Source of the DNA: Ruminococcus sp.
GTDB lineage: Bacteria; Bacillota; Clostridia; Oscillospirales; Acutalibacteraceae
NCBI GenBank assembly: GCA_017403985.1
Contig: JAFRDE010000031.1
Coordinates: 1 to 64,000, forward strand
DNA length: 64,000 nt
Direction of reading: 5' to 3'
Part shown: positions 1 through 64,000 of the stretch, piece by piece
How the letters are laid out: the number at the start of each line of letters is the position of its first letter
Numbering within the stretch: the first letter of the stretch is position 1
Notes under the pieces: generated by a model
What the model was told of the DNA's origin: nothing
Seen by the model: the letters and a program-made list of their open reading frames with translations, nothing else
Databases searched by the model: none
Program-made: the position numbers and the translations under genes

Positions 1-2
1 TC

Positions 3-2366
3 CCGGTTTCCGGCAACGCATCCATGGGTAACGCTTCAGAGTCCGGTAAGATCAAGTTCAACGCTTCCAAGGCTTCTATCAAGAATCCGTTCATATTCAA
101 CAGCGACAGCGATGTTCTGATCGCTACCACTTACCAGGCAATCGAGCCCGGCACTGCTGATATCGTAACCACGCTGAAGTATCTGACTTCTGCAGATACC
201 GACCTGACCAGAATCATCAGCAACGGTGAGATCCAGCCCGATACTCTCGTACCCGGCAACGAGTACATGACATTCGATGAGCCCGCTCCCAAGCCCACTG
301 AGGAGCCCACTGCCGAGCCCGAGACTCAGCCTGAAACTCAGCCTGAGACCCAGCCCGAGACTCAGCCTGAAACTCAGCCTGAAACCCAGCCCGAGACTCA
401 GCCCGAGACCCAGCCCGAGACCCAGCCCGAGACTCAGCCCGAGACCCAGCCCGAGACTCAGCCCGAGACTCAGCCCGAGACCCAGCCTGAAACTCAGCCC
501 GAGACCCAGCCCGAGACCCAGCCCGAGACTCAGCCTGAAACTCAGCCCGAGACTCAGCCCGAGACTCAGCCTGTAACTGAGCCCACACCGCAGATCGCTA
601 AGATCACCATCTACGGCTTCAACGGCCAGTCCGAGACCAAGGAATTCGATCTTTCCGACGGTCCCGTAACCTTCGATGTATACACCTATCTGAACGCTTC
701 CAACGTAGCGGAAGGCGGCAAGATCGCTAACGTCAACGGTTCTCAGACCTACAGCGATATCATTACGCTGAGCAGCACTGATCCTGAGTTCCCGAGACTC
801 GACGGCGTTGTATACAACACCGATGAGACCGGTACGATCAAGTACATCGCTTCGACGCCCAACATCGACAATCCGTATGTATTCAACAGCGACGACGATA
901 TCCTGATCAAGACCACTTACACCGTATCCACACCCGGCGAGGGCGAGATCCGCAACACGATCAAGACCATGGCGGCTGCTGATGATGACATCACACCGAT
1001 CATCAAGAACGGTGAGCCTGTTGCTCCTGTAACAGAAGAAGACATCAAGGTTGAAGGCAGCTTCGACGAGCGTGAGCCTGTTCCCACCGAGCCCGTAACC
1101 GAGCCCGAGACTCAGCCTGAAACTCAGCCCGAGACTCAACCCGAGACTCAGCCCGAGACTCAGCCCGAGACTCAGCCCGAGACCCAGCCCGAGACTCAGC
1201 CTGAAACCCAGCCCGAGACTCAGCCTGAAACTCAGCCCGAGACTCAGCCTGAAACTCAGCCCGAGACTCAGCCTGAAACCCAGCCCGAGACTCAGCCTGA
1301 AACTCAGCCCGCTCCCGGCCCGAGCGCTGATAAGATCTACATCAACGCTGACGGTAACCTCTATGAGGTTGAGGCAGGTTCCGACCATACCTACACCTTC
1401 TTCCTGACCGACGCCGGCATGATCTACGGCATCGACGCGACCACTACTTGGGATGCTCCCGAGATCACCATGGTCGGCGATCCCACCTTCCCGCTCTTCG
1501 GCGACGGCAGAGGCGATATCGACGATCCTGACACCGCCGGCAACGTTGTTTACAAGCTGTACAACGAGCCTGATGAAACTGATCCCGATGAGATGAGATT
1601 CAACTGGACTAACGCAGAAGGCGTTGACGCTTCCGGCGACAAGGCTAAGGTAGTCGTATTCACGATCCACGTAGCCGACGACGCACAGCCCGGTATCTAC
1701 TACATCTCTACCAACATCAAGACCCTCGAGGGTCCGGAGGAAGAGAAGCAGATCTTCGATGATACCGATGTGAAGCAGCCGCCTGTTGAGAGAGACGGCG
1801 AGCTCGACGGACAGCCCGGCACGAAGGTTAAGACCGATTACGGTAAGGACGAACAGACCTACGTACTCGGATCTATGGAAGAGAAGACCTTCACCATCAA
1901 CGCGATCGGTGAGAACGTTGACGATTCCAAGACCTACGGCAAGTTCAGATCTCTCTGGATCGACCTTGACGGCGACGGTACCTGCGAGACTCTCGTAAGC
2001 TATGACAACTACGACAAGGCTTCCGGTTCGCTGAAGCTGACCTTCAAGCCCGCGTACATGGAGACCCTGAAAGTAGGCGACTACAACCTCAAGTTCGTCT
2101 TCTCCGACGGCGAAGGTTCCGGTATCCTGCACGTAGTTGCTGCAGAAGTACCCACTTACCCGACCGAGGCGCCCACTGAGGCTGTCAAGCCCACTGCTAA
2201 GCCTGCTGCGACCAATCCGCCGTCCAGCACTCAGGATACCAAGTCTACCACTAACAGCTCCGCTGTTCAGACCGGTTCGCCTGAGATCGCGATCTTCTTC
2301 GTGATCATCCTCGTGATGGCTGCAGGCATCATCCTCTTCACCAAGAAGAGAAGAAAAGAAGATTAA
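3..2366 (+). CDS. Surface-anchored protein with cohesin-like modules and PETQ linkers (5' truncated)
   Basis: The frame is open to the left edge, so the true start lies outside the window; the first ATG inside is at 24. Counting from it, there is the end of one module (to about residue 75), a PETQ-repeat linker (99-184), a second copy of that module (191-346; both share a PN/K-NP-FxFNSDxD-like stretch), a second PETQ linker (359-430), a third beta-rich module (436-580) and a further domain (593-706). The modules have the look of cohesins (alternating beta strands, a VVFTIHV..A..GIYYI-like end), the family that binds dockerins. The C-terminus is a wall-sorting-type signal: AVQTGSPEIA, a hydrophobic helix, then KKRRKED. 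Seen directly: repeats, linkers, anchor. Inferred: a scaffoldin-like surface docking protein for dockerin enzymes such as those at 15-19 and 46-49 kb. The cohesin assignment is by pattern only. Confidence 0.8.
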   Translation, partial: PVSGNASMGNASESGKIKFNASKASIKNPFIFNSDSDVLIATTYQAIEPGTADIVTTLKYLTSADTDLTRIISNGEIQPDTLVPGNEYMTFDEPAPKPTEEPTAEPETQPETQPETQPETQPETQPETQPETQPETQPETQPETQPETQPETQPETQPETQPETQPETQPETQPETQPETQPETQPETQPVTEPTPQIAKITIYGFNGQSETKEFDLSDGPVTFDVYTYLNASNVAEGGKIANVNGSQTYSDIITLSSTDPEFPRLDGVVYNTDETGTIKYIASTPNIDNPYVFNSDDDILIKTTYTVSTPGEGEIRNTIKTMAAADDDITPIIKNGEPVAPVTEEDIKVEGSFDEREPVPTEPVTEPETQPETQPETQPETQPETQPETQPETQPETQPETQPETQPETQPETQPETQPETQPETQPETQPETQPAPGPSADKIYINADGNLYEVEAGSDHTYTFFLTDAGMIYGIDATTTWDAPEITMVGDPTFPLFGDGRGDIDDPDTAGNVVYKLYNEPDETDPDEMRFNWTNAEGVDASGDKAKVVVFTIHVADDAQPGIYYISTNIKTLEGPEEEKQIFDDTDVKQPPVERDGELDGQPGTKVKTDYGKDEQTYVLGSMEEKTFTINAIGENVDDSKTYGKFRSLWIDLDGDGTCETLVSYDNYDKASGSLKLTFKPAYMETLKVGDYNLKFVFSDGEGSGILHVVAAEVPTYPTEAPTEAVKPTAKPAATNPPSSTQDTKSTTNSSAVQTGSPEIAIFFVIILVMAAGIILFTKKRRKED
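319..575 (+). repeat. PETQ-coding 12-bp tandem repeat, array 1
   Basis: About 21 units of a 12-bp coding repeat (GAR ACY CAG CCY) encode Pro-Glu-Thr-Gln. Units differ mainly by synonymous third-base changes. It forms an extended acidic linker between surface modules and also creates long false open frames on both strands. Confidence 0.95.
1105..1311 (+). repeat. PETQ-coding 12-bp tandem repeat, array 2
   Basis: About 17 units of the same 12-bp coding repeat, separating the second and third modules of the surface protein. The synonymous mix differs from array 1, so length changes are probably independent in each array. Confidence 0.95.
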
Positions 2367-2401
2367 TCATTCGGCTTAATTTTCCGATCTAAAAATTTGC
2401 G

Positions 2402-2430
2402 ACCCCCCTTCCCGTGAAGGGGGGTTCGTG
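2402..2430 (+). terminator. Rho-independent terminator of the surface protein gene
   Basis: Perfect 10-bp stem (2402-2411 with 2416-2425), loop CCGT, followed by a T-rich stretch. It lies 35 bp after the stop codon. Confidence 0.85.
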
Positions 2431-2490
2431 TTTGCACGGGAATATCAGCGGAAAACTCATCAAGCTAAGCCACTGTTAACAATTTATTTA

Positions 2491-2519
2491 TTGAATTATG
2501 TTTTGAGATGTATTATAAT
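2491..2519 (+). promoter_or_regulatory. SigA-type promoter of the cohesin-like protein gene
   Basis: TTGAAT at 2491 and TATAAT at 2514 with a 17-bp spacer, 35 bp upstream of the ATG at 2555. Confidence 0.75.
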
Positions 2520-2554
2520 ACTACTGTATTGAAACCTGAAAGGACGTAATAATA

Positions 2555-3700
2555 ATGAAGAAGTTGATTTCCCTTCTGTGTGTACTGATGATGGTGATCG
2601 CCGTCGTGTCTGTATCCGCTGTCAGCGCCCACGGCGCTGTAGACGCCGCTAAGACGAAGGTCGACGTCAAGAACGGTCAGGATGTTTCCTACAGGCTGAA
2701 ACTCGGCGGTATTGAATCAAAGGTTATCGGCAGCGATTTTTCGGTTTATTATGACCCCGCTGTGCTCGAAGTCGTATCGGTTCTGGATTTCAGCGATAAC
2801 GATGAAGATAACTGGGAGGGCACATGGATAGCCAACCCCAACAAAAGCGGCGAAGTAATCGGCAACTTCTCGATCCTCCGCGGCGTAAAGTTTGATGAAA
2901 CGCGCAGCTTTATTACCGTCAACTTCAAGGCGAAGGCTGATGCTTCCACCGATATCAGCTACTTCATCCGCTATCTGTATGATTATAAGCCCTTTACGGA
3001 CGAAGCGATGACGAAGAAATTGCAGCCCCAGATCACCGACTTCAAATTCACCTGCGACGTCACGGTGGACGGAGAGACGGTACTGGAGGACGCCCAGCCC
3101 GAGCTGAATGTGGATCAGTCGCAGGATAAAGGTATGTTTATCAACACCGTTACCGGCGACAGCAGCGATACCGATCCGGATGTAGCCGGCGTCGTTTTCA
3201 GCAAGGAAAAGGCGGCTGCAGCTTATGATTACGCCAAGACCGTTGCATATGATCCGGCAGTAGAGGATACGATCCTTTACGGCAGCAGCGATTCCGACGA
3301 CGCGGGCAGCGGCTCCGGCGATAACGGCGGCGGTTCCGGCTCCAATGACGTCGGCGGCGGCTCAGGTAGCGGCTCCGGTTCCGGTTCCGGCAGCGCGAGC
3401 AGCTCCGCTCCCGAAGCTGATGAGACCCTTCCTCCGAAAACTTCCGACGGTTACTATATCACCGCGGTGGACGATAACGGAAACGCGATTGCGACCGCTG
3501 ACGAGGCGCACTACGCGACCCCGACAAGCGCGACCGGCAGCAAGGGCGGTTCTTCTCCCGTTCTCTGGATCGTGATTGCTGTGGTAGTCATCGCAGCCTG
3601 CTGCGCAGGAGCCTACTTCTACATAAAGAAAAAGAAGGTTGTTGTTCCTTCGGCTGACGCCGAGGCGCCGACCCCCGATAATACCGAAACGAAAGAATAA
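2555..3700 (+). CDS. Secreted membrane-anchored protein with a cohesin-like domain
   Basis: 381 aa. Signal peptide at residues 1-28 (MKKLISLLCVLMMV..., then AHGA). Residues 29-180 contain a cohesin-like fold signature, GSDFSVYYDPAVLEVVSV, followed by ITVNFKAKADAS, which matches the usual cohesin DFxLxYDPxxLEV and F.VK..A pattern. Then come a long Gly/Ser linker (about 250-285), a Pro/Thr-rich stretch, one membrane helix (about 332-353) and a cytoplasmic KKKK tail of about 25 residues. The tail is too long for a standard sortase signal, so membrane anchoring is more likely. The start has a GAAAGGA ribosome site, and a SigA promoter lies just upstream. Its position next to two other surface proteins suggests a cell-surface assembly. 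The binding partner is unknown; cohesin-dockerin binding is an inference. Confidence 0.8.
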   Translation: MKKLISLLCVLMMVIAVVSVSAVSAHGAVDAAKTKVDVKNGQDVSYRLKLGGIESKVIGSDFSVYYDPAVLEVVSVLDFSDNDEDNWEGTWIANPNKSGEVIGNFSILRGVKFDETRSFITVNFKAKADASTDISYFIRYLYDYKPFTDEAMTKKLQPQITDFKFTCDVTVDGETVLEDAQPELNVDQSQDKGMFINTVTGDSSDTDPDVAGVVFSKEKAAAAYDYAKTVAYDPAVEDTILYGSSDSDDAGSGSGDNGGGSGSNDVGGGSGSGSGSGSGSASSSAPEADETLPPKTSDGYYITAVDDNGNAIATADEAHYATPTSATGSKGGSSPVLWIVIAVVVIAACCAGAYFYIKKKKVVVPSADAEAPTPDNTETKE

Positions 3701-3751
3701 AACAGTACGGAGGCTGACTCTTTGAGCCGGCCTCTTTGCGTATCTTTCTCA

Positions 3752-3790
3752 AGCCTTCCCTTGATGGGAAAGGTGACGGATGAGGTGAAA
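3752..3790 (+). repeat. Dispersed palindromic repeat, family A variant
   Basis: CCTTCCCTTGATGGGAAAGG hairpin followed by GTGACGGATGAGGTGAAA. The same unit recurs at 5592-5645. Intergenic; no coding content seen. Confidence 0.75.
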
Positions 3791-3825
3791 AAGCTTCCGT
3801 TTGAAAAGGCTCCCTTTCCTCTGAT

Positions 3826-3870
3826 AGTCATTGCGAGGCTCGCAAGAGCCGGGGCAATCCCACAAAGAGG
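3826..3870 (+). repeat. Dispersed palindromic repeat, family B
   Basis: Starts GTCATTGCGAGGCTC and ends GGCAATCCCACAAAGAGG, with an inner hairpin. Related copies lie at 12326, 14507, 14879 (inverted) and, in part, 17738. Confidence 0.8.
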
Positions 3871-3886
3871 AGCAGCTGCTTTCCAA

Positions 3887-3956
3887 GGCTCCCTTTCCTA
3901 AGGGAGCTGTCGCGTAGCGACTGAGGGATTGTACAAATTGGAGCGCAGCGATCAAC
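3887..3956 (+). repeat. Dispersed palindromic repeat, family A
   Basis: GGCTCCCTTTCCTAAGGGAG hairpin, then CTGTCGC...GCGACTGAGGGATTGTA and GAGCGCAGCGATC. Related copies are at 9718 and 23592. Together with the two repeats before it, it fills most of the 280-bp gap before the next gene. Confidence 0.8.
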
Positions 3957-3980
3957 TAATTTACCCCCGGAGGGAAAACC

Positions 3981-4217
3981 ATGAAAAAGACCATCAGCAT
4001 ACTGTCTGTCCTTTTACTTGCTCTTGCTGTCCTGCCGCTCGCGGCAGGCGCCGCGGGCGTGTCGTCCGTTCCCGTGTCGTCCGACGGCGACGTCGCCGCC
4101 GACGGCATCAACACCAACGTCGTTACGGCGTGGATCATCGCGGTCAGCGCGGTGGTCGCATGCTCGGTCATCGTTACAACGATAATTCTTGCGAAGAAAA
4201 ATAAAAACGCAAAATAA
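3981..4217 (+). CDS. Small secreted/membrane peptide
   Basis: 78 aa. An N-terminal signal-like helix (residues 1-27, ending AAGA), a short Ser/Asp-rich loop (28-45), a second hydrophobic helix (about 48-71) and a basic end, KKNKNAK. The GGAGGG ribosome site 8 bp upstream supports the start. It sits between two surface protein genes and ends with the same kind of helix-plus-basic-tail as its neighbours, but without a QTG motif. I do not recognise a family. It may be a minor membrane partner of the neighbouring surface proteins. Confidence 0.7.
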   Translation: MKKTISILSVLLLALAVLPLAAGAAGVSSVPVSSDGDVAADGINTNVVTAWIIAVSAVVACSVIVTTIILAKKNKNAK

Positions 4218-4361
4218 CGTCAATTCATTTATACTCTTTCCACAAACGAGAATGGAAAATCCCGCAAGTTTATCCGTATTTTTCTAAAACATTTGTTAAA
4301 GTTGTAGCAAATTGAAAAATGTTTTTTGTATACTTTTGTAAAGCGAATTATTGAAAAAATA

Positions 4362-4390
4362 TTGCAAAATATCGACTTTTGCGCTATAAT
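4362..4390 (+). promoter_or_regulatory. SigA-type promoter
   Basis: TTGCAA at 4362 and TATAAT at 4385, 17-bp spacer, about 70 bp upstream of the ATG at 4461. Confidence 0.75.
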
Positions 4391-4460
4391 ATATGGTACT
4401 AAGGAAGAGTGTAATTCCTCTTTCTCTAAACTTAGTAATTTGATTACGGAGGAGATTATT

Positions 4461-5519
4461 ATGTTCAAAAAGATTTTGAGCCTGGCGATTGTCGCCATGT
4501 TGCTCATGAGCGTGGTTGCGATCAGCGCTTCTGCTGCTCAGGTTGAGGTTGCCGAAGAGGCTGCCGCAGCTGACGACGTTGCTTCTCAGGGCGCTGAGGC
4601 TGACGTAGCCGCTACCGGCGATGACGGCGTGATTTATTTTGACGCTGCTTCTGCTGGCTGGACCGGCGCCAAGGCTATTTCGTTTTTCATCTACGGACTC
4701 AGCGGTGAAGGTAATATTACCGAATGGGGCTCCAAGAATAAGAGTCTGACCAGTAATGACGGCGACACTTGGGCTTTCAAGGCTGCTGAGGCAGGCGTTA
4801 AGGACGGTCACGAGTATGGTATTATCTTCAATAACCTTGATACCGGCGCTCAGACTGCCGACCTGCTTTTCAACACCAGCAACTTCGGTGATACCGGTTA
4901 TGTTCCCAATCCTGATGATAAGATCGAGAACGCTGTTGACTCCAACAAGAAGAGCATGATCGCAAAGTGGAAGAACTCCAGCAACGGTCCGATCAAGCAG
5001 ATCACTTCTCTCGGCAACATCGTCGGCGAGACTATCCCCAGCACTACTTCCGCTTACCAGATGATGGTCAACTTCCTTGCTTCCAAGGGTTCTCAGAGTT
5101 TGACTAACGCTCTGAAGTTCAACGGCAAGGATGCGAAGACTACTATCGACGAGACTGCAAAGGCGTTAGGTCTCTCTCAGGATGAAGTCAACAAGGCTAT
5201 CATCGAGGCAAGAGATACCGGCGCTAATGATGGCAGCGGTGATAAGACTGACTGGACTTCGGAATATCCTGTTGACGAAAGCAGCGGCGGCGGTTCCGGC
5301 GGCAGTACCTCCAGCAAGAGCTCCAGCAGTTCTTCCAGCGGCAGCAGCGGTTCTTCCGGCAGCTCCGGCTCCAGCGGTTCCAGCGGTTCTTCTACCAAGA
5401 GCGGTTCCGCTTCCAATACCCAGACCGGTCAGGAAGAGACCATCCTCTTCATTATGCTCGGCGTAATGGTACTGGCTGCAGGCGTTATCTTCTTTGTTCG
5501 CAAGAAGGAGCGCGCTTAA
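4461..5519 (+). CDS. Secreted Ser-rich surface protein with QTG-type anchor
   Basis: 352 aa from the ATG at 4461, chosen for its GGAGGAG ribosome site and signal peptide (MFKKILSLAIVAMLLMSVVA...SASAA); an upstream in-frame start at 4326 would bury both. The mature part is a beta-rich domain (about 45-150) followed by a helical segment (180-270). A Ser/Gly linker (about 275-315) leads to the anchor: NTQTGQEE, a hydrophobic helix and RKKERA. The anchor resembles the one at the end of the first protein in the window. The globular part matches no family I can name. It has its own promoter and terminator, so it is a single-gene unit. Probably an abundant surface protein, judged from the strong expression signals. 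Confidence 0.85.
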   Translation: MFKKILSLAIVAMLLMSVVAISASAAQVEVAEEAAAADDVASQGAEADVAATGDDGVIYFDAASAGWTGAKAISFFIYGLSGEGNITEWGSKNKSLTSNDGDTWAFKAAEAGVKDGHEYGIIFNNLDTGAQTADLLFNTSNFGDTGYVPNPDDKIENAVDSNKKSMIAKWKNSSNGPIKQITSLGNIVGETIPSTTSAYQMMVNFLASKGSQSLTNALKFNGKDAKTTIDETAKALGLSQDEVNKAIIEARDTGANDGSGDKTDWTSEYPVDESSGGGSGGSTSSKSSSSSSSGSSGSSGSSGSSGSSGSSTKSGSASNTQTGQEETILFIMLGVMVLAAGVIFFVRKKERA

Positions 5520-5549
5520 TCTCCTTTGATTAAGTAAATATAAACGTTT

Positions 5550-5574
5550 GACCCCGCTTCGGCGGGGTCTTTTG
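5550..5574 (+). terminator. Rho-independent terminator
   Basis: 8-bp GC-rich stem GACCCCGC / GCGGGGTC, TTCG tetraloop, then TTTTG; 30 bp after the stop of the Ser-rich surface protein. Confidence 0.9.
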
Positions 5575-5591
5575 TTATGCTATCCAAACTA

Positions 5592-5645
5592 AAGCCTTCC
5601 CCTTGATGGGGGAAGGTGTCACCGTAAAGAGACGGATGAGGTGAA
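5592..5645 (+). repeat. Dispersed palindromic repeat, family A variant
   Basis: CCTTCCCCTTGATGGGGGAAGG hairpin, then GTGTCACC...GACGGATGAGGTGAAA; a longer sister of the copy at 3752. Confidence 0.75.
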
Positions 5646-5707
5646 AGCTTTTCTGCTGACAGCCGTTCACCGCGAAGCATATGCAGTCCATTCAATCATC
5701 CTGCAAC

Positions 5708-5750
5708 AAAAAAGCTCTGTCCCAGAGACGAATCTCATGACCCAGAGCTT
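5708..5750 (-). terminator. Terminator of the TIR gene
   Basis: On the minus strand AAGCTCTG pairs with CAGAGCTT (5743-5750 with 5712-5719) and is followed by a run of T. It is about 40 bp past the stop of the TIR gene. Confidence 0.7.
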
Positions 5751-5788
5751 GATCTGTATTCAATTGACGTAGGTTAAGGTAACGGGAA

Positions 5789-6880
5789 TCATAATTTTTT
5801 CAGCATCATAATCGTTTTTTCCAACTGTTCCGCGCTGCCGTCGTTTTTGCATATCAGCCAGTATTGCACGTCATCAGCCGTAAAGAGGACGCTTTTGAAA
5901 CCTTTCCATTCGCCTTTCACAGAAATGCTTTCAATGTCTTTGACCGGAACGTCAAACTGCCGGGTACTGCAGTCGTTACCGTAGACAACAATGCCGTTAC
6001 CCTTGAATCTCCGTTCATAAAGGACATATGACGACGACATATTATAGATAGTTTTTGTGCTCAGTTTGATAATGATTATCAGGAGAATAAAGAATACAAC
6101 GAAGAGCAATACTGCCAAAACGCCGTTGCCCGAAAACAAAGCCCACATCAATAAGATGAAATCTATGATGGCGATTCCGATAACCGCATATTTTGAGGTA
6201 TTGCTTTCGGGGATGTATTCATACTCGCAGAAATATTTGCCGTTAGGATTCTGCTTGTTGCTGACGGCTTTTTTACTCTCTTCCACAAGATTTCTGAAAC
6301 GCTGATCCGTCACTTTGCCTTTGGTTTCCTTGACAAGGTTGCGGAACTGACGGTCGGTCTCGTTATCGGGCTTCTCCACAGGAACACTTTCCGCGAGCCT
6401 CTTTTCAGCATCCGACGGTTCATGCTTTGTTTTCTTGCGATCTTCATTTTTTTCGTCGGGCTCGTCCTGTTTGGAAGTTTCGGGTGGCACCAGAATGGTT
6501 TTGATCTGTCTGACAGTGGTTTGGATCGTCAGATCGAGTGTGCTTTGCGCGTAATAACACTGTATATCCGACAGCATAAAGTCGTAACCGTTCCTGAGCG
6601 TAATGGGCTCAAGAATGATGGGAAAAATCAGTACTCCGGAGTTGATCGCCCGATCGATCTCTTTCGGTATCCACTTGGAATCGAGCGCTTTTTCCGTCAG
6701 CAGAAGCAAAAATATCCTGCTCTCGCTGATAGCGCGCGGTATCGCTACCGCATAGCTTGAACCGCTGACGATACTTTCCGGCGCCATCCAGCAGGATATG
6801 CTGTTTTCAAGCAGGCTGAGTCTGAAGCGGTTCGCTGCCATATAGTCGTCCGACTTGTAGCTGATAAATACATCCGTCAA
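5789..6880 (-). CDS. TIR-domain protein with two membrane helices and a PH-like C-terminus
   Basis: 363 aa with a TTG start at 6880 behind an AGAGGTG ribosome site. Residues 1-130 form a TIR domain: it opens VFISYKSDD and carries W70-x3-E74 (SKWIPKEIDRA), where NADase-type TIR domains hold their catalytic Glu. A charged linker (135-210) contains a short internal duplication (RQFRNLVKETK at about 178, RFRNLVEESKK at about 194). Two membrane helices follow (about 231-250 and 254-272). The last 85 residues look like a small beta-rich bacterial PH-like domain. Bacterial TIR proteins are commonly NAD-cleaving defence effectors, so a membrane-tethered defence or stress role is possible; this is inference. 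It stands alone, with no sensor partner next door. Confidence 0.8.
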   Translation of the reverse strand: MTDVFISYKSDDYMAANRFRLSLLENSISCWMAPESIVSGSSYAVAIPRAISESRIFLLLLTEKALDSKWIPKEIDRAINSGVLIFPIILEPITLRNGYDFMLSDIQCYYAQSTLDLTIQTTVRQIKTILVPPETSKQDEPDEKNEDRKKTKHEPSDAEKRLAESVPVEKPDNETDRQFRNLVKETKGKVTDQRFRNLVEESKKAVSNKQNPNGKYFCEYEYIPESNTSKYAVIGIAIIDFILLMWALFSGNGVLAVLLFVVFFILLIIIIKLSTKTIYNMSSSYVLYERRFKGNGIVVYGNDCSTRQFDVPVKDIESISVKGEWKGFKSVLFTADDVQYWLICKNDGSAEQLEKTIMMLKKL

Positions 6881-7094
6881 AGCACGTTCACCTCTTTTCT
6901 GAAATCATTGTACTAAGAACCAGGGCTGCTGTCAATAGTTTGTGTGTTTTGCGCAATTATCAGCGTTCTGTGGCAGGCGACCGGCGATAGGGGCGGGGTT
7001 GGTTTACTTCTCACGCAGCCTTTGTCCCTCTCTGCCTGACTTCTGTATTATCATCCGAATATCCCACACAAATTCCCCGCCCGATATTTATTTC

Positions 7095-7123
7095 TTGCAA
7101 AACAATTTAATTTATAGTATAAT
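7095..7123 (+). promoter_or_regulatory. SigA-type promoter
   Basis: TTGCAA at 7095, 17-bp spacer, TATAAT at 7118; 29 bp before the GTG start at 7152. The rest of the 6881-7094 interval shows no gene. Confidence 0.75.
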
Positions 7124-7151
7124 AATATAAATATGCGAAGGGAGTGATACA

Positions 7152-8360
7152 GTGGCTCAACAGGAAAAAACGCGCAATGATGAAAAGTCCAAGGCACGCG
7201 CTGAGAAGAAAGCCGAAAAAAAGGCTGAAAACGAGAAGCTGTATCAGGAAGTCATGGCAGAGTCCTTCGAAGATGATTCTCCGGTTCCCGAAAAGCCGAA
7301 AAGCTCCAACAAGACCCTGAAGCGCGTCGGCATCGTGCTGTTCATCCTGCTCAACGCCGCTGTAATCTACTTCACCGCTTCCAGCGAGTTTTCGAAAAAG
7401 GCGCCTCCGCCGATCAAGTTCTCTTTTACCAACATCCTGTTCCTGCTGGGCGGTATCGCCTGCCTGCTGATTTTCCTCGGCTGCGAGACCACGAAGTACA
7501 TGATCATGATGCGCCACCTCGGAGAGAAGGTCAGCTTTCGTCACGCTTTCGCTACAGCGGCATTAGGAAAATACTACGACTGCATCACGCCTTCGGGCGC
7601 GGGCGGTCAGCCGTTCCAGATCTATTATCTGCATTCCAAGGGCTACAGCGACGGCGCGGCTTCGGCTATGCCGCTGAGCGGCTTCTTCACCATGCAGTTC
7701 GGCTTTGTCATCCTTTGCATCATCGCCTTTATCTTCGGCAACAAAGCGATAGACGCGACGGGGATGACCGGCATCAAGATTACAGCCTACTTCGGCGCTG
7801 TTGCCTATACGATCGTTCCGGTGATGATCATTATCGCCGGCGTCGCGCCGAAGATCGCGATGCGCATCGTGGCGTTCTTTGTAAGGATCGGCGCGTTCCT
7901 GCATATCTTCAAGAGACCGAACCACACCATCATGAAGGCGGTACGCTACCTCAATAATTACAGCAAAAACCTGAAGCTGATCACACAGGACAAGGGGATG
8001 CTGTTCAAGCTGCTTTTCCTGTCCGTCATACTCCAGACGGCGATATGCAGCATGCCGTTCTTTGCGGTACGCACCTTTGACGGCGAATTGAACTATTTTG
8101 ACTCGCTGTTTTTGTGCGTCTTTATCCAGGCGGCGATCTCGCTGATCCTGACCCCGGGCAACGCCGGCGCGGCTGAGGGCTCCTTTTATATCGTATTCGA
8201 CTCCCTCGGTACGGCGGGCACCTTCTGGGCGATGCTGATCTGGCGATTCTTATGCTACTACTCTTTCATTGTGATCGGCATCCTGATCTACGGCGTCAAC
8301 GCGATCGTAAACCTCAGAAAGAAGCATCTCGCATCTAAACTGCCCGAAAACACGGAATAG
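7152..8360 (+). CDS. Lysylphosphatidylglycerol synthase TM/flippase-like membrane protein (UPF0104)
   Basis: 402 aa, GTG start with AGGGAG ribosome site. The first 55 residues are soluble and rich in Lys/Glu/Ala (an unusual basic-acidic tail). About eight membrane helices follow, from residue 57 to 390. Signature segments of the LPG_synthase_TM family (PF03706) are visible: the LGKYYDCITPSGAGGQPFQ block near residue 138 and the LTPGNAGAAEGSFY block near residue 335. Family members lack the aminoacyl-transfer domain when short, as here, and are thought to move or modify lipids. The gene lies just before a glycosyltransferase of the glycolipid type, so a role in membrane glycolipid biogenesis is likely but not shown. 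Confidence 0.85.
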   Translation: MAQQEKTRNDEKSKARAEKKAEKKAENEKLYQEVMAESFEDDSPVPEKPKSSNKTLKRVGIVLFILLNAAVIYFTASSEFSKKAPPPIKFSFTNILFLLGGIACLLIFLGCETTKYMIMMRHLGEKVSFRHAFATAALGKYYDCITPSGAGGQPFQIYYLHSKGYSDGAASAMPLSGFFTMQFGFVILCIIAFIFGNKAIDATGMTGIKITAYFGAVAYTIVPVMIIIAGVAPKIAMRIVAFFVRIGAFLHIFKRPNHTIMKAVRYLNNYSKNLKLITQDKGMLFKLLFLSVILQTAICSMPFFAVRTFDGELNYFDSLFLCVFIQAAISLILTPGNAGAAEGSFYIVFDSLGTAGTFWAMLIWRFLCYYSFIVIGILIYGVNAIVNLRKKHLASKLPENTE

Positions 8361-8380
8361 TTTTATATCAATAGTTCAAG

Positions 8381-8408
8381 CACGGACGGCTATATGCCGT
8401 CTGTGTTT
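8381..8408 (+). terminator. Probable terminator or attenuator hairpin
   Basis: CACGGACGGC / GCCGTCTGTG stem (one G-U pair), loop TATAT, then GTTTC. The T-run is short, so read-through into the glycosyltransferase is plausible. Confidence 0.5.
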
Positions 8409-8481
8409 CATGTTGCGATACAGCAGGAGAATCCGGCTGAACACGGATTCTGCCGTATATGAAATGATTTAGGTGAAATAA

Positions 8482-9678
8482 ATGATCAATCCAGAAAAAA
8501 TACGCTCCGCACAATTTCTCGATTCCTATTACCCCATCGTGGACGGCGTCGTGCTGGCGGTACACAATTATGCGGAGCTGATGAACCGTACCGCCTACAG
8601 CTGTGTGGTAGCGCCGCGTCAGATGGAGCCGTTTGACGACAGCGTGATGAGTTACGATGTCTTCCGTACCGGCTCGCTGAAGATCCCGATCGCGGAGTAC
8701 GCGATCCCGGCGCCGAGATTTGATAATAAGATCAGGACGATCCTGCAAAACCGCTATCTTGATATTTTTCATGCGCACAGTCCGTTTATGGAGGGAACCT
8801 TCGCCGCTTCCTATGCGAAAAGGCTCGGGATCCCCTGCGTCGCGACCTTCCACTCCAAATACTATGACGATGTGATCAACATTACCGGCTCCAAGGTGCT
8901 GGCGCATACCGTCGCGAAAAAGGTCGCGCGCTTCTACAAAAGCGTCGACAGCGTCTGGACGGTATCGGAAGGCGCCGCCGGCGTACTGCGTACCTACGGC
9001 TATCGCGGCGATATTATGATCATGGAGAACGGCACGACCTATACCATGCCGGATAATCCCGAGGAGCTTCGTCAAAAAGCCGCCCGGACCTTTTCGATCC
9101 CGAACGATAAAAAGGTACTGCTCTTTGTCGGTCATCAGATCTGGCATAAAAACATCAAGCTGATTTTAGATACCTTCCGTCTGCTCTGTGACCGCGACGA
9201 CGATTACAGGCTGTTGATGGTCGGCGACGGCTACGACTCGAAGGAGATCATCCAATACGCGAAAAGCCTGAATTTCCCGTACGGCTTTGTCCGCTTTCTC
9301 GGCAGGATCAACGACCGCGATCTGCTGAAGGGCGTTTACCTGTCGAGCGACCTCTTTTTCTTCCCGTCGGTGTACGATACCTCCGGCTTGGTGGTGCGCG
9401 AGGCGGCGTCGCTGGGCGTGCCGTCGCTGCTGACGGTCGGTTCCAATGCCGCCGAGGCGGTGAAAAAGAATGTTTCCGGCTTCACCGCGGAGGAGAACAA
9501 GGTCGCGATGTTCCATGAGATCTTACATATTTTCGGCACGGAAGGATTGCTCGAGAGCGTCGGCGCCGGTGCCCGACGCGACGTTGCAAGGACATGGCAG
9601 GAGATCGTCCCGCATGTGCAGGAACAATACGCCGAGATCATCGAGCGGTATCAGTTCAAGCACAAAAAAGACAGTTAA
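8482..9678 (+). CDS. Family 4 glycosyltransferase (diacylglycerol glucosyltransferase-like)
   Basis: 398 aa, ATG with AGGTGA ribosome site. GT-B fold with an N-terminal Rossmann half beginning at SYYPIVDGVV, where glycolipid-type GT4 enzymes have their acceptor-side loop, a central FHAHSPF..GTFAA segment, and a C-terminal nucleotide-sugar half with FVGHQIWHKN near residue 217 and the donor-binding E block (SVYDTSGLVVREAASLGVPSL) near 297-318. Close family members add glucose to diacylglycerol to make membrane glycolipids or lipoteichoic acid anchors, at the cytoplasmic face. The upstream lipid-flippase-like gene fits that role. The exact sugar and acceptor cannot be read from sequence. Confidence 0.85.
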   Translation: MINPEKIRSAQFLDSYYPIVDGVVLAVHNYAELMNRTAYSCVVAPRQMEPFDDSVMSYDVFRTGSLKIPIAEYAIPAPRFDNKIRTILQNRYLDIFHAHSPFMEGTFAASYAKRLGIPCVATFHSKYYDDVINITGSKVLAHTVAKKVARFYKSVDSVWTVSEGAAGVLRTYGYRGDIMIMENGTTYTMPDNPEELRQKAARTFSIPNDKKVLLFVGHQIWHKNIKLILDTFRLLCDRDDDYRLLMVGDGYDSKEIIQYAKSLNFPYGFVRFLGRINDRDLLKGVYLSSDLFFFPSVYDTSGLVVREAASLGVPSLLTVGSNAAEAVKKNVSGFTAEENKVAMFHEILHIFGTEGLLESVGAGARRDVARTWQEIVPHVQEQYAEIIERYQFKHKKDS

Positions 9679-9680
9679 CA

Positions 9681-9713
9681 AAAAAGCGATGCAGTTTTCT
9701 GCATCGCTTTTTT
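9681..9713 (+). terminator. Bidirectional terminator
   Basis: 14-bp perfect stem AAAAAGCGATGCAG / CTGCATCGCTTTTT, loop TTTT. A-run on one side and T-run on the other, so it can serve both the glycosyltransferase (+) and the converging copper operon (-). Confidence 0.9.
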
Positions 9714-9717
9714 CCTT

Positions 9718-9766
9718 AGCCTCCCTTTCCTAAGGGAGGTGGCACGAAGTGCCGGAGGGTTGCACA
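9718..9766 (+). repeat. Dispersed palindromic repeat, family A
   Basis: CCTCCCTTTCCTAAGGGAGG hairpin, a second GGCACGAAGTGCC hairpin, then GGAGGGTTGCACA. It sits between converging genes. Confidence 0.75.
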
Positions 9767-9785
9767 TCTTGGAATGACTAACTGT

Positions 9786-9998
9786 TTAATCCGATACGGC
9801 GACTGGCTGATAGCCTGCCTCTTTGATAACGTCAAAGAGCTTTTCGTTGTCAAGCGGATTTTGGTGGTCGATCTCCACACTGTTCTTTTCACGAGAAGCC
9901 TTGACGCTCTCGACGTCAAAGTTTTTCTCGATCGCTTCGGTAACGTGCTTTTCACACATCGGGCACATCATGCCCTCTACGGTTACGGTGGTTGTCAT
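9786..9998 (-). CDS. Possible internal start: stand-alone CopZ-like copper chaperone within copA
   Basis: Within copA, codon 771 is an ATG (9998 on the minus strand) preceded 11 nt upstream by AAAGGAG. Translation from it would give a 70-aa HMA protein with the MxCxxC copper site (GMMCPMCEKHV), the size and shape of a CopZ chaperone. The sequence upstream of the site codes for a low-complexity linker. Whether both a fused and a free form are made is unknown; the ribosome site could be chance. Confidence 0.45.
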   Translation of the reverse strand: MTTTVTVEGMMCPMCEKHVTEAIEKNFDVESVKASREKNSVEIDHQNPLDNEKLFDVIKEAGYQPVAVSD

Positions 9999-12308
9999 GG
10001 TTGTCGGTTCTCCTTTATCATTATTTTCTGCGGCGGGCGGTAATGTTACAGCCGCTTTTTTAAACTTGTTATGACGCTTATGCGGATTGAAAAGATTCAG
10101 CCGCAGCGCGTTGGTAACGACGCAGAAGCTCGACAGGCTCATCGCCGCCGCGCCGAACATCGGATTCAGCGATATCCCGAAGAGCGGGATCCACAGCCCC
10201 GCCGCGAGCGGGATGCCGATGATGTTGTAGATGAACGCCCAGAACAGGTTTTCATGGATATTTCGCAGTGTCTGGCGCGACAGGCGGATCGCCGCCGCCA
10301 GATCGCTCAGTCGCGAGCCGACCAGCACGATATCCGCCGAGTCGATGGCGATATCCGTCCCCGAACCGATCGCGATACCGGTGTCGGCAACGGTTAGGGC
10401 GGGAGCGTCGTTAATGCCGTCGCCCGCCATCGCGGTCCTGCCGTATTGCTTCAGCTCGCTGATGATCTCGCTCTTGCCCGACGGCAGTACGCCCGCGTAA
10501 ACGCGGGCAACGCCCACGGCGTCGCCGATGGCTTTCGCTGTCTTTTCATTGTCGCCGGTGATCATCACGACGCGGATCTCCATTTCCTTGAGCTCCGCGA
10601 TCGCCTCTTTGCTGTCCTCCTTGACGGTATCCGCCGCGGCGATCACGCCGAGCAGCTTGCCGTCCTTACAAAACAGCATCGGTGTTTTGCCGGTGTTGGC
10701 AAGCGCGCTTGCTTTTCGATCAATTTCGCGATCGACGTCGATCTTTGATTGGACAAAGCTGAAGGATCCCGCGAACACCTGCTCGCCGTTGATGCTTCCT
10801 GTCAGCCCGTGTCCCGCAAGGTTTTGAAAGTTATCGCAGGGCAGGGGAGAGAGGTTCTGCGCTTCGGCGTATGCGGTGATCGCGTCCGCGAGCGGATGGG
10901 AACTGAGCCTTTCGATACTGTAGGCGATCTGTAAAAGTTCTTCTTCTGTTATCCCTTGTGCGGGAATGATATCCGTGACCTCCGGTTCGCCTTTGGTGAT
11001 GGTTCCGGTTTTGTCGAGGGCGACGATCTGCGTCTTGCCCGCGGTCTCCAGCGCTTCGGCGTTTTTGAACAGGATGCCTGCCTTCGCGCCCACGCCGTTG
11101 CCCACCATGATGGATACGGGAGTCGCCAAGCCTAAGGCGCACGGACAGCTGATGACCAGTACGGAAATGCCTCTTTCAAGCGCGTAGGAAAACTCCACGC
11201 CCGTTATCAGCCAGATGATTAATGTGATAAGTGCGATCCCCATGACGATCGGCACGAATACGCCCGATACCTTGTCCGCAATCCTCGCGATCGGGGCTTT
11301 GGTACTGCTTGCTTCATAGACGGTGCGGATGATCTGACTGAGCGTCGTGTCCTCTCCCACGCGCGTCGCGCGGCATTTCAGATATCCGCTCTGGTTGATG
11401 GTCGCGCTGCTTACATTGCTGTCGACGGCTTTATCGACCGGGATGCTCTCGCCCGTCAGCATGCTTTCGTCGATCGCGCTTTCTCCCTCGATAACAACGC
11501 CGTCCACCGGCACGCTCATGCCCGGGCGCAGGATAAAGATATCGCCGATCTGTACGTTCTCGATCGGGACTTCAACCTCCCTGCCGTCTTTTTCCAGAAC
11601 GGCGGTCTTGGGACTTAAGTCCATCAGCGATTGCAGCGCGTCGGTCGTCCTGCCCTTGCTGTACGCCTCTAATATCTTACCCAGCGTGATCAGCACCAGT
11701 ATCATCGCGGCAGACTCGAAGTACAGCCCATGCAGCAGGTGCGCCTGATGATCACCCTCTGAAACCGTCATCATAAACAGCTCATATACGCTCCAGATAA
11801 AGCTTGCCGCCGAGCCTAAAGAGACAAGCGTGTCCATATTCGGCGCGCGGTGGATCAGCCCCTTGAAGCCGCTGATAAAGAACCGCTTGTTGATGACCAT
11901 GATCGTGGCGCTGAGTATCAACTGTACTAAGGCGACCGCGATCGGATTGTTGCCGAAAAATGAGGGCAGGGGGAAGCCCCACATCACGTGCCCCATTGAG
12001 AAGTACATCAATATCAGCAGCAGAACGAGCGATACAACGAATCGCTGTACCAGCGGCTTGACCTCGTTCGGCTTTTCGATCTTGATTTTATTCGTTTGTT
12101 TGGTTCCGGCGTTCTGCGCCTTGGCGGTATATCCCGCTTTTTCAACGGCGGTGATGATCGCCTCAGGCGCGGCGCTGCCCTCGACCGTCATCGAGTTGGT
12201 CAGCAGGCTGACCGAGCAGGAGGTCACGCCCTCCACACCGTTGACAGCCTTTTCAACTCGCGCCGAACACGCCGCGCAGCTCATTCCGCCGACGTCATAT
12301 CTGTCCAT
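9786..12308 (-). CDS. copA: Copper-translocating P-type ATPase with N- and C-terminal HMA domains
   Basis: 840 aa, ATG with GAGGTG ribosome site. An N-terminal heavy-metal-associated domain (GGMSCAACSARVEKA, residues 7-21) is followed by eight membrane helices of a P1B ATPase with the CPC copper site (SCPCALGLATP), the phosphorylated DKTGTITKGEP and the hinge GDGINDAPAL. A Lys-rich linker then leads to a second HMA domain at the very C-terminus (VEGMMCPMCEKHVTEA, residues 771-840). The family exports Cu(I) from the cytoplasm. The C-terminal HMA is unusual in place and could be made separately (see the next entry). It is downstream of csoR in a copper-responsive operon, with a 73-bp gap that holds a dispersed repeat. 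Confidence 0.95.
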   Translation of the reverse strand: MDRYDVGGMSCAACSARVEKAVNGVEGVTSCSVSLLTNSMTVEGSAAPEAIITAVEKAGYTAKAQNAGTKQTNKIKIEKPNEVKPLVQRFVVSLVLLLILMYFSMGHVMWGFPLPSFFGNNPIAVALVQLILSATIMVINKRFFISGFKGLIHRAPNMDTLVSLGSAASFIWSVYELFMMTVSEGDHQAHLLHGLYFESAAMILVLITLGKILEAYSKGRTTDALQSLMDLSPKTAVLEKDGREVEVPIENVQIGDIFILRPGMSVPVDGVVIEGESAIDESMLTGESIPVDKAVDSNVSSATINQSGYLKCRATRVGEDTTLSQIIRTVYEASSTKAPIARIADKVSGVFVPIVMGIALITLIIWLITGVEFSYALERGISVLVISCPCALGLATPVSIMVGNGVGAKAGILFKNAEALETAGKTQIVALDKTGTITKGEPEVTDIIPAQGITEEELLQIAYSIERLSSHPLADAITAYAEAQNLSPLPCDNFQNLAGHGLTGSINGEQVFAGSFSFVQSKIDVDREIDRKASALANTGKTPMLFCKDGKLLGVIAAADTVKEDSKEAIAELKEMEIRVVMITGDNEKTAKAIGDAVGVARVYAGVLPSGKSEIISELKQYGRTAMAGDGINDAPALTVADTGIAIGSGTDIAIDSADIVLVGSRLSDLAAAIRLSRQTLRNIHENLFWAFIYNIIGIPLAAGLWIPLFGISLNPMFGAAAMSLSSFCVVTNALRLNLFNPHKRHNKFKKAAVTLPPAAENNDKGEPTTMTTTVTVEGMMCPMCEKHVTEAIEKNFDVESVKASREKNSVEIDHQNPLDNEKLFDVIKEAGYQPVAVSD

Positions 12309-12325
12309 AATTTCACCTCATTCAC

Positions 12326-12370
12326 TGTCATTGCGAGGAGCTTTAGCTCCGTGGCAATCCCACAAAGAGG
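12326..12370 (+). repeat. Dispersed palindromic repeat, family B, inside the copper operon
   Basis: GTCATTGCGAGGAGC..GCTCC..GGCAATCCCACAAAGAGG, between csoR and copA. It may form a hairpin in the csoR-copA message. Confidence 0.8.
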
Positions 12371-12381
12371 GACTGTTCTTA

Positions 12382-12681
12382 TCACTTCATCAGTTTCCCG
12401 ATAATATCCATCAGCTCGTCAATATCCGCTTCATCGTTTTTGATATCGCGCACGACACAGCTTTCTATATGACGGCGCAGCAGTTCACGGTTGAACGCGG
12501 AGAACGCCGCTTTAGCTGCCGCGCTTTGCGTCAGGATATCCACGCAGTACGCGTCGTCCTCTACCATCTGACGGATGCCGCGGATCTGCCCTTCGATGCG
12601 CGCCAGTCGATTGATCAGCTTTTTCTTTTCGTCTTCTGTCCGTTCAGTCTTCTTCTGTGATAAACATTTTTCACACGGCAT
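12382..12681 (-). CDS. csoR: Copper-sensing transcriptional repressor CsoR
   Basis: 99 aa from the ATG at 12681. That start is preferred over an ATG five codons earlier because the GGAGG ribosome site lies exactly between them. All-helical DUF156 protein with the RLxRIEGQIRGIxxMVE signature. The Cu(I) ligands of CsoR are in place: Cys46 (AYCVDIL), His71 and Cys75 (RRHIESC). An extra N-terminal CEKC pair is present. CsoR represses copper export genes and releases DNA when it binds Cu(I). Two matching operator-like palindromes lie directly upstream, and copA follows downstream. Confidence 0.95.
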   Translation of the reverse strand: MPCEKCLSQKKTERTEDEKKKLINRLARIEGQIRGIRQMVEDDAYCVDILTQSAAAKAAFSAFNRELLRRHIESCVVRDIKNDEADIDELMDIIGKLMK

Positions 12682-12708
12682 ATTGAGAACCTCCATACGG
12701 TTTATATT

Positions 12709-12725
12709 ATACCCCCTATGGGTAT
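12709..12725 (-). promoter_or_regulatory. CsoR-box-like operator, proximal, over the -10 region
   Basis: Imperfect palindrome ATACCCCCTATGGGTAT. On the minus strand it abuts a TATAAT -10 element, so bound repressor would block the csoR promoter. Confidence 0.7.
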
Positions 12726-12741
12726 CTGATAATCACATTAT

Positions 12742-12758
12742 ATACCCCTGTGGGGTAT
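12742..12758 (-). promoter_or_regulatory. CsoR-box-like operator, distal
   Basis: Perfect 7-bp inverted repeat ATACCCC-TGT-GGGGTAT, the classic G/C-run form of CsoR sites. It is 33 bp from the proximal box. Confidence 0.75.
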
Positions 12759-12792
12759 TTGTCAAGCGCTTAGCGATAATTCTTTTAACCAC

Positions 12793-12821
12793 TTGACTTT
12801 TTATCGGAAATATAGGATAAT
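12793..12821 (+). promoter_or_regulatory. SigA-type promoter of pckA
   Basis: TTGACT at 12793, 17-bp spacer, GATAAT at 12816; 61 bp before the pckA ATG. Confidence 0.75.
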
Positions 12822-12882
12822 TTATACTGTAATATTATAGTGGGAGCATATGGTTTTATGCTCACCGCACAGGAGGTATATT

Positions 12883-14493
12883 ATGTCTATTGATTTAACC
12901 AAGTACGGTATTACCGACGTCAAAGAGATCGTCTACAATCCGTCTTATGAACAGCTCTTTGAGGCTGAGATGGATCCTTCGCTGACCGGCTTCGACAAGG
13001 GTCAGCTCACGGAGCTGGATACCGTCAACGTCATGACCGGTATCTACACCGGCAGATCGCCCAAAGATAAGTTCATCGTAATGGATGACACCAGTAAGGA
13101 CACCGTATGGTGGACCACCCCCGAGTATCCCAACGATAACCATCCGGCGACTCAGACCGCTTGGGACGAGTGCAAGAAGCTCGCGATCGAAGAGCTCTCC
13201 GGCAAGAAGCTCTATGTCGTCGACTGCTTCTGCGGCGCAAACAAGGACACCCGCATGGCGATCCGCTTCATCATGGAGGTCGCATGGCAGGCGCATTTCG
13301 TCAAGAATATGTTCATCCAGCCCACCGAGGAGGAGCTCGCTTCCTTTGAGCCCGATTTCATCAGCTACAATGCTTCCAAGGCGAAGGTGACTAACTTCAA
13401 GGAGCTCGGTCTGAACTCCGAGACCGCCGCGATCTTCAACGTTACCTCCCGTGAGCAGGTCATCCTGAACACATGGTACGGCGGCGAGATGAAGAAGGGT
13501 ATGTTCTCGATGATGAACTACTACCTGCCTCTGCAGGGCATCGCTTCCATGCACTGCTCCGCCAACACCGATATGGAAGGCAAGAACACCGCCATCTTCT
13601 TCGGACTCTCCGGCACCGGCAAGACCACCCTGTCCACCGATCCCAAGCGTCTGCTGATCGGCGACGACGAGCACGGCTGGGACGATAACGGCGTCTTCAA
13701 CTTCGAGGGCGGCTGCTACGCGAAGGTCATCGGTCTGGATAAAGAATCCGAGCCCGACATCTATAACGCCATCAAGCGCAACGCTCTCTTAGAGAACGTT
13801 ACCGTCGACGAGAACGGAAAGATCGACTTTGACGACAAGAGCGTGACTGAAAATACCCGTGTATCCTATCCGATCGAGCATATCGAAAAGATCGCGAAGA
13901 AGGTAAACGGCATTTCCGCCGGTCCTGCTGCCGAGAACGTCATCTTCCTGTCCGCTGATGCGTTCGGCGTTCTGCCTCCCGTTTCCATCCTGACGCCCGA
14001 ACAGTGCCAGTACTACTTCCTCTCCGGCTTCACCGCGAAACTGGCGGGCACCGAGCGCGGTATCACCGAGCCCACCCCGACCTTCTCTGCCTGCTTCGGT
14101 CAGGCGTTCCTCGAGCTGCATCCGACAAAGTATGCAGAGGAACTGGTCAAGCGCATGGAACAGAGCGGCGCGAAGGCGTATCTGGTCAACACCGGCTGGA
14201 ACGGCACCGGCAAGCGCATCACCATCAAAGATACCCGCGGCATCATCGACGCCATCCTCGGCGGCGATATTAAGACCGCTCCCACCAAGATGATCCCCTA
14301 CTTCAACTTTGAGGTTCCCACCGAGCTGCCCGGCGTAGACCCCGGCATCCTCGATCCCAGAGATACCTATGCCGATCCTTCTATATGGGATGAGAAGGCA
14401 AAGGACCTCGCCGCAAGATTCATCAAGAACTTCGCGAAGTACACCTCCAACGAAGCCGGCAAGGCGCTCGTAGAAGCAGGTCCGAAGCTTTAA
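12883..14493 (+). CDS. pckA: Phosphoenolpyruvate carboxykinase (ATP)
   Basis: 536 aa from the ATG at 12883, chosen for AGGAGG 6 bp upstream. Catalyses the reversible conversion of oxaloacetate and ATP to PEP and CO2; in fermenters it often runs towards oxaloacetate and succinate. ATP-type family features: the RSPKDKF substrate loop (near residue 61), the phosphate loop [11 protein letters not shown] (near 243), IGDDEHGW metal-site block, and the late [10 protein letters not shown] segment. Length is typical of the family. Monocistronic with its own promoter; a family B repeat lies right after the stop. Confidence 0.97.
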
Positions 14494-14506
14494 TTCCGAT
14501 ATAACT

Positions 14507-14568
14507 GTCATTGCGAAGCCCCTTGAACATACCTGTTCAAGGGGCTGTGGCAATCCCACAAAAAGGAG
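14507..14568 (+). repeat. Dispersed palindromic repeat, family B (direct)
   Basis: GTCATTGCGAAGCCCCTTGAAC, inner hairpin, GGCAATCCCACAAAAAGGAG. With the inverted copy at 14879 it brackets a small lipoprotein gene. Confidence 0.85.
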
Positions 14569-14597
14569 TAGACTTTTTTACTATTGGTGAATGACAA

Positions 14598-14810
14598 ATG
14601 AAGAGATATCGACTCGTTCTGTTTTTGCTTTTCGTTACCGTATTAACTCTTTTCCTATGTTCATGCGGTATGTTTGGCTTCGAGTGTATGCACTGCCATC
14701 AGTACAAATACGAATCGCCTCACCATATCACGGAAAAATCCGTTGATATGGATGTGTGCGACGAATGCTATCAAGATTACAAAGCAGGTAAATGGTCTAT
14801 CCTGCACTGA
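14598..14810 (+). CDS. Small Cys-rich lipoprotein
   Basis: 70 aa. Signal peptide with lipobox LFLCSC (Cys at about 23), so membrane-tethered outside the cell. The mature part carries two Cys pairs, CMHC (about residues 30-33) and CDEC (about 54-57), the spacing of a zinc-ribbon or treble-clef knuckle, and ends DYKAGKW. The ribosome site is weak (GGTGA). I do not know the function. Knuckles of this kind are usually cytoplasmic, so one on a lipoprotein is odd. The gene is bracketed by inverted family B repeats and followed by a strong terminator. Confidence 0.75.
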   Translation: MKRYRLVLFLLFVTVLTLFLCSCGMFGFECMHCHQYKYESPHHITEKSVDMDVCDECYQDYKAGKWSILH

Positions 14811-14815
14811 TACTA

Positions 14816-14857
14816 AACCCGCCTGTGAGAAGGGTCTCACAGGCGGGTTGTGCTTTT
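14816..14857 (+). terminator. Rho-independent terminator
   Basis: 15-bp perfect stem (14816-14830 with 14835-14849), loop AGGG, then TGCTTTTT. Confidence 0.9.
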
Positions 14858-14878
14858 TAGTGATATGAGATAATGATT

Positions 14879-14938
14879 CCCTTTTTGTGGGATTGCCACG
14901 GCTCCTAAACACGTGTGTTTGGAGCCTCGCAATGACAG
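14879..14938 (-). repeat. Dispersed palindromic repeat, family B (inverted)
   Basis: Reverse complement of the 14507 unit: on the minus strand it reads GTCATTGCGAGGCTCC ... GGCAATCCCACAAAAAGG. Confidence 0.85.
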
Positions 14939-14945
14939 TTGTGTA

Positions 14946-16385
14946 TCACAGCTCCAGCCCCCAGCACAGCAGCTCGGGCAGATAGAGTCCCCAGTATTTG
15001 TGCAAATGCTTTGTATCATCGTTGGTGACGGTACGGACGCGGTCGCTCGGATAGTCATGCGCGAGAAGCCAGCTTTCCGCTTCGACCGAATAAGGATAAA
15101 GAATCTGTTCGATCATGTCCTTGTTGCCGCAGAAGATATACATGCGCGGAACTTTACCGGAAAAGTCTTTTGTGCTCAGATATTCATCCCATACAGACGC
15201 GTCATAGATGTTCAGGGAGGGGGACATCACGCCGACATAGTCAAAGACCTCCGGGTATTCCAAGCCGATGTAAAATGCCATGAGACCGCCGCCCGAGGAG
15301 CCGGTGAAGCCGCGAACGGAATTAACGTTGTAATTCGCCTCGACATAGGGGATAACGGTATTCACGGTGAAATCGGCAAATTCTTCACCGCCGCAATAAT
15401 CTTTGTACTGCTCGAGCAGTTCTTCTTCTGTTCCCGTTTGGAGGAACTCCTCCCGAAGCCCCTCATCCCAAATCGGCTCGCCGATATACGGGCGCATCTC
15501 GCTGTCGCGGGTGCCCTCCAGACTGGAAATACCGACGATGATGATACCGTCGCTGCCGTTGTTCATCATCGAGCGGACGGTTTTATCACACCGCCAGTCA
15601 TCGTCGGGCAGCGTGCCGAGCATCACCTGTCCGTCGTCCATATAGAGGACAGAATATTTCTTGCTTGTATCATCCGGATCATAGCCGTCGGGCAGATAGA
15701 TCCAGACGGTCTTTTGCTCTCCCTCGGGATATCCGGGATAGTCGAATTTTTTGGTCAGGATCTTGCCCGCGCTGTACTGCCCGCCGGTATAAACGTCGGT
15801 GTCGTATTTGCTTTTGTTTTTGTCCGAGATCATAAAGCCGCAGCTTGCCTTGGTAACTGGCGTTTCAATGGTTTTCTTACTGTTGCCGTTGCTGAAAACG
15901 ACGCGGTCATATTTCCCGACGTTAACGTCTATGCTGTATTCGTTATAGCCGCTGCTGTTGACAACGGGATCGGTCAGCAGGACGCCCGGGCTTTCTTTAA
16001 GCGCTTCTTTGGTGGTATAGTTGAAGAAGTAGGCATAGACCGTGCCCCACTTTTTGTTATCGGTGAACCGGATCGTGACGGTATTCAAAGCGGCTTCCTC
16101 TGCGGGGAAAACGGTGATGCGCCTTGCAAGATAATACTGTATCAGGGTCGCGTCATAGACGGTTAGTTCTTCGTTTTCACTGACATGGGCGCGTTTTTGT
16201 GCCTCTTCATCCAAAGACTGTATCTCCGCTAAATGGCGCTGGAGATAGGTAACGTCGATACTCTCTATCTCACCGTTGCCGTCGACGTCGCCGAAGTCGG
16301 TAGTAGCGTTTGCTGTCAAAACGGTGCTGAATAAAAGGCTCAGCGCCAGTATGATCGCCGTGAGTGTTGTGATGCTTCTCTTCAT
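14946..16385 (-). CDS. Secreted esterase with N-terminal dockerin and CBM26-like module
   Basis: 479 aa, ATG with AAAGGAG ribosome site. Signal peptide 1-27. A type I dockerin at 30-92 has a good first loop (DVDGNGEIESIDVTYLQRHL) and a second degenerate one (VSENEELTVYDATLIQYYL). Residues 102-185 resemble starch-binding family 26 (FTDNKKWGTVYAYFFN ... VVFSNG). Residues 215-479 are an esterase (PF00756-type alpha/beta hydrolase) with nucleophile Ser364 in GSSGG and a C-terminal His-rich segment. It is secreted and probably joins a surface complex through the dockerin. The substrate is not readable; removal of acyl groups from starch or other glycans is an inference from the CBM. First of three neighbouring paralogues. 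Confidence 0.85.
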   Translation of the reverse strand: MKRSITTLTAIILALSLLFSTVLTANATTDFGDVDGNGEIESIDVTYLQRHLAEIQSLDEEAQKRAHVSENEELTVYDATLIQYYLARRITVFPAEEAALNTVTIRFTDNKKWGTVYAYFFNYTTKEALKESPGVLLTDPVVNSSGYNEYSIDVNVGKYDRVVFSNGNSKKTIETPVTKASCGFMISDKNKSKYDTDVYTGGQYSAGKILTKKFDYPGYPEGEQKTVWIYLPDGYDPDDTSKKYSVLYMDDGQVMLGTLPDDDWRCDKTVRSMMNNGSDGIIIVGISSLEGTRDSEMRPYIGEPIWDEGLREEFLQTGTEEELLEQYKDYCGGEEFADFTVNTVIPYVEANYNVNSVRGFTGSSGGGLMAFYIGLEYPEVFDYVGVMSPSLNIYDASVWDEYLSTKDFSGKVPRMYIFCGNKDMIEQILYPYSVEAESWLLAHDYPSDRVRTVTNDDTKHLHKYWGLYLPELLCWGLEL

Positions 16386-16405
16386 TTCTTTCTCCTTTGA
16401 CGATG

Positions 16406-17647
16406 TTATTTCGCTTCTTCTTTTTGCAGCGGCGCCACCTGACGGTAAACCATAGCGGCTAAAAATTCGGAGTAGACGTTGCGCCAGATGGTGCTGTCAT
16501 GCAGACCTTCTTCACTAAGGTGCAGCACGATCTTATCCTCGGGATATCCCGTGTCCTTAAGACGGCTGACCATTTCTTTAACTAAGGTTCCGGTGTCGCT
16601 GTTTCCATCGGAACCCGCGAAGAAATACAGTACCGGCGATTCTGCATCAAAGCTCTTTTCTCCGAGATACGCGCGCCATGTATCGTCGTCATATTCCCAG
16701 AAGGAAGCCGACATCGCGCCGCAGGTACCGAACACCTCGGGGTACTCCATGGCGTCGAAGAAGCATTGCAGTCCTCCCAGCGAAGCGCCCGTGATCGAGG
16801 TGTGGAGCGCATCGGTATAAACGTTGTAGTGTTCCTGTATATACGGTACCAGCGTTTTGGCAATAAATTCCGCAAATTCGGAGCCGTTCATATAGTCTTC
16901 GCTGAAATTATCGTCGTAACTGCCGCCGACCATCGTTTCATGCATCTTTTCATCAAAGGACTCGCCGATATCGGGGACCATCTCGTAATCGCGCGCACCG
17001 GCGCTTTCGATCGCGACGACGATCGCTTTTTCGCCGGTCGCCGCCGTCATGGCTTTGACCTGCTCGTCGACGACCGGACAGCCCTTCAGCTCCTGTCCGT
17101 TTTCTCCGAGGAAAATAAAGCTCTGACCGTCGAGCACATAAACGGTCGCATACTTTTCTTTCGATGTGGGGTCGTAGTCGTCGGGCGTCCAGATGTGGAT
17201 CTTTTTGTCGAAGTCGAAGCCGCTGAGCGTGAGATCTTCATAGTCATGGACGTACTCGATCTCTTCGCCTACCGTATAGGGCAGCAGATCATCCTCTGTT
17301 TTGTACCAGCCGCTGATACACGGATTGAATGCGACTTTCGAAAAGCGGTTGATCTTTTCATCCTGATCGTCGCAGGTGACATATACCATATTGTAGCGGG
17401 AACAATCCCCCTCGCACGAGAAGGTGACGGAGTCGCTGTCCTCGCCCAGCTTTTCCATTTCTACGTCGGCGCTTTCGCCGCTGTTGCTGTTGAAAAAGGT
17501 TGCGACCGCCTTTGTGCTTTTGGCGCTGTCCCTGTAGTACAGGGTGTGCGTGTTCGGGTATGCTTTCGGCGTATCCTGTGCGCCGCACGCTGTGAACAGC
17601 GCGGTTATGATCACTGACGCTATCATCAGCGATATCACTTTTTTCAT
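16406..17647 (-). CDS. Esterase lipoprotein, paralogue without dockerin
   Basis: 413 aa. Lipobox LFTAC, with Cys21 as the lipid-modified residue, so held on the outer membrane face rather than through a dockerin. Residues 35-115 are a diverged counterpart of the CBM26-like region in the flanking genes. The hydrolase domain (140-400) has the nucleophile in GASLGG (Ser289) and an acidic-His end (EEGLHDSTIW). The ribosome site is poor, and the gene follows only 20 bp before the next paralogue, so the two are probably co-transcribed. It may act on products released by the dockerin-bearing sisters near the cell. Confidence 0.85.
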   Translation of the reverse strand: MKKVISLMIASVIITALFTACGAQDTPKAYPNTHTLYYRDSAKSTKAVATFFNSNSGESADVEMEKLGEDSDSVTFSCEGDCSRYNMVYVTCDDQDEKINRFSKVAFNPCISGWYKTEDDLLPYTVGEEIEYVHDYEDLTLSGFDFDKKIHIWTPDDYDPTSKEKYATVYVLDGQSFIFLGENGQELKGCPVVDEQVKAMTAATGEKAIVVAIESAGARDYEMVPDIGESFDEKMHETMVGGSYDDNFSEDYMNGSEFAEFIAKTLVPYIQEHYNVYTDALHTSITGASLGGLQCFFDAMEYPEVFGTCGAMSASFWEYDDDTWRAYLGEKSFDAESPVLYFFAGSDGNSDTGTLVKEMVSRLKDTGYPEDKIVLHLSEEGLHDSTIWRNVYSEFLAAMVYRQVAPLQKEEAK

Positions 17648-17737
17648 GTGTTTGTCTCTGTTCTTCTTATATTACTGTAATGATAATATCATGGCTATCT
17701 GAAGATTATCTGAAGAAAGCGAAATTGTCGGAGAAAA

Positions 17738-17772
17738 ATTATTGCGAAGAGCCGAAGCCCTTCGCAATAACA
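17738..17772 (-). repeat. Fragment of family B repeat / hairpin
   Basis: TTATTGCGAAGAG..GAAGCCCTTCGCAATAA inverted repeat just downstream of the third esterase gene; it may also act as its terminator. Confidence 0.45.
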
Positions 17773-17785
17773 AATAATCGATTAT

Positions 17786-19300
17786 TTACAGATCCATGCA
17801 CCAGCTCAGCATCTCCGGGAAGTACAGCGTCCAGAAGCCTTCGCTGTGGGTCGCCTCCGCGTCGGTGACGGTCGTCATCTTGTCCGTCGGGTAGCCGTGG
17901 TTCGTCATCCAGCCCTGCATCGCGGTGGCGTTGGTGTACAGCGCCTGTTCGAGCTGATCGCTCGTGCTGTTGCCGCAGAAGAAGTAGATGCGCGGTGTAT
18001 CGCCGGAGAAGTCCTTGTTGTTCAGATAGGTGTCCCAAACGCTCTTGTTATAGAGGATGAAAGCGGGGGAGAGAGCGCCGATGTAGCGGAACTTGTCCAT
18101 GTTCTCCATGCCGATGTAGAACGCCTCGATACCGCCGGAGGACGAGCCCGCGACGCCGCGGATGGAGTTGGTGTTGTAGTTGCTTTCCACATAGGGGATA
18201 ACGGTGTCGACTACAAAGTCGGAGAACGCCTTGCCGCCGCCGTTCTGATAGGAGCTGTCGGCGATAGAGGCGAGCTGTCCGAGGTTCGGGGTCAGCTCAT
18301 GGTTGCGTCTGGCGTCGGTATTGCCGCACGCAACACCGACCACGATCAAGCCGTCGCCGCCGTTCTGCATGAGAGAGAGCACGCTTTCGTCACATTCCCA
18401 CTCGTAGCCCGAGAGGGTGGTCGCCTGACCAAAGAGGTTCTGACCGTCGCACATATAGAGGACGGAGTATTTCTTGCTCTTGTCGTTGGCGTTATAGCCT
18501 TCGGGCAGCCAGATGTAGACGTTCTTCTTGTAGTTGCCGTCGGGATAGGTGAAGCTGACGGTGTTGAGCGTACCCTCGCCGTCCTGACCGTAGGGATATA
18601 CGCCGGCGAGATACTTGCCGCTGTATGCTTTGCCTTTATTAATAGGATCGACAAAGTAGCCGGAGCTCGCCTTGGTAACGGGCAGGTTGGTGGTCTGATC
18701 GGTACCGTTGTTGAAGATGACGCGATCGTACTGTGTGACGTCCACGGTCATGCTGTAGACCTTCTCGCCGAGGTTGTTGGTCGTGTAGTTGGTCATCTGT
18801 GTGCCGGGCCACGCCTTGAGCTTCGCACCCGATTTGCTGTTGAACAGATAAGCGTTTACCTTGCTCCAGTTCTTATTGTTGGTAAAGTGGATCGGGATAT
18901 TATTCTTCACCTTGGTGATGGTATCCTCCGGCTCGGTGGGAGCCTGTGTGGGCGGTTCCGTGGGCGCTAAAGTCGGTTCTTCGGTGGGCGATTCGGTGGG
19001 CAGGAGTTCACCCGCGGGGAATGCCGAGATGATACCCGCCAGATAGCGCTGGATCATCGTCGCGTCGATGATCGTCAGCTCGTCGTCTGCGTCAACGTCG
19101 CCGCGCTTCTGCGCCGCTTCATCCAACTCTATGATCGACGCTTCAAAGCGCTGGATATAGGTCACGTCGATAACATTGACGTCCTCGTCGCCGTCTACGT
19201 CGCCGTACAGCTCTGCCGCCGTTGTGATGATCGCCGTGCCGATTACCGTACCGCATAAAAGTACCGCGATCAGCAGGATGGATAACAGTCTTTTTTTCAT
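17786..19300 (-). CDS. Secreted esterase with N-terminal dockerin and CBM26-like module
   Basis: 504 aa from the ATG at 19300, preferred over one seven codons upstream because a purine-rich AAGGCGG lies before it and the signal peptide starts there. Order: signal peptide, type I dockerin with two clear loops (DVDGDEDVNVIDVTYIQRF and DVDADDELTIIDATMIQRYL), a Pro/Thr/Glu linker, a good CBM26-like module (FTNNKNWSKVNAYLFN, AWPGTQM, VIFNNGTDQT), then the PF00756-type hydrolase with its nucleophile in GSSSGG. Better conserved in dockerin and CBM than the 14946 paralogue. CBM26 binds starch, so this enzyme probably works on or near starch as part of a surface complex. Confidence 0.88.
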   Translation of the reverse strand: MKKRLLSILLIAVLLCGTVIGTAIITTAAELYGDVDGDEDVNVIDVTYIQRFEASIIELDEAAQKRGDVDADDELTIIDATMIQRYLAGIISAFPAGELLPTESPTEEPTLAPTEPPTQAPTEPEDTITKVKNNIPIHFTNNKNWSKVNAYLFNSKSGAKLKAWPGTQMTNYTTNNLGEKVYSMTVDVTQYDRVIFNNGTDQTTNLPVTKASSGYFVDPINKGKAYSGKYLAGVYPYGQDGEGTLNTVSFTYPDGNYKKNVYIWLPEGYNANDKSKKYSVLYMCDGQNLFGQATTLSGYEWECDESVLSLMQNGGDGLIVVGVACGNTDARRNHELTPNLGQLASIADSSYQNGGGKAFSDFVVDTVIPYVESNYNTNSIRGVAGSSSGGIEAFYIGMENMDKFRYIGALSPAFILYNKSVWDTYLNNKDFSGDTPRIYFFCGNSTSDQLEQALYTNATAMQGWMTNHGYPTDKMTTVTDAEATHSEGFWTLYFPEMLSWCMDL

Positions 19301-19459
19301 AATAACACCCGCCTTGTTCATAATAGTGATGACCGGCTCAAGCCATCATTACTGCTGATTCTATTATAACTGTTTTGCGGAAGATTTCAATATTTTTCTG
19401 TTTCTGTGAACGATTTATTAATACTTTATTAATATCGTCTTTCAATGCAATCCATCCTA

Positions 19460-19489
19460 TTGACAAGGAAATACCAATTTTGATATAAT
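19460..19489 (+). promoter_or_regulatory. SigA-type promoter (extended -10)
   Basis: TTGACA at 19460, 18-bp spacer, TATAAT at 19484, about 80 bp before the TTG start. Confidence 0.75.
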
Positions 19490-19568
19490 AACTATAATTA
19501 TTATAATAGGATTAGTATGATTAGTTTGCATACAATCGTAACAACGTTTGCAGACAGGAGGAATTCAG

Positions 19569-20681
19569 TTGGCTGAAAATGAAAAAGACAATCTGAATGA
19601 AAACGACAGCCGGAACGAAGCTGATGATTTGTACGAAGCCGATGATCGGAACGAAACCGACGTCCCGAACGAGGATGATGAACTGAATAGAAATGACAGC
19701 TCGTTTGATGACGACAGCCTATATGAACCGATAGACGTCAGTGAACCCCGCGCGCCCATCAGAGAGATAGATGTGATAGAAGAGGCGCTCGCGATACGCC
19801 GGCGCGACTGGATCAAATCCAATCTGACCTATATATTTGCCGGGATCGGTATCGTGGTGGTAGTGCTGATCGCCCTGCTGATCAATATGTTTTTTCAGAA
19901 CAGCAATCCGATGAGCCGTTTTACCGCTTCACTGTCGAAGAATTTTAACTCATCCTTTCGTTTCAATATCCAAATGACGGAAGATGATGAGCCGATGATG
20001 AGCTACGACGGCGCGATCGACGTCAGCCGTTCCAAGCATACGGCTAAGGCGACATATGAAGCGGATTACAACCGCTATCAGTTTTCCGGCGCGGTGTACG
20101 CCGATAAGGCAACCGCCAAAAAGGGCACCTATTATCAGAAAAAATGGCTGATAAGGGAGTGTCTTGATAACGCGCAGGACTTCTTTGACTTCGACCGCGA
20201 TTTCCGCTCGGGCGGCTTTGACGCCGGTTCGTTCCTGCGATTTACCGGGCTTACTTCCGATTTCTCGACCCGAGAGCTGAATACCTTTATCAATACGCTG
20301 ATGAAGCGTTTATCCACCGACAGCGCTATCGCGACGATCACCTCCGAAAAGGTGGACGGTGAGGAACGTTTTCATTATGATATCAGCTTACAGGCTTTAT
20401 TTGAAATGATCAAGAGCGACGGAGCGTCGGTCTTTTACCGCGCGACGGATTATGATACCTTCTGCCGGGTGTATGAGGAGAACAAAGACGCGATAGCCGA
20501 CGCAAAATGTACGCTGGATTTTTCCGTGAACAACGCGGGAAATATGACGATGCTGGAAGCGAAAATCGCTGTGAACGGAAAAGCGTACGGCATGACCTGC
20601 CGTATGAGCGATTTCGGCAAGGCGGAGGTCGAGCTTCCCCAAAGCTTTTATAAGGCTGCGGAGATCACACCGGCTGAATAA
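19569..20681 (+). CDS. Membrane protein with acidic Asn/Glu/Asp N-terminus, function unknown
   Basis: 370 aa. TTG start at 19569, set by AGGAGG exactly 7 bp upstream. Residues 1-60 are a low-complexity acidic tail of repeated N-E/D-D units. One membrane helix follows (about 95-117), then a 250-residue extracytoplasmic domain with mixed alpha/beta pattern. The topology, cytoplasmic acidic tail with an outside domain, suits a sensor or anchor. It opens a cluster with a PP2C phosphatase 21 bp downstream and an L,D-transpeptidase, which suggests a link to phosphorylation-controlled wall synthesis. No family recognised. Confidence 0.75.
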   Translation: MAENEKDNLNENDSRNEADDLYEADDRNETDVPNEDDELNRNDSSFDDDSLYEPIDVSEPRAPIREIDVIEEALAIRRRDWIKSNLTYIFAGIGIVVVVLIALLINMFFQNSNPMSRFTASLSKNFNSSFRFNIQMTEDDEPMMSYDGAIDVSRSKHTAKATYEADYNRYQFSGAVYADKATAKKGTYYQKKWLIRECLDNAQDFFDFDRDFRSGGFDAGSFLRFTGLTSDFSTRELNTFINTLMKRLSTDSAIATITSEKVDGEERFHYDISLQALFEMIKSDGASVFYRATDYDTFCRVYEENKDAIADAKCTLDFSVNNAGNMTMLEAKIAVNGKAYGMTCRMSDFGKAEVELPQSFYKAAEITPAE

Positions 20682-20702
20682 GCCCGACGATGAGGTGACC
20701 TT

Positions 20703-21446
20703 ATGAGAAAAAACAAAATCGAATATGCCGTTGTATGCGCTGTCGGTAAGGTCAGGCGCAATAACGAAGATAACTTCTGCTGCTGCGGTCATATCCGCGA
20801 GGACGTCAATTCCGTAGAGGACGTCGCTTACAGCGGTACCGCGGACGCGGACGCCAACGAGCTCTTTGCCGTATTTGACGGTATGGGAGGCGAGGCGTGC
20901 GGCGAGGTTGCGTCCTATGTCGCCGCGAACCAGTCGCTGGTATTTCTCCGTTCCAAGGACGCGTATCAGGAGTATCTGTATGAGCTGACGATGCAGATCA
21001 ACGCAAAGATCCTGCAGGCGACCGAAGCGCGATCGCTGGTGCTGATGGGTACTACCGCCGCGATGCTGCAGGTATGCTCGGAAGACGTTTATATCCTCAA
21101 TTCGGGCGACAGCCGGATCTATAAGCTGTCCGATCATGAGCTCAGACAGATCTCTCAGGATCACATTTCCGTTGCGTACGGCGGCAAGGCGATCACCCAG
21201 TTTTTGGGGATGCCGGAGGGCTACGAGCCCGCTCCCTACGCCGCGAAAGGAAAATTCAGACCGGGCGATATGTTCCTGCTGTGCTCCGACGGCGTGACCG
21301 ATATGCTCACCGACGAGGAGATCTGCCGTATCATAGACGATAAAATGGACGTTGACATTTTAGCGCGCGCATTGGTCGACGCGGCGCTCGATAAAGGCGG
21401 CGTCGACAATACGACCGCGATACTGCTGCGATTCTCCAAGGGATGA
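20703..21446 (+). CDS. PP2C-family serine/threonine phosphatase
   Basis: 247 aa, ATG with GAGGTGA ribosome site. All PP2C landmarks are present in order: RRNNEDN (near residue 18), DGMGG (near 60), TTAAM, GDSRIY (near 138), LLCSDGVTD and the last metal Asp in VDNTTAILL. These enzymes need Mn/Mg and reverse Ser/Thr kinases in the cytoplasm. The usual partner PASTA kinase is not in this window. A Cys-rich NFCCCG segment follows the first motif. Probably co-transcribed with the membrane protein before it. Confidence 0.92.
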   Translation: MRKNKIEYAVVCAVGKVRRNNEDNFCCCGHIREDVNSVEDVAYSGTADADANELFAVFDGMGGEACGEVASYVAANQSLVFLRSKDAYQEYLYELTMQINAKILQATEARSLVLMGTTAAMLQVCSEDVYILNSGDSRIYKLSDHELRQISQDHISVAYGGKAITQFLGMPEGYEPAPYAAKGKFRPGDMFLLCSDGVTDMLTDEEICRIIDDKMDVDILARALVDAALDKGGVDNTTAILLRFSKG

Positions 21447-21552
21447 TTCGCTTTGATATGGCTTTTTAACCGTTTATCTGGCTGAGCGTCCGCGGACTTT
21501 GCTCCGCGTCGTATCTGACAGAAATCGAAATCAGGGAAAAGACAGGGATATT

Positions 21553-22476
21553 ATGGAATATAAAAATAATAAAACGGGCAATCGCAGGAGATACAAATCC
21601 CGCTATCACAGCCCGCACAACTACAAAACCAAACACACCGGCTCGTCCAACCGCGCGCCGATCCTGATCGGCGTCGCTACCTTTGTGATACTGGCGTCGC
21701 TGGTGCTGGTATTCGCGTTCGGCGATAATATCTATACGTTTTTGGACAACACCTTCCATCCTTCGGCGCTGCCACTGCCCGAGGGCGAGACCATGGGCGT
21801 GGTGCTGGCGACGGAAGAAGCCGACGCGCCTACCGAAGAGCCCGCTCCCGAAGCGACACAGGCGCCCGTTGCGCAGCATGACGAGTTCAACCGTCTGCTC
21901 GCCGCCGCGGGGCTGAAGGCGGATGAGCTCAACGGCAGCCAGATGATTTTTGTCGAGAGCGAAGGCACCTCGGCAAAGGTGTATTGCTATGAGAAGGATT
22001 CCGGCGGTATCTGGGCTCCGAAGTATGATGTGCTGCAGGGCTATGTCGGTACCGGCGGTGTGTCTGCCAACATCGGTCCGGCGGACGATACCACTCCGAT
22101 CGGTACCTACAAGTTTGAATTCGCGTTCGGCACCAACAGCGATCCCGGTACCGCGTTCGAATATACGATGGTCGACTACAACACCCAGTGGGTCACCGAT
22201 CCCGCATCGATGAACTACAACCGTATGGTCTGGGCAGGCGGCGTCGTAGCGGATTACGCATCTTGCCAGCAGCTTTCCGAGTACACCAAAAGCTATCCGT
22301 ACGCGGTGGTATTTGATTATAACCGCAACCCCGTCGATCCGTCGATGGGCTGCGCGAAATTCTTGCATGTGTCGAGTGAGCCGACCTACGGCGGCGTAGG
22401 TATCTCCGAGGCGGCGCTGGGCACGATCCTCCAGTGGCTGACCCCCGACGCGAACCCGACGATCTCGATTTTTTGA
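21553..22476 (+). CDS. L,D-transpeptidase (YkuD-like), membrane-anchored
   Basis: 307 aa from the ATG at 21553, which has an AGGGA site; a TTG 18 codons upstream is less likely. Basic cytoplasmic start (about 1-35), one membrane helix (about 36-58), a Pro/Glu/Ala linker (80-105), then the catalytic region (about 130-307). The C-terminal DPSMGCAKF block matches the S-x-GC catalytic motif of YkuD enzymes, with Cys as nucleophile. The usual preceding HG pair is not obvious, so substrate handling may differ. These enzymes make 3-3 cross-links in peptidoglycan or attach proteins to it. Follows the PP2C phosphatase with a 106-bp gap. Confidence 0.8.
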   Translation: MEYKNNKTGNRRRYKSRYHSPHNYKTKHTGSSNRAPILIGVATFVILASLVLVFAFGDNIYTFLDNTFHPSALPLPEGETMGVVLATEEADAPTEEPAPEATQAPVAQHDEFNRLLAAAGLKADELNGSQMIFVESEGTSAKVYCYEKDSGGIWAPKYDVLQGYVGTGGVSANIGPADDTTPIGTYKFEFAFGTNSDPGTAFEYTMVDYNTQWVTDPASMNYNRMVWAGGVVADYASCQQLSEYTKSYPYAVVFDYNRNPVDPSMGCAKFLHVSSEPTYGGVGISEAALGTILQWLTPDANPTISIF

Positions 22477-22491
22477 TTCGAATAGACTGAT

Positions 22492-22518
22492 TGTAGGGGA
22501 GGGGCTTGCTCCTCCCGC
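22492..22518 (+). repeat. Dispersed repeat, family C (short copy)
   Basis: TGTAGGGGAGGGGCTTGCTCCTCCCGC, a small palindrome-like unit related to the longer one at 24632 and a fragment near 35330. Confidence 0.55.
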
Positions 22519-22556
22519 TATCATTTAGATGTGAGCAGAGCCCACCCAAATAAATG

Positions 22557-22590
22557 AGCCCTTCCGTGACGCGGAAGGGCTTTTCGTTTG
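22557..22590 (+). terminator. Terminator between converging genes
   Basis: 10-bp perfect stem AGCCCTTCCG / CGGAAGGGCT, loop TGACG, then TTTCGTTTG. Confidence 0.85.
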
Positions 22591-22628
22591 CGTGTGAAAT
22601 TGTTTTGCGTGAAACAAATGCTCTAATT

Positions 22629-23573
22629 TCAACTGTTATCTGAAGGCTGTTTCTTATTCTTCTTGAACATCTCCGTCGGCAGCTGGGCGATGATGATAGC
22701 GATAAGCATGATCCCGCATCCGATCCATTCGTTCGCCTTGGGGATCGCATTCATGAAGATCACGCCGCCGATGACGGCAAAGACGCTCTCCATGCTCATC
22801 AGGATCGAGGCGAGGGTGGGGCTGGAGATGTATTTCTGTCCGATGATTTGCAGGGTATAGGCGACGCCGCTGGACATCAGCGCAAGGTACAGCAGCGGCT
22901 TCCATGCACTCAGGATCGCCGAAACATCCGGCTTTTCGAAGATCAGCATCAGGATCGCGGATAAGACGCCAGTCACGAAAAACTGGATGGCGCTGAGCTT
23001 GACGCCGTCCACCTCGCCGATATAGCGGTCAACGCAAAGGATCTGTACCGCGAACGCCATGCCGCAGATCAGCACGACGACGTCGCCGAGATACAGCGCG
23101 CCGAATCCGTCGTACAGACAAAGAAAGTACAGTCCAACGGTGGCGAGGATCACGGCGATCCCGACCGTCAGACCGGGCTTCTTATGCAGAAACAGTCCGA
23201 AGATCGGTACAAATATGATGTATAAAGCGGTCAGAAATCCGCTGTGCGCAGAGACGGGCGCGCCCTCGGGGTAGAGGGAGATGCCGAACTGTTGCAGGTT
23301 GACGGAGACGCACAGCATCACGCCGCAGATCACGCCGGCTTTGATCAGTTTTCTGCGGTCGGCGGGGTTGCTTTCGAGCAGTTTTTTGCCCTGTATGCGG
23401 CGTATGACAGCCGCGACGGGGATGAGCGCGACGGACGCGATCAGGGATCGCAGGGCGTTGACCGTAAAAGGCTGAACGCTGTCCGCGAGCTTTTCCTGAG
23501 CGACAAAGGCGAATCCCCAGATGATCGCCGCCGTCAGCAGCAGTACCGACGACAGCGCTTGGTGTTTTTTCAT
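22629..23573 (-). CDS. DMT/EamA-family transporter
   Basis: 314 aa, ATG with GGAGG ribosome site 7 bp upstream. Ten hydrophobic helices in two repeats of five, as in EamA drug/metabolite exporters. The first helix carries AAIIWGFAFVAQ, and each half ends in a typical Gly/Pro-rich helix pair (NLQQFGISLYPEGAPVSAHSG at the start of the fourth helix). Helices run to residue 302, with a basic KKNKK tail in the cytoplasm. The substrate cannot be told; amino-acid or metabolite export is usual. Single gene, converging with the envelope cluster. Confidence 0.88.
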   Translation of the reverse strand: MKKHQALSSVLLLTAAIIWGFAFVAQEKLADSVQPFTVNALRSLIASVALIPVAAVIRRIQGKKLLESNPADRRKLIKAGVICGVMLCVSVNLQQFGISLYPEGAPVSAHSGFLTALYIIFVPIFGLFLHKKPGLTVGIAVILATVGLYFLCLYDGFGALYLGDVVVLICGMAFAVQILCVDRYIGEVDGVKLSAIQFFVTGVLSAILMLIFEKPDVSAILSAWKPLLYLALMSSGVAYTLQIIGQKYISSPTLASILMSMESVFAVIGGVIFMNAIPKANEWIGCGIMLIAIIIAQLPTEMFKKNKKQPSDNS

Positions 23574-23591
23574 ATAATCCTCCGAACTATC

Positions 23592-23665
23592 AGGCTCCCT
23601 TTGGTAAAGGGAGCTGTCGACGAATGTCGACTGAGGGATTGTATAAACGATCGAGCGTTAGCGAG
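23592..23665 (+). repeat. Dispersed palindromic repeat, family A
   Basis: GGCTCCCTTTGGTAAAGGGAG hairpin, GTCGACGAATGTCGAC hairpin, then TGAGGGATTGTATAAACGATCGAGCG. Nothing else recognisable lies between it and about 23890. Confidence 0.8.
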
Positions 23666-23894
23666 AAACCATTATATATGGTTTTCGTTGTAATCGGAAA
23701 ATGATACACACTTTCCGAGACCGTTTGGAATTAATAAAGGGACGCTGTTCCAGTCCATCATACAAGAAGCGAATAATTATGTCAAGAAGCGCGGCTTTTC
23801 ACACTCTGTATTCGGCAGATTTGCACAAAATTTTTTATTTTTCCAATACGTCACTATAGCACGATAAAAAAGATGTATCATTACCAACGATAAC

Positions 23895-23985
23895 TTTTAA
23901 GTCGGTACAGAGATGCCGACAAGGTTTGAATGTAATACCCCTGCCTTGTTCTGCCTTGTCCGCATCGGATGAGGCTTTTTATTTT
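23895..23985 (+). promoter_or_regulatory. PyrR-dependent attenuator leader of pyrR-uraA
   Basis: Three mutually exclusive structures are readable. The hairpin GTCGG / CCGAC (23901-23920) displays CAGAGA, the conserved part of the PyrR-binding loop. GACAAGG (23918-23924) can instead pair with CCTTGTC (23954-23960) as antiterminator. That same CCTTGTC is the 5' arm of a terminator (23953-23962 with 23966-23975, loop CAT, then TTTTTATTTT). With UMP-bound PyrR the first hairpin forms and the terminator follows. The arrangement is the known pyr design. Confidence 0.8.
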
Positions 23986-24086
23986 GGTGAATGGTTAACG
24001 GTGAATGGTGAATGGTTGAGGGCGGGCTTTGCCCGCACCCGATTTGTGTGATACCGACTGCTGTTCAAATGGTTATGAGGTTTACT

Positions 24087-24623
24087 ATGGAGTATAAGGC
24101 TGCGCTGATGTCGTCCGACGACGTCGACAGAGCGCTCAAGCGCATATCGCACCAGATCATCGAAAAGAATCACGGGCTCGAGAACGTATGCCTGATCGGT
24201 ATCCGTACCCGCGGCGTGCCGCTGGCAAAGCGTCTGCAGCGTCATATCGAGGCGATCGAGGGCGTCACAGTGCCGGTAGGGGAGTTGGATATCACGCTCT
24301 ACCGCGACGATCTGTCGCGCATCGGTGAGATGCCCGCGGTCAGGGGCAGCAGCGTGGATTTCAGCATCGAGGATAAGACCGTGGTGTTGGTCGACGACGT
24401 CATCTATACCGCCCGTACCGCGAGAGCCGCGATGGAAGCGGTCATGAAGCTCGGCCGTCCCGCTAAGATCCAGCTCTGCGTTCTGGTAGATCGCGGTCAT
24501 ACGGAGCTGCCAATCCGCCCCAACTTCGTCGGGAAAAATATCCCCACATCGACCGACGAGGTGGTAGCGGTCCGCCTGACGGAAACGGACGGCGAGAACG
24601 CGGTGAAACTGTATATCAAATAA
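24087..24623 (+). CDS. pyrR: PyrR: pyrimidine attenuation regulator / uracil phosphoribosyltransferase
   Basis: 178 aa from the ATG at 24087 with GAGG just upstream; earlier in-frame starts lack a ribosome site and add an unlikely tail. Type I phosphoribosyltransferase fold with the PRPP loop VVLVDDVIYTARTARAA near residue 99, where most PyrR proteins have FTGRT, and the LIGIRTRGVPLA motif near residue 37. Binds pyr mRNA leaders in response to UMP and causes termination; also has UPRTase activity. The RNA target is visible directly upstream, and uracil permease follows. Confidence 0.95.
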   Translation: MEYKAALMSSDDVDRALKRISHQIIEKNHGLENVCLIGIRTRGVPLAKRLQRHIEAIEGVTVPVGELDITLYRDDLSRIGEMPAVRGSSVDFSIEDKTVVLVDDVIYTARTARAAMEAVMKLGRPAKIQLCVLVDRGHTELPIRPNFVGKNIPTSTDEVVAVRLTETDGENAVKLYIK

Positions 24624-24631
24624 ACCTATTT

Positions 24632-24688
24632 TGTAGGGACGGGCATTGCCCGTTCGCGGACGATCGATGATCGTCCCTACTGAATAAA
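24632..24688 (+). repeat. Dispersed palindromic repeat, family C
   Basis: GTAGGGACG ... CGTCCCTAC terminal inverted repeat with inner GGGCATTGCCC and GACGATCGATGATCGTC hairpins, between pyrR and uraA. Confidence 0.7.
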
Positions 24689-24716
24689 TATTATTTTCCA
24701 TAAGGGGGAAATCCAA

Positions 24717-26081
24717 ATGAAAATGATTTACAACGTAAAGGATAAGCCCAAATTCGGTCAGCTTATCGTATTTGCGTTCCAGCAGCTGCTGGCTATCATG
24801 GCGGCGACCATCGCCGTTCCGATGATCGTCGGCAACGGCATGAGCACTTCCGCGGCGCTGTTCGGCGCGGGCGTCGGCACGCTGATCTATGTGCTGTTCA
24901 CCAAGGCGAAGAGCCCGGTATTCCTCGGCTCATCCTTCGCCTTCCTCGGCTCTATGGCGGCAGCCTTCGCGGGCGGCGTGTCCATGCAGCTGGGCTACAT
25001 CGGTCTGATCCTGGGCGCGGTTTTTGCCGGTCTGGTCTATGTCGTTATCGCGATCATCGTTAAGTTCGCGGGCGTTAAGTGGATCAACAAGCTCATGCCC
25101 GCCGTTGTTATCGGTCCGACCGTTGCGATCATCGGTCTTTCTCTTGCCGGCAACGCAATCGGCGACCTCGGCGCTACCGCCGCTAATTTTGAGGCTGCCG
25201 AGACTCCCGTTAACGTATACATCAAGATCATCTGCGGTCTGGTAACGCTGGTCGTCACCATGCTCTGCTCCGTATACGGCAAGAAGATGGGCAAGCTCAT
25301 CCCGTTCATCATCGGTATCCTCGCCGGTTATCTGACCGCTACCTGCTTCTACTTTATCGGTAACGCGACCGGCAACGACGCGCTGAAGGTCATCGACTAT
25401 ACCGCTTTGACCTCTCTGTTTGAGAACATCAGCCTGAGCAGCTTCATCGCTGTGCCCAACTTCACCTTCCTGACCGCCTTCGGCGGCTTCGGCGAGCTCA
25501 GCGGCTCCTATATCGGCACCATCGCGGTGGCATATATCCCGGTTGCATTCGTCGTATTTGCCGAGCATATCGCCGACCACAAGAACCTCAGCTCCATCAT
25601 CGAGCATGATCTGCTTGAGGATCCGGGTCTGTCCCGCACCCTGTTGGGCGACGGCGTAGGCTCCATGGTAGGCGCCTTCTTCGGCGGCTGCCCCAACACC
25701 ACCTACGGTGAGTCCGTCGGCTGTGTCGCGATCACCAAGAACGCTTCCGTCAGAACCATCATCGTGACCGCGATCGAGGCGATGCTGATCGCTTTCATCG
25801 CTCCCTTTGTCGGCTTCCTTTCCACCATCCCGAGCTGCGTTATGGGCGGCGTCTGCATTGCGCTGTACGGCTTCATCGCGGTATCCGGTCTGAAGATGCT
25901 GCAGAAGGTCGATCTCGATGACAACCGCAACCTCTTTACCGCTTCGGTCATCCTGATTGCGGGCGTCGGCGGCATGATCCTCAAGTTCGGCAACGTCACT
26001 ATCACCGAGGTAGCTTGCGCGCTGATCCTCGGCATCCTGACCAACATCATCCTCGGCAAAAAGAAAAAGAAAAGTAAATAA
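24717..26081 (+). CDS. uraA: Uracil permease (NCS2 family)
   Basis: 454 aa, ATG with AAGGGGG ribosome site. About fourteen membrane helices of the nucleobase-cation symporter-2 family. Family motifs: FQQLLAIMAATIAVP near the start, VFAEHIADHKNL in the middle (the Glu of this block binds uracil in UraA) and GGCPNTTYGESVG. Brings uracil in with protons. Lies behind pyrR and its attenuator, so pyrimidine-repressed salvage is expected. A family C repeat separates the two genes. Confidence 0.94.
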   Translation: MKMIYNVKDKPKFGQLIVFAFQQLLAIMAATIAVPMIVGNGMSTSAALFGAGVGTLIYVLFTKAKSPVFLGSSFAFLGSMAAAFAGGVSMQLGYIGLILGAVFAGLVYVVIAIIVKFAGVKWINKLMPAVVIGPTVAIIGLSLAGNAIGDLGATAANFEAAETPVNVYIKIICGLVTLVVTMLCSVYGKKMGKLIPFIIGILAGYLTATCFYFIGNATGNDALKVIDYTALTSLFENISLSSFIAVPNFTFLTAFGGFGELSGSYIGTIAVAYIPVAFVVFAEHIADHKNLSSIIEHDLLEDPGLSRTLLGDGVGSMVGAFFGGCPNTTYGESVGCVAITKNASVRTIIVTAIEAMLIAFIAPFVGFLSTIPSCVMGGVCIALYGFIAVSGLKMLQKVDLDDNRNLFTASVILIAGVGGMILKFGNVTITEVACALILGILTNIILGKKKKKSK

Positions 26082-26101
26082 TCCGAACAGATTTCAGCAT
26101 G

Positions 26102-26133
26102 AAAGACCGTCTCGTTGAGGCGGTCTTTTTTTC
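26102..26133 (+). terminator. Terminator of uraA
   Basis: AAAGACCGTCTC / GAGGCGGTCTTT stem, one G-U pair, loop GTT, then a T run. Confidence 0.9.
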
Positions 26134-26181
26134 TGTTAATTATTGACAGAATTTTGCGGTTACTTGTGGTAGGTTTAGCGA

Positions 26182-26210
26182 TTGAATTTATTGAAACAAA
26201 TTGGTAAAAT
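26182..26210 (+). promoter_or_regulatory. SigA-type promoter
   Basis: TTGAAT at 26182, 17-bp spacer, TAAAAT at 26205, about 70 bp before the glycosyltransferase start. Confidence 0.65.
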
Positions 26211-26278
26211 ATAATTGGAAGGAAGGAATCATCTGTAATAAATACTGATTAATTTTGGATGTTTTTGTAGGTGACGAT

Positions 26279-27373
26279 ATGAAAATAACAGTTGTATGCG
26301 ATGCGCTCGGTTCGCTTGATAACGGAACAGCTATCGCTGCGACGGCTTTGGTACGCGCGATGAAAAAGCGCGGTCACGAGGTTGTGGTCGTCTGTTCTGA
26401 TGAAGCAAAGGCGGGCAAGGAAGGTTATTTGGTGATATCCCGCCGCGGCAGCAGGTTCGGAAAACGCAATTTCGAAAAAGGAATACTGGAGGATGCCGTT
26501 TGGGACAGCGACGCGGTGCATATCATGACGCCGTTTATGCTGGGCAGTGCCGCGGTGAAGTTGTGCAAAAAGCATTTGATTCCCGTCAGCGCGGACTTTT
26601 ACGTTCAGACGGAGGGACTGCATGCACGCTTGAGACCGAGTCGTCTCACAGCGGCGAATCGTGTGACTTATCGCCGTTATTATCTGAACGTATATCGGTA
26701 TGCGGACGCGGTGCGTTATCCGTCCGAGCTGAGCCGAAATCTGTTCGAAAAAACGGTCGGGCATGAGACAAAAGCATACGTGATCCCGAACGGAGTCGAC
26801 GGGCGCTTTCACCCGAACGGCGCTCAGAAGCCTCGCGCGCTGAGTGATCAGTTCATCATTCTGTACTGTGCCGATTACAGCCGGGAAAAGAATCACGGCG
26901 TTTTGATCGACGCGGCGGCTTTGTCGAAGTACAGCGATACGATTCAGTTGATATTTGCCGGCAGCGGTCCGATGAAAAGCGCGCTGAAGAAGCAGGGGAT
27001 GAAGCTGAAGAATCAGCCGATCCTGACGGCTTATCCGTACAGTCAGCTGCCGAATCTGTATAACTATGCCGATTTGTATGTCCATCCCGCTCTTGTCGAT
27101 ATGAACGCGTCTTCCTGCATGGAGGCGCTGGCGTGCGGACTTGTGCCGCTGATCGCCGATTCTCCGCGCAGCGCGGCGAAGCGCTTTGCGCCCGACGGCA
27201 GCAATCTGTTCGAAAGCCGCAATGCGCAGGCGCTGGCTGATATGATCGACCGCATCATCGAGCAGCCTGAGGTTCTGACAACCTATCGCGAGCAATACAA
27301 AGGGATCGTCGGCGAACTGACGCAGGACGTGTGCATGGATCGCATGGAAGAGATGCTTTACGATATCCGCTGA
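26279..27373 (+). CDS. Family 4 glycosyltransferase
   Basis: 364 aa from the ATG at 26279 (AGGTGA just upstream). GT-B fold: N-terminal half with MKITVVCDAL and the SADFYVQTEGLH acceptor loop, then YVIPNGVDGRFHPN (near residue 170), YCADYSREKNHGVLI (near 200) and a donor-site block PALVDMNASSCMEALACGLVP (near 271) in which the usual E-x7-E spacing is altered (S-S-C-M-E). Similar in plan to the 8482 gene but clearly diverged. Likely a lipid or wall-polymer glycosyltransferase at the membrane; acceptor unknown. Monocistronic. Confidence 0.83.
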   Translation: MKITVVCDALGSLDNGTAIAATALVRAMKKRGHEVVVVCSDEAKAGKEGYLVISRRGSRFGKRNFEKGILEDAVWDSDAVHIMTPFMLGSAAVKLCKKHLIPVSADFYVQTEGLHARLRPSRLTAANRVTYRRYYLNVYRYADAVRYPSELSRNLFEKTVGHETKAYVIPNGVDGRFHPNGAQKPRALSDQFIILYCADYSREKNHGVLIDAAALSKYSDTIQLIFAGSGPMKSALKKQGMKLKNQPILTAYPYSQLPNLYNYADLYVHPALVDMNASSCMEALACGLVPLIADSPRSAAKRFAPDGSNLFESRNAQALADMIDRIIEQPEVLTTYREQYKGIVGELTQDVCMDRMEEMLYDIR

Positions 27374-27414
27374 TATCATGACCGATGTTTTTATCGGAAG
27401 CAACATATTGATTG

Positions 27415-27453
27415 AAAATCACTTTTCGTTTCAGGCGGAGAGTGATTTTTTGT
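27415..27453 (+). terminator. Terminator of the glycosyltransferase
   Basis: AAAATCACT pairs with AGTGATTTT across a 17-nt loop, followed by T's. The 60 bp after it are a low-complexity AGTGGGCAGTAG-type stretch. Confidence 0.65.
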
Positions 27454-27571
27454 TTTAGCGGGCAGTGGGCAGTAGATAGTGAGCAGTGGCTGCTTGGCGA
27501 TTGCTGCGGGGAGATCGATCGCATGTTGATGATGCTTTTTGTTAAAAGTTTATAAATATTGACTGCATGAT

Positions 27572-27600
27572 TTGACATGTGGGCTCGTTAGGCGTATAAT
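27572..27600 (+). promoter_or_regulatory. SigA-type promoter of the sortase-LCP pair
   Basis: TTGACA at 27572, 17-bp spacer, TATAAT at 27595; close to consensus. Confidence 0.85.
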
Positions 27601-27672
27601 TACCCTGTATTTTTATCTTTATTATAGGAAAGCGGGTTTCATGATGATACCGCATTTCCGAACGGTGATTGT

Positions 27673-28488
27673 ATGAAGAAAATCAAGAAAACTACATGGA
27701 TCATCATATTATGTGTCAGTATCGTTGTGATCCTCTGCGCCGCGTTCTTTCTGTTTCGTTATTTGACGCAGAAGGATATCGTGCGGGAGGAGTTTACGCC
27801 GACGGTCGCTCCGACACAGGAGCAGACCGAGCCTACGCAGGCGGCGACAGAAAAGCCTCCGGTGGAAGCGTGGGGCTATCGACCTGCGGATCCGGTCGAT
27901 CTTGACGTCAGCTTTGACGAACTGATGGAGATCAATCCCGATATCTACGCGTGGATCTATATCCCGAATACCAACGTTGATTATCCCGTCGCGCGCAGCA
28001 CGAGCGACGGCGACGACAGCTTTTATCTGGAGCACAACGTTTACCGTCAGTATCAGTTCTCGGGAACCATCTATTCCGAGATTCAGAACCAGCCTGATTT
28101 TCATGACAAGGTGACCGTGCTGTACGGGCACAACATGCTCAACGGCTCGATGTTCGCGTCTTTGCACAACTTTGAGAATGAAGATTTCTTCAATGAGAAC
28201 AATACCATCTTTATCCTGACCAAGGATAAGGTGCTGACTTATCTGGTGTATTCGGCTTACACCTATGATGACAGACATATCCTCAACTCCTTCAACTTTG
28301 CCGACGACGAGGTCTTTCAGGAGTATATCGATTCTACGCTTGAGCCTCATTCCGTTTACGCGAATGTGCGCGAGGGCGTTGAGCCGACAATCGAGGATCA
28401 TATTTTGACGCTGAGTACCTGCACGAGCGGTCCGGCGGATACCCGATTTTTAGTACAGGGGGTGTTGATTGATGAAAGCGACAGATGA
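27673..28488 (+). CDS. Class B-type sortase
   Basis: 271 aa. N-terminal membrane helix (9-29), a Thr/Glu/Pro spacer (40-65), then the sortase barrel. Catalytic residues are all in place: His153 (YGHNML), Cys250 (LTLSTC) and Arg258 (DTRFLVQG). The WIYIPNTNVDYPVA opening and the long YSAYTYDD region before the Cys match class B sortases. These cut a C-terminal signal and attach the protein to peptidoglycan. It is the only sortase in the window, so it could process the QTG-type signals at 2.3 and 5.4 kb; class B enzymes are usually specialised, so that link is only a suggestion. Its end overlaps the LCP gene by 17 bp. Confidence 0.9.
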   Translation: MKKIKKTTWIIILCVSIVVILCAAFFLFRYLTQKDIVREEFTPTVAPTQEQTEPTQAATEKPPVEAWGYRPADPVDLDVSFDELMEINPDIYAWIYIPNTNVDYPVARSTSDGDDSFYLEHNVYRQYQFSGTIYSEIQNQPDFHDKVTVLYGHNMLNGSMFASLHNFENEDFFNENNTIFILTKDKVLTYLVYSAYTYDDRHILNSFNFADDEVFQEYIDSTLEPHSVYANVREGVEPTIEDHILTLSTCTSGPADTRFLVQGVLIDESDR

Positions 28489-30076
28489 CAGCAATAATCA
28501 GCCGCGGCGTTACCGGGCTGAGGTGAAGCGCGCGAATATCAAAAAGCGCCCTGAAAAGGAACCGGTACGCCGTTATAAGGATGACGATGAAGGCGCTCGC
28601 GCTGCCGACGAAAAGCCGCGGGATCTCCATCCGGATATCTCGGATGAAAAGCCCGAAACCGTGAATACCGAGCCGGCGGAAGAGCAGGTTCCTCAGGCGA
28701 CTCCGGTTCAGGAACTGCAGCAGGGAGAAGACGCCGAGGCGGAGAGCTCCTTTGATATCGAAGAGGAAAATGAGGAATACGTAGACCGGACGCGTGTCAT
28801 GCCGCAGGAAGAGTTTGAGTACGTTGTTCCGAAGGAAAACTTCAAACAGCACATGAAGCGCAAGCACAGAAGCACGGAGCATTCGGGAAGCACCAAAAAG
28901 GCTTCTCAGGAAGAGATGGAGGAAGCGGAAGAGGGCTTTGTCTTTGCATCGCCGCGCAGACGCAGAAAACACAAGCACCACAGTCACCACGGACACCGCC
29001 ACCGCAAATTCAGACATATGGCGCTGTGGAAGCGCATCCTGATCATCGTGACTGCCGTACTGTTGGCGATAGTCATTTTGCTTGGCGGCACTTACCTGAT
29101 CCTGAATGAGATCGGACGCCGCAGCCTGCACAGCTATGAGAACGCGGAGGTCGTAACGCCCGCAAGAGATGAGTCGGGCGACGAGATCATCAAGGTCGAT
29201 AAAAGCGGACGTGTGATCACCTATGACGGCGTTACATATGAGCTCAACGACAATCTGATCAGCGTGACCTTTATCGGAGCCGATGAAGGCACGGGAGATA
29301 ACGCCGACCTGCAGATGGCGGACGCGATCTATGTCCTGACTGCCGACACAGAGACCGGAAAGGTGAAGATACTGGGTATCTCCAGAGATACGATGGCGGA
29401 CGTCGACCTGTATTCCAAAGAAGGCAATTTCATCGACACCGAACATGAACAGATTTCGTTTTCCTACGCGTACGGCAGCGATACTGTCACAGGCGGCAAA
29501 AACACGACCACCTCGCTGAGCAGGCTGTTCTACGGGCTGCCGTTCGATAACTACTTTGCGATCAATATGAAGGCGCTGATCACCCTCAACGATACCATCG
29601 GCGGCGTAACGCTGACCTCGTCGATGACCTTTACGTCCCCGATCGACGGACGCACCATCAACGAGGGCGAGACTGTGACGCTGCACGGCAAGGAAGCGGA
29701 TTATTACGTCAGATACCGCGATACGGAAAAGCTCGATTCCAACAACGACCGTATGCATCGTCAGCAGGAGTATATCCGCGCGTTTCTGAACGCGATCATT
29801 CCTGCTGCGAAGAAGGATATTTCAGTCATTTCAAAGCTCTATAACGAGATACAGGTCAATTCTGATACAACGCTCGACCTGTCGAAGATGACATATATCG
29901 CATCCACCGCTCTGACAAAGCTCAGGAGCGCGTCGGATATCGAGTATGTTGCTCTGCCGGGTACGATCACCGAGGGCGAATACGCCGAGCTGAATCCTTC
30001 CAACGAGGATACCATCCGCACGATGCTGGACGTCTTCTATACGCCGCTCGCCGACGTTCCCGACGGCATACAGTGA
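28472..30076 (+). CDS. LytR-CpsA-Psr (LCP) family protein with long charged N-terminus
   Basis: 534 aa from the ATG at 28472 (GGGGGTG site upstream, inside the sortase gene). Residues 1-185 are cytoplasmic, highly charged and disordered-looking, ending in a His/Arg/Lys-rich run. One membrane helix follows (about 187-210), then the LCP domain (about 260-450) with ILGISRDTMADV and the late RYRDTEKLDSNNDRMHRQQ block, whose Arg residues bind the pyrophosphate of the lipid-linked polymer. LCP enzymes move teichoic acid or capsule from lipid carriers to peptidoglycan. Translationally coupled to sortase, so both probably act at the same wall site. The long charged head is longer than in most LCP proteins. 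Confidence 0.9.
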   Translation: MKATDDSNNQPRRYRAEVKRANIKKRPEKEPVRRYKDDDEGARAADEKPRDLHPDISDEKPETVNTEPAEEQVPQATPVQELQQGEDAEAESSFDIEEENEEYVDRTRVMPQEEFEYVVPKENFKQHMKRKHRSTEHSGSTKKASQEEMEEAEEGFVFASPRRRRKHKHHSHHGHRHRKFRHMALWKRILIIVTAVLLAIVILLGGTYLILNEIGRRSLHSYENAEVVTPARDESGDEIIKVDKSGRVITYDGVTYELNDNLISVTFIGADEGTGDNADLQMADAIYVLTADTETGKVKILGISRDTMADVDLYSKEGNFIDTEHEQISFSYAYGSDTVTGGKNTTTSLSRLFYGLPFDNYFAINMKALITLNDTIGGVTLTSSMTFTSPIDGRTINEGETVTLHGKEADYYVRYRDTEKLDSNNDRMHRQQEYIRAFLNAIIPAAKKDISVISKLYNEIQVNSDTTLDLSKMTYIASTALTKLRSASDIEYVALPGTITEGEYAELNPSNEDTIRTMLDVFYTPLADVPDGIQ

Positions 30077-30161
30077 CATAACTTTTTGTCCGGAAGCGGG
30101 CAAAACCGGAGGCTTGGTTTTGCTTCAAAGCCGACGTATATTCTTTCAATATTGTTACTTT

Positions 30162-30194
30162 ACGGCTCTTTCGCTATGCGGAGGAGCCGTTTTG
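30162..30194 (+). terminator. Probable terminator of the sortase-LCP operon
   Basis: ACGGCTC / GAGCCGT stem, 15-nt loop, then TTTT. A weaker hairpin, GCAAAACC / GGTTTTGC, lies 60 bp earlier. Confidence 0.6.
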
Positions 30195-30226
30195 CCGCGC
30201 CAATTATTACACTTTGGCAACAATTA

Positions 30227-30255
30227 TTGAAAACAGCTATATATTGTGGTAAAAT
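30227..30255 (+). promoter_or_regulatory. SigA-type promoter
   Basis: TTGAAA at 30227, 17-bp spacer, TAAAAT at 30250. Confidence 0.65.
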
Positions 30256-30387
30256 ACATACTGTCATAATATATCTGGTTTTTACCCTGCGAAAACCTGT
30301 CGTGAACGTCATCTTTTCCGACAGCTTCGGTACGATTTTTTATCAGCCATAGTATGGTTTCGGATCGAAGGGTAAAGGAGGATTAAA

Positions 30388-31629
30388 ATGAAAAAATTTG
30401 TGATTATTTCCATCATACTGATTCTGATAGCCGGCGGCATTTTCGGCTATTCGCTGTATCATTTCATGCAGGTCAACGACATGTTCAACAAGAGCGAGCC
30501 TGTCGCGACCGAGGCGGTCACCGAGGCGGAACCCGCGAAGGATGCTACCGAGGCGCCGAAGGTGAAGCGCGACGACAATATCGTCGATACGAAGAATATC
30601 TTTGAAGAGGGCGCTGATAAGGCTTCCGCAGCGCTTCAGGATATGACGCAGGAGGAAATGGTCGGTCAGATGCTTCTGGGCATTTGCGCCGATTCTTCCA
30701 CAGCTCCGGCTGAGATGCAGAAGTATGCGCTGGCGGGCATGCTGTTCACCTCCGAGAACTTTCAGGGGATGTCTAAGGAAGATATCACCAACGCGCTCAA
30801 GACTGCCGGCGCCGACACGAAGGTAAAACCGATCATCGCCGCGCAGGAGGAAGGCGGCAATTATACGACGATCTCGGATCTGCCGGCGTTCTCCGAATAC
30901 GACTTCAACGCGCCGCGCACGGAATTTGAGAACGGCGGACTGCAGGCTGTGCAGAAGGCGGAGGACGATAAGACCACGATGCTCAAGAGCGTGGGCTTCA
31001 ATATGAACATCGCGCCGGTCATCGACCTTGCGTCTTCCGGCGATCAGATGATGTATACGCGTTCGATCAGCGACGACGTGGACACTGTATCCTCATACGC
31101 CGAGTACGCGTCGAAGTTCGATCAGGCGAAGGGCGTGTCCATCGTGCTCAGCCACTTCCCGGGCTACGGCACCATCCCCGACAGCGCATATACCGGCGTG
31201 GGAGCGGTGGAGGACGACCGTCCCGCCGAGACGATCCGCAGTACGGATTATACGCCTTTTAAAAAGGGAGCCGCCGCGGGCGCGCACTGCATCATGGTAT
31301 CGAACGTGCTGGTGAAGAATCTGGATTCCGCCCATACCGCGGCGCTGTCGCCTTCGATCCACACCGAGCTGCGCACGAACGTGGGCTTCTCGGGTCTGAT
31401 CATGACCGACGTGCTTGACGACGCGGACTATTCCGCGTACGCCGAGGGCAACAAGCCGGCTGTTCAGGCGGTGCTCGCGGGCAACGACCTGATCTTAGTG
31501 AAGGATTACGCGACCGCTTACAACGATATCTTAGCGGCGGTCAAGGACGGCACGATCAGCGAAACACAGCTCAAGGACGCTGTGACCCGCGTTCTTTCCT
31601 ACAAGTACACTACCGGGATCATGAAATAA
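30388..31629 (+). CDS. GH3 (NagZ-like) protein with altered catalytic site
   Basis: 413 aa, ATG with AAGGAGG. Membrane anchor (4-26), a Glu/Ala/Pro spacer (36-60) and a GH3 N-terminal-type barrel (80-413). NagZ landmarks are partly kept: QEEGG (152-157), a SHFPGYG loop (255-261) and MTDVL with Asp341 at the nucleophile position. However, the segment that supplies the catalytic His in NagZ enzymes (KHFPGHG...DSH) here reads SHFPGYG...DSA, so the His becomes Ala267. Hydrolysis of GlcNAc from wall fragments is therefore doubtful; it may be a binding or scaffold protein, or use another acid. Extracytoplasmic, membrane-tethered, monocistronic. Confidence 0.8.
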   Translation: MKKFVIISIILILIAGGIFGYSLYHFMQVNDMFNKSEPVATEAVTEAEPAKDATEAPKVKRDDNIVDTKNIFEEGADKASAALQDMTQEEMVGQMLLGICADSSTAPAEMQKYALAGMLFTSENFQGMSKEDITNALKTAGADTKVKPIIAAQEEGGNYTTISDLPAFSEYDFNAPRTEFENGGLQAVQKAEDDKTTMLKSVGFNMNIAPVIDLASSGDQMMYTRSISDDVDTVSSYAEYASKFDQAKGVSIVLSHFPGYGTIPDSAYTGVGAVEDDRPAETIRSTDYTPFKKGAAAGAHCIMVSNVLVKNLDSAHTAALSPSIHTELRTNVGFSGLIMTDVLDDADYSAYAEGNKPAVQAVLAGNDLILVKDYATAYNDILAAVKDGTISETQLKDAVTRVLSYKYTTGIMK

Positions 31630-31646
31630 ATAACGAACACAAAGCA

Positions 31647-31678
31647 ATCGCGGCGTCGGGGTGACGCCGCGATATTTT
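31647..31678 (+). terminator. Terminator of the GH3-like gene
   Basis: 11-bp perfect stem ATCGCGGCGTC / GACGCCGCGAT, loop GGGGT, then ATTTT. Confidence 0.85.
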
Positions 31679-31749
31679 GCGCCCGTAATATGTTGCCTGA
31701 ATCTGGTTCCTCTAAATTCAGAAAACAGGGAAAACCGTTACCGTTTCGC

Positions 31750-31778
31750 TTGATTTTCCTGAAACAAAGTACTATAAT
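31750..31778 (+). promoter_or_regulatory. SigA-type promoter of the V-ATPase operon
   Basis: TTGATT at 31750, exactly 17 bp, TATAAT at 31773. About 100 bp of leader precede the first gene. Confidence 0.8.
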
Positions 31779-31877
31779 GTAAACGATTTCGCATGGCGAT
31801 GATTGATACCGATATCTGTTTCGTTATTAATCAGGTATCAGCATTACCGTGCTGCCGAAACATCGGAGGTGAGAGTT

Positions 31878-32186
31878 ATGCAGGATATGATCAAGAGGAT
31901 CGTAGAGGCGGACCGTGAAGCCAGAGCGCTGGAAGAGGACAATCTGTTAGCCGCCGAAAAGGAAAAGGCGAGGATCGAGGAACAGGCGCAGGCGATCCAT
32001 CAAAAATATATGGATCAGGCTGACGAAGAGATCCACAAGAACGAAGCATATCTCGAAAAGTTTTATGAAAGAAAGCTCAGTGAGGAATCTGCGAAGCAGA
32101 AATCCGCTATGATCAAGCTGAGAGCAGATTTTGAGGAGAACCGCGACAGATGGGTCGATGAGATCGTCAGCCGCGTTATCGGCTGA
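31878..32186 (+). CDS. V-type ATPase subunit G/H (peripheral stalk)
   Basis: 102 aa from the ATG at 31878 (GGAGG 8 bp upstream). One long charged helix, heavy in Glu/Lys/Ala, as expected for the coiled-coil partner of subunit E. First gene of the operon, which is the usual place of this subunit. Assignment rests on length, composition and context, since these stalk proteins diverge strongly. Confidence 0.75.
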   Translation: MQDMIKRIVEADREARALEEDNLLAAEKEKARIEEQAQAIHQKYMDQADEEIHKNEAYLEKFYERKLSEESAKQKSAMIKLRADFEENRDRWVDEIVSRVIG

Positions 32187-32201
32187 CGGGGAGGTGGCAT
32201 G

Positions 32202-33236
32202 ATGTCTACGACGTCCTATGCCGTCTCAGCCAAGGCAAGGGCAAAGTACGGCAGGTTTCTGTCGGAGCATGATTACGAAGGTATCCTCGCCTGTCAGAGC
32301 GTTGCCGAAGTGATTGCGTATCTGAAGACATACACGCACTTCGCGCCGGTGCTGTCCGGAGTAGACGAACGCGAGGTACACCGCGGAAGGCTGGAGGCGC
32401 TGCTCAGGCAGTACCAGTTCAGCGAGTTCGACTCCCTGTGCCGTTACGACTCGAGCGTGAGCGAGGGCTTTTCGCGCTATATCATCGAGAGAGCCGAGGT
32501 CGAACAGATCGTGCACTTTATCGTGCTGCTCAACGCGCGTTCCGCCGACCAGTTTTTCTTCCGCTTTCCCGCCTTTCTGGCGAAGCATACCGAGCTGGAT
32601 TTCGAGCATCTCGCGACCGTGCGGGATTACAGCGGATTTTTAGAGACGGTATCCCGCTCACCGTACTATGAGATACTCAAAAAGTTTCATCCCGACAGCA
32701 AGGGCAGGCTGCCCGTCGCCGCAATCGAAAACAAGCTCTATGAGCTGGTGCTGCAGCATATGATCGAATTCATCAACAAAAAGACCAAGGGCAGCGAGCG
32801 GCAGGAGCTGACGGATATCTTTAAAAAGCTGAACGACTACAGAATGATCTCGCGGATCATCCGTCTGAAGCGATATTATCATATGTCGCCCGACGAGATC
32901 AGGGCGACGGTCAATCCGCAGATCAGCGGGTTGAGCCCCAAGCTGATCGACGCCATGTGTGAGGCAGAGACAGCCGAGGACGTATACCGTATCGTGAACG
33001 AAACGAAATACGGCAGGCTGATCAGCCGCGCCGGGAGCGATTATCAGGGCGATATCGGTCCGCGCGTACAGTATCAGATTGCGCGGCAAAAACTGCATTT
33101 TTCCAATAATCCGTCGGTCGTCATGATCTCGTTTATGTTCCTGTCGGAGACAGAGCTGATGAACGTCGTCTGTCTGATAGAGGGCGTACGGTATCAGGTC
33201 GACCCCAAAACCATCCGGTCAATGCTGATACACTGA
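32202..33236 (+). CDS. ntpC: V-type ATPase subunit C (AC39-type)
   Basis: 344 aa. Two adjacent ATGs at 32199 and 32202; the second has the better distance to GGAGG. All-helical vATP-synt_AC39 protein: YAVSAKARAKYGRFLS at the N-terminus and YxIARxKLHF near the C-terminus are typical. It links the rotor to the membrane part. In this operon it stands second, ahead of subunit I, rather than in the usual place between E and F. A 138-bp gap after it carries no gene. Confidence 0.88.
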   Translation: MSTTSYAVSAKARAKYGRFLSEHDYEGILACQSVAEVIAYLKTYTHFAPVLSGVDEREVHRGRLEALLRQYQFSEFDSLCRYDSSVSEGFSRYIIERAEVEQIVHFIVLLNARSADQFFFRFPAFLAKHTELDFEHLATVRDYSGFLETVSRSPYYEILKKFHPDSKGRLPVAAIENKLYELVLQHMIEFINKKTKGSERQELTDIFKKLNDYRMISRIIRLKRYYHMSPDEIRATVNPQISGLSPKLIDAMCEAETAEDVYRIVNETKYGRLISRAGSDYQGDIGPRVQYQIARQKLHFSNNPSVVMISFMFLSETELMNVVCLIEGVRYQVDPKTIRSMLIH

Positions 33237-33374
33237 CCGTAATAAACCACCCCCGAGGCAAGCACTAAAGTGTCTATGACCTTTATTCTCGTTTTGCTCG
33301 GGCAGGGTATGATACCCATCAAAACCGGTCACCGGTCACTTGCCGCTGATCACTAACAAAGAGGTGAATAATAC

Positions 33375-35315
33375 TTGGCTGTATTACCTATGCAGGCCGT
33401 GAACGTCATCGGACTGGTAAAGTATATCGATGAGGTCGTCACGGTCCTCGGTGAATCGGGCGTGTTCCACCCCGACGAAGTGTCCAACTTCTATACCGAG
33501 CTGCAGGACTTTACGCATGTGCCGACCAACAATACATACGCCGAGCATCTGGCGAATTTGAAGTCCGCCCTGAACAGGATCCTGTTCGATTACAAGATCA
33601 GGGAATTCGACGACTATGATCCTGCGGCTGAGGAGCTGGAAGCGCTCTCGGAAACTATCGTCTCTGATATCGATTTGCTGTGCGATGAAAAAGAAGCCGC
33701 GGCGGAGCGTCTCAGGGAGACAAGACATAACTACAGCGTCACGCAGCAGTTCGCCGGTCTGGACGTCGAGATCGGAGAGCTTCTTAAGCTCAAATACATG
33801 AAAGCGCATTTCGGAAAGCTCCCGAAGGAGAGTATGCCGAAGCTCAGCCTGTATAAAAAGAACAGTAAAAATATCGACTTTATGGTGTGCACGGAAGATA
33901 AGACGCACTGTTGGGGCGTATATTTTGCGCCTGTGGATCAGGCAGAAAAGATCGACAGGATCTTTGAGGGGCTGTATTTTGAGCCGACCGAGCTGGTGGG
34001 CGGCAACGAAACACCCGGCGAGCGGATCGAGATCTATAAAAAGGAGATCCCGATTCTGGAACGGCAGGTAAAAGAGGCGCAGGAGAGGATCGACCGTTAT
34101 CTGAAGGATAACGACGAAACGATCACACGCTGTCTGTCAAAGCTCGAGGAGCTGGCGCTCTATATGGGCATCCGCAGTAAGGCGCTGCAGCACGGCAACA
34201 GCTTCATTATCGTCGGCTGGATCCCCGCCGAGGACGCGGATCAGCTCAAGCGCCGCCTGACGAAGATCAGGAGCGTGGAGCTTGACTTTTCCGACGCGAA
34301 GGAAGAGCTCGATAAGCGCCCGCCCGTCAAGCTGAAAAACGCATTCTTTGCCAAGCCGTTCGAGTTCTTTACCGAAATGTACGGCGTGCCGAAATATAAC
34401 GAGATCGACCCGACGACCTTTGTCGCGATCACCTACATCATCATCTTCGGCATCATGTTCGCCGACCTCGGTCAGGGCTTTGTGCTGACGATCGTCGGAT
34501 GGCTGATGTGGAAGCTCAAAAAGATGAAGATCGGCAAGATTTTAGCGCCGTGCGGCGTATCCTCGATGGTGTTCGGCACCCTGTTCGGCAGCTTCTTCGG
34601 TTTTGAACATCTGCTCGATCCGATGTACCGCTCGATGGGCTATAAGGCAAAGCCGTTCGAGGTCATGGCGTCGGAGAATACCAATACGATCATTTTCGCC
34701 GCCATCGGCATCGGCGTGTTCCTGCTGATCGTCGCGATGCTGTTCAACGTGTACAGCTCGCTCAAGCAAAAGAATTACGGCAGAGCGCTGTTCAGTACCA
34801 GCGGATTGGCAGGAATTGTTTTCTACAGCGCGACGGTGTTCGGATTGTATTCCGAGATCTTTCTCGCAAAGCATGTGATGTCGACGCCGTATATTATGGG
34901 ACTCATCGTGTTCCCGTTCATCCTCATCTTCTTCAGCGAACCGCTCACGGATCTGGTCAACGGCGAAAAGGACTGGCAGCCCGAGAGCTGGGGCGGATAT
35001 ATCGTGGAAAAGCTGTTTGAATCCATCGAGGTCCTGCTAAGCTATGTGACAAACACCATGAGCTTTCTGCGTGTCGGCGCGTTCGTGCTGGTGCACGCGG
35101 GTATGATGCTGGTCGTATTCGTGCTTGCCGAAACCGTAGGCGGCTTCGGTTACTGGGCAATCGTGGTGCTCGGCAACGCGCTGGTCATGGCGCTGGAGGC
35201 GCTGCTGGTAGCGATACAGGTGTTGAGGCTCGAATATTACGAGTTGTTCAGCCGCTTCTATTCGGGTGAGGGAAGACCGTTTGAGCCCGTGAAGTTCATG
35301 AAAGAGAATAGTTAA
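33375..35315 (+). CDS. ntpI: V-type ATPase subunit I (a-subunit)
   Basis: 646 aa, TTG start 8 bp after GAGGTG. Long soluble N-terminal half with coiled coil (residues 1-330), then about seven to eight membrane helices. The late FLRVGAFVLVHAGM segment holds the essential Arg of the ion half-channels. Family length is about 650, so complete. Moves ions past the c-ring. Confidence 0.93.
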   Translation: MAVLPMQAVNVIGLVKYIDEVVTVLGESGVFHPDEVSNFYTELQDFTHVPTNNTYAEHLANLKSALNRILFDYKIREFDDYDPAAEELEALSETIVSDIDLLCDEKEAAAERLRETRHNYSVTQQFAGLDVEIGELLKLKYMKAHFGKLPKESMPKLSLYKKNSKNIDFMVCTEDKTHCWGVYFAPVDQAEKIDRIFEGLYFEPTELVGGNETPGERIEIYKKEIPILERQVKEAQERIDRYLKDNDETITRCLSKLEELALYMGIRSKALQHGNSFIIVGWIPAEDADQLKRRLTKIRSVELDFSDAKEELDKRPPVKLKNAFFAKPFEFFTEMYGVPKYNEIDPTTFVAITYIIIFGIMFADLGQGFVLTIVGWLMWKLKKMKIGKILAPCGVSSMVFGTLFGSFFGFEHLLDPMYRSMGYKAKPFEVMASENTNTIIFAAIGIGVFLLIVAMLFNVYSSLKQKNYGRALFSTSGLAGIVFYSATVFGLYSEIFLAKHVMSTPYIMGLIVFPFILIFFSEPLTDLVNGEKDWQPESWGGYIVEKLFESIEVLLSYVTNTMSFLRVGAFVLVHAGMMLVVFVLAETVGGFGYWAIVVLGNALVMALEALLVAIQVLRLEYYELFSRFYSGEGRPFEPVKFMKENS

Positions 35316-35375
35316 GCAGTTCGATTTTTCGGGAGGAGCATGGTTCTTCCCTACAGATAATTGGAGGTAAATATT

Positions 35376-35807
35376 ATGTCACTGTTTGATTGCTTATTGA
35401 TGGCTTTGCCTGTTGTATTTTTGATCGGTTCCGTGCTGATCGCCGTGAAAGCGGTATCCCGCGGAAAGAGCAGAAAAAGAGCCCTGCTGCTGCAACTCGC
35501 GTCCTTCGCGTTCGTGTTCGCGGTATGCATGATCTGTCCGTTCGCGGCAAGCGCGGCGGGCGGCGAAGCGCTCGTTGAGGCTGCCGGCAACGCGAGCGGC
35601 ATGGCGTTCATCGGCGCCGCCGCGGCGACGGGTCTGTCCTGTATCGGCGGCGGTATCGCGGTCGGCAACGCGGCTCCCGCGGCGATCGGCGCTACCAGCG
35701 AGGACCCCAAGGCGTTCGGTAAGGCGATCATCTTCGTCGCGCTGGGCGAAGGTATCGCACTGTACGGTATGCTGATCTCTATCATGATCCTTTCCAAGAT
35801 CGGTTAA
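35376..35807 (+). CDS. ntpK: V-type ATPase subunit K (c-ring proteolipid)
   Basis: 143 aa from the ATG at 35376 (GGAGG upstream). Four hydrophobic helices. Only the second hairpin (about 71-140) looks like a c-subunit, with a Gly/Ala-rich first helix, the polar SEDPKAFG loop and ion-binding Glu in VALGEGIALYG. The first two helices (about 5-60) do not carry an ion site. So it is a single-site ring subunit. I see no clear Na+ ligand set (Gln in the first helix of the hairpin), so proton use is possible but unproven. Confidence 0.9.
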   Translation: MSLFDCLLMALPVVFLIGSVLIAVKAVSRGKSRKRALLLQLASFAFVFAVCMICPFAASAAGGEALVEAAGNASGMAFIGAAAATGLSCIGGGIAVGNAAPAAIGATSEDPKAFGKAIIFVALGEGIALYGMLISIMILSKIG

Positions 35808-35816
35808 GAAAATGAT

Positions 35817-36125
35817 ATGAAATTTTATTTGATCAGTGATAACGTCGATACCCTGACGGGCATGCGCTTCGCGGGCATCGAGGGCGTTGTCGTACACGAA
35901 GAGGACGAGGTCAGGCAGGAACTGATGAGCGCGATGGAGCGCGAGGATATCGCCGTCATCCTGATGACGGAAAAGCTGGTGTCGCTCTGTCCCGATATCG
36001 TGTACGACCTGAAGCTCAACCGCAAGCAGCCGCTGATCGTCGAGATTCCCGACCGTCACGGCAACGGACGAACCAAGGACAGTATCACCCGATACGTTCA
36101 GGACGCGATCGGCGTCAAGGTATAG
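35817..36125 (+). CDS. ntpF: V-type ATPase subunit F
   Basis: 102 aa. Compact alpha/beta protein opening MKFYLISDNVDTLTGMRFAG, ending with a Rossmann-like PLIVEIPDRHG block before the C-terminal helix. Typical V-ATPase F fold, part of the central rotor. The ribosome site is weak, consistent with coupling to the gene 9 bp before it. Confidence 0.9.
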   Translation: MKFYLISDNVDTLTGMRFAGIEGVVVHEEDEVRQELMSAMEREDIAVILMTEKLVSLCPDIVYDLKLNRKQPLIVEIPDRHGNGRTKDSITRYVQDAIGVKV

Positions 36126-36141
36126 AAAGAGAAGGAACCTT

Positions 36142-36735
36142 ATGCCAAAGGATAAAACAGATAATTTTCTGAAGGCGATAAAGAAATACGCGAAAGAGCA
36201 AAAGACCGCGATGCACGGCGAAGTCAAGCAGCTCAAAAGCGAACGCCTGAAGGAAGCCGAGGAAGAGGCGAAGCGCGAGAGCCAGCGCAGGATCAAGGAG
36301 AACCTGCGCGAAGCCCGCAGCCGCAAGACCGCCGAATTCGCCAAAAAGGTCAGAGAGGGCAGAAGCGAGCTGTTTTTACAGCGCGCCGCGATGGTCGACG
36401 AGATCTTCGAGCTGGCGGCGCGGAAGCTCGTCGCTTATACCGCTTCCGCTGAATATGCCGCTGAGCTGAAGGACGGCGCGAAGGCGATCGCGGAGCTGTT
36501 TGAAGACAGCGACTGCGTCATCATGCTCAACGAGAGAGATCTCGGCGCGGCTGAAGAGATCAAAGATCTCTTTACCGGAAGCGTTGAGGTGCGCGCGGAC
36601 AGCTCCATCCGGATCGGCGGCGTCAGGGGCTGGTGCGAGAGCAAGGGCGTCATCGCAGACGAGACGCTCGATACCAAGCTGGAAGCCCAGCGGGAGTGGT
36701 TCACGGAAAACTCCGCTCTGACGATGACCATTTGA
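36142..36735 (+). CDS. ntpE: V-type ATPase subunit E (peripheral stalk)
   Basis: 197 aa, AAGGAA ribosome site. Long N-terminal charged helix (1-110) then a small alpha/beta domain with the GGVRGWCESKGVIADETLDTKL block, a mark of the E subunit C-terminal domain that holds the AB head. Confidence 0.9.
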   Translation: MPKDKTDNFLKAIKKYAKEQKTAMHGEVKQLKSERLKEAEEEAKRESQRRIKENLREARSRKTAEFAKKVREGRSELFLQRAAMVDEIFELAARKLVAYTASAEYAAELKDGAKAIAELFEDSDCVIMLNERDLGAAEEIKDLFTGSVEVRADSSIRIGGVRGWCESKGVIADETLDTKLEAQREWFTENSALTMTI

Positions 36736-36748
36736 CCGAAAGAGAAGA

Positions 36749-38509
36749 ATGAATATGGATAAGAATGTGATTTACGGTATCAACGGTCCCGTCGTTACCG
36801 TAAAGGATACCGACAGCTTTGCCATGATGGAAATGGTCTATGTCGGTCAACAAAAGCTGGTCGGCGAGGTGATCGGCATCACCGACCGCCTGACCACGAT
36901 ACAGGTATATGAGGAGACGACCGGTCTCAAGCCCGGCGACCCTGTCGCGGGCACCGGAGCGCCGATGAACGTGCTGCTGGGACCCGGTATCATCGACAAT
37001 ATCTTTGACGGCATCGAGCGCCCGCTGAAGGCGATCGAGGAGCAGTCCGGCGCGTTTATCAGCAGAGGCGCGGCGGTATCTTCACTGGATACCGAAAAAA
37101 ACTGGACGGTCACGATGAAAATAAAGGTCGGCGACGAGCTCGAGGGCGGTCAGATCTACGCGACCGTTCCCGAAACGCCGATCATCGAGCATAGATTGAT
37201 GGTTCCGCCCGCTTTGGCGGGAACGGTCGTCGAGGCGCGCCCCGACGGCTGCTATCGGCTGTTCGATACCGTAGCGGTCATCGAGGATGAAGCGGGGCAG
37301 AGGCACGAGCTGACGCTGTGCCAGAAGTGGCCGATCCGCACCTCGCGTCCCGTCAGGGACAGACTGGCGCCCACTATCCCGCTGATCACCGGACAGCGCA
37401 TCATGGATACGCTGTTCCCGATCGCGAAGGGCGGCACGGCGGCGATCCCCGGCGGCTTCGGTACCGGCAAGACCATGAACCAGCATCAGCTCGCGAAGTG
37501 GTGCGACGCGGATATCATCATCTACGTCGGCTGCGGCGAGCGCGGCAACGAAATGAGCCAGGTTCTTGATGAATTCTCCAAGCTGATCGACCCCAAGTCC
37601 AACCGCCCGATGACGGACAGGACCGTGCTGATCGCCAACACCTCCAATATGCCCGTAGCGGCGCGCGAGGCGTCGATCTACACCGGCATTACCCTCGCGG
37701 AGTATTACCGCGATATGGGTTATCATGTTGCGATGATGGCTGACTCCACCTCCCGCTGGGCGGAAGCGCTCAGAGAAATCTCCGGACGACTGGAGGAGAT
37801 GCCCGCGGAGGAAGGCTTCCCGGCATACCTGCCGTCGAGACTCGCGGAGTTCTATGAGAGAGGTGGTCGAGTGGAAGCGCTGTGCGGGGAGGAAGGCTCC
37901 GTGACCCTGATCGGCGCGGTGTCGCCGCAGGGTTCCGATTTCTCCGAGCCTGTAACGCAGAACACCAAGCGCTTTACGCGCGTGTTCTGGGCGCTGGATA
38001 AGGCGCTCGCGTACGCCAGACATTACCCCGCGATCAACTGGATCGACAGCTACAGCGAATACTTCAACGACCTCGATCCGTGGTTCAGAGAGAACCTCGG
38101 AGAGGAGTTCATCGAATATAGAAACCAGATCAGCGCCCTCCTGCAGGAGGAGAGCTCCCTGATGGAGATCGTCAAGCTGATCGGCTCCGACGTACTGCCC
38201 GACGACCAGAAGCTGGTCATCGAGACGGCGAGAGTCATCCGCGTCGGTTTCCTGCAGCAGAACGCCTTCCATCCGGAGGATACCTATGTCCCGCTCGAAA
38301 AGCAGAAGAGGATGATGGAGGTCATCCTGCATCTTCACGAAAAGGTGAAGGAGGTCGTCGCGCGGGAGATCCCGATCTCACGCGTCACAGAGCTCGGTCT
38401 TTTCGACAAGCTCACCAAGATGAAATACGACATCCCCAACAATCGTTTGGAGATGTTTGACGAGTATATTCAGGATATCGACGAACAGCTCGCCATCTTA
38501 TTACTGTAA
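36749..38509 (+). CDS. ntpA: V-type ATPase catalytic subunit A
   Basis: 586 aa. Start at 36749 or two codons later; neither has a strong ribosome site. Catalytic ATPase: P-loop [13 protein letters not shown] (near residue 230; Gly-Gly where most have Gly-Pro), the GERGNEM block and [19 protein letters not shown]. Family length. Forms the hexameric head with subunit B. Confidence 0.96.
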
Positions 38510-38523
38510 AGGAGGAAACGCAT

Positions 38524-39921
38524 TTGATCATTGATTATGTAGGCGTAAAAGAGATCAACGGCTCGCTGGTCGTCATGGACGGCGTCAAGGGCGTTTCCAA
38601 CGAAGAGATCGTCGATATCAAGCTCGACGACGGCTCTCACCGCCAGGGGCGCGTGGTACAGATCGACGGCGAGCGTATCGTGGTACAGGTTTTTGAGGGC
38701 ACCCGAAGGATCAGCCTGAAGAATACCCGTACCCGCCTGACCGGCCACCCGATGGAAATGCCGCTGTCGCCCGAGATCATCGGCAGAGTCCTCGACGGCG
38801 CCGGCAGACCGATCGACGGATTGGGGGAGATATTCGCCGTCAAAAAAGCCAATATCAACGGAACGCCGATCAATCCGGTGTCCCGCGTGTATCCGAAAAA
38901 CTATATCAATACCGGCATCTCGAGCATCGACACGCTGATGACCCTGATCCGCGGTCAGAAGCTGCCGATCTTCTCGGGCTCCGGTATGACGCATAACGAC
39001 CTCGCCGTACAGATCGTGCGGCAGGCAAAGATCAGCGGCGCCGACAGCAGCAATTTCGGCGTTGTTTTCGCCGCGATGGGCGTGCAGAAGGATGTCGCGG
39101 AATATTTTCGCAAGAGCTTTGAAGAGAGCGGCGTGCTGTCGCGCGTCGTGATGCTCTTGAACCTTTCCAACGACCCGATCATCGAACGTACGCTGACGCC
39201 GCGCTGCGCGCTGACGGTCGCCGAGTACCTCGCCTTTGAGCTGGATATGCATATCCTCGTCATCATGACGGATATGACCTCTTACGCCGAGGCGCTGCGC
39301 GAGTTCTCGTCCTCCAAGGGTGAGATCCCCGGCAGAAAGGGCTACCCCGGCTATCTGTACTCCGACCTCGCGTCGCTGTATGAGAGAGCGGGCATGATCA
39401 AAGATCATCCGGGCTCGGTGACGCAGATCCCGATCCTGACGATGCCCAACGACGATATCACACACCCGATCCCCGACCTGACGGGCTATATCACCGAGGG
39501 ACAGATCGTACTCGACCGCGTGCTGCAGGGACAGGGAATTTATCCGCCTGTCAGCATCCTGCCGTCGCTGTCGCGTCTGATGAAGGACGGTATCGGCGAG
39601 GGATACACCCGCGCCGACCATCAGGCGCTCGCGAATCAGCTCTTTGCATCTTACGCGAAGGTCATCGACGCGAGAGCGCTCGCGTCGGTCATCGGCGAGG
39701 AGGAGCTTTCGCCGATCGATAAGAAGTATATCGCGTTCGGCAGGCTGTTTGAAGCGCGCTTTATCAATCAGGGCTTCAACGAGAACCGCAGCATCGAACA
39801 GAGCCTCGACCTCGGCTGGGAGCTGCTTTCCACCCTTCCCAGATCGGAGCTCGACCGCGTGGACGACGCGGTGCTCGATCTTTACTTCGAGAACAAGGAT
39901 AAGAAGAAGGAATTATCATAA
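38524..39921 (+). CDS. ntpB: V-type ATPase subunit B
   Basis: 465 aa, TTG start 8 bp after GGAGG. Non-catalytic partner of [15 protein letters not shown] in place of a P-loop, and [15 protein letters not shown]. Its stop TAA shares one base with the ATG of the next gene. Confidence 0.95.
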
Positions 39922-40556
39922 TGGCGGTACAGACAGTGCCCACCAAGGGCAATCTGATGAATACCAAAAAATCGCTTACGCTGGCGCGGGTCGGCTACGA
40001 TCTGCTCGACCGCAAGCGCAATATCCTGATCCGAGAGATGATGACGCTGATCGATCACGCCAACGCGATCCAGCAGGAGATCGACAACGCGTACGATGAA
40101 GCGTATCTCGCGCTGCAGCGCGCCAATATCACCAACGGCTTTTGTGATGATATCGCGCGCGCGATCCCGGTGGAGGACGGCTTGAAGCTGGACTTCCGCA
40201 GCGTGATGGGCGTAGAGATCCCGGTGCTCACGCTGGACGACAGCGACGAGCGCATCCGACTCCACTACGGAACGGAGATGGCGAATTCCGCCGTTGACAA
40301 TGTCTATATTCGGTTCACAAAGGTGAAGGAGCTGACGGTGGAGCTGGCGGAGATCGAGAACAGCGTTTACCGCCTTGCGGACGCGATCAAAAAGACGCAG
40401 AAGCGCGCCAACGCGCTTAAGAATATCATGATCCCGCGCTTTGAAGAGACCGTCAAATTCATCACCGACGCACTGGATGAAAAGGACAGGGAAGAGTTCA
40501 GCCGCCTGAAAGTCATCAAGCGGAAGAAGCTCAGAGAAAGTGCGGAACGGCAATAG
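39921..40556 (+). CDS. ntpD: V-type ATPase subunit D (rotor)
   Basis: 211 aa. Overlaps the B stop by one base, so translationally coupled. Two long helices with a short central beta region; TKGNLMNTKKSLTLARVGYDLLDRKRNIL and the late RRANALKNIMIP-like block mark the V-ATPase D family. Last gene of the operon; a terminator follows in 6 bp. Confidence 0.94.
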   Translation: MAVQTVPTKGNLMNTKKSLTLARVGYDLLDRKRNILIREMMTLIDHANAIQQEIDNAYDEAYLALQRANITNGFCDDIARAIPVEDGLKLDFRSVMGVEIPVLTLDDSDERIRLHYGTEMANSAVDNVYIRFTKVKELTVELAEIENSVYRLADAIKKTQKRANALKNIMIPRFEETVKFITDALDEKDREEFSRLKVIKRKKLRESAERQ

Positions 40557-40562
40557 AGAATG

Positions 40563-40591
40563 AAAAGGCGGTTTCGACCGCCTTTTTCTTT
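40563..40591 (+). terminator. Terminator of the V-ATPase operon
   Basis: 10-bp stem AAAAGGCGGT / ACCGCCTTTT, TTCG loop, T-rich tail. Confidence 0.9.
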
Positions 40592-40611
40592 ATGTTTTTT
40601 TCTGAAAAATA

Positions 40612-40639
40612 GTGACATTTTCACTTTTATCAGTATAAT
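40612..40639 (+). promoter_or_regulatory. Probable promoter of the ABC exporter operon
   Basis: GTGACA at 40612, 16-bp spacer, TATAAT at 40634; 41 bp before the first ATG. Confidence 0.6.
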
Positions 40640-40679
40640 AGAAGCATGTCCGAATATCAAAAGATTTACGGAGGTAATT

Positions 40680-41780
40680 ATGTCAGATTCCAAAAAGATC
40701 AATCCCGCGCCCGACGGCGCTGAAACCGCAGAGACTGTCGAGACCGCTCAGGTCGCTACGTCCGAAAAGACGGCGGCTGATTCAAATGACAGCACTCCCG
40801 AAAAGAAGAACGGCAGCCGCAAAAAACGAATCATCATTATTTCTGTTATCGCGGCAGTCGTCGTGATCGCGGCAATCGTTCTGATCGTCGTTCTCACCGG
40901 CAATAACGCCGACGCCGAAAGCGACGAGGACGTCGAATATATCGACGTACAGACCGGTAACTATTACGGCGGCGTCATCGAGCCGCAGCAGACCGCGGAC
41001 GTCAATAAGGATCCCGAGCGTACGGTCAGCGACGTTTATGTCAAGGTCGGCGACACCGTAAAGAAGGGCGACAAGCTCTTTGAGTACGATTCCAACGAGA
41101 CCGCGTCCAAGCTGTCGAAGGCGAAGATCGAATATGAAAGCATCAAGAACGATATCGCGGAATGTGAGACGCGTATCTCACAGCTGTCGCGCCAGCGTTC
41201 CGAGGCGGATGCGGATCAGCAGGCGTCTTACACCGAACAGATCTCGGAGCAGCAGAGCAGCAAGAGCCAGTATGAGCTGAACCTGAGAATCAAGCAGGTA
41301 GAGATCGACGATCTGCAGGACAGTCTGGATAATTCCGTCGTCACCGCTCCGATCAGCGGCATCATCAAACAGATCAACAACGGCTCCGATAACACCTCCG
41401 GCGCCTATATGACGATACTGATGAACGGCTCCTATCGTGTGAAGTGTCTGGTGGACGAGACAAACGTCCGCAGCATCAGCGACGGGATGAAGGTTGTTGT
41501 TCACTCGCGCGTGGAAAAGGACAAAACCTGGGACGGAACCGTCTCCAAGGTGGATTCCTCGAACCCGGCGGACAAGAGCGGCAATAACGGCGGCATGGAC
41601 ACGGGCAACTCCGATAATTCCGCGACCAATTACTATTTCTATGTCAACCTTGACAGCAGTGATGAGCTGCTGCTCGGCGAGCATGTTTACGTTGAGCCCG
41701 TCATGGATGAAGCGTCTGATATCTCGGATGATGCTCCGGAACAGGATGACGCGGCGCCTGTCGATAACGCAGAGAACTGA
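40680..41780 (+). CDS. MFP adaptor subunit of MacB-type ABC exporter (first copy)
   Basis: 366 aa from the ATG at 40680 with GGAGGT. Cytoplasmic charged start, one membrane helix (about 54-75), then biotinyl-lipoyl half (VGDTVKKGDKLFEYDSN), a coiled hairpin (about 140-215), the returning lipoyl half (VVTAPISGIIKQINNG) and a beta-barrel. HlyD/YknX-like. Such proteins link the permease to the envelope during export. The acidic tail at the C-terminus is unusual. First of two adaptors in the same operon. Confidence 0.88.
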   Translation: MSDSKKINPAPDGAETAETVETAQVATSEKTAADSNDSTPEKKNGSRKKRIIIISVIAAVVVIAAIVLIVVLTGNNADAESDEDVEYIDVQTGNYYGGVIEPQQTADVNKDPERTVSDVYVKVGDTVKKGDKLFEYDSNETASKLSKAKIEYESIKNDIAECETRISQLSRQRSEADADQQASYTEQISEQQSSKSQYELNLRIKQVEIDDLQDSLDNSVVTAPISGIIKQINNGSDNTSGAYMTILMNGSYRVKCLVDETNVRSISDGMKVVVHSRVEKDKTWDGTVSKVDSSNPADKSGNNGGMDTGNSDNSATNYYFYVNLDSSDELLLGEHVYVEPVMDEASDISDDAPEQDDAAPVDNAEN

Positions 41781-41791
41781 CGGAGGGCGCC

Positions 41792-42487
41792 ATGCTGTTA
41801 GAATTAAAACACATTTATAAAACCTACCGGAACGGCGACGAGGACGTCCCGATCCTGAAGGATGTCTCCCTTTCGATCGAAAAGGGAGAGTATCTGGCGA
41901 TCATGGGACCCTCCGGCTCCGGTAAGTCGACGCTGATGAATATCATCGGCTGTCTGGACAGACCGACCAGCGGCGAGTTTACGCTGGACGGTAAGGATAT
42001 GCTCACGTTGAGCGATAACGAGCTGTCCGAAATCCGCGCCCATCAGATCGGCTTCGTTTTCCAGAGCTTCCAGCTTTTAAAAGGCGAGACCGCGATCCAG
42101 AACGTGATGCTGCCCCTGTCGTTCGCGGGCGTAAAGCGCAACCTGCGCCATGATATCGCCCAAAAGGCGCTCGAGCGCGTCGGACTCGCCGAGCGCGTCG
42201 ACTTTCTGCCGACCCAGCTTTCGGGCGGTCAGAAGCAGCGCGTCGCTATCGCGCGGGCGCTGGTCAACAATCCCGATATCATCCTGGCGGACGAACCCAC
42301 CGGCGCGCTCGATCAGAAGAGCGGCAAGTCGGTGATGGAGCTGTTTGAGCAGCTCAACCGCGAGGGCGTTACCATCGTATTGATCACCCACGACGAAAAC
42401 GTCGGCAAGCGGGCGAACAGGCTTCTGCATATTGTAGACGGCGAGATTCTGGAGCATAAGCAGGAGGTGGCGCAGGATGAAAAATAA
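41792..42487 (+). CDS. ABC transporter ATP-binding protein (MacB/LolD type)
   Basis: 231 aa, GGAGG ribosome site. Walker A GPSGSGKSTLMNI, Q-loop FVFQSFQLL, signature LSGGQKQRVAIARAL, Walker B ILADEPTGALD and H-loop THDENV, all intact. Works with the MacB-like permease two genes downstream. Overlaps the second adaptor gene by 11 bp. Confidence 0.95.
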   Translation: MLLELKHIYKTYRNGDEDVPILKDVSLSIEKGEYLAIMGPSGSGKSTLMNIIGCLDRPTSGEFTLDGKDMLTLSDNELSEIRAHQIGFVFQSFQLLKGETAIQNVMLPLSFAGVKRNLRHDIAQKALERVGLAERVDFLPTQLSGGQKQRVAIARALVNNPDIILADEPTGALDQKSGKSVMELFEQLNREGVTIVLITHDENVGKRANRLLHIVDGEILEHKQEVAQDEK

Positions 42488-43739
42488 GAAGCTGAAAAAG
42501 TGGCTGATCATCATCGGCGTGTGCGTTGTCCTCATCGTCGGTATCATTTTCGGCGTTATCGCGCTGAACCAGAACTCCCGCAGGGCATATGTACAGCCGG
42601 TGAGCGACCTGAATATGGGTTATGAGTCGGCTTCGCAGGCATTTTCCGGCAGAGTAGCGGAAAGCGCTCAGGACAAGATCCTTGTCTCGTCGGAAAAAAA
42701 GGTAGACGAGGTCTTTGTGTCAAAGGGCGACAAGGTGAAGAAGGGCGACAAGCTCTTTCAGTACGATACCCGCCTGCTGGAGCTCTCGCTGGAGGAAAAA
42801 CAGCTGACCGTCAATATCAACGAAACGACGCTGTCCAACGAGAAGCAGAAGTTGGAAGCCTACCAGAATATCGTCCCCTCCACGGAACCGCCGACGGAGG
42901 AACCCGCACCCGAAGAGAGCGTCGCGGCGGATGCGACCGCAGCGGCAGACGCGACCGAGGGAGAGGCGGTTCCGGAGAAGGTTGAAGAAAGCAGCGCCGC
43001 AAAGACCTATACGGCACAGGAAAAAGCCGACCTGATCGCCGATCAGCAGATCGTCGTCAGCAGAGCGCAGACGGCCCTGGACTCTTCCAAGGAGGAGCTC
43101 GAGGAAGCACAGCAGGCGCTGGATGAAGCGGTGGTCACCGCTAAGATGGACGGTACCGTCAGCGACATTCAGGATCCCGATAACTTCGACAGTTCCGCGC
43201 CGTTCTGCATCGTGGTCGGCGATACCGGCGTGACGGTGAAGGGATATGTCGGCGAGTTCGACTATGCCGATCTGCATGTCGGAGATAAACTGACCGTATC
43301 CTCATATATGAACGACATTCAGACGAGCGGCGAAGTGCTGAGTATCGGCGATTATCCCACCGACGCGCAAAGCGGCGGCAGCGGCAACCAGAACACCTCC
43401 TATTATGAATTCACCGCCTTTGTCGATCAGTCCGAGGGCTTCGATATCGGCGAGGACGTCCAGATCGCGAAGGACACCTCCGAAGAAGGCGAGTCGAGCG
43501 ATACTATCATGCTGAGCAAGGCGTATGTGCGTACCGACAGCAAGGGATCATATGTGCTCAAGGATGTGAACGGCAAGCTGCAGCGTCAGGACGTTAAGAC
43601 CAAAAAGACCTCCGGCAGCGACTATATCCGGATCACCGAAGGACTGAGCATGGATGATTTGATCGCCTTCCCTTACGGCTCCAAGGGCAAGGAAGGCTTA
43701 CCGACGACGACCGAAGAACAAGGTCCGAGTATATTCTGA
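42477..43739 (+). CDS. MFP adaptor subunit of MacB-type ABC exporter (second copy)
   Basis: 420 aa, start inside the end of the ATPase gene. Membrane helix (8-29), lipoyl half VSKGDKVKKGDKLFQYDTR (near residue 80), coiled hairpin carrying a Pro/Glu/Ala-rich insertion (about 135-175), then the second lipoyl half (DEAVVTAKMDGTVSDIQD) and barrel. Same plan as the first adaptor but clearly diverged. Could form mixed or alternate adaptors with it. Confidence 0.88.
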   Translation: MKNKKLKKWLIIIGVCVVLIVGIIFGVIALNQNSRRAYVQPVSDLNMGYESASQAFSGRVAESAQDKILVSSEKKVDEVFVSKGDKVKKGDKLFQYDTRLLELSLEEKQLTVNINETTLSNEKQKLEAYQNIVPSTEPPTEEPAPEESVAADATAAADATEGEAVPEKVEESSAAKTYTAQEKADLIADQQIVVSRAQTALDSSKEELEEAQQALDEAVVTAKMDGTVSDIQDPDNFDSSAPFCIVVGDTGVTVKGYVGEFDYADLHVGDKLTVSSYMNDIQTSGEVLSIGDYPTDAQSGGSGNQNTSYYEFTAFVDQSEGFDIGEDVQIAKDTSEEGESSDTIMLSKAYVRTDSKGSYVLKDVNGKLQRQDVKTKKTSGSDYIRITEGLSMDDLIAFPYGSKGKEGLPTTTEEQGPSIF

Positions 43740-43755
43740 GAAAGGAGAGCGGATT

Positions 43756-44994
43756 ATGTTAGAAAACATCAGATTAGCCCTGCGCGGCATCATCACCCAT
43801 AAGATGCGCTCCTTTCTGACGATGCTGGGCGTTATCATCGGCATCGCCAGCATCATCGGCATCGTGTCCATCGTACAGGGCACCAACGCCCGACTGGAAA
43901 AGAGCCTGATCGGTTCCGGCAACAACGTCGTGACCGTCGCGCTGTCTCAGGACGGATCGCAGGCGGATCCGTCGAGCATACCGATATCGATCCCGGTAGT
44001 ATCCGACGAAAAGCTGGAAAAGATCAGGGGCCTGAGCGGCGTCGTCTCCGCTTCGACCTTCCGTCAGCGCGAGGTATGGAACGCGCCCGTCTATCACGGC
44101 AACTATTCGCTGTCAAGCGGCAAGGTGATCGGCGCGGGCGAAAACCTGTTCGATACCCTGCAGTACAAGGTCGTCAAGGGAAGAGATTTTACGGAAGACG
44201 AAATCAAAAACGGCGGCAAGGTCACTATCCTCGACATGAAAACGGTAGAGGCGCTGTTTGACGACGACCCGATCGGACAGGTAATCGAGATCAAGTCCGA
44301 GCCTTTTGTGGTGGTCGGTATCGTGAAGGATATGAACGCCGAAGAGCAAGATTATGAGACGATCGACGAGTATTACAACGCTTCTTATTCCGGCGGCAGC
44401 GTCTACATCCCCGAAAACACATGGCCGATCATCCTGCAGTATGACGAACCGCAGAGCGTTGCGATCCACGTCGCACAGACCTCCCGCATGGTCTTTATCG
44501 GCAGGAGAGCTGCGAGGATACTCAACAGCGGTATCGAAACGGATGCGGTATCCTATGCGTCGCTGAGCTCCGAGGACAGCGAGAACAACATGAAGACGCT
44601 GACCGATTCCATCCAGCTGATGCTGATCGGTATCGCGTCGCTGTCGCTGCTGGTCGGCGGTATCGGCGTTATGAATATCATGCTGGTATCCGTCACCGAG
44701 CGCACCGCCGAGATCGGTCTGAAAAAGGCGCTCGGCGCAAAGTACCGCACTATCATGTACCAGTTCCTGACCGAGTCCGCTGTGCTGACCAGTATGGGAG
44801 GCATCATCGGCGTGATACTGGGCATCATCATGGCGCGGATCATCGCCTACGCCGCAAACCTCGACTTCGGCATATCGGTGCCGTGGATCATCATTTCCGT
44901 GGTATTCTCGGTGCTGATCGGTGTGATCTTCGGCGGATGGCCGGCGCTGAGAGCCGCCAAGCTCAATCCCATCGATGCGCTCAGAAGAGAATAA
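43756..44994 (+). CDS. MacB-like ABC permease (FtsX family)
   Basis: 412 aa, AAGGAG ribosome site. N-terminal helix with the MacB signature (RGIITHKMRSFLTMLGVIIGIASII), a large extracytoplasmic MacB_PCD domain (about 45-270), then three FtsX helices ending SVLIGVIFGGWPALRAAKLNPIDALRRE. These transporters use ATP on the inside to drive conformational work outside, often exporting peptides or antibiotics. Last gene of the operon; the cargo is unknown. Confidence 0.93.
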   Translation: MLENIRLALRGIITHKMRSFLTMLGVIIGIASIIGIVSIVQGTNARLEKSLIGSGNNVVTVALSQDGSQADPSSIPISIPVVSDEKLEKIRGLSGVVSASTFRQREVWNAPVYHGNYSLSSGKVIGAGENLFDTLQYKVVKGRDFTEDEIKNGGKVTILDMKTVEALFDDDPIGQVIEIKSEPFVVVGIVKDMNAEEQDYETIDEYYNASYSGGSVYIPENTWPIILQYDEPQSVAIHVAQTSRMVFIGRRAARILNSGIETDAVSYASLSSEDSENNMKTLTDSIQLMLIGIASLSLLVGGIGVMNIMLVSVTERTAEIGLKKALGAKYRTIMYQFLTESAVLTSMGGIIGVILGIIMARIIAYAANLDFGISVPWIIISVVFSVLIGVIFGGWPALRAAKLNPIDALRRE

Positions 44995-45038
44995 TTCTAA
45001 AACGGAATTATAATCAAATATTATATTGAAAAAATTCA

Positions 45039-45071
45039 AAGGCGCAGACGTTGCAAAAACGTCTGCGCCTT
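45039..45071 (+). terminator. Bidirectional terminator hairpin
   Basis: 14-bp perfect stem AAGGCGCAGACGTT / AACGTCTGCGCCTT, loop GCAAA. T-rich on the minus side (towards the lipoprotein end), so it serves the converging pair. Its core resembles the hairpin at 55006. Confidence 0.8.
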
Positions 45072-45105
45072 CAGAATGTTGACATGGTTTATGTGATATG
45101 AGGTT

Positions 45106-46047
45106 TTATTTGAAGCTGATGCTGTTTATCAAGGCTTCAAATGCCGCTGTACATTCTTCGGAACGGGTGCTGAACCAGCCGCCTGAGCCGCTGTTGTAGA
45201 TCTTGTACACATCGCTGCCGTGCTGGATAAAATACGAATACGGCTTATCATCGGTGCTCGGCTTGATCACGGTGAAGGTGACGCCGTTGATCTCCTGTTC
45301 CTCATATTCCTTATCGGATTCCAACTGTTCCTCTACGGTAGAATTCTTATATACTCTGATCAGGAAGCGATAATCGGGATCTGACTGGTCTTCGCCGAAC
45401 TTCCATGAGACGGATTTGGTATCGGTCTCACCGTCGGGGAAGACGGTCAGCACCGTGTTTGTGCTCAGGACGTTTCCGCAGTCCGCCAAAGAATACCGGA
45501 TGTCGTACAGGGAGTCGTCGCCCTCTTCGGTAGTGGTCGCGCCCGTGAAGTTGACACTTGACATCAGATTCTCGAACTTTTCATTGTCGACAGCGTCGGC
45601 AAAGGTATAGCCGATTCCGTAGATGACTTTGTCATCCTGCGAGAGTGCCATCTTGGTCTTTCCCTCTTCAATAATGTAGAAGGATTTTCCGCCGTATTCA
45701 GCGGTCCCGGCGTTGTCGATCCTTTCCTGCGGGACGGCGTCGGTGAGCTCCTTGCCATAGGTGTAGCCGATGATGATCTGCGATTCATCGTCAAAGGCGT
45801 AGGTAAAGCTTTTGTCGACAAGCGTACCGTCTGCGGTTTTCTCGATGTTGCGCTCTACGGTCTTATACCCTTCGGGAATGGTAAAGCTCATATCCATCAC
45901 GGCGTTATCCTCCGCAGGCGTCGGAGGAGCGGGAGCTTCTGTCGCGGCAGGTTCACCGGAGCTTTCGCCGCTTTCAGACGAGCCGGAACACGCGGCGAGC
46001 GCGAAAACCAACAAAGCTGCCAGCAATAAAGCGAGTATCTTTTTCAT
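45106..46047 (-). CDS. Lipoprotein, function unknown
   Basis: 313 aa from the ATG at 46047, set by AAGGAG and the signal peptide. Lipobox FALAAC. Mature part has a Ser/Glu/Pro/Ala spacer (25-50), then two similar beta-rich halves, each with an F.IP.GY- or DYRF-like strand and a YxIxx.. hairpin (about 55-165 and 185-300); the second includes YKIYNSGSGGWFSTRSEE. It looks like a two-copy tandem domain of a type common in surface lipoproteins. No family name assigned. Confidence 0.8.
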   Translation of the reverse strand: MKKILALLLAALLVFALAACSGSSESGESSGEPAATEAPAPPTPAEDNAVMDMSFTIPEGYKTVERNIEKTADGTLVDKSFTYAFDDESQIIIGYTYGKELTDAVPQERIDNAGTAEYGGKSFYIIEEGKTKMALSQDDKVIYGIGYTFADAVDNEKFENLMSSVNFTGATTTEEGDDSLYDIRYSLADCGNVLSTNTVLTVFPDGETDTKSVSWKFGEDQSDPDYRFLIRVYKNSTVEEQLESDKEYEEQEINGVTFTVIKPSTDDKPYSYFIQHGSDVYKIYNSGSGGWFSTRSEECTAAFEALINSISFK

Positions 46048-46252
46048 TTCATTCTCTCCTTTTTCAATCAATCAATTTAAGGCGATTCTAAGGCGATCCT
46101 TAAATACCAATTTATATATACCATAATGCAGAATGGATTTCAATAGATATTTTTTATCAACTGATGTCGGTGCCGTGTCAGCGCTGTGCAAGCATTTGAC
46201 GTCACTGTCCTCAAAAACGTGAAAAAACTGCCTCGATCGCGAAGGAAATCTA

Positions 46253-46281
46253 TTGCTTTTCACTATCGTTTTTATTATAAT
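46253..46281 (+). promoter_or_regulatory. SigA-type promoter
   Basis: TTGCTT at 46253, 17-bp spacer, TATAAT at 46276; 37 bp before the glycosidase ATG. Confidence 0.7.
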
Positions 46282-46318
46282 AAAACTGTCAAATAATATA
46301 TGAGAACGGGGTGTTTTT

Positions 46319-49300
46319 ATGAAGAGAGTATCCATCAAAATCATCAGCGTGTTTTTTGCGCTGCTGCTCTGTCTGACGGTCGTTTTTTCAGCCGCTCTGC
46401 CGGTGATGGCTGCGACGGTTTATCTGCGCGGCACGTTCAACGGCTGGGAGAATCCTCCCGAATACGCGATGACCTATGAAAACGGCCGCTATATGATCAC
46501 GATCCACCTCGATAAAGGCAGCTATGAATACAAAGCAGCGACTGCCGATTGGACCACCTTCCAGGCGCCGGTCGAGGGTAACGAGAGCCTCACGCTCGAT
46601 CAGGCTGCCGACGTGACCTTTATTGCGTATACGGACAGCAATATCATCGAGGCTTATTCTCATTCATCGCTGGAGGCGGATGTCAACAAGGTCGTACTGC
46701 GCTCCAAATGGCAGGAGCACAGCGATCTGGTGCTGACCGAGAAGAACAGCGCGGTATCCTATCAGAGCGTGAGCAAGAGCTATCCCGCGACCGCTTACTG
46801 GAACATCATCTCCGACGGCGACGGCGCATACTATCTGCAAAATGATTCGACAAAGCATTACGCGGCGCTCAGCGGCAGCGCGCTTACCTGCGTTTCCACT
46901 GCGGACGGCGGCGATACGAGCTGGTATGTCGATACCACCATGGGCGTGCGCTTCATCAGCACCGCCAATGAGAACGCGATCATCAATATCGAGGCTCTCT
47001 CCGGCAACGCGCAGGCGACGAGCGTCCCGATGTACTACACCAGCTCGCAGTGGGAGTTCGAATACAGCTCCTATGACTATCGGCTGACGACCGACAAGGT
47101 CATCGACACCGGCTACAACGCGTACGCAGATTCTCCGACGTCGATCACCTCCTATATGACGGGCTCGCGCAAGACATGGACGCAGTCGAAAAACCTTTCC
47201 GCGTATCCCGCGTTCTCGGCGCCGAACACGCCCCTCGCTGCGGCTGTCTATAACCTCTCTTTGGAAGAGGCTGTCAAGAGCATCCATACCGACTCCTACG
47301 GTCAGGTTTTCTACACCGGTACGGCGTGGCAGAAGGTCTGGACGCGCGACACGGCGCTGTCGAATCTCTATTCGCTCGCGTGGGTATTCCCCGAGATCAG
47401 CTACAACTGCGAGCGAGAGAAGATCAAGACCTCGGGCGGCGTATCCGTCTTTGAACAGGATACCGGTACCGGCGGCTCCTATCCCGTCTCTACCGATAAG
47501 ATCATTACGATGCTCTCCGTTTGGGAGACCTACCTCGCGGACGGCAACACGGATCATCTGAGTTATTTCTACGACGTTTGCAGCAACACGATCATGCAGG
47601 ATATGAACGTCGCCTACGATACCGACGCGGGACTCTTCCGCGGCGAGACCTGCGGACTCGACTGGCGCGATCAGACCTATCCCGACTGGACGAGCGAGAC
47701 CTATGACAGCGGACTTTCCGCGATCGCCGAGAGCAAGACCGCCTCGGTCAATGCGATCTACTGCCGCGTGCTCGAGATCATGAGCCAATCGGCAAGAGTG
47801 CTGGGCAAGGGTGCCGACGCCGAACAGGCTTGGGCAAAGATGGCTTCCGATCTGGAGGCGAAGATCAGCAGCAGACTGTGGAACGAGAATATGGGACTTT
47901 ACTCCTCGTGGGAGTATCCCGAGTATATGGGCAGCGTCAAGGCTGAAAAGACCGACGTGCTGGGCAACGGCTTCGCGCTCTGGTTCGATATCGGCAGCGA
48001 TTCTCAGATGACGCAGATCTGTGAGAATTCTCCGTTGGTTCCCTACGGCGCGGACACGGTTTATCCGCAGAAGCAGGGCAAGCTGAAGAACGCCGATAAG
48101 ATTTACCATAACTTCGGTATCTGGCCCGGCTGGGATTCGACCCTGATGGTCGGCGCGTCATATCACGGCAACAAGGCTGTCGCCGAAGAGATCTTCAACT
48201 CAAACGTACGCGGCGCGGCGGTCTCACTGACCAACAAAGAGGTCATCAACTACCGCACCGGCGAGGGCGTGGAGTCCGATCAGCAGCTTTGGTCGATCGC
48301 CGGCACCCTGGCGGGTTATTACCGCGTTATGTTCGGTATGAACTACGACGAAGACGGCATCACCTTCGATCCCTATATCCCCGACTGGATGGAAGGTCCG
48401 TTCAATCTCTCGAACTACAAATACAGAAACGCCACTCTGTCCATCAATCTTTCCGGCGAAGGCGATCAGGTCAAGTCCTTCAAGGTAGACGGCGTCGCGA
48501 AGGATATCGATACCTATGTGTTCCCCGTGAACGCGACAGGCAATCACACCATCGACATCGAGATGCAGTCGGGCGACACGGAATACACCATGAACAAGTC
48601 CGAGGACAATCTCGTTGTTTGTCCAGAAATGCCGATCCTGACCTACGCGGGCGGCAGACTGATCTGGAGCGCAATGAGCGGCCTGACCTATAAGATGTGG
48701 ACGGGCAAAGAGTACGTCGACGTCAGCGGCGGCACCTATACGCCCGACACAAGCGTATACGGCTGCTACAGCCTGATGGCGATCTCCGCCGACGGCGTAT
48801 GCTCCGAGCTGAGCAAGCCGATCGTGATCAGCCCCGACAGAATCAAGGTTGAGGCGGAGAGCGGCAGCGTTTCGAGCAGCAGCCTGATCTCCAACGGATA
48901 TGTCACCGACAACCGTTCCCGCAGCGCGAATCTGACGCTGAGCGTCACGATCCCCAAATCGGGCAAATATGAACTCAGCGGTATCTATAATAACCCGGGC
49001 GACGCCACCTCCGGCGTCAGCTGCGCGATCCGTTCCGTCTATGTCGACGGCGAGGATAAAGGTTCGCTCGTATTCCCCGAGGTCAGCAGCGATAAAACGA
49101 ACCAGACGAGCACCCACCTCACGCTCGACCTCACCGAGGGCGTCCATACGGTCAAGGTTTTCTACGACACCGCCAACTGGTACGACCGCAACATGAGTAT
49201 CACTAATAATAACGTGAAGTACAATTACTTCAACTTTGATTATGTCGGCACCGGTGCGCCCGAGCCGACAGAACCGCCGACCGAGCCCGCACCGACCGAG

Positions 49301-49555
49301 CCCGCTCCCACCGAACCGCCCACCGAGCCCGCCAAGGGGATCCTCGGCGACGTTGACGGCGACGGCGACGTCAATATCATCGACGCCACCTATATCCAAA
49401 GATATCTGGCGGGTATAACGATCTCGTTTGATTTCAAAGATATCGTTGCCGACGTGGATGAAGACGGCGATGTGAACATCATCGACGTGACCATGCTCCA
49501 GCGCTGGCTGGCAGGCATCATTACAAGCGATAAGATCGGTCTGCCGATCGTGTAA
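46319..49555 (+). CDS. Large secreted multi-domain glycosidase-like protein with C-terminal dockerin
   Basis: 1078 aa. Signal peptide 1-31. Residues 33-105 are a starch-associated X25-like module (LRGTFNGWENPPEYAMTYENG, SYEYKAATADW). A beta-trefoil-like stretch (about 130-260) precedes a helical catalytic region (about 300-750) of the six-hairpin (alpha/alpha)6 type, with WTRDTALSNLYSLAW near 340, GLDWRDQTYPDW near 445, and HNFGIWPGWDSTLM near 597. Then comes a beta-sandwich resembling CBM35 (VEAESGSVSSSS, about 841-983), a Pro/Thr/Glu linker, and a complete type I dockerin (1007-1078) with two loops, DVDGDGDVNIIDATYIQRYL and DVDEDGDVNIIDVTMLQRWL. Family not assigned; GH15, GH63 and GH78-like proteins share the fold. 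Probably part of a dockerin-held complex on starch-like glycan. Confidence 0.85.
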   Translation: MKRVSIKIISVFFALLLCLTVVFSAALPVMAATVYLRGTFNGWENPPEYAMTYENGRYMITIHLDKGSYEYKAATADWTTFQAPVEGNESLTLDQAADVTFIAYTDSNIIEAYSHSSLEADVNKVVLRSKWQEHSDLVLTEKNSAVSYQSVSKSYPATAYWNIISDGDGAYYLQNDSTKHYAALSGSALTCVSTADGGDTSWYVDTTMGVRFISTANENAIINIEALSGNAQATSVPMYYTSSQWEFEYSSYDYRLTTDKVIDTGYNAYADSPTSITSYMTGSRKTWTQSKNLSAYPAFSAPNTPLAAAVYNLSLEEAVKSIHTDSYGQVFYTGTAWQKVWTRDTALSNLYSLAWVFPEISYNCEREKIKTSGGVSVFEQDTGTGGSYPVSTDKIITMLSVWETYLADGNTDHLSYFYDVCSNTIMQDMNVAYDTDAGLFRGETCGLDWRDQTYPDWTSETYDSGLSAIAESKTASVNAIYCRVLEIMSQSARVLGKGADAEQAWAKMASDLEAKISSRLWNENMGLYSSWEYPEYMGSVKAEKTDVLGNGFALWFDIGSDSQMTQICENSPLVPYGADTVYPQKQGKLKNADKIYHNFGIWPGWDSTLMVGASYHGNKAVAEEIFNSNVRGAAVSLTNKEVINYRTGEGVESDQQLWSIAGTLAGYYRVMFGMNYDEDGITFDPYIPDWMEGPFNLSNYKYRNATLSINLSGEGDQVKSFKVDGVAKDIDTYVFPVNATGNHTIDIEMQSGDTEYTMNKSEDNLVVCPEMPILTYAGGRLIWSAMSGLTYKMWTGKEYVDVSGGTYTPDTSVYGCYSLMAISADGVCSELSKPIVISPDRIKVEAESGSVSSSSLISNGYVTDNRSRSANLTLSVTIPKSGKYELSGIYNNPGDATSGVSCAIRSVYVDGEDKGSLVFPEVSSDKTNQTSTHLTLDLTEGVHTVKVFYDTANWYDRNMSITNNNVKYNYFNFDYVGTGAPEPTEPPTEPAPTEPAPTEPPTEPAKGILGDVDGDGDVNIIDATYIQRYLAGITISFDFKDIVADVDEDGDVNIIDVTMLQRWLAGIITSDKIGLPIV

Positions 49556-49577
49556 AACGACAGATAATCATGTAACG

Positions 49578-49601
49578 GCTCCACCGCTCTTGCGGTGGAG
49601 C
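49578..49601 (+). terminator. Terminator-like hairpin after the glycosidase
   Basis: 10-bp perfect stem GCTCCACCGC / GCGGTGGAGC, loop TCTT; the T-tail is weak (TGCTGTTT). Confidence 0.6.
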
Positions 49602-49685
49602 TGCTGTTTGGAGCGATTCTACGAAAAAAATATCTTCGTCGGTTCAAAAAATCTTTTCATTTTTTCGATTAGCGGTTATAATGGA

Positions 49686-49740
49686 TAAGGTAACGGGAGC
49701 CGAGCTCCCAATCGGTTGTGGTTCGATTCCCGTTGCCTTA
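49686..49740 (+). other. Long-stem RNA element in the leader of the two-component genes
   Basis: TAAGGTAACGGGA (49686-49698) pairs with TCCCGTTGCCTTA (49728-49740), 13 bp with one G-U. Inside, GCCGA / TCGGT forms a small hairpin and GTTCGATTCC resembles a T-arm. It ends 25 bp before the sensor kinase ATG and has no T-run, so it is not an ordinary terminator. Not a full tRNA: the T-stem does not pair. Confidence 0.5.
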
Positions 49741-49765
49741 GTGAAAGCGAAAAAGAAGTGATGTT

Positions 49766-51607
49766 ATGAAACAACATAAGGGCAGAATATGGCTTTCTGT
49801 GATCGTCGTGCTGATGCTCCTGCTGCTCGGCTGGACGGTGTGGCAGAACGTGAGGGTCTCCGAGCGTATCGACAACAGCGTCAAATCGACCACCATGCTC
49901 GAAGGCGAATACTCTCTTGACGGCGGTGAATGGAAATCCATCAATAATACAAAGCCTATCAACGAGCATTTTCACAAGGCTGTGTTCAAGGGGAAATTCA
50001 CCAAACAGGTCAAAGCCAACCACACCACGACGATGGATATCGTATCCAAAAACGTGTGGTACACGCTTTATGACAGCAGCGGCGAGGTCTTGGATGAGTA
50101 CAGGCGAAGCCCCGGAGATATGGAAGAAGGCTCCGGCTATATGGCTGAAAAAATGATCAACACTCCCGGCTACTATATCATGACAGAATATGTACAGATA
50201 GAGCCCGAGTTCAAAAGCGACGATGAGATCACTCTGGTGGTAGAGTATCCGTATGAGCTTGATACAGAGAGCTTCTCCGACTGCTTTTACGTTATGACGA
50301 GTTATTCCGACGGACTGTACCTTCACTTCTTTTTTGAGATATTGCCTGTCGGTCTGATGTTCCTGCTGGTATGCTTCTTCGGCGTATTCTTTTTCCCCAT
50401 AGCGAGCGGTCTGCTGGGGCGGATCGATTTTCGGTATATCGCCTTCGGTTCACTTTGCTTTTTCGGCGGCTTATATATGGTGATCGACAAAATCAGCGGC
50501 TATATGAATCTGTGGATCATCGATCCCACTGTGTGTATGATGACGGATAAGCTCGCGGGCTGTTTCTTTGCGATCGCCGTACTGATCTATCTGCGCTCGC
50601 TGCTGCGCGGAAAGACCGTCAAAATAATAGCGAACTGCGTTGTGACGGCATTTTTCGCACTTACGGTACTCTGTGTTATCCTGCATTCGACAAATACGGC
50701 AGATATGATGGCGACCGCAGGGATTAGATATCTTGCCGTGATCGTGCTTGCCGCGGTCATGGCCGTGCTGCTTTGTATCGAGATCCGCGGCAAAAAGGGT
50801 TTTGTACTCATTGATTATTTGATTTCATGGCTGCCGCTGGGCATTTTTCTGATGATCGATATGTTTGACTTCTATCTGCATATCTCCGGTTCCAAATATC
50901 TGCAGATCGGTCTTGCGATCACGATCATATATCAGATGGTACGGTTCGGCATGGACTTCAGCCGACAGTACAAGGAAGCGATCCGCTATCAGCAGGTCCA
51001 GCGTGAGCTGTATGAAGCAAAGGTCAGCGTGATGGTCAGCCAGATCAGACCGCACTTTATGTACAACGCGCTGAGCTCGATCGCGATCCTGTGCAAGTTA
51101 GATCCCGATACCGCATATACCGCGACGGTGACCTTTTCCGACTATCTGCGCGGCAACATGGATTCGCTCAGGCAGACGGCTCCCGTACCGTTCACAACGG
51201 AGCTCGAGCACCTGAAAAAGTATTTGTATATCGAAAAGCTGAGATTCGCCGATAAGCTGAATATCGAGTACGACATTCAGGATACCGACTTTGAGATCCC
51301 GCTGCTGTCGATCCAGCCGCTGGTCGAAAACGCGGTCAAGCACGGCGTCGGTATGAAAGAGGACGGCGGCACGGTGAAGATATCCACCCGCGAGACCGAG
51401 ACCGCTCATGAGGTCATTATCGAGGACGACGGCGTAGGCTTTGACGTCAACGAAACAAAGGACGACGGACGTTCGCACATCGGTATGGAGAACACCAAAA
51501 AACGCCTGCACGAAATGTGCGGCGGCGAGGTGATCATCACAAGCGAGATCGGCAAGGGTACGGCTGCAAGAGTGATTATCCCCAAAAAGGAGGAAACCGA
51601 TAAATGA
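49766..51607 (+). CDS. Sensor histidine kinase, LytS/YehU-type
   Basis: 613 aa. Membrane helix (9-27), an extracytoplasmic sensor domain (30-180) that opens like a 7TMR-DISM extracellular domain, about seven membrane helices (185-390), then the His_kinase module: H-box QIRPHFMYNALSSI with His430 and ATPase domain with N-box QPLVENAVKHG (Asn522) and G-boxes DDGVGF and GKGTAARV. LytS-type kinases report on envelope or extracellular conditions. The response regulator follows with a 4-bp ATGA overlap, so they are translated together. Confidence 0.92.
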   Translation: MKQHKGRIWLSVIVVLMLLLLGWTVWQNVRVSERIDNSVKSTTMLEGEYSLDGGEWKSINNTKPINEHFHKAVFKGKFTKQVKANHTTTMDIVSKNVWYTLYDSSGEVLDEYRRSPGDMEEGSGYMAEKMINTPGYYIMTEYVQIEPEFKSDDEITLVVEYPYELDTESFSDCFYVMTSYSDGLYLHFFFEILPVGLMFLLVCFFGVFFFPIASGLLGRIDFRYIAFGSLCFFGGLYMVIDKISGYMNLWIIDPTVCMMTDKLAGCFFAIAVLIYLRSLLRGKTVKIIANCVVTAFFALTVLCVILHSTNTADMMATAGIRYLAVIVLAAVMAVLLCIEIRGKKGFVLIDYLISWLPLGIFLMIDMFDFYLHISGSKYLQIGLAITIIYQMVRFGMDFSRQYKEAIRYQQVQRELYEAKVSVMVSQIRPHFMYNALSSIAILCKLDPDTAYTATVTFSDYLRGNMDSLRQTAPVPFTTELEHLKKYLYIEKLRFADKLNIEYDIQDTDFEIPLLSIQPLVENAVKHGVGMKEDGGTVKISTRETETAHEVIIEDDGVGFDVNETKDDGRSHIGMENTKKRLHEMCGGEVIITSEIGKGTAARVIIPKKEETDK

Positions 51608-52392
51608 GAATACTGTGTGTCGACGACGAGCCGCTGATGCTCAAGATGCTGGAGATGGCGATAAGAGAAGCCAAGCCCGACGCGGAGCTGACCGCCCACA
51701 GCAAGCAGTCCGATCTGCTCGAGGACGCGAGACAGAACGGTTGTGATATCGCTTTTCTCGATATCCATATGCGCGGCATGAACGGCGTGGAGCTCGCAAA
51801 GGAGCTCAAAGCAGTCAATCCAAAGATGAACATCATCTTTGTCACGGGCTTTTCCGAGTACGCGGGAGAAGCGATGAGCCTGCACGCTTCGGGATACATC
51901 ATGAAGCCCGTCACCAAGGAGAAGATAGAGCGTGAGCTTTCCGATCTGCGATTCCCGATCATACCGAAAAGCAACGCCCTGCTGCGTGTACAGTGCTTCG
52001 GCAATTTCGATGTGTTCCTGCCCGACGGCTCTCATATGCACTTTGAGCGTCAGCGTTCCAAAGAGGTGTTCGCTTATCTGGTGCACCGTCAGGGCAGTTC
52101 GTGCAGCACCAGAGAGATCGCGGCGGCGCTCTTTGAGGACGAGCCCTTTGACAAAAAACAGCAGAATCACGTGCAGCAGCTGATCTACGCGATGATCAAA
52201 AGCCTGAAGAAGGTCGGCGCGGAAGCGGCGGTCGTGCGCAGTTATAACGCCCTCGCGGTGAATCCCGACGTGCTCGACTGTGATTATTACCGCTTCAAGG
52301 AGCTCGACGCCGGCGCGGTCAACGCCTATCAGAACGAATACATGAGCCAGTATTACTGGGCTGACTTTTTATATGACGAAGACTTATATTGA
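51604..52392 (+). CDS. Response regulator with SARP-type winged-helix output
   Basis: 262 aa. Receiver (1-115) with the Asp pair at 7-8, phospho-acceptor Asp53 (FLDIH), Thr81 and Lys101 (MKPVT). Output domain (about 128-262) is an OmpR/SARP-like winged helix: RVQCFGNFDVFL opening, RQRSKEVFAYLVHRQG and STREIAAALF helices. A LytS-type kinase is usually paired with a LytTR regulator, so the SARP-like output is a departure. Likely controls nearby secreted enzymes, but no binding site is evident. Confidence 0.9.
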   Translation: MRILCVDDEPLMLKMLEMAIREAKPDAELTAHSKQSDLLEDARQNGCDIAFLDIHMRGMNGVELAKELKAVNPKMNIIFVTGFSEYAGEAMSLHASGYIMKPVTKEKIERELSDLRFPIIPKSNALLRVQCFGNFDVFLPDGSHMHFERQRSKEVFAYLVHRQGSSCSTREIAAALFEDEPFDKKQQNHVQQLIYAMIKSLKKVGAEAAVVRSYNALAVNPDVLDCDYYRFKELDAGAVNAYQNEYMSQYYWADFLYDEDLY

Positions 52393-52401
52393 TATACCAA
52401 A

Positions 52402-52433
52402 ACCGCTCCGGACTCAACTGAGTCCGGAGCGGT
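52402..52433 (+). terminator. Terminator of the two-component operon
   Basis: 15-bp inverted repeat ACCGCTCCGGACTCA / TGAGTCCGGAGCGGT; the tip must open to form a loop. Followed by CGGTTGTTT. Confidence 0.75.
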
Positions 52434-52513
52434 CGGTTGTTTATCTGCTTTTATCTTTTGAGATCGGGCAGTCCGTAAAGGTATCTGCAATACTATTCAT
52501 ACATATCGTCCGA

Positions 52514-54535
52514 TTATTTATAGTAGTTCATGTTCACGCCGCGCTGCAGGAAATCACTGTTCATGAAGTACCAGTCGGAGAAATTTCCTCTGCCGTCTCT
52601 GAAGCGGCAATCGCTGTTGGGGCTGACGGACTGATAAAATGCGCTGTAAGATACGGTGTGCTTCGGCTTGACGGAATAGCTCATCATGTTCAGGATGTAC
52701 TTCCGGTTGACGGGCATGAACAGCTCCAGTCCTTCCTCGGTCGCGTAGGAGTAATAGCCTACCGCGAATCCCTTTTCGCACTTCTTGATCTCGCTCTTGA
52801 CTCCCTTTGCGCCCTTTACGCTTACGAGATTGATTTTTCCGTTCTCGTTGTACAGTCCGATATCGTTGTAATCTTTGCAGGTCACTCTGCCGAAATCGGC
52901 GGAATCTCTTAATTCTACCGTCGGCATGAGGATGCCGTGATTGCTGTTATAGTTTGACACATAATAGGTGTCCTGCGCTTCGAGGTGAGCGATGTTGACG
53001 CCGTTGTCGTGGTTCTGGAAGATATCCTTGACATAGAGTCCGAAGGAGATCAGCTCGTTGGGACGGTTCCAGTAGGTCTGTGCGACGACTTCCAGAAGAG
53101 GCTCGATCGCGTCGATGACCTCATCGGTGTTTGCGTCGTTGGGCAGAATGTCTCTGATGGCGTCCTCTGCTAAGTCTCCGAAGCCGGGTACCGAAGATAC
53201 AGCCGAGCTCAGAAGTACCTTGGAGAGAAGACCGTATAATTCTTCTTTTTTGAGAGCGTCGACGTCGTTCATGAGAGTGAGAAGGAAGTCGCTGACGCCT
53301 TGCTGATACTTGCTGCAGTATTCGCTGCGGCTGCCGATGTTCTTTGTCATTTCCTCAAGCAGCAGATATGCCGCGATATTGGCGTCGTAGTTTGCCTTTG
53401 TATTGTCTTCTACAAGGATGGTGCCGTCTTTGATCTGAGAAACGATATCGGCTACGCCTGCCGGAAGGCAAGCAACCAGTTCAGCGACCAGCGGAGCCAT
53501 CTTCTTGAGCGGGGTGCCGTACATCTTGAAATCATCCGCCTTGTATTCGCTGCGGGGTGTGCCGTTCTCTTCATACAGATTCAGGAACACGTCTCTGTTG
53601 TCGGCGTAGTTTTCGGGATCATAGAACTCAGTGGTGATGAACTTATCGGTGCCGAAGCGGGTGAAGCCGTACTCGCTCATTGCGACCTTGGGTACCAGAT
53701 CGTTGGGGTTGACGATGTTATAGATGTTGTTGTACAGCTCGCTGCCGGGCTTTTCGACGGTCTCGGAGTTATAATTCGCGCCCTGAGGTGCTTCAAAGGT
53801 GTAGGCGTAGAGGTCGTCACGGGTGAGGGTAACGTCGCTTGAGAAGATCTCTTCGTTATTCTGGATCTTGTTATCCAGCAGACCTGCCGCGAGGTTGGTG
53901 GTGGCGCCGCCGCGGGAGAAGCCTGCGATCCATACCTTGATTTTGCCGGTGATCCTGTTGGCGGAGATATATTCGTTGATATAGTCGATGGTCTTGTTCG
54001 CTGCGTTGAACCAGCCCTCGTGCATGTAATCCGACTTTGTGCCGTCGCCGAGATAAACGTTGTTGGACCACTCGCGGAAGTAACCTCCGGAACGGATGCC
54101 GACGCCGATTACGGTGTAGTCGTCTACCTGCTTGTTCGCACAGCCAACGCCGATCGAGTCAAAACGCGATCTGGATACATAGTCATCGTTGGTCTCGAAA
54201 TCCTTGAAGCCGATGGATCCGAAGAAGCCGTATAATCTTTCCGGCTGTGAGAGGTACCAGTTGCTGTCATCCAGGCTGTCGGGATTATCCAGCGGAACCG
54301 AGAAGTTGGTCATGATGCAGGACAGGGTCGCCAGATGCGGATCGTATTCTGTTGACGAATGTCTGAAATAATCGTCGGAATAATAGATGGTGTTGCCGTT
54401 ATACTTTACTGATGTTACATTGTCGATCTCGGCGGCGGAGGCGCTTGTCACGGCGGCGGCGCCGACGGAGAAGACGGTGACTGCGGAGAGGATACCCGCG
54501 ATGATTCTGGTCTTGATTCTGCTGAACTTTTTCAT
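52514..54535 (-). CDS. Secreted lipase-like alpha/beta hydrolase
   Basis: 673 aa from the ATG at 54535, which has AAAGGAG 7 nt upstream and begins the signal peptide (MKKFSRIKTRIIAGILSAV...SASA). A second in-frame start 26 codons earlier (54613) also has AAAGGAG, so a longer form is possible. The nucleophile elbow AGFSRGGATTN resembles class 3 lipases; the following Asp/His are probably in NPNDLVPK and later. The C-terminal third (about 430-673) has no recognised domain. No dockerin or anchor signal, so it is probably released. Substrate unknown. Confidence 0.85.
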   Translation of the reverse strand: MKKFSRIKTRIIAGILSAVTVFSVGAAAVTSASAAEIDNVTSVKYNGNTIYYSDDYFRHSSTEYDPHLATLSCIMTNFSVPLDNPDSLDDSNWYLSQPERLYGFFGSIGFKDFETNDDYVSRSRFDSIGVGCANKQVDDYTVIGVGIRSGGYFREWSNNVYLGDGTKSDYMHEGWFNAANKTIDYINEYISANRITGKIKVWIAGFSRGGATTNLAAGLLDNKIQNNEEIFSSDVTLTRDDLYAYTFEAPQGANYNSETVEKPGSELYNNIYNIVNPNDLVPKVAMSEYGFTRFGTDKFITTEFYDPENYADNRDVFLNLYEENGTPRSEYKADDFKMYGTPLKKMAPLVAELVACLPAGVADIVSQIKDGTILVEDNTKANYDANIAAYLLLEEMTKNIGSRSEYCSKYQQGVSDFLLTLMNDVDALKKEELYGLLSKVLLSSAVSSVPGFGDLAEDAIRDILPNDANTDEVIDAIEPLLEVVAQTYWNRPNELISFGLYVKDIFQNHDNGVNIAHLEAQDTYYVSNYNSNHGILMPTVELRDSADFGRVTCKDYNDIGLYNENGKINLVSVKGAKGVKSEIKKCEKGFAVGYYSYATEEGLELFMPVNRKYILNMMSYSVKPKHTVSYSAFYQSVSPNSDCRFRDGRGNFSDWYFMNSDFLQRGVNMNYYK

Positions 54536-54770
54536 TGTTTTCACTCCTTTTGTTGTTTTATTTATATTAGTGTTCGTGTTGACTGTTTTGAATGCTTTGA
54601 ATAAGTTTTTCATTGTTGTTTCTCCTTTCGGTTTGCGTTGTTTCCTGTCCAGCCTCGTTGCTCTGCGCTGATCCTCGTATAACTCCTACTCGTCTGATCT
54701 GTTTCGTCGCCTTCTGCGACTTTACAGCTCAGTCCTCGTCCGTCGTTATCCGAGGGCTTCGAGCCTCGGC

Positions 54771-54826
54771 TTTTCTCTTTGACTGTGACTAAAGTATATC
54801 AGGTCGATGTTGACAACTTCTTTACA
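54771..54826 (-). promoter_or_regulatory. Promoter-like repeat, copy 1
   Basis: On the minus strand GTTGTCAACATCGACCTGATATACTTTAGTCACAG, with a TATACT -10-like box. A diverged copy occurs 144 bp upstream. No good -35 at normal spacing, which suggests an activator. It lies in the 236-bp stretch before the lipase start (54536-54770, otherwise without genes). Confidence 0.5.
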
Positions 54827-54914
54827 GATCTTTACGTTTTTCAAATTTTTTTATAATTTTTTGATCTGCTTGGATTTTTGCTGTCCGGCTTGGCTGCTTT
54901 GTGCTGCGCCGTGG

Positions 54915-54971
54915 TTTTTCTCTCTGACTGTGGCTACAGTATATCAGACCGATCTTGACAGAAGTTTTACA
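54915..54971 (-). promoter_or_regulatory. Promoter-like repeat, copy 2
   Basis: Same element: TTCTGTCAAGATCGGTCTGATATACTGTAGCCACAG. The flanking CTGTCC..GCTG..CTGCGC-like sequence is also duplicated, so the event copied more than the core. Confidence 0.5.
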
Positions 54972-54999
54972 AATATCGGGCAATTTATATTTTTTTTGA

Positions 55000-55040
55000 A
55001 AAAACTAAGCCGCAGACATCGCGAAAATGTCTGCGGCTTA
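55000..55040 (-). terminator. Terminator of the Abi-WYL operon
   Basis: 14-bp perfect stem (55006-55019 with 55027-55040), loop of 7, then a T-run on the minus strand. Confidence 0.85.
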
Positions 55041-55151
55041 TAGAATGTAGAAGACCTATTATAAAACTCAGTCAATGTTAAAACGAACTGATGAAATGGA
55101 TGGGGGCATTTTTTGCAGGTATGATCAAGCAGGGGAGAAAGGACGACGCGG

Positions 55152-56213
55152 TCAGTCCTGAAAGCTCACGAGCGATTCCTGCAGATCGACTGCGATTTTA
55201 TCGCGCAGTTCCTTCGGCGAGATCACCGAGATATGCGGCAGCGATCGTTTGACGAACTGTTCCATCGCGGCCGTGTTGACGTTAACGGTGGCGGTGACGC
55301 TGTCGTCGGTCTCGTCCTCAAAGATGATATTGGTGCCGAAAAGATCGAAAACGCTGTTGAGCAGAAATTTTTTGATGCGGAACTTGACGCGTTCCGATTC
55401 GCCGGAGAACATATAGATATGCTTTTCCATATACTCTTTCAGATCCAGCGAACGACTGCCCGATTGCGCTTCTTTCAGCTCGCGGAAGGGCTTGCGGGGA
55501 TCGTCGGTCAGCATGATGTCGGTGATGCGGTCGACGCGGTAGTTGGAAAGGATATCATACTTATCGTTGTTGCAGATCAGATAATAATACCCGTCCTTTG
55601 CGGCGAGGTGATAGGGGTTGATGCGGTATTCGCGTATCTCTCCGGTTTCGTCTCTGCGCCGATGGAGCTTTTTATCGGTATGGTATTCCAGATAGCGGAA
55701 GGTGACCTGTTTGCGCGTTTCGATCGCCTCGTCCAGTATCTCGATGTTGTAAAAGAGCTGGGGATTAGCGACCTTCGCGCTGTCGGAGATACGGGAGATA
55801 TGGCTGACATGGGCTTTGAAGTATCGGCTCGACAGAGAGGACAGCTTTTCGATCAGCTGATCGCCCTGCCGGGGGCTGATGCTGTTCGAAAACAGGATAC
55901 TGTCTATCAGCAGGAGCAGTTCGCTGTCGGTGATGTCGCGCTCCAGATAGATATTGGTCATGATGGTGTTGGTGATCTCTTCACCGTCTTTAGTGACGCT
56001 TTTGCGCTCGATCTCATCATAGTACAGATCGTAGCCGAACTCCAGCAGACAGCTCAGGTTGTTTTTGATCGCCTTTGTGCCGGCTTCCATCCCGTACTCG
56101 GAGTAGAGCAGATCCTGTATCTCTTTCTGCGTCAGGGTATGATCGGGATCGGTGTGCTTTTGCAGGATATGAAGGATATCCAGCAGCAGGAGCTTTTTAG
56201 ATTGCATTTGCAT
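55152..56213 (-). CDS. WYL-domain transcriptional regulator
   Basis: 353 aa, ATG with GAGGTAA. N-terminal winged helix-turn-helix (1-80; LTQKEIQDLLYSEYGMEAG), a linker domain (95-150), and the WYL domain (about 165-240) in which the signature reads YYYLICNN with the downstream YRVDRI block, then a C-terminal WCX-like domain. WYL proteins often sense nucleotides or control defence genes, and RspWYL1 of Ruminococcus stimulates Cas13d. This one is 9 bp downstream of an Abi gene in the same operon, so it is probably the regulator of that gene. Confidence 0.9.
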   Translation of the reverse strand: MQMQSKKLLLLDILHILQKHTDPDHTLTQKEIQDLLYSEYGMEAGTKAIKNNLSCLLEFGYDLYYDEIERKSVTKDGEEITNTIMTNIYLERDITDSELLLLIDSILFSNSISPRQGDQLIEKLSSLSSRYFKAHVSHISRISDSAKVANPQLFYNIEILDEAIETRKQVTFRYLEYHTDKKLHRRRDETGEIREYRINPYHLAAKDGYYYLICNNDKYDILSNYRVDRITDIMLTDDPRKPFRELKEAQSGSRSLDLKEYMEKHIYMFSGESERVKFRIKKFLLNSVFDLFGTNIIFEDETDDSVTATVNVNTAAMEQFVKRSLPHISVISPKELRDKIAVDLQESLVSFQD

Positions 56214-56222
56214 GGCGTTACC

Positions 56223-57152
56223 TCAAAAGGAAAAGTTGTTTTCTTTCAGATGATCGATCAGCTTGGTGATAAACTCGTAGTTTGACGCCAGAAAGGAGCT
56301 GCATTTGAAATAATCGCGATGATATACAAATCGGTCGTGGAGCTTGTCCGATATTGCCGACAGGGTGAAGCCCCGCATCTTCGACAGCGCTTCGTCGTCG
56401 GTCAGCATACAAAAGAGGTAGATCATGGAGACGAAGTCGTGCATGGTGCGGCAGTACATCTTCTTGTCGAGCACCTTTGTCGAGTAGAGCCCGAGATCAT
56501 CTACGGCGTCGTATACCGCTTCATTGACTTTTTCCAGATCCTCATCTTTCAGCGTGCTGAGCAAACAGGCGTTATGTGCGGCGGCGTTGCGCAGATAGCG
56601 CAGGCTTTGCGTACAGAGCTCGACGGTTCTCAGCTGATTGCCCGGATCGCCCTTTAGCGTATAGTAGGTGTAGTACAGCTCCATGAACTCTCTTAGCTGG
56701 AGCAGCTCCGTCAGGTTCCATACGGACATATTGTCGGGATCGTCGGGCGTGATGCCTTCGACGGCGGAGTTGCGCGCGTTCTTTTTGAGCCCGTCCTTGA
56801 TATCGGCGTGGTGTTTGAAAAAGACGCTTACGATTTGATAGCCGTCCTCCGTATCGTCGTACATGACGTCGCGTATCAGCTTGACCTTCAGCAGATGCTC
56901 GATATCCAGCGCCATGCTGATGATGGTTTTGCGGAAGTGATAATCCAGCGTGGAGAGCTCCCTGAGATAGGCGAAGTCGATATTGCCGCTGTCAAAGGCT
57001 TTCAGATAGGATTTGAGCTTGAAGTAGTAGGTGTTGTATTCCAGAAAGGTCCTTGCCTGCGCCTCGGACATGATCTCAAAGCGGACTCCCTTCTTTTTCA
57101 GGTCGTCGATCTGCTGATTCAGCGACAGCTTTTTATCTTTATCGTTCCCCAT
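56223..57152 (-). CDS. Abi family (Abi_2) HEPN protein
   Basis: 309 aa, GGGAGG ribosome site. Abi_2 family (PF07751): the N-terminal LSLNQQIDDLKKKGVRF block, ALDIEHLLKVKLI near residue 81, and an RNase-type HEPN motif LRNAAAHN with Arg188 and His193 (R-x4-H). The family includes abortive infection proteins that cut RNA after phage attack, and its fold is related to Cas13 HEPN domains. Full length. Coupled to the WYL regulator downstream and divergent from a broken McrB-like gene. Confidence 0.9.
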   Translation of the reverse strand: MGNDKDKKLSLNQQIDDLKKKGVRFEIMSEAQARTFLEYNTYYFKLKSYLKAFDSGNIDFAYLRELSTLDYHFRKTIISMALDIEHLLKVKLIRDVMYDDTEDGYQIVSVFFKHHADIKDGLKKNARNSAVEGITPDDPDNMSVWNLTELLQLREFMELYYTYYTLKGDPGNQLRTVELCTQSLRYLRNAAAHNACLLSTLKDEDLEKVNEAVYDAVDDLGLYSTKVLDKKMYCRTMHDFVSMIYLFCMLTDDEALSKMRGFTLSAISDKLHDRFVYHRDYFKCSSFLASNYEFITKLIDHLKENNFSF

Positions 57153-57303
57153 AAGAGCCTCCCGTTACCTTACTGATTCAGGTTTATTATAACACTCAGA
57201 GATGCAAACCGCAAGATTGCGGAGAAATCAATTTTCTTGGTGACAAATGTGTTGATGCGTGAAATAATCGATTTGGAATTTTTTGAAAGGAAGGAAAAGA
57301 AAT

Positions 57304-58002
57304 ATGAGTGAATATGCTAAGAATACGATACTGTACGGACCTCCCGGCACGGGCAAAACTTTTAATATCATAAAGCGCGCCGTCGATATCTGCCTCGGCG
57401 GCAAACCTGAGAATGATCAAGAATACAATAAAATATATGAGGAGCTGGTGAATGACGGCAGGATACAGTTCATCACCTTTCACCAGTCCTATGGCTACGA
57501 GGATTTCATCGAGGGCATCAGACCCGTCATGGACGGTAAAGCCGGCGAGCTGAGATATGAGGTCAGGGACGGAGTTTTCAAGGCGTTCTGTCGAACTGCA
57601 GAGAAAGCACTGGAGGAATGTGTGCAGAATCATTCTGAGTACCAGTTCTCGATAGAAGAAGGTCATGATGTACGGCTGATGGATGTGGGAATTGGTGTAT
57701 GGGAGAAAGGATCCTCAGACATCATCAATCATTGGGAAAAAAATAACGTGATCAGTATCCGCAGCACTGACTATAATAAGAAAAAATTTATGGATTTCAA
57801 AACAGGAGATTATATCATTGTAAGAAATTCCAAAGAGAATGAGAATAGAAAAATGGCTGTCGGAATCGCAAGAATCAGTGATAATAATTTCACGGATAGC
57901 AAGGATGAAAAATTCAACGGGTTTATTGAAAGAAAAGTAGAGTGGTTGTATCTTGATGAGTCTAATCCGTTGGACATCGAAGCCAACCGCTTGTTCCCTT
58001 AA
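57304..58002 (+). CDS. Truncated McrB-like AAA ATPase with modified-base-reader-like domain
   Basis: 232 aa from the ATG at 57304 (AAGGAAGG upstream). The start is McrB-like: Walker A YGPPGTGKT (residues 11-19), QFITFHQSYGYEDFIEGI (near 58) and YEVRDGVFKAFC. Then a PUA/EVE-like insertion (about 110-220; GDYIIVRNSKEN..). The protein stops there: no Walker B or sensor motifs follow, in any frame before the next gene. McrB normally continues about 250 residues more. So it is a remnant or a stand-alone form missing the motor half. It has no McrC partner here. Confidence 0.75.
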   Translation: MSEYAKNTILYGPPGTGKTFNIIKRAVDICLGGKPENDQEYNKIYEELVNDGRIQFITFHQSYGYEDFIEGIRPVMDGKAGELRYEVRDGVFKAFCRTAEKALEECVQNHSEYQFSIEEGHDVRLMDVGIGVWEKGSSDIINHWEKNNVISIRSTDYNKKKFMDFKTGDYIIVRNSKENENRKMAVGIARISDNNFTDSKDEKFNGFIERKVEWLYLDESNPLDIEANRLFP

Positions 58003-58112
58003 TTCCAAAAAATAAAACGGTTTGCGATCTCTGCGATTTCCGCGGATATTGCGGGAAAGAATAATAACGGATTTCTGAAAGAGGCAGCCCGCGCGGGCTG
58101 CCTCTTCGGCTG

Positions 58113-59369
58113 TTATACGGCGATCTGGGTCGCGAAGCCGGGATCAGGGTTGGAGACCTCTTCGATACCGAGCATTTCGTTCGAGTAGGTGGGAGGTATC
58201 TTTTTGACGGAACGGGCGGATCTGCCGCGCTCCAGCAGATACGCCGCCTGCAGCGGCATGCTCAGGACGGTAAAGGGGCTGACGTTAGCCCGGTTGGCGA
58301 TGTATTCCGCGGTGGTCATATCCTGACCGCCGAGATAGAGGATGTGGTCGCAGTTGTTGATGATGGTGTCTGACTTGGCTCTGCCGTACATATCGACCAG
58401 CTGAGTCAGGCTCTGCAGGATGAGCGTAGCGGAGATCTCGCGGGAACGGATCACGGAAAGGGTCTTGTCAAAATCGGGGATCTTGAAGTTGGTGCTGAAG
58501 TCGTCGAGGATGATCCTGACGGGAACCTTCAGCCGGTCGCCCGGAGAATTGTCCGCTTGACGGCACAGCTCCTGAAAGAGCTGGGTGTACATCAGACCGA
58601 TGACGCGGTCAAACGCCCTGTCGACGTCGCTGATGTTGAGGAAGAGTACGGACTTTTCCTCCCCGAGATCGGAAAAGCGGAAGGAGGATTTGCCGCAGAA
58701 GACCCGATGCGCTTCTCTGACGTCGAACAGCTCCAGCGCTTCCGTCAGGAACTGGCGGATGCAGTTCCAGGTTCTTTCCGCCTGAACCACGCCGTTCATC
58801 ATCTCGTAGCGGCGGTAGGCGAGAGAATCGGGATTCTTGCCGTAAAGCGCGGTGAAGAGCTTTCGCCCTTTCATGCCTTCAAAGTTATTGAAAATCTTGA
58901 TCACCGAGATCAAGTTTTGCTCCTCCTCGGGACACGCCTCCAGTACATAGGCGATCAGGGCGGTGAGCAGCGTCTGCGCCGCCATTTCCCAGAACGGCTC
59001 TTCGGAGCTCATAGCGGGGACGATGCTTTTCGCGACGGAGGTGACGTCCTGCTCGGAGATCCTTCCGTCACGGTCCCGGCGGATATAGTCGAGCGGGTTG
59101 TAGGCGTCGCTCCGTCTGAGGTCGATGAAGTCGATACAGTGGATCTTGTAGCCCTTTTTCTTCAGGTAATCCTGCGTTTTGCGCTTGAGGTTGCCCTTGG
59201 TATCCGCGACGATGCAGGAGCCGTTCATGCGCAGTAGGTTGGGCAGTACGTATCCGGTCGTCTTGCCGGCGCCGGTCGGACCGATGATCATATCATTGTT
59301 GTTGAGGTGTGTGGCGCGGGTATTGTTGGATACCTCTTCGCCGATCGCGAATATTCTGTTATTGTTCAA
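58113..59369 (-). CDS. TraG/VirD4-like conjugation coupling ATPase, short form
   Basis: 418 aa, TTG start 7 bp after AAAGGAAG. Walker A IGPTGAGKTTGYV (residues 29-37), AYNPLDYI near 90 and Walker B VRIILDDF (Asp-Asp in place of Asp-Glu), with the typical LILQSLTQLVDMYG block. The N-terminal membrane helices of full VirD4/TraG proteins are missing, so it may be soluble or a remnant of an integrative element. No relaxase, other T4SS gene or recombinase is seen beside it. Confidence 0.87.
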   Translation of the reverse strand: MNNNRIFAIGEEVSNNTRATHLNNNDMIIGPTGAGKTTGYVLPNLLRMNGSCIVADTKGNLKRKTQDYLKKKGYKIHCIDFIDLRRSDAYNPLDYIRRDRDGRISEQDVTSVAKSIVPAMSSEEPFWEMAAQTLLTALIAYVLEACPEEEQNLISVIKIFNNFEGMKGRKLFTALYGKNPDSLAYRRYEMMNGVVQAERTWNCIRQFLTEALELFDVREAHRVFCGKSSFRFSDLGEEKSVLFLNISDVDRAFDRVIGLMYTQLFQELCRQADNSPGDRLKVPVRIILDDFSTNFKIPDFDKTLSVIRSREISATLILQSLTQLVDMYGRAKSDTIINNCDHILYLGGQDMTTAEYIANRANVSPFTVLSMPLQAAYLLERGRSARSVKKIPPTYSNEMLGIEEVSNPDPGFATQIAV

Positions 59370-59425
59370 TACGATACTTCCTTTCTGAAGATATTGAATT
59401 TTTGACGGACAAAGCGGAGGGCGGA

Positions 59426-60031
59426 TCAGCCCGGCGAAACGACGCCGGTCGCCAGCCCCAGCTTGATCGCCTCCTCCGATGTGAGGTAGGTGTCACAGCG
59501 CGTTTTGCTCAGGACTTCCTCCATGCTCTGCCCCGAACGCTCGCTGATGATATCCGCCAGGGTCCGGCGCGTTTCCTTGAGACTGTCAAGAAACAGCTCT
59601 ATCTCATCGGGCTTCATACCCGAAAAGTCCGCGGAGCGGTAGCTCGGATCGTGGATCATCAGCTGGGAGTGGGGGAACATCTCGCGCTTATCTCCGGCGA
59701 GAAAGAGGATGGACGCCATAGAGGCTGCCGTGCCCGTACAGACGGTGCGGATAGGGGAGCGCATCATCCGCATGTAGTCATAGACGGTCAGTCCTGAGTA
59801 GACCTCGCCGCCGGAGCTGTTGATGAACAGCGTGATCTCCTTCTCCGGATCCTTTTGCTCGAGGTACATCAGCTGCTTTAACAGCTCGTTCATCGTGACG
59901 GGATTGATGGGACATGTCAGCCAGAGCTTTCGGTCCTCCATCATCAGATCCTCGATATTAAAGGGCGTGGTGCCCTTGACGGTTTCTACCAGCGCGTGAG
60001 CGTGGTTTAAGTAATTGTAATCGTTTGACAT
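59426..60031 (-). CDS. ClpP-like serine protease
   Basis: 201 aa from the ATG at 60031 (AAAGGAG upstream; an earlier start is in frame but lacks one). ClpP fold with full triad: Ser104 (GTAASMAS), His127 (LMIHDPS), Asp180 (RCDTYLTSEEA). The INSSGGEVYSGL substrate strand is present. The sequence is diverged and has no ClpX/ClpA neighbour, unlike housekeeping ClpP. Paired with the TraG-like gene (56 bp apart), it likely belongs to a mobile element, where ClpP-like proteases also occur in phage prohead or defence roles. Confidence 0.88.
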   Translation of the reverse strand: MSNDYNYLNHAHALVETVKGTTPFNIEDLMMEDRKLWLTCPINPVTMNELLKQLMYLEQKDPEKEITLFINSSGGEVYSGLTVYDYMRMMRSPIRTVCTGTAASMASILFLAGDKREMFPHSQLMIHDPSYRSADFSGMKPDEIELFLDSLKETRRTLADIISERSGQSMEEVLSKTRCDTYLTSEEAIKLGLATGVVSPG

Positions 60032-60232
60032 AGGCGTCTCCTTTCCTGGGGTGACAGTAGTAATCTGAACCTGCTGAAAATGGCAGTATTCCGGCAATTT
60101 TCAGCTTATCGATCTTGGCAGGTGTCAGCCTGCCTGCGCTCTCTGCACCGAAACTTGCTCGAAATCCTACTCATTTTCAGTCCTTCGGAGTTTTGACTGA
60201 GGAGATTTTTGTCTGACCGCGACAAAACCACA

Positions 60233-60252
60233 GCGAACCCTGACGGGTTCGC
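60233..60252 (-). terminator. Hairpin downstream of the orphan gene
   Basis: 8-bp perfect stem GCGAACCC / GGGTTCGC, loop TGAC (GTCA on the minus strand), followed on that strand by TGTGGTTTTG. Stretch 60032-60320 otherwise shows no gene. Confidence 0.55.
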
Positions 60253-60320
60253 GAGGATTTTAACAAAGGGCAGGCGGAAATATGCCCGTCAAAACCATGG
60301 TTCGGATTATTACGGTCACC

Positions 60321-61241
60321 CTAATCGTAATCAGCCAGATCGATGGCTGTTCTGTCAGCGTCTTCGATCGTTTGGCGGATGGTTTCTAAACTTTGCCCCT
60401 GTGCGTCGGCATACAGGGCGAAGGGTGTGACGATCAGATCATAAACGATTTCCATGACGTGGTATTCGGGCTTGTCTTTCATGCGGAAAGCGCTTCTTTT
60501 CGTTTCGTATTCATCCTCCTCATCATATTTGTCGGCGTACTCGGCACACTCGCTCTCCCAGTCGACCTGCACCTTACCGATACAGTATTGCAGCACGGTA
60601 CCGATGCATCGGTACATGACTGCGCTTTCCCAGTCGCGTTCCCTCCCGCGGAAGAAGCAGGGATTATTGAGGAGTAGATCGTTTGTTTGGCTGAGCTTGT
60701 AAGGATAATCGGTGGGAAGAGCGTCGTCATGCTTCAGAAGCTGACGGATGTAAACAAAAGGATCCGTGTACAGAAACTGGCGGAGGCAGAAGGCGGTATT
60801 GCCGTCTTCATAATAATGGGGACGGTTGTAAGACAGCGTTTGGCTCTCCTGCTGAAAGCGGAGCCGGTTAACGATCCTTACGACGTCTTCCATGGCGTCG
60901 CACCGGTCGAACCTTTCGTCTTTTGCAGTGTCGCGGATCAGCAGCATCAGATCGGCGAAAGTGATCTGATCTGCCGCCGCTTCGCTGATACCGAGGCAGC
61001 GAAAGACAGGGGGCAGGTTTGTTTCGCCTATTGCGGTACAGCCGCGCTTGAAAACCTCTTTTGCCGGGGCGTTCGCCAGTCCGGTAAAAACAGCCTTGAT
61101 CAGATGCGGGCTGCGTACAACAACGCTCCGTGCTTCACGGAACTTTTCCCGGATCGGAACGCGGGGATCGGTCATGACGTCGTCGCACAGCGGAGAGACG
61201 TGCGCGTCGTTCATGATCGCTTCATTTTTTGTTGATTTCAT
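60321..61241 (-). CDS. Hypothetical protein, accessory region
   Basis: 306 aa, ATG with AAAGGAG 7 nt upstream. Soluble, largely helical and acidic, with scattered Cys and an acidic DEEDEYE run near 250. Nothing in it matches a domain I know. The high-quality ribosome site and codon use argue for a real gene. Placed next to the ClpP-like and TraG-like genes in the same direction, so it may be a further part of that module. Confidence 0.75.
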   Translation of the reverse strand: MKSTKNEAIMNDAHVSPLCDDVMTDPRVPIREKFREARSVVVRSPHLIKAVFTGLANAPAKEVFKRGCTAIGETNLPPVFRCLGISEAAADQITFADLMLLIRDTAKDERFDRCDAMEDVVRIVNRLRFQQESQTLSYNRPHYYEDGNTAFCLRQFLYTDPFVYIRQLLKHDDALPTDYPYKLSQTNDLLLNNPCFFRGRERDWESAVMYRCIGTVLQYCIGKVQVDWESECAEYADKYDEEDEYETKRSAFRMKDKPEYHVMEIVYDLIVTPFALYADAQGQSLETIRQTIEDADRTAIDLADYD

Positions 61242-61712
61242 ATCGTTCTCCTTTCTGCGGTTTGCATCGGTATATCAGATGGTCGGGTTGCGATCGGGTT
61301 GTGATCGGGTTGTGATAATCTCCCTAAATGGGGATAAAAAAACACATACTTACCCTCTCATACTGATATCCAATAAAAAATTCTTATAGATAAATAGTAT
61401 AATACTTGGTCTAAGTACGTGTTAATAAAACATCTGAAAGCCGATTATCCTGTCCGGAATGAGCTTTCGGTTTTCAGAATCATTATTATTCTTATGGTGA
61501 ACCTCCTGTTCGTCTTTGAGCGTCTTCTTTCTTCGGTGCATATCATGCGGGTGTGCTGATCATTCGTTCTGAAACATTCTTATACGGTTATGAAGATGGG
61601 TCGGAAACGGTTCAATTCCCTGATATAATTGTTTTCCTCCTTTCAGGTTGAAAATGATTGATCATTCGTGCCGTGCCCGGTTGGACGGACCGGCTCTTTT
61701 GCAAGTTTATCT
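61242..61712. other. Gene-poor A/T-richer stretch
   Basis: No open frame with a convincing start. The minus strand shows two Shine-Dalgarno-like GGAGG sites (about 61502 and 61630) that lead to no reading frame, so they may be relics of lost genes. The DNA composition is lower in G/C than the rest of the window. Confidence 0.4.
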
Positions 61713-61748
61713 TATCAAAGGGGATATGACGAAAAAGTCATATCAAAA
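61713..61748. repeat. Tandem operator-like element, copy 1
   Basis: Contains a perfect palindrome GATATGAC-GAAAAA-GTCATATC (61723-61744) inside TATCAAAGGGGATATGAC... It is followed 12 bp later by TTGACA. Confidence 0.65.
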
Positions 61749-61812
61749 TAAAAGTTTTGCTTGACAGCATTACGCGTCTGAAAAACGGCGGAACGTTTTC
61801 CGCATACTATAC

Positions 61813-61848
61813 TATCAAAGAGGATGTGACAAAAAAGTTATATCAAAA
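61813..61848. repeat. Tandem operator-like element, copy 2
   Basis: 32 of 36 bases match copy 1, exactly 100 bp downstream. The palindrome is imperfect here (GATGTGAC-AAAAAA-GTTATATC). Again followed by TTGACA. Upstream of the riboswitch promoter by about 190 bp. Confidence 0.65.
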
Positions 61849-62037
61849 AAATTGCTTGACAAAAAACATTTACCCATGTCAGAATGACGCACAAGACGAT
61901 TCCGAAACGCTGCCCCGCGATCTGCTGTTCCGGACAGAAATTCGGGATAAAGGATCACTAACGAATAGAAGACGTTGTATTTGGAATATCCTACAAAAAC
62001 TGCAGAAATTTTTTGGCAATGAATATCATAATTTTCC

Positions 62038-62066
62038 TTGACTTTTTCAGCGATAGATGTTACAAT
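62038..62066 (+). promoter_or_regulatory. SigA-type promoter of the riboswitch-controlled gene
   Basis: TTGACT at 62038, exactly 17 bp, TACAAT at 62061. Transcription would start at about 62073, right before the aptamer. Confidence 0.85.
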
Positions 62067-62072
62067 GAATGC

Positions 62073-62160
62073 AAACAATAGGGCAAAGCCGCTGAAAGGC
62101 GGTGACGCAAAGCTCAGGTGTCTAAATAGTACGCTATATGATCGACCGGCTGCACGATAT
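62073..62160 (+). ncRNA. c-di-GMP riboswitch, class I (GEMM-I)
   Basis: Aptamer core AGGGCAAAGCCGCTGAAAGG (62079-62098), CGGTGACGCAAAGC (62100-62113) and a second stem-loop region ending ATCGACCGGCTGCA. The tetraloop-receptor pattern GAAA plus GACGCAAAGC is typical of GEMM-I. Whether it prefers c-di-GMP or 3',3'-cGAMP cannot be told from sequence. The 3' end of the aptamer overlaps the first terminator arm, so ligand binding is likely to affect termination. Confidence 0.92.
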
Positions 62161-62197
62161 ATTACCGACGGTAATTAGAGTGCAGGCGATTTTTTTA
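62147..62197 (+). terminator. Riboswitch terminator 1
   Basis: CTGCAC (62150-62155) pairs with GTGCAG (62180-62185) around an inner TTACCG-A-CGGTAA, then a run of T's. The 5' arm is part of the aptamer end. Confidence 0.75.
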
Positions 62198-62213
62198 TGA
62201 TAGTGTGTTGTAC

Positions 62214-62277
62214 GATCGACCGGCTGCATCATCAATTACTTTATGTAGTTTTTGTGCAGGCGGTTTTAATTTTTTCT
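62214..62277 (+). terminator. Riboswitch terminator 2 (repeat of the first arm)
   Basis: The 15-mer GATCGACCGGCTGCA (62214-62228) is an exact copy of 62140-62154. CTGCA then pairs with TGCAG at 62255-62259, followed by TTTTAATTTTTT. A second, tandem expression platform. Confidence 0.65.
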
Positions 62278-62360
62278 CATAGTATATAAAGTAAGTTTAT
62301 ATAAATATTGAGTAAGACTTAATCACCCCAAGCAGAAACATTCAAGAAAGGATGATTACG

Positions 62361-64000
62361 ATGAAAAAAATCATTTCCGTATTATTGGCAGTCCTCCTGC
62401 TTACCTCGGCTTTTTCGCTGACGGCATTTGCAGATGAGGCAGCTCAGGCGTTTGTTATCAGCGAAGACGGTAACTATACGATCGACGCTTCCTTTAACAC
62501 GCCTGTTGATATTGTCGGCGCCAAGGCGACCGTTACTTTGGATAACGCGAATATCCAGGCTGATCTTCAGCAGTTTGAGCGTTCCGCGATCAAAGTATCC
62601 GGCGGCGCGGACGTCACCTTTGTGTTAGAGGGCTTCAGCACCATCGCGGGCAGCTCGAATAAGACTTCCTGCGGTATCGAGGTAGCATTAGACTCCAAGG
62701 TTTCCTTCGAGGGCGAAGGCACGCTGAATATCACCGGCGGTAAGTACGGCGCGGCGATCGGCTCCTACGGCACCGGCATCAACCTCCCTGTGGAAGAGAG
62801 AGTCCAGGTCGGCGAGATCACCATCAACAGCGGTAATATCAACGCTTACGGCGGTGAAAGAGGCTCCGGTATCGGCGCAGGCTACCATGTCAGCGGCAAT
62901 AAGATCACCATCAATGACGGTACTGTACGCGCGTATGCAGGCGCTATGGGCGCGGGTATCGGCTGTGGTTACGGCACCTCCGGCGGCGCGATCGGCGTTG
63001 CGGCGGTAGGTGACTATACCGCGGGTACCATCATCATCAACGGCGGCGATATTTACGCTGCTTCCAGCTGGACGGATTTCTCCGATTTCAGCAGCTTTGA
63101 CGCGATCAACGCGAACGAAGTTGCCGGCGCATGGGGCGTTGGTATCGGCGGCGGTTACGGCGCGTCTGTAGACCTGATCGAGATCAACGGCGGTAAGGTC
63201 GTAGCGGTCAGCGGCGCCAGCGGCGCGGCGATCGGCACCGGCCGAGGCACCAGTAAAGGCAATCAGTACAACATTGACACATATCGCTGCAATATCAAAA
63301 TCGGCGGCGACGCTGATGTTACAGCAGTGACCTCCGACGTCACGAAAGACGGCGACCATCTCGGCGGCGCGGCGATCGGTACCGGTCGCGGCTGCCATAC
63401 CGGCGGCACCATCGAGATCACCGACAACGCCAAGGTTGTTGCGATCAACGCAGGCAACGCTCCGGCGATCGGTTCCTCTAAGAAGAATTCTCCCGTTGAC
63501 GGCGCTATCCCCGTTGCCGAGTCCATCATTATCGGCGACAACGTTCAGCTTTACGCAGTTTCCGCAGCGGATTATGCGGTCGATAAGGACGCGTCAACGC
63601 TGTCCATCAACGATAAATACTTCGGTTCTTCCGACAGATGGTTCTTCGGTGAAGACGCTGTCGCGATCTCCGATATCGAAAACGTAAAAGTTGAGAGCAC
63701 CAAGGGCGAGATGATGTACACCGCTCCCGCCGGCTCCGTATCTCTCTGGTCGCGTATCGTTCCTCAGTCCGACGACGGCGGCGAGACTATCAAGACCTCT
63801 AACCTCGGTATCGTTACACCGCTCGCGATGGCAGTCCGCTTCGAGGACGGCGGCGTGTATTATTCCGGCGATTCCCTCGAGGTCGAGCTCGATAAGGATT
63901 ATCATTTCCAGATGTGTTCTGTTGACTGGAGCACCAGATCTATCAACGAGGAAAAGAAGATCCATAAGCCTTATGAGACTTTCTATCCTGCCGAGACTGC
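62361..64000 (+). CDS. Secreted beta-helix-like repeat surface protein (3' truncated by the window)
   Basis: At least 546 aa, open to the right edge. ATG at 62361 with AAAGGAT upstream; signal peptide 1-24 (...TAFA). From about residue 80 it repeats an A-x-G-T-G-ITINGG..AYGG unit of about 35-45 residues, each with an AIGSG/GIGAG turn (GSGIGAG, GAGIGCG, GVGIGGG, GAAIGTG, twice, and a diverged AIGSS), typical of a right-handed beta-helix or related repeat surface protein. The start of a new domain shows near residue 470. A c-di-GMP riboswitch in its leader implies control by c-di-GMP, the usual signal for adhesion and sessile life. Function as an adhesin is an inference. Confidence 0.88.
   Translation, partial: MKKIISVLLAVLLLTSAFSLTAFADEAAQAFVISEDGNYTIDASFNTPVDIVGAKATVTLDNANIQADLQQFERSAIKVSGGADVTFVLEGFSTIAGSSNKTSCGIEVALDSKVSFEGEGTLNITGGKYGAAIGSYGTGINLPVEERVQVGEITINSGNINAYGGERGSGIGAGYHVSGNKITINDGTVRAYAGAMGAGIGCGYGTSGGAIGVAAVGDYTAGTIIINGGDIYAASSWTDFSDFSSFDAINANEVAGAWGVGIGGGYGASVDLIEINGGKVVAVSGASGAAIGTGRGTSKGNQYNIDTYRCNIKIGGDADVTAVTSDVTKDGDHLGGAAIGTGRGCHTGGTIEITDNAKVVAINAGNAPAIGSSKKNSPVDGAIPVAESIIIGDNVQLYAVSAADYAVDKDASTLSINDKYFGSSDRWFFGEDAVAISDIENVKVESTKGEMMYTAPAGSVSLWSRIVPQSDDGGETIKTSNLGIVTPLAMAVRFEDGGVYYSGDSLEVELDKDYHFQMCSVDWSTRSINEEKKIHKPYETFYPAET

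Follow-up and report, generated by a model that had tools for sequence, protein, structure and literature searches.

A gene for a surface protein with a signal-peptide-like start lies at the end of the window (the whole stretch analysed, 64,000 nucleotides of a Ruminococcus sp. contig), behind a promoter-like site, one riboswitch aptamer of the c-di-GMP-I (GEMM-I) class and two predicted terminators (Table 1). The aptamer, which starts 6 nt beyond the end of the promoter-like site, gives the sole Rfam match at gathering scores in the whole window and probably senses c-di-GMP. The consensus promoter leading into a GEMM-I aptamer that an earlier note on this DNA had described is thus borne out, with the promoter near-consensus. 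As three sites of the grade of TTGACT-17-TACAAT occur in a 1-kb region (both strands) against 2.2 expected in shuffles, the promoter match alone is weak; promoter-like sequences stand at the equivalent position, as judged by eye, in the two related species (G137 and G134) introduced below. Further upstream, at 61708-61861 of the window, are two 44-nt direct repeats (84% identity, 100 bp apart), each followed by TTGCTTGACA.

Table 1. Features of the leader and of the first gene behind it (window positions)
Feature	Positions	Strand	Basis and details
Sigma-70-like promoter, TTGACT-17-TACAAT	62038..62066	+	10/12 matches; similar sequence upstream in both relatives (by eye)
c-di-GMP-I (GEMM-I) aptamer A (5' half + copy 1)	62072..62157	+	RF01051, 61.4 bits (gathering 35)
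Single 5' half: P2 with GAAA tetraloop, J2-3, P3 5' strand (62111-62122), receptor 5' strand CUAA	62081..62125	+	RF01051 alignment, folds
Copy 1: P3 apical hairpin, receptor strand, arm 1, terminator 1	62126..62193	+	Direct repeat
Arm 1, GATCGACCGGCTGCA, P3 3' strand	62140..62154	+	RF01051 alignment, exact-match scan
Predicted terminator T1: hairpin 62147-62188, U tract 62190-62196 (U7)	62147..62196	+	Fold -20.1 kcal/mol
Copy 2: apical strand (62200-62211), receptor strand UACGA (62211-62215), arm 2, terminator 2	62200..62267	+	Direct repeat
Arm 2, identical to arm 1	62214..62228	+	Possible roles: P3 3' strand (aptamer B), partner of the T1 3' arm (relay), 5' arm of T2
Predicted terminator T2: hairpin 62218-62265, U-rich tail to 62275	62218..62275	+	Fold -22.9 kcal/mol
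Surface protein gene, signal-peptide-like start, 700 aa	62352..64000	+	Start 62352 or 62361; stop at contig base 64454, beyond the window

The following GEMM-I hallmarks are present in the RF01051 alignment: the GAAA tetraloop and its receptor, the interhelical C-G pair, the conserved A's of J2-3 and the C of J3-1. The roles of these residues follow the accessible part of PMC3764141, and their placement onto the window is our own mapping. The window genome (G000) contains five GEMM-I aptamers, three on one contig (C32:62072, described here, 78096 and 91182) and a complete tandem pair at C17:3147/3288; that at C32:78096 precedes a gene for a choice-of-anchor A / pAdhesive_15 protein.

The 3' part of the switch is present twice. 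A 68-nt direct repeat (72% identity ungapped, spacing 74) begins at the boundary of the P3 apical stem and spans receptor strand, P3 3' strand and terminator. Within it GATCGACCGGCTGCA is repeated exactly, at 62140 and 62214, its only occurrences in the window (none on the opposite strand); by our arithmetic, a given 15-mer would recur by chance within 150 nt with a probability of approximately 1.4e-7. The exact copying of the last 15 bases 74 bp further on, noted earlier as a duplicated arm, is therefore confirmed, although the unit is larger: as judged from the alignments, it is the whole aptamer 3' half together with its predicted terminator, and the 5' half (62081-62125) is single. A complete second aptamer in copy 2 was considered and rejected, as in all three species copy 2 alone failed to match RF01051 at E values up to 10. 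With one RF01051 match in the window, the leader also falls outside the definition of tandem c-di-GMP-I riboswitches (two complete aptamers in one leader).

Each copy of the arm heads a terminator of its own, as had been proposed: T1 and T2 are both predicted as a stable hairpin followed by a U tract. The tail of T2, UUUUAAUUUUUU, is interrupted, and its first two U's sit in the T2 stem. A generic terminator scan with a loop limit of 8 nt called neither, so the assignment rests on folding and on the U tracts. The 209-nt region folds more stably than its shuffles (z = -3.87). On these predicted hairpins and U tracts the locus shares with dual-terminator riboswitches of the Bc1 type the succession of one aptamer and two intrinsic terminators; T2, which in that type stays formed with or without ligand, is here predicted to be coupled to the ligand through aptamer B.

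Genes behind the switch

The surface protein shows a weak match to PF18889 (beta-helix; 25.3 bits, below the cut-off of 27). It is followed by genes for a 229-aa lipoprotein, a 730-aa HD-domain protein (contig bases 65597-67789, L251:5598-7790), a 1032-aa protein, a HEAT-repeat protein, a 470-aa family-2 glycosyltransferase (GT2) and two further large proteins. From its match to PF13487 (112.8 bits) and its HD domain, we read the 730-aa protein as a putative HD-GYP protein. The best NCBIfam model for the glycosyltransferase is PgaC_IcaA, at 128 bits against a cut-off of 422, and the series may be an exopolysaccharide-like operon. A HD-GYP protein under the control of a c-di-GMP switch would fit negative feedback.

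The HD-GYP/GT2 part of the series was examined in the window genome, G137 and G134. In the latter two the lipoprotein gene stands directly after the switch, with the remaining genes of the series behind it (74-93% identity) and one exception in G137 (L253, G137:C1), where the homologue of a 747-aa protein is split into two open frames, possibly by a frameshift or an assembly error. The statement that a large surface protein is the controlled gene thus applies to the window genome; in the two relatives the lipoprotein comes first and the longer series follows. The gap between switch and lipoprotein gene is 2.2-2.5 kb, with room for a surface-protein gene, in the window genome and in 18 of 20 relatives whose switch has no arm copy, and < 0.5 kb in G137, G134, G142 and G136. 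Many of the relatives with the longer gap also show a start resembling MKKILSVLLAV, and both features suggest that the surface protein is a frequent neighbour of the switch in the genus.

Distribution among relatives

BLAST searches with 62072-62290 gave matches in 33 of 161 genus genomes. The half-duplication was found at three loci in three species: the window, L034 (G137) and L035 (G134), in each case before the same HD-GYP/GT2 operon. The lipoproteins of the two other species are 79% and 74% identical to that of the window genome. The earlier note would have given up its reading if arm 2 formed no terminator or if no relative had the duplication; T2 is predicted, and two relatives carry the duplication.

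A model (R1) built from the three half-duplicated sequences matched 86 places in 49 of the 161 genus genomes. Only its three source sequences scored 157-171 bits, as follows from its construction, and the next score was 84. After 12 loci lying outside the genus had been excluded, a first regular expression picked out 70 distinct aptamers among the R1 places. The 15-nt arm recurs within approximately 145 nt downstream, at 14-15 of 15 positions, in eight of these: three at a spacing of 70-74 (the half-duplications) and five at 132-141 (complete tandem switches). In the remaining 62 the best recurrence is ≤ 11 of 15. A looser pattern (157 hits, some of them false positives) added no case at half spacing with ≥ 14 of 16 matches, its best other hit being 13 of 16 in L027, on the strand opposite to its aptamer.

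Wider searches gave the same picture. Among the matches listed for R1 in 394 order and 398 family genomes (overlapping sets, strict filters) there was no new full-length high score. The half-duplication was absent, by eye, from five R1 hits of longer span (G335:C20, G424, G456, G187 and G628) and, in arm scans, from G135, G093, G166 and G158 (the first two also by eye). Species genomes were also scanned for GACGCAAAGC..GGCTGC..GGCTGC; this returned at least 118 stretches, with at least 80 loci, of which those with GGC[AG]A upstream were kept. Among the matches listed and kept approximately 15 were GEMM-I-like by eye, and of these only L094, a contig of G137, had a clear half-duplication. These searches thus found no half-duplication beyond the three species.

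Other arrangements of GEMM-I elements were seen in the course of these searches. L232 (G092), L233 (G123) and L227 (G125) carry apparent triple aptamer arrays. The switches of L001, L002 and L009 have, by eye, a different terminator, whose arm hardly overlaps the 3' end of the aptamer. On the minus strand of L142, near position 98, a GEMM-I-like leader contains CGGGCTGCCGA twice, approximately 41 nt apart and the first time within P3; it is possibly another partial arm copy, lacking the receptor strand.

Homologues of the lipoprotein are present in 38 of the 161 genus genomes. In 23 genomes (counted by eye) a riboswitch place and a lipoprotein gene lie on one contig within 2.6 kb; three of these switches are half-duplicated and 20 have no arm copy. 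The three half-duplicated species form a clade with G142, which has no arm copy, in a tree built from 30 lipoprotein rows (support 100/99). The branching order inside the clade is weakly supported, and the tree is compatible both with a single origin followed by loss in G142 and with a single origin excluding G142.

These counts bear on whether the second half is the relic of a former tandem of complete GEMM-I switches, whose second aptamer has lost its 5' half and whose remainder now has no function of its own. Complete tandem units (spacing 132-141) do occur in the genus, one of them in this genome, and 347 doublets are listed in the accessible text of PMC9481103. However, the 20 other switches before the same lipoprotein gene have no arm copy, which favours partial duplication of a single switch, and the half unit has been kept in three diverged species with both terminators predicted to be intact. 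A relic is therefore very unlikely.

Predicted folding and candidate mechanism

The 3' strand of P3 is itself the 5' arm of the terminator, both here and in the single-terminator relatives. From this anatomy an ON switch is predicted, in which the ligand withholds arm 1 from T1. As the default reading, an OFF switch or a locked off state was rejected for the same reason, and the earlier suggestion that tandem terminators sharpen or lock the off state would hold for the ligand-free state only. ON control would be lost with an ordinary second terminator, as aptamer A and T2 can coexist; this is the outcome reported for Bc1. Since two independent terminators leave T2 free of the ligand, the copy would matter mainly by perhaps letting the aptamer re-form and so control T2.

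On balance we lean slightly towards a reading in which either of two 3' halves can complete the same aptamer 5' half, so that each transcript would pass two successive ligand checks. To the fuller mechanism we give roughly even credence: a single ligand pocket would be assembled twice on one nascent RNA, its 5' half being handed from the first to the second identical 3' half as polymerase advances, with the T1 hairpin parked on P3 of the second aptamer and two terminators policed in series. Copy 1 in P3 (aptamer A) would block T1. Once polymerase has passed arm 2, this arm would displace arm 1 from P3 (aptamer B) and arm 1 would close T1, harmlessly at this late stage because the hairpin would lie behind polymerase, on the lengthened P3. 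Arm 2 held in P3 would then block T2. With ligand, P3 would presumably hold on to an aptamer strand at each of the two decision points, and T1 and T2 would both be read through. Without ligand both terminators would form, and leakage would be approximately the two readthrough probabilities multiplied together. The surface protein gene and the HD-GYP/glycosyltransferase genes behind it would thus be expressed at high c-di-GMP.

Folds of the growing transcript are consistent with such a hand-over (sets of three values refer to G000, G137 and G134, in this order). When the transcript has just grown beyond arm 2, the minimum in all three species has this arm paired to the P3 5' strand and the two apical strands paired to each other, with T1 nested on the extended P3. 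With ten P3 pairs fixed, aptamer B has -48.7, -47.0 and -48.0 kcal/mol at this point, free minima being -48.7, -49.0 and -50.0 and aptamer A -38.5, -38.7 and -37.1 kcal/mol. Strict aptamer B therefore exceeds the minimum by 0, 2.0 and 2.0 kcal/mol and is 8-11 kcal/mol more stable than aptamer A; that a register variant of P3 beats the strict aptamer by 2 kcal/mol in G137 and G134 counts against aptamer B.

At the T2 decision point, partition functions give -59.9, -60.5 and -62.8 kcal/mol for aptamer B and -59.3, -59.9 and -60.0 for aptamer A with T2. Forming the aptamer instead of the terminator costs a similar amount at the two points, 6.7, 8.9 and 9.7 kcal/mol at T1 and 9.9, 9.7 and 8.4 at T2. 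With a saturating ligand bonus, predicted occupancy of T1 is approximately zero in all three species, and that of T2 is 0.28, 0.25 and 0.01 when aptamer B may form, against 1.00 in each when it may not. Two points here go against aptamer B: half relief of T2 requires an assumed bonus of approximately 8-10 kcal/mol, and two species keep T2 at 0.25-0.28 even at saturation. These fold and occupancy figures are equilibrium values with an assumed ligand bonus. Kinetic control is common in riboswitches of this kind.

The same calculations bear on a relay antiterminator, in which the ligand holds arm 1 in aptamer A and the freed 3' arm of T1 pairs with arm 2, preventing T2 with no second aptamer. A hairpin of -12.7 kcal/mol between the T1 3' arm and arm 2 is possible, with no U tract after it, and before T2 is made this pairing accounts for much of the aptamer-A ensemble in G137 (-40.4 of -40.7) and G134 (-38.7 of -39.0). 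Once T2 has been made, however, aptamer A with the relay (-51.7, -52.7 and -50.7 kcal/mol) lies 7-9 kcal/mol above aptamer A with T2 in all three species, and the receptor strand conserved ahead of arm 2 is not required for a relay. We consider it unlikely.

If copy 2 were a mere terminator arm, drift would be expected in the eight bases that precede its stem. The stretch from the receptor strand, itself no part of the T2 stem, through the arm comprises 18 positions; copies 1 and 2 disagree there at 1, 2 and 1 of them, and all four differences fall at two sites, the inserted receptor base and a Y that pairs with G. The loops of T1 and T2 differ at 10, 10 and 14 of 22 positions and the apical strands at 4, 3 and 6 of 10. 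Arm 1 carries at 62144 and 62153 the bases that we take to be the interhelical G83 and the ligand-contact C92 of Vc2; copy 2 presumably retains both, together with G79, in all three species on the same mapping. The evidence from G83 is only partly independent, since a G-U pair formed by this base could also close the T2 stem. G79, G83 and C92 are among the conserved residues listed in the accessible part of PMC3764141.

This conservation also bears on a plain dual terminator, in which T1 is controlled by the ligand and T2 is an uncoupled duplicate that lowers basal expression or masks the ligand response. Bc1 of Bacillus thuringiensis is a precedent (as far as described in the accessible text of PMC11218506), and T2 is stable and compatible with aptamer A. 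However, an uncoupled arm would be free to drift with its partner, yet arm 2 matches arm 1 at 14-15 of 15 positions and receptor-strand positions outside the T2 stem have been kept; in addition, a constitutive T2 would hold the downstream genes off. Such a layout is rather unlikely. That the repeat is a DNA element, for example the binding site of a regulator, with the RNA pairing incidental, is suggested by the binding of Zur to the dual-terminator DNA of Bc1 (PMC11218506, accessible text), but the start of the copy coincides with a strand boundary of the aptamer, and the changes within it are confined to two sites. This explanation is extremely improbable.

Among 62 genus aptamers (22 distinct sequences; the three half-duplicated ones set apart, five misfits to the pattern excluded, and the pattern itself fixing A, G and G at three other positions) the inserted receptor base is U in 50 and C in 12. 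In copy 2 it is C in the window, U in G134 and G in G137, the last counting against aptamer B. The apical strands of copies 1 and 2 can form 12, 10 and 9 of 12 pairs, numbers reached by 0, 3 and 22 of 300 shuffles, and this pairing exceeds neutral drift (P = 0.007, 0.51 and 0.03) except in G137. The energy of aptamer B was matched by 15, 9 and 100 of 300 shuffles, so that G134 does no better than shuffles. When apical strands were swapped between species, the native strand was the best partner in one of three (G000), which argues against species-specific coevolution. In the three rows available for covariation one pair had changed on both sides, a number reached by 346 of 500 column shuffles, which amounts to no covariation signal. 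Arm 2 being a copy of arm 1, it pairs with P3 automatically, which likewise weighs against aptamer B.

Comparison with known systems

Single, tandem and dual-terminator GEMM-I switches are already known; the half-duplicated form is placed here as a variant of the c-di-GMP-I class, with double assembly as its probable, still conjectural mechanism. The single-terminator switches of the genus share the arm between aptamer and terminator in the same way, have a very similar aptamer and stand before the same lipoprotein gene, but possess one 3' half and one terminator.

Tandem (pseudo-cooperative) c-di-GMP-I riboswitches, of which 347 doublets and 12 triplets are described in the accessible text of PMC9481103, likewise sense c-di-GMP repeatedly in one leader, with a more digital response expected. 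They contain two or more complete aptamers, whereas the window has one 5' half and two 3' halves, and the arms are 70-74 nt apart in the half-duplications against 132-141 in the complete tandems of this genus. No shared-half layout was found in the accessible text of that survey, and none with a duplicated half-aptamer among the titles and abstract openings listed from an open-access library. The survey, as far as its accessible text goes, set aside some candidates with overlapping coordinates as false positives; other half-duplications may therefore have been missed.

A recurring arm sequence is also found in the arm/anti-arm/arm GEMM-I leaders (for example Moorella, L073 and L131), where GGCTGC returns downstream as it does in the window. 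In the Moorella type, by eye, the second GGCTGC is the 3' strand of the terminator before the U tract (an OFF layout), whereas the second copy in the window is a 5' arm. Several Firmicutes GEMM-I leaders (L073, L078, L087, L090, L116, L122 and L131) show, by eye, this OFF layout, with GGCAGC between the copies of GGCTGC. Two tandem terminators in an attenuator leader, as here, are described for rimP in some Gammaproteobacteria; this leader is not a c-di-GMP riboswitch, and the accessible text of PMC2965389 describes no duplicated aptamer half in it.

If the double assembly is correct, half a duplication suffices for a riboswitch with two checkpoints, and there is a simple evolutionary path from a single switch to a sharper one of low leakage that needs no second complete aptamer. 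The hand-over of a strand during transcription would also become directly testable.

Among the closest known systems is Bc1 of B. thuringiensis, where a single long expression platform likewise places two intrinsic terminators behind one GEMM-I aptamer. In the accessible text of PMC11218506 the terminators of Bc1 are 28 bp apart, and the ligand unfolds the first while the second stays, so that there is no net response. Compared by description rather than by sequence, Bc1 has no copy of the aptamer 3' half in that text and its T2 persists with ligand, whereas T2 of the window begins with such a copy. If the double assembly holds, the half-duplication would show how a dual terminator can stay responsive, unlike that of Bc1.
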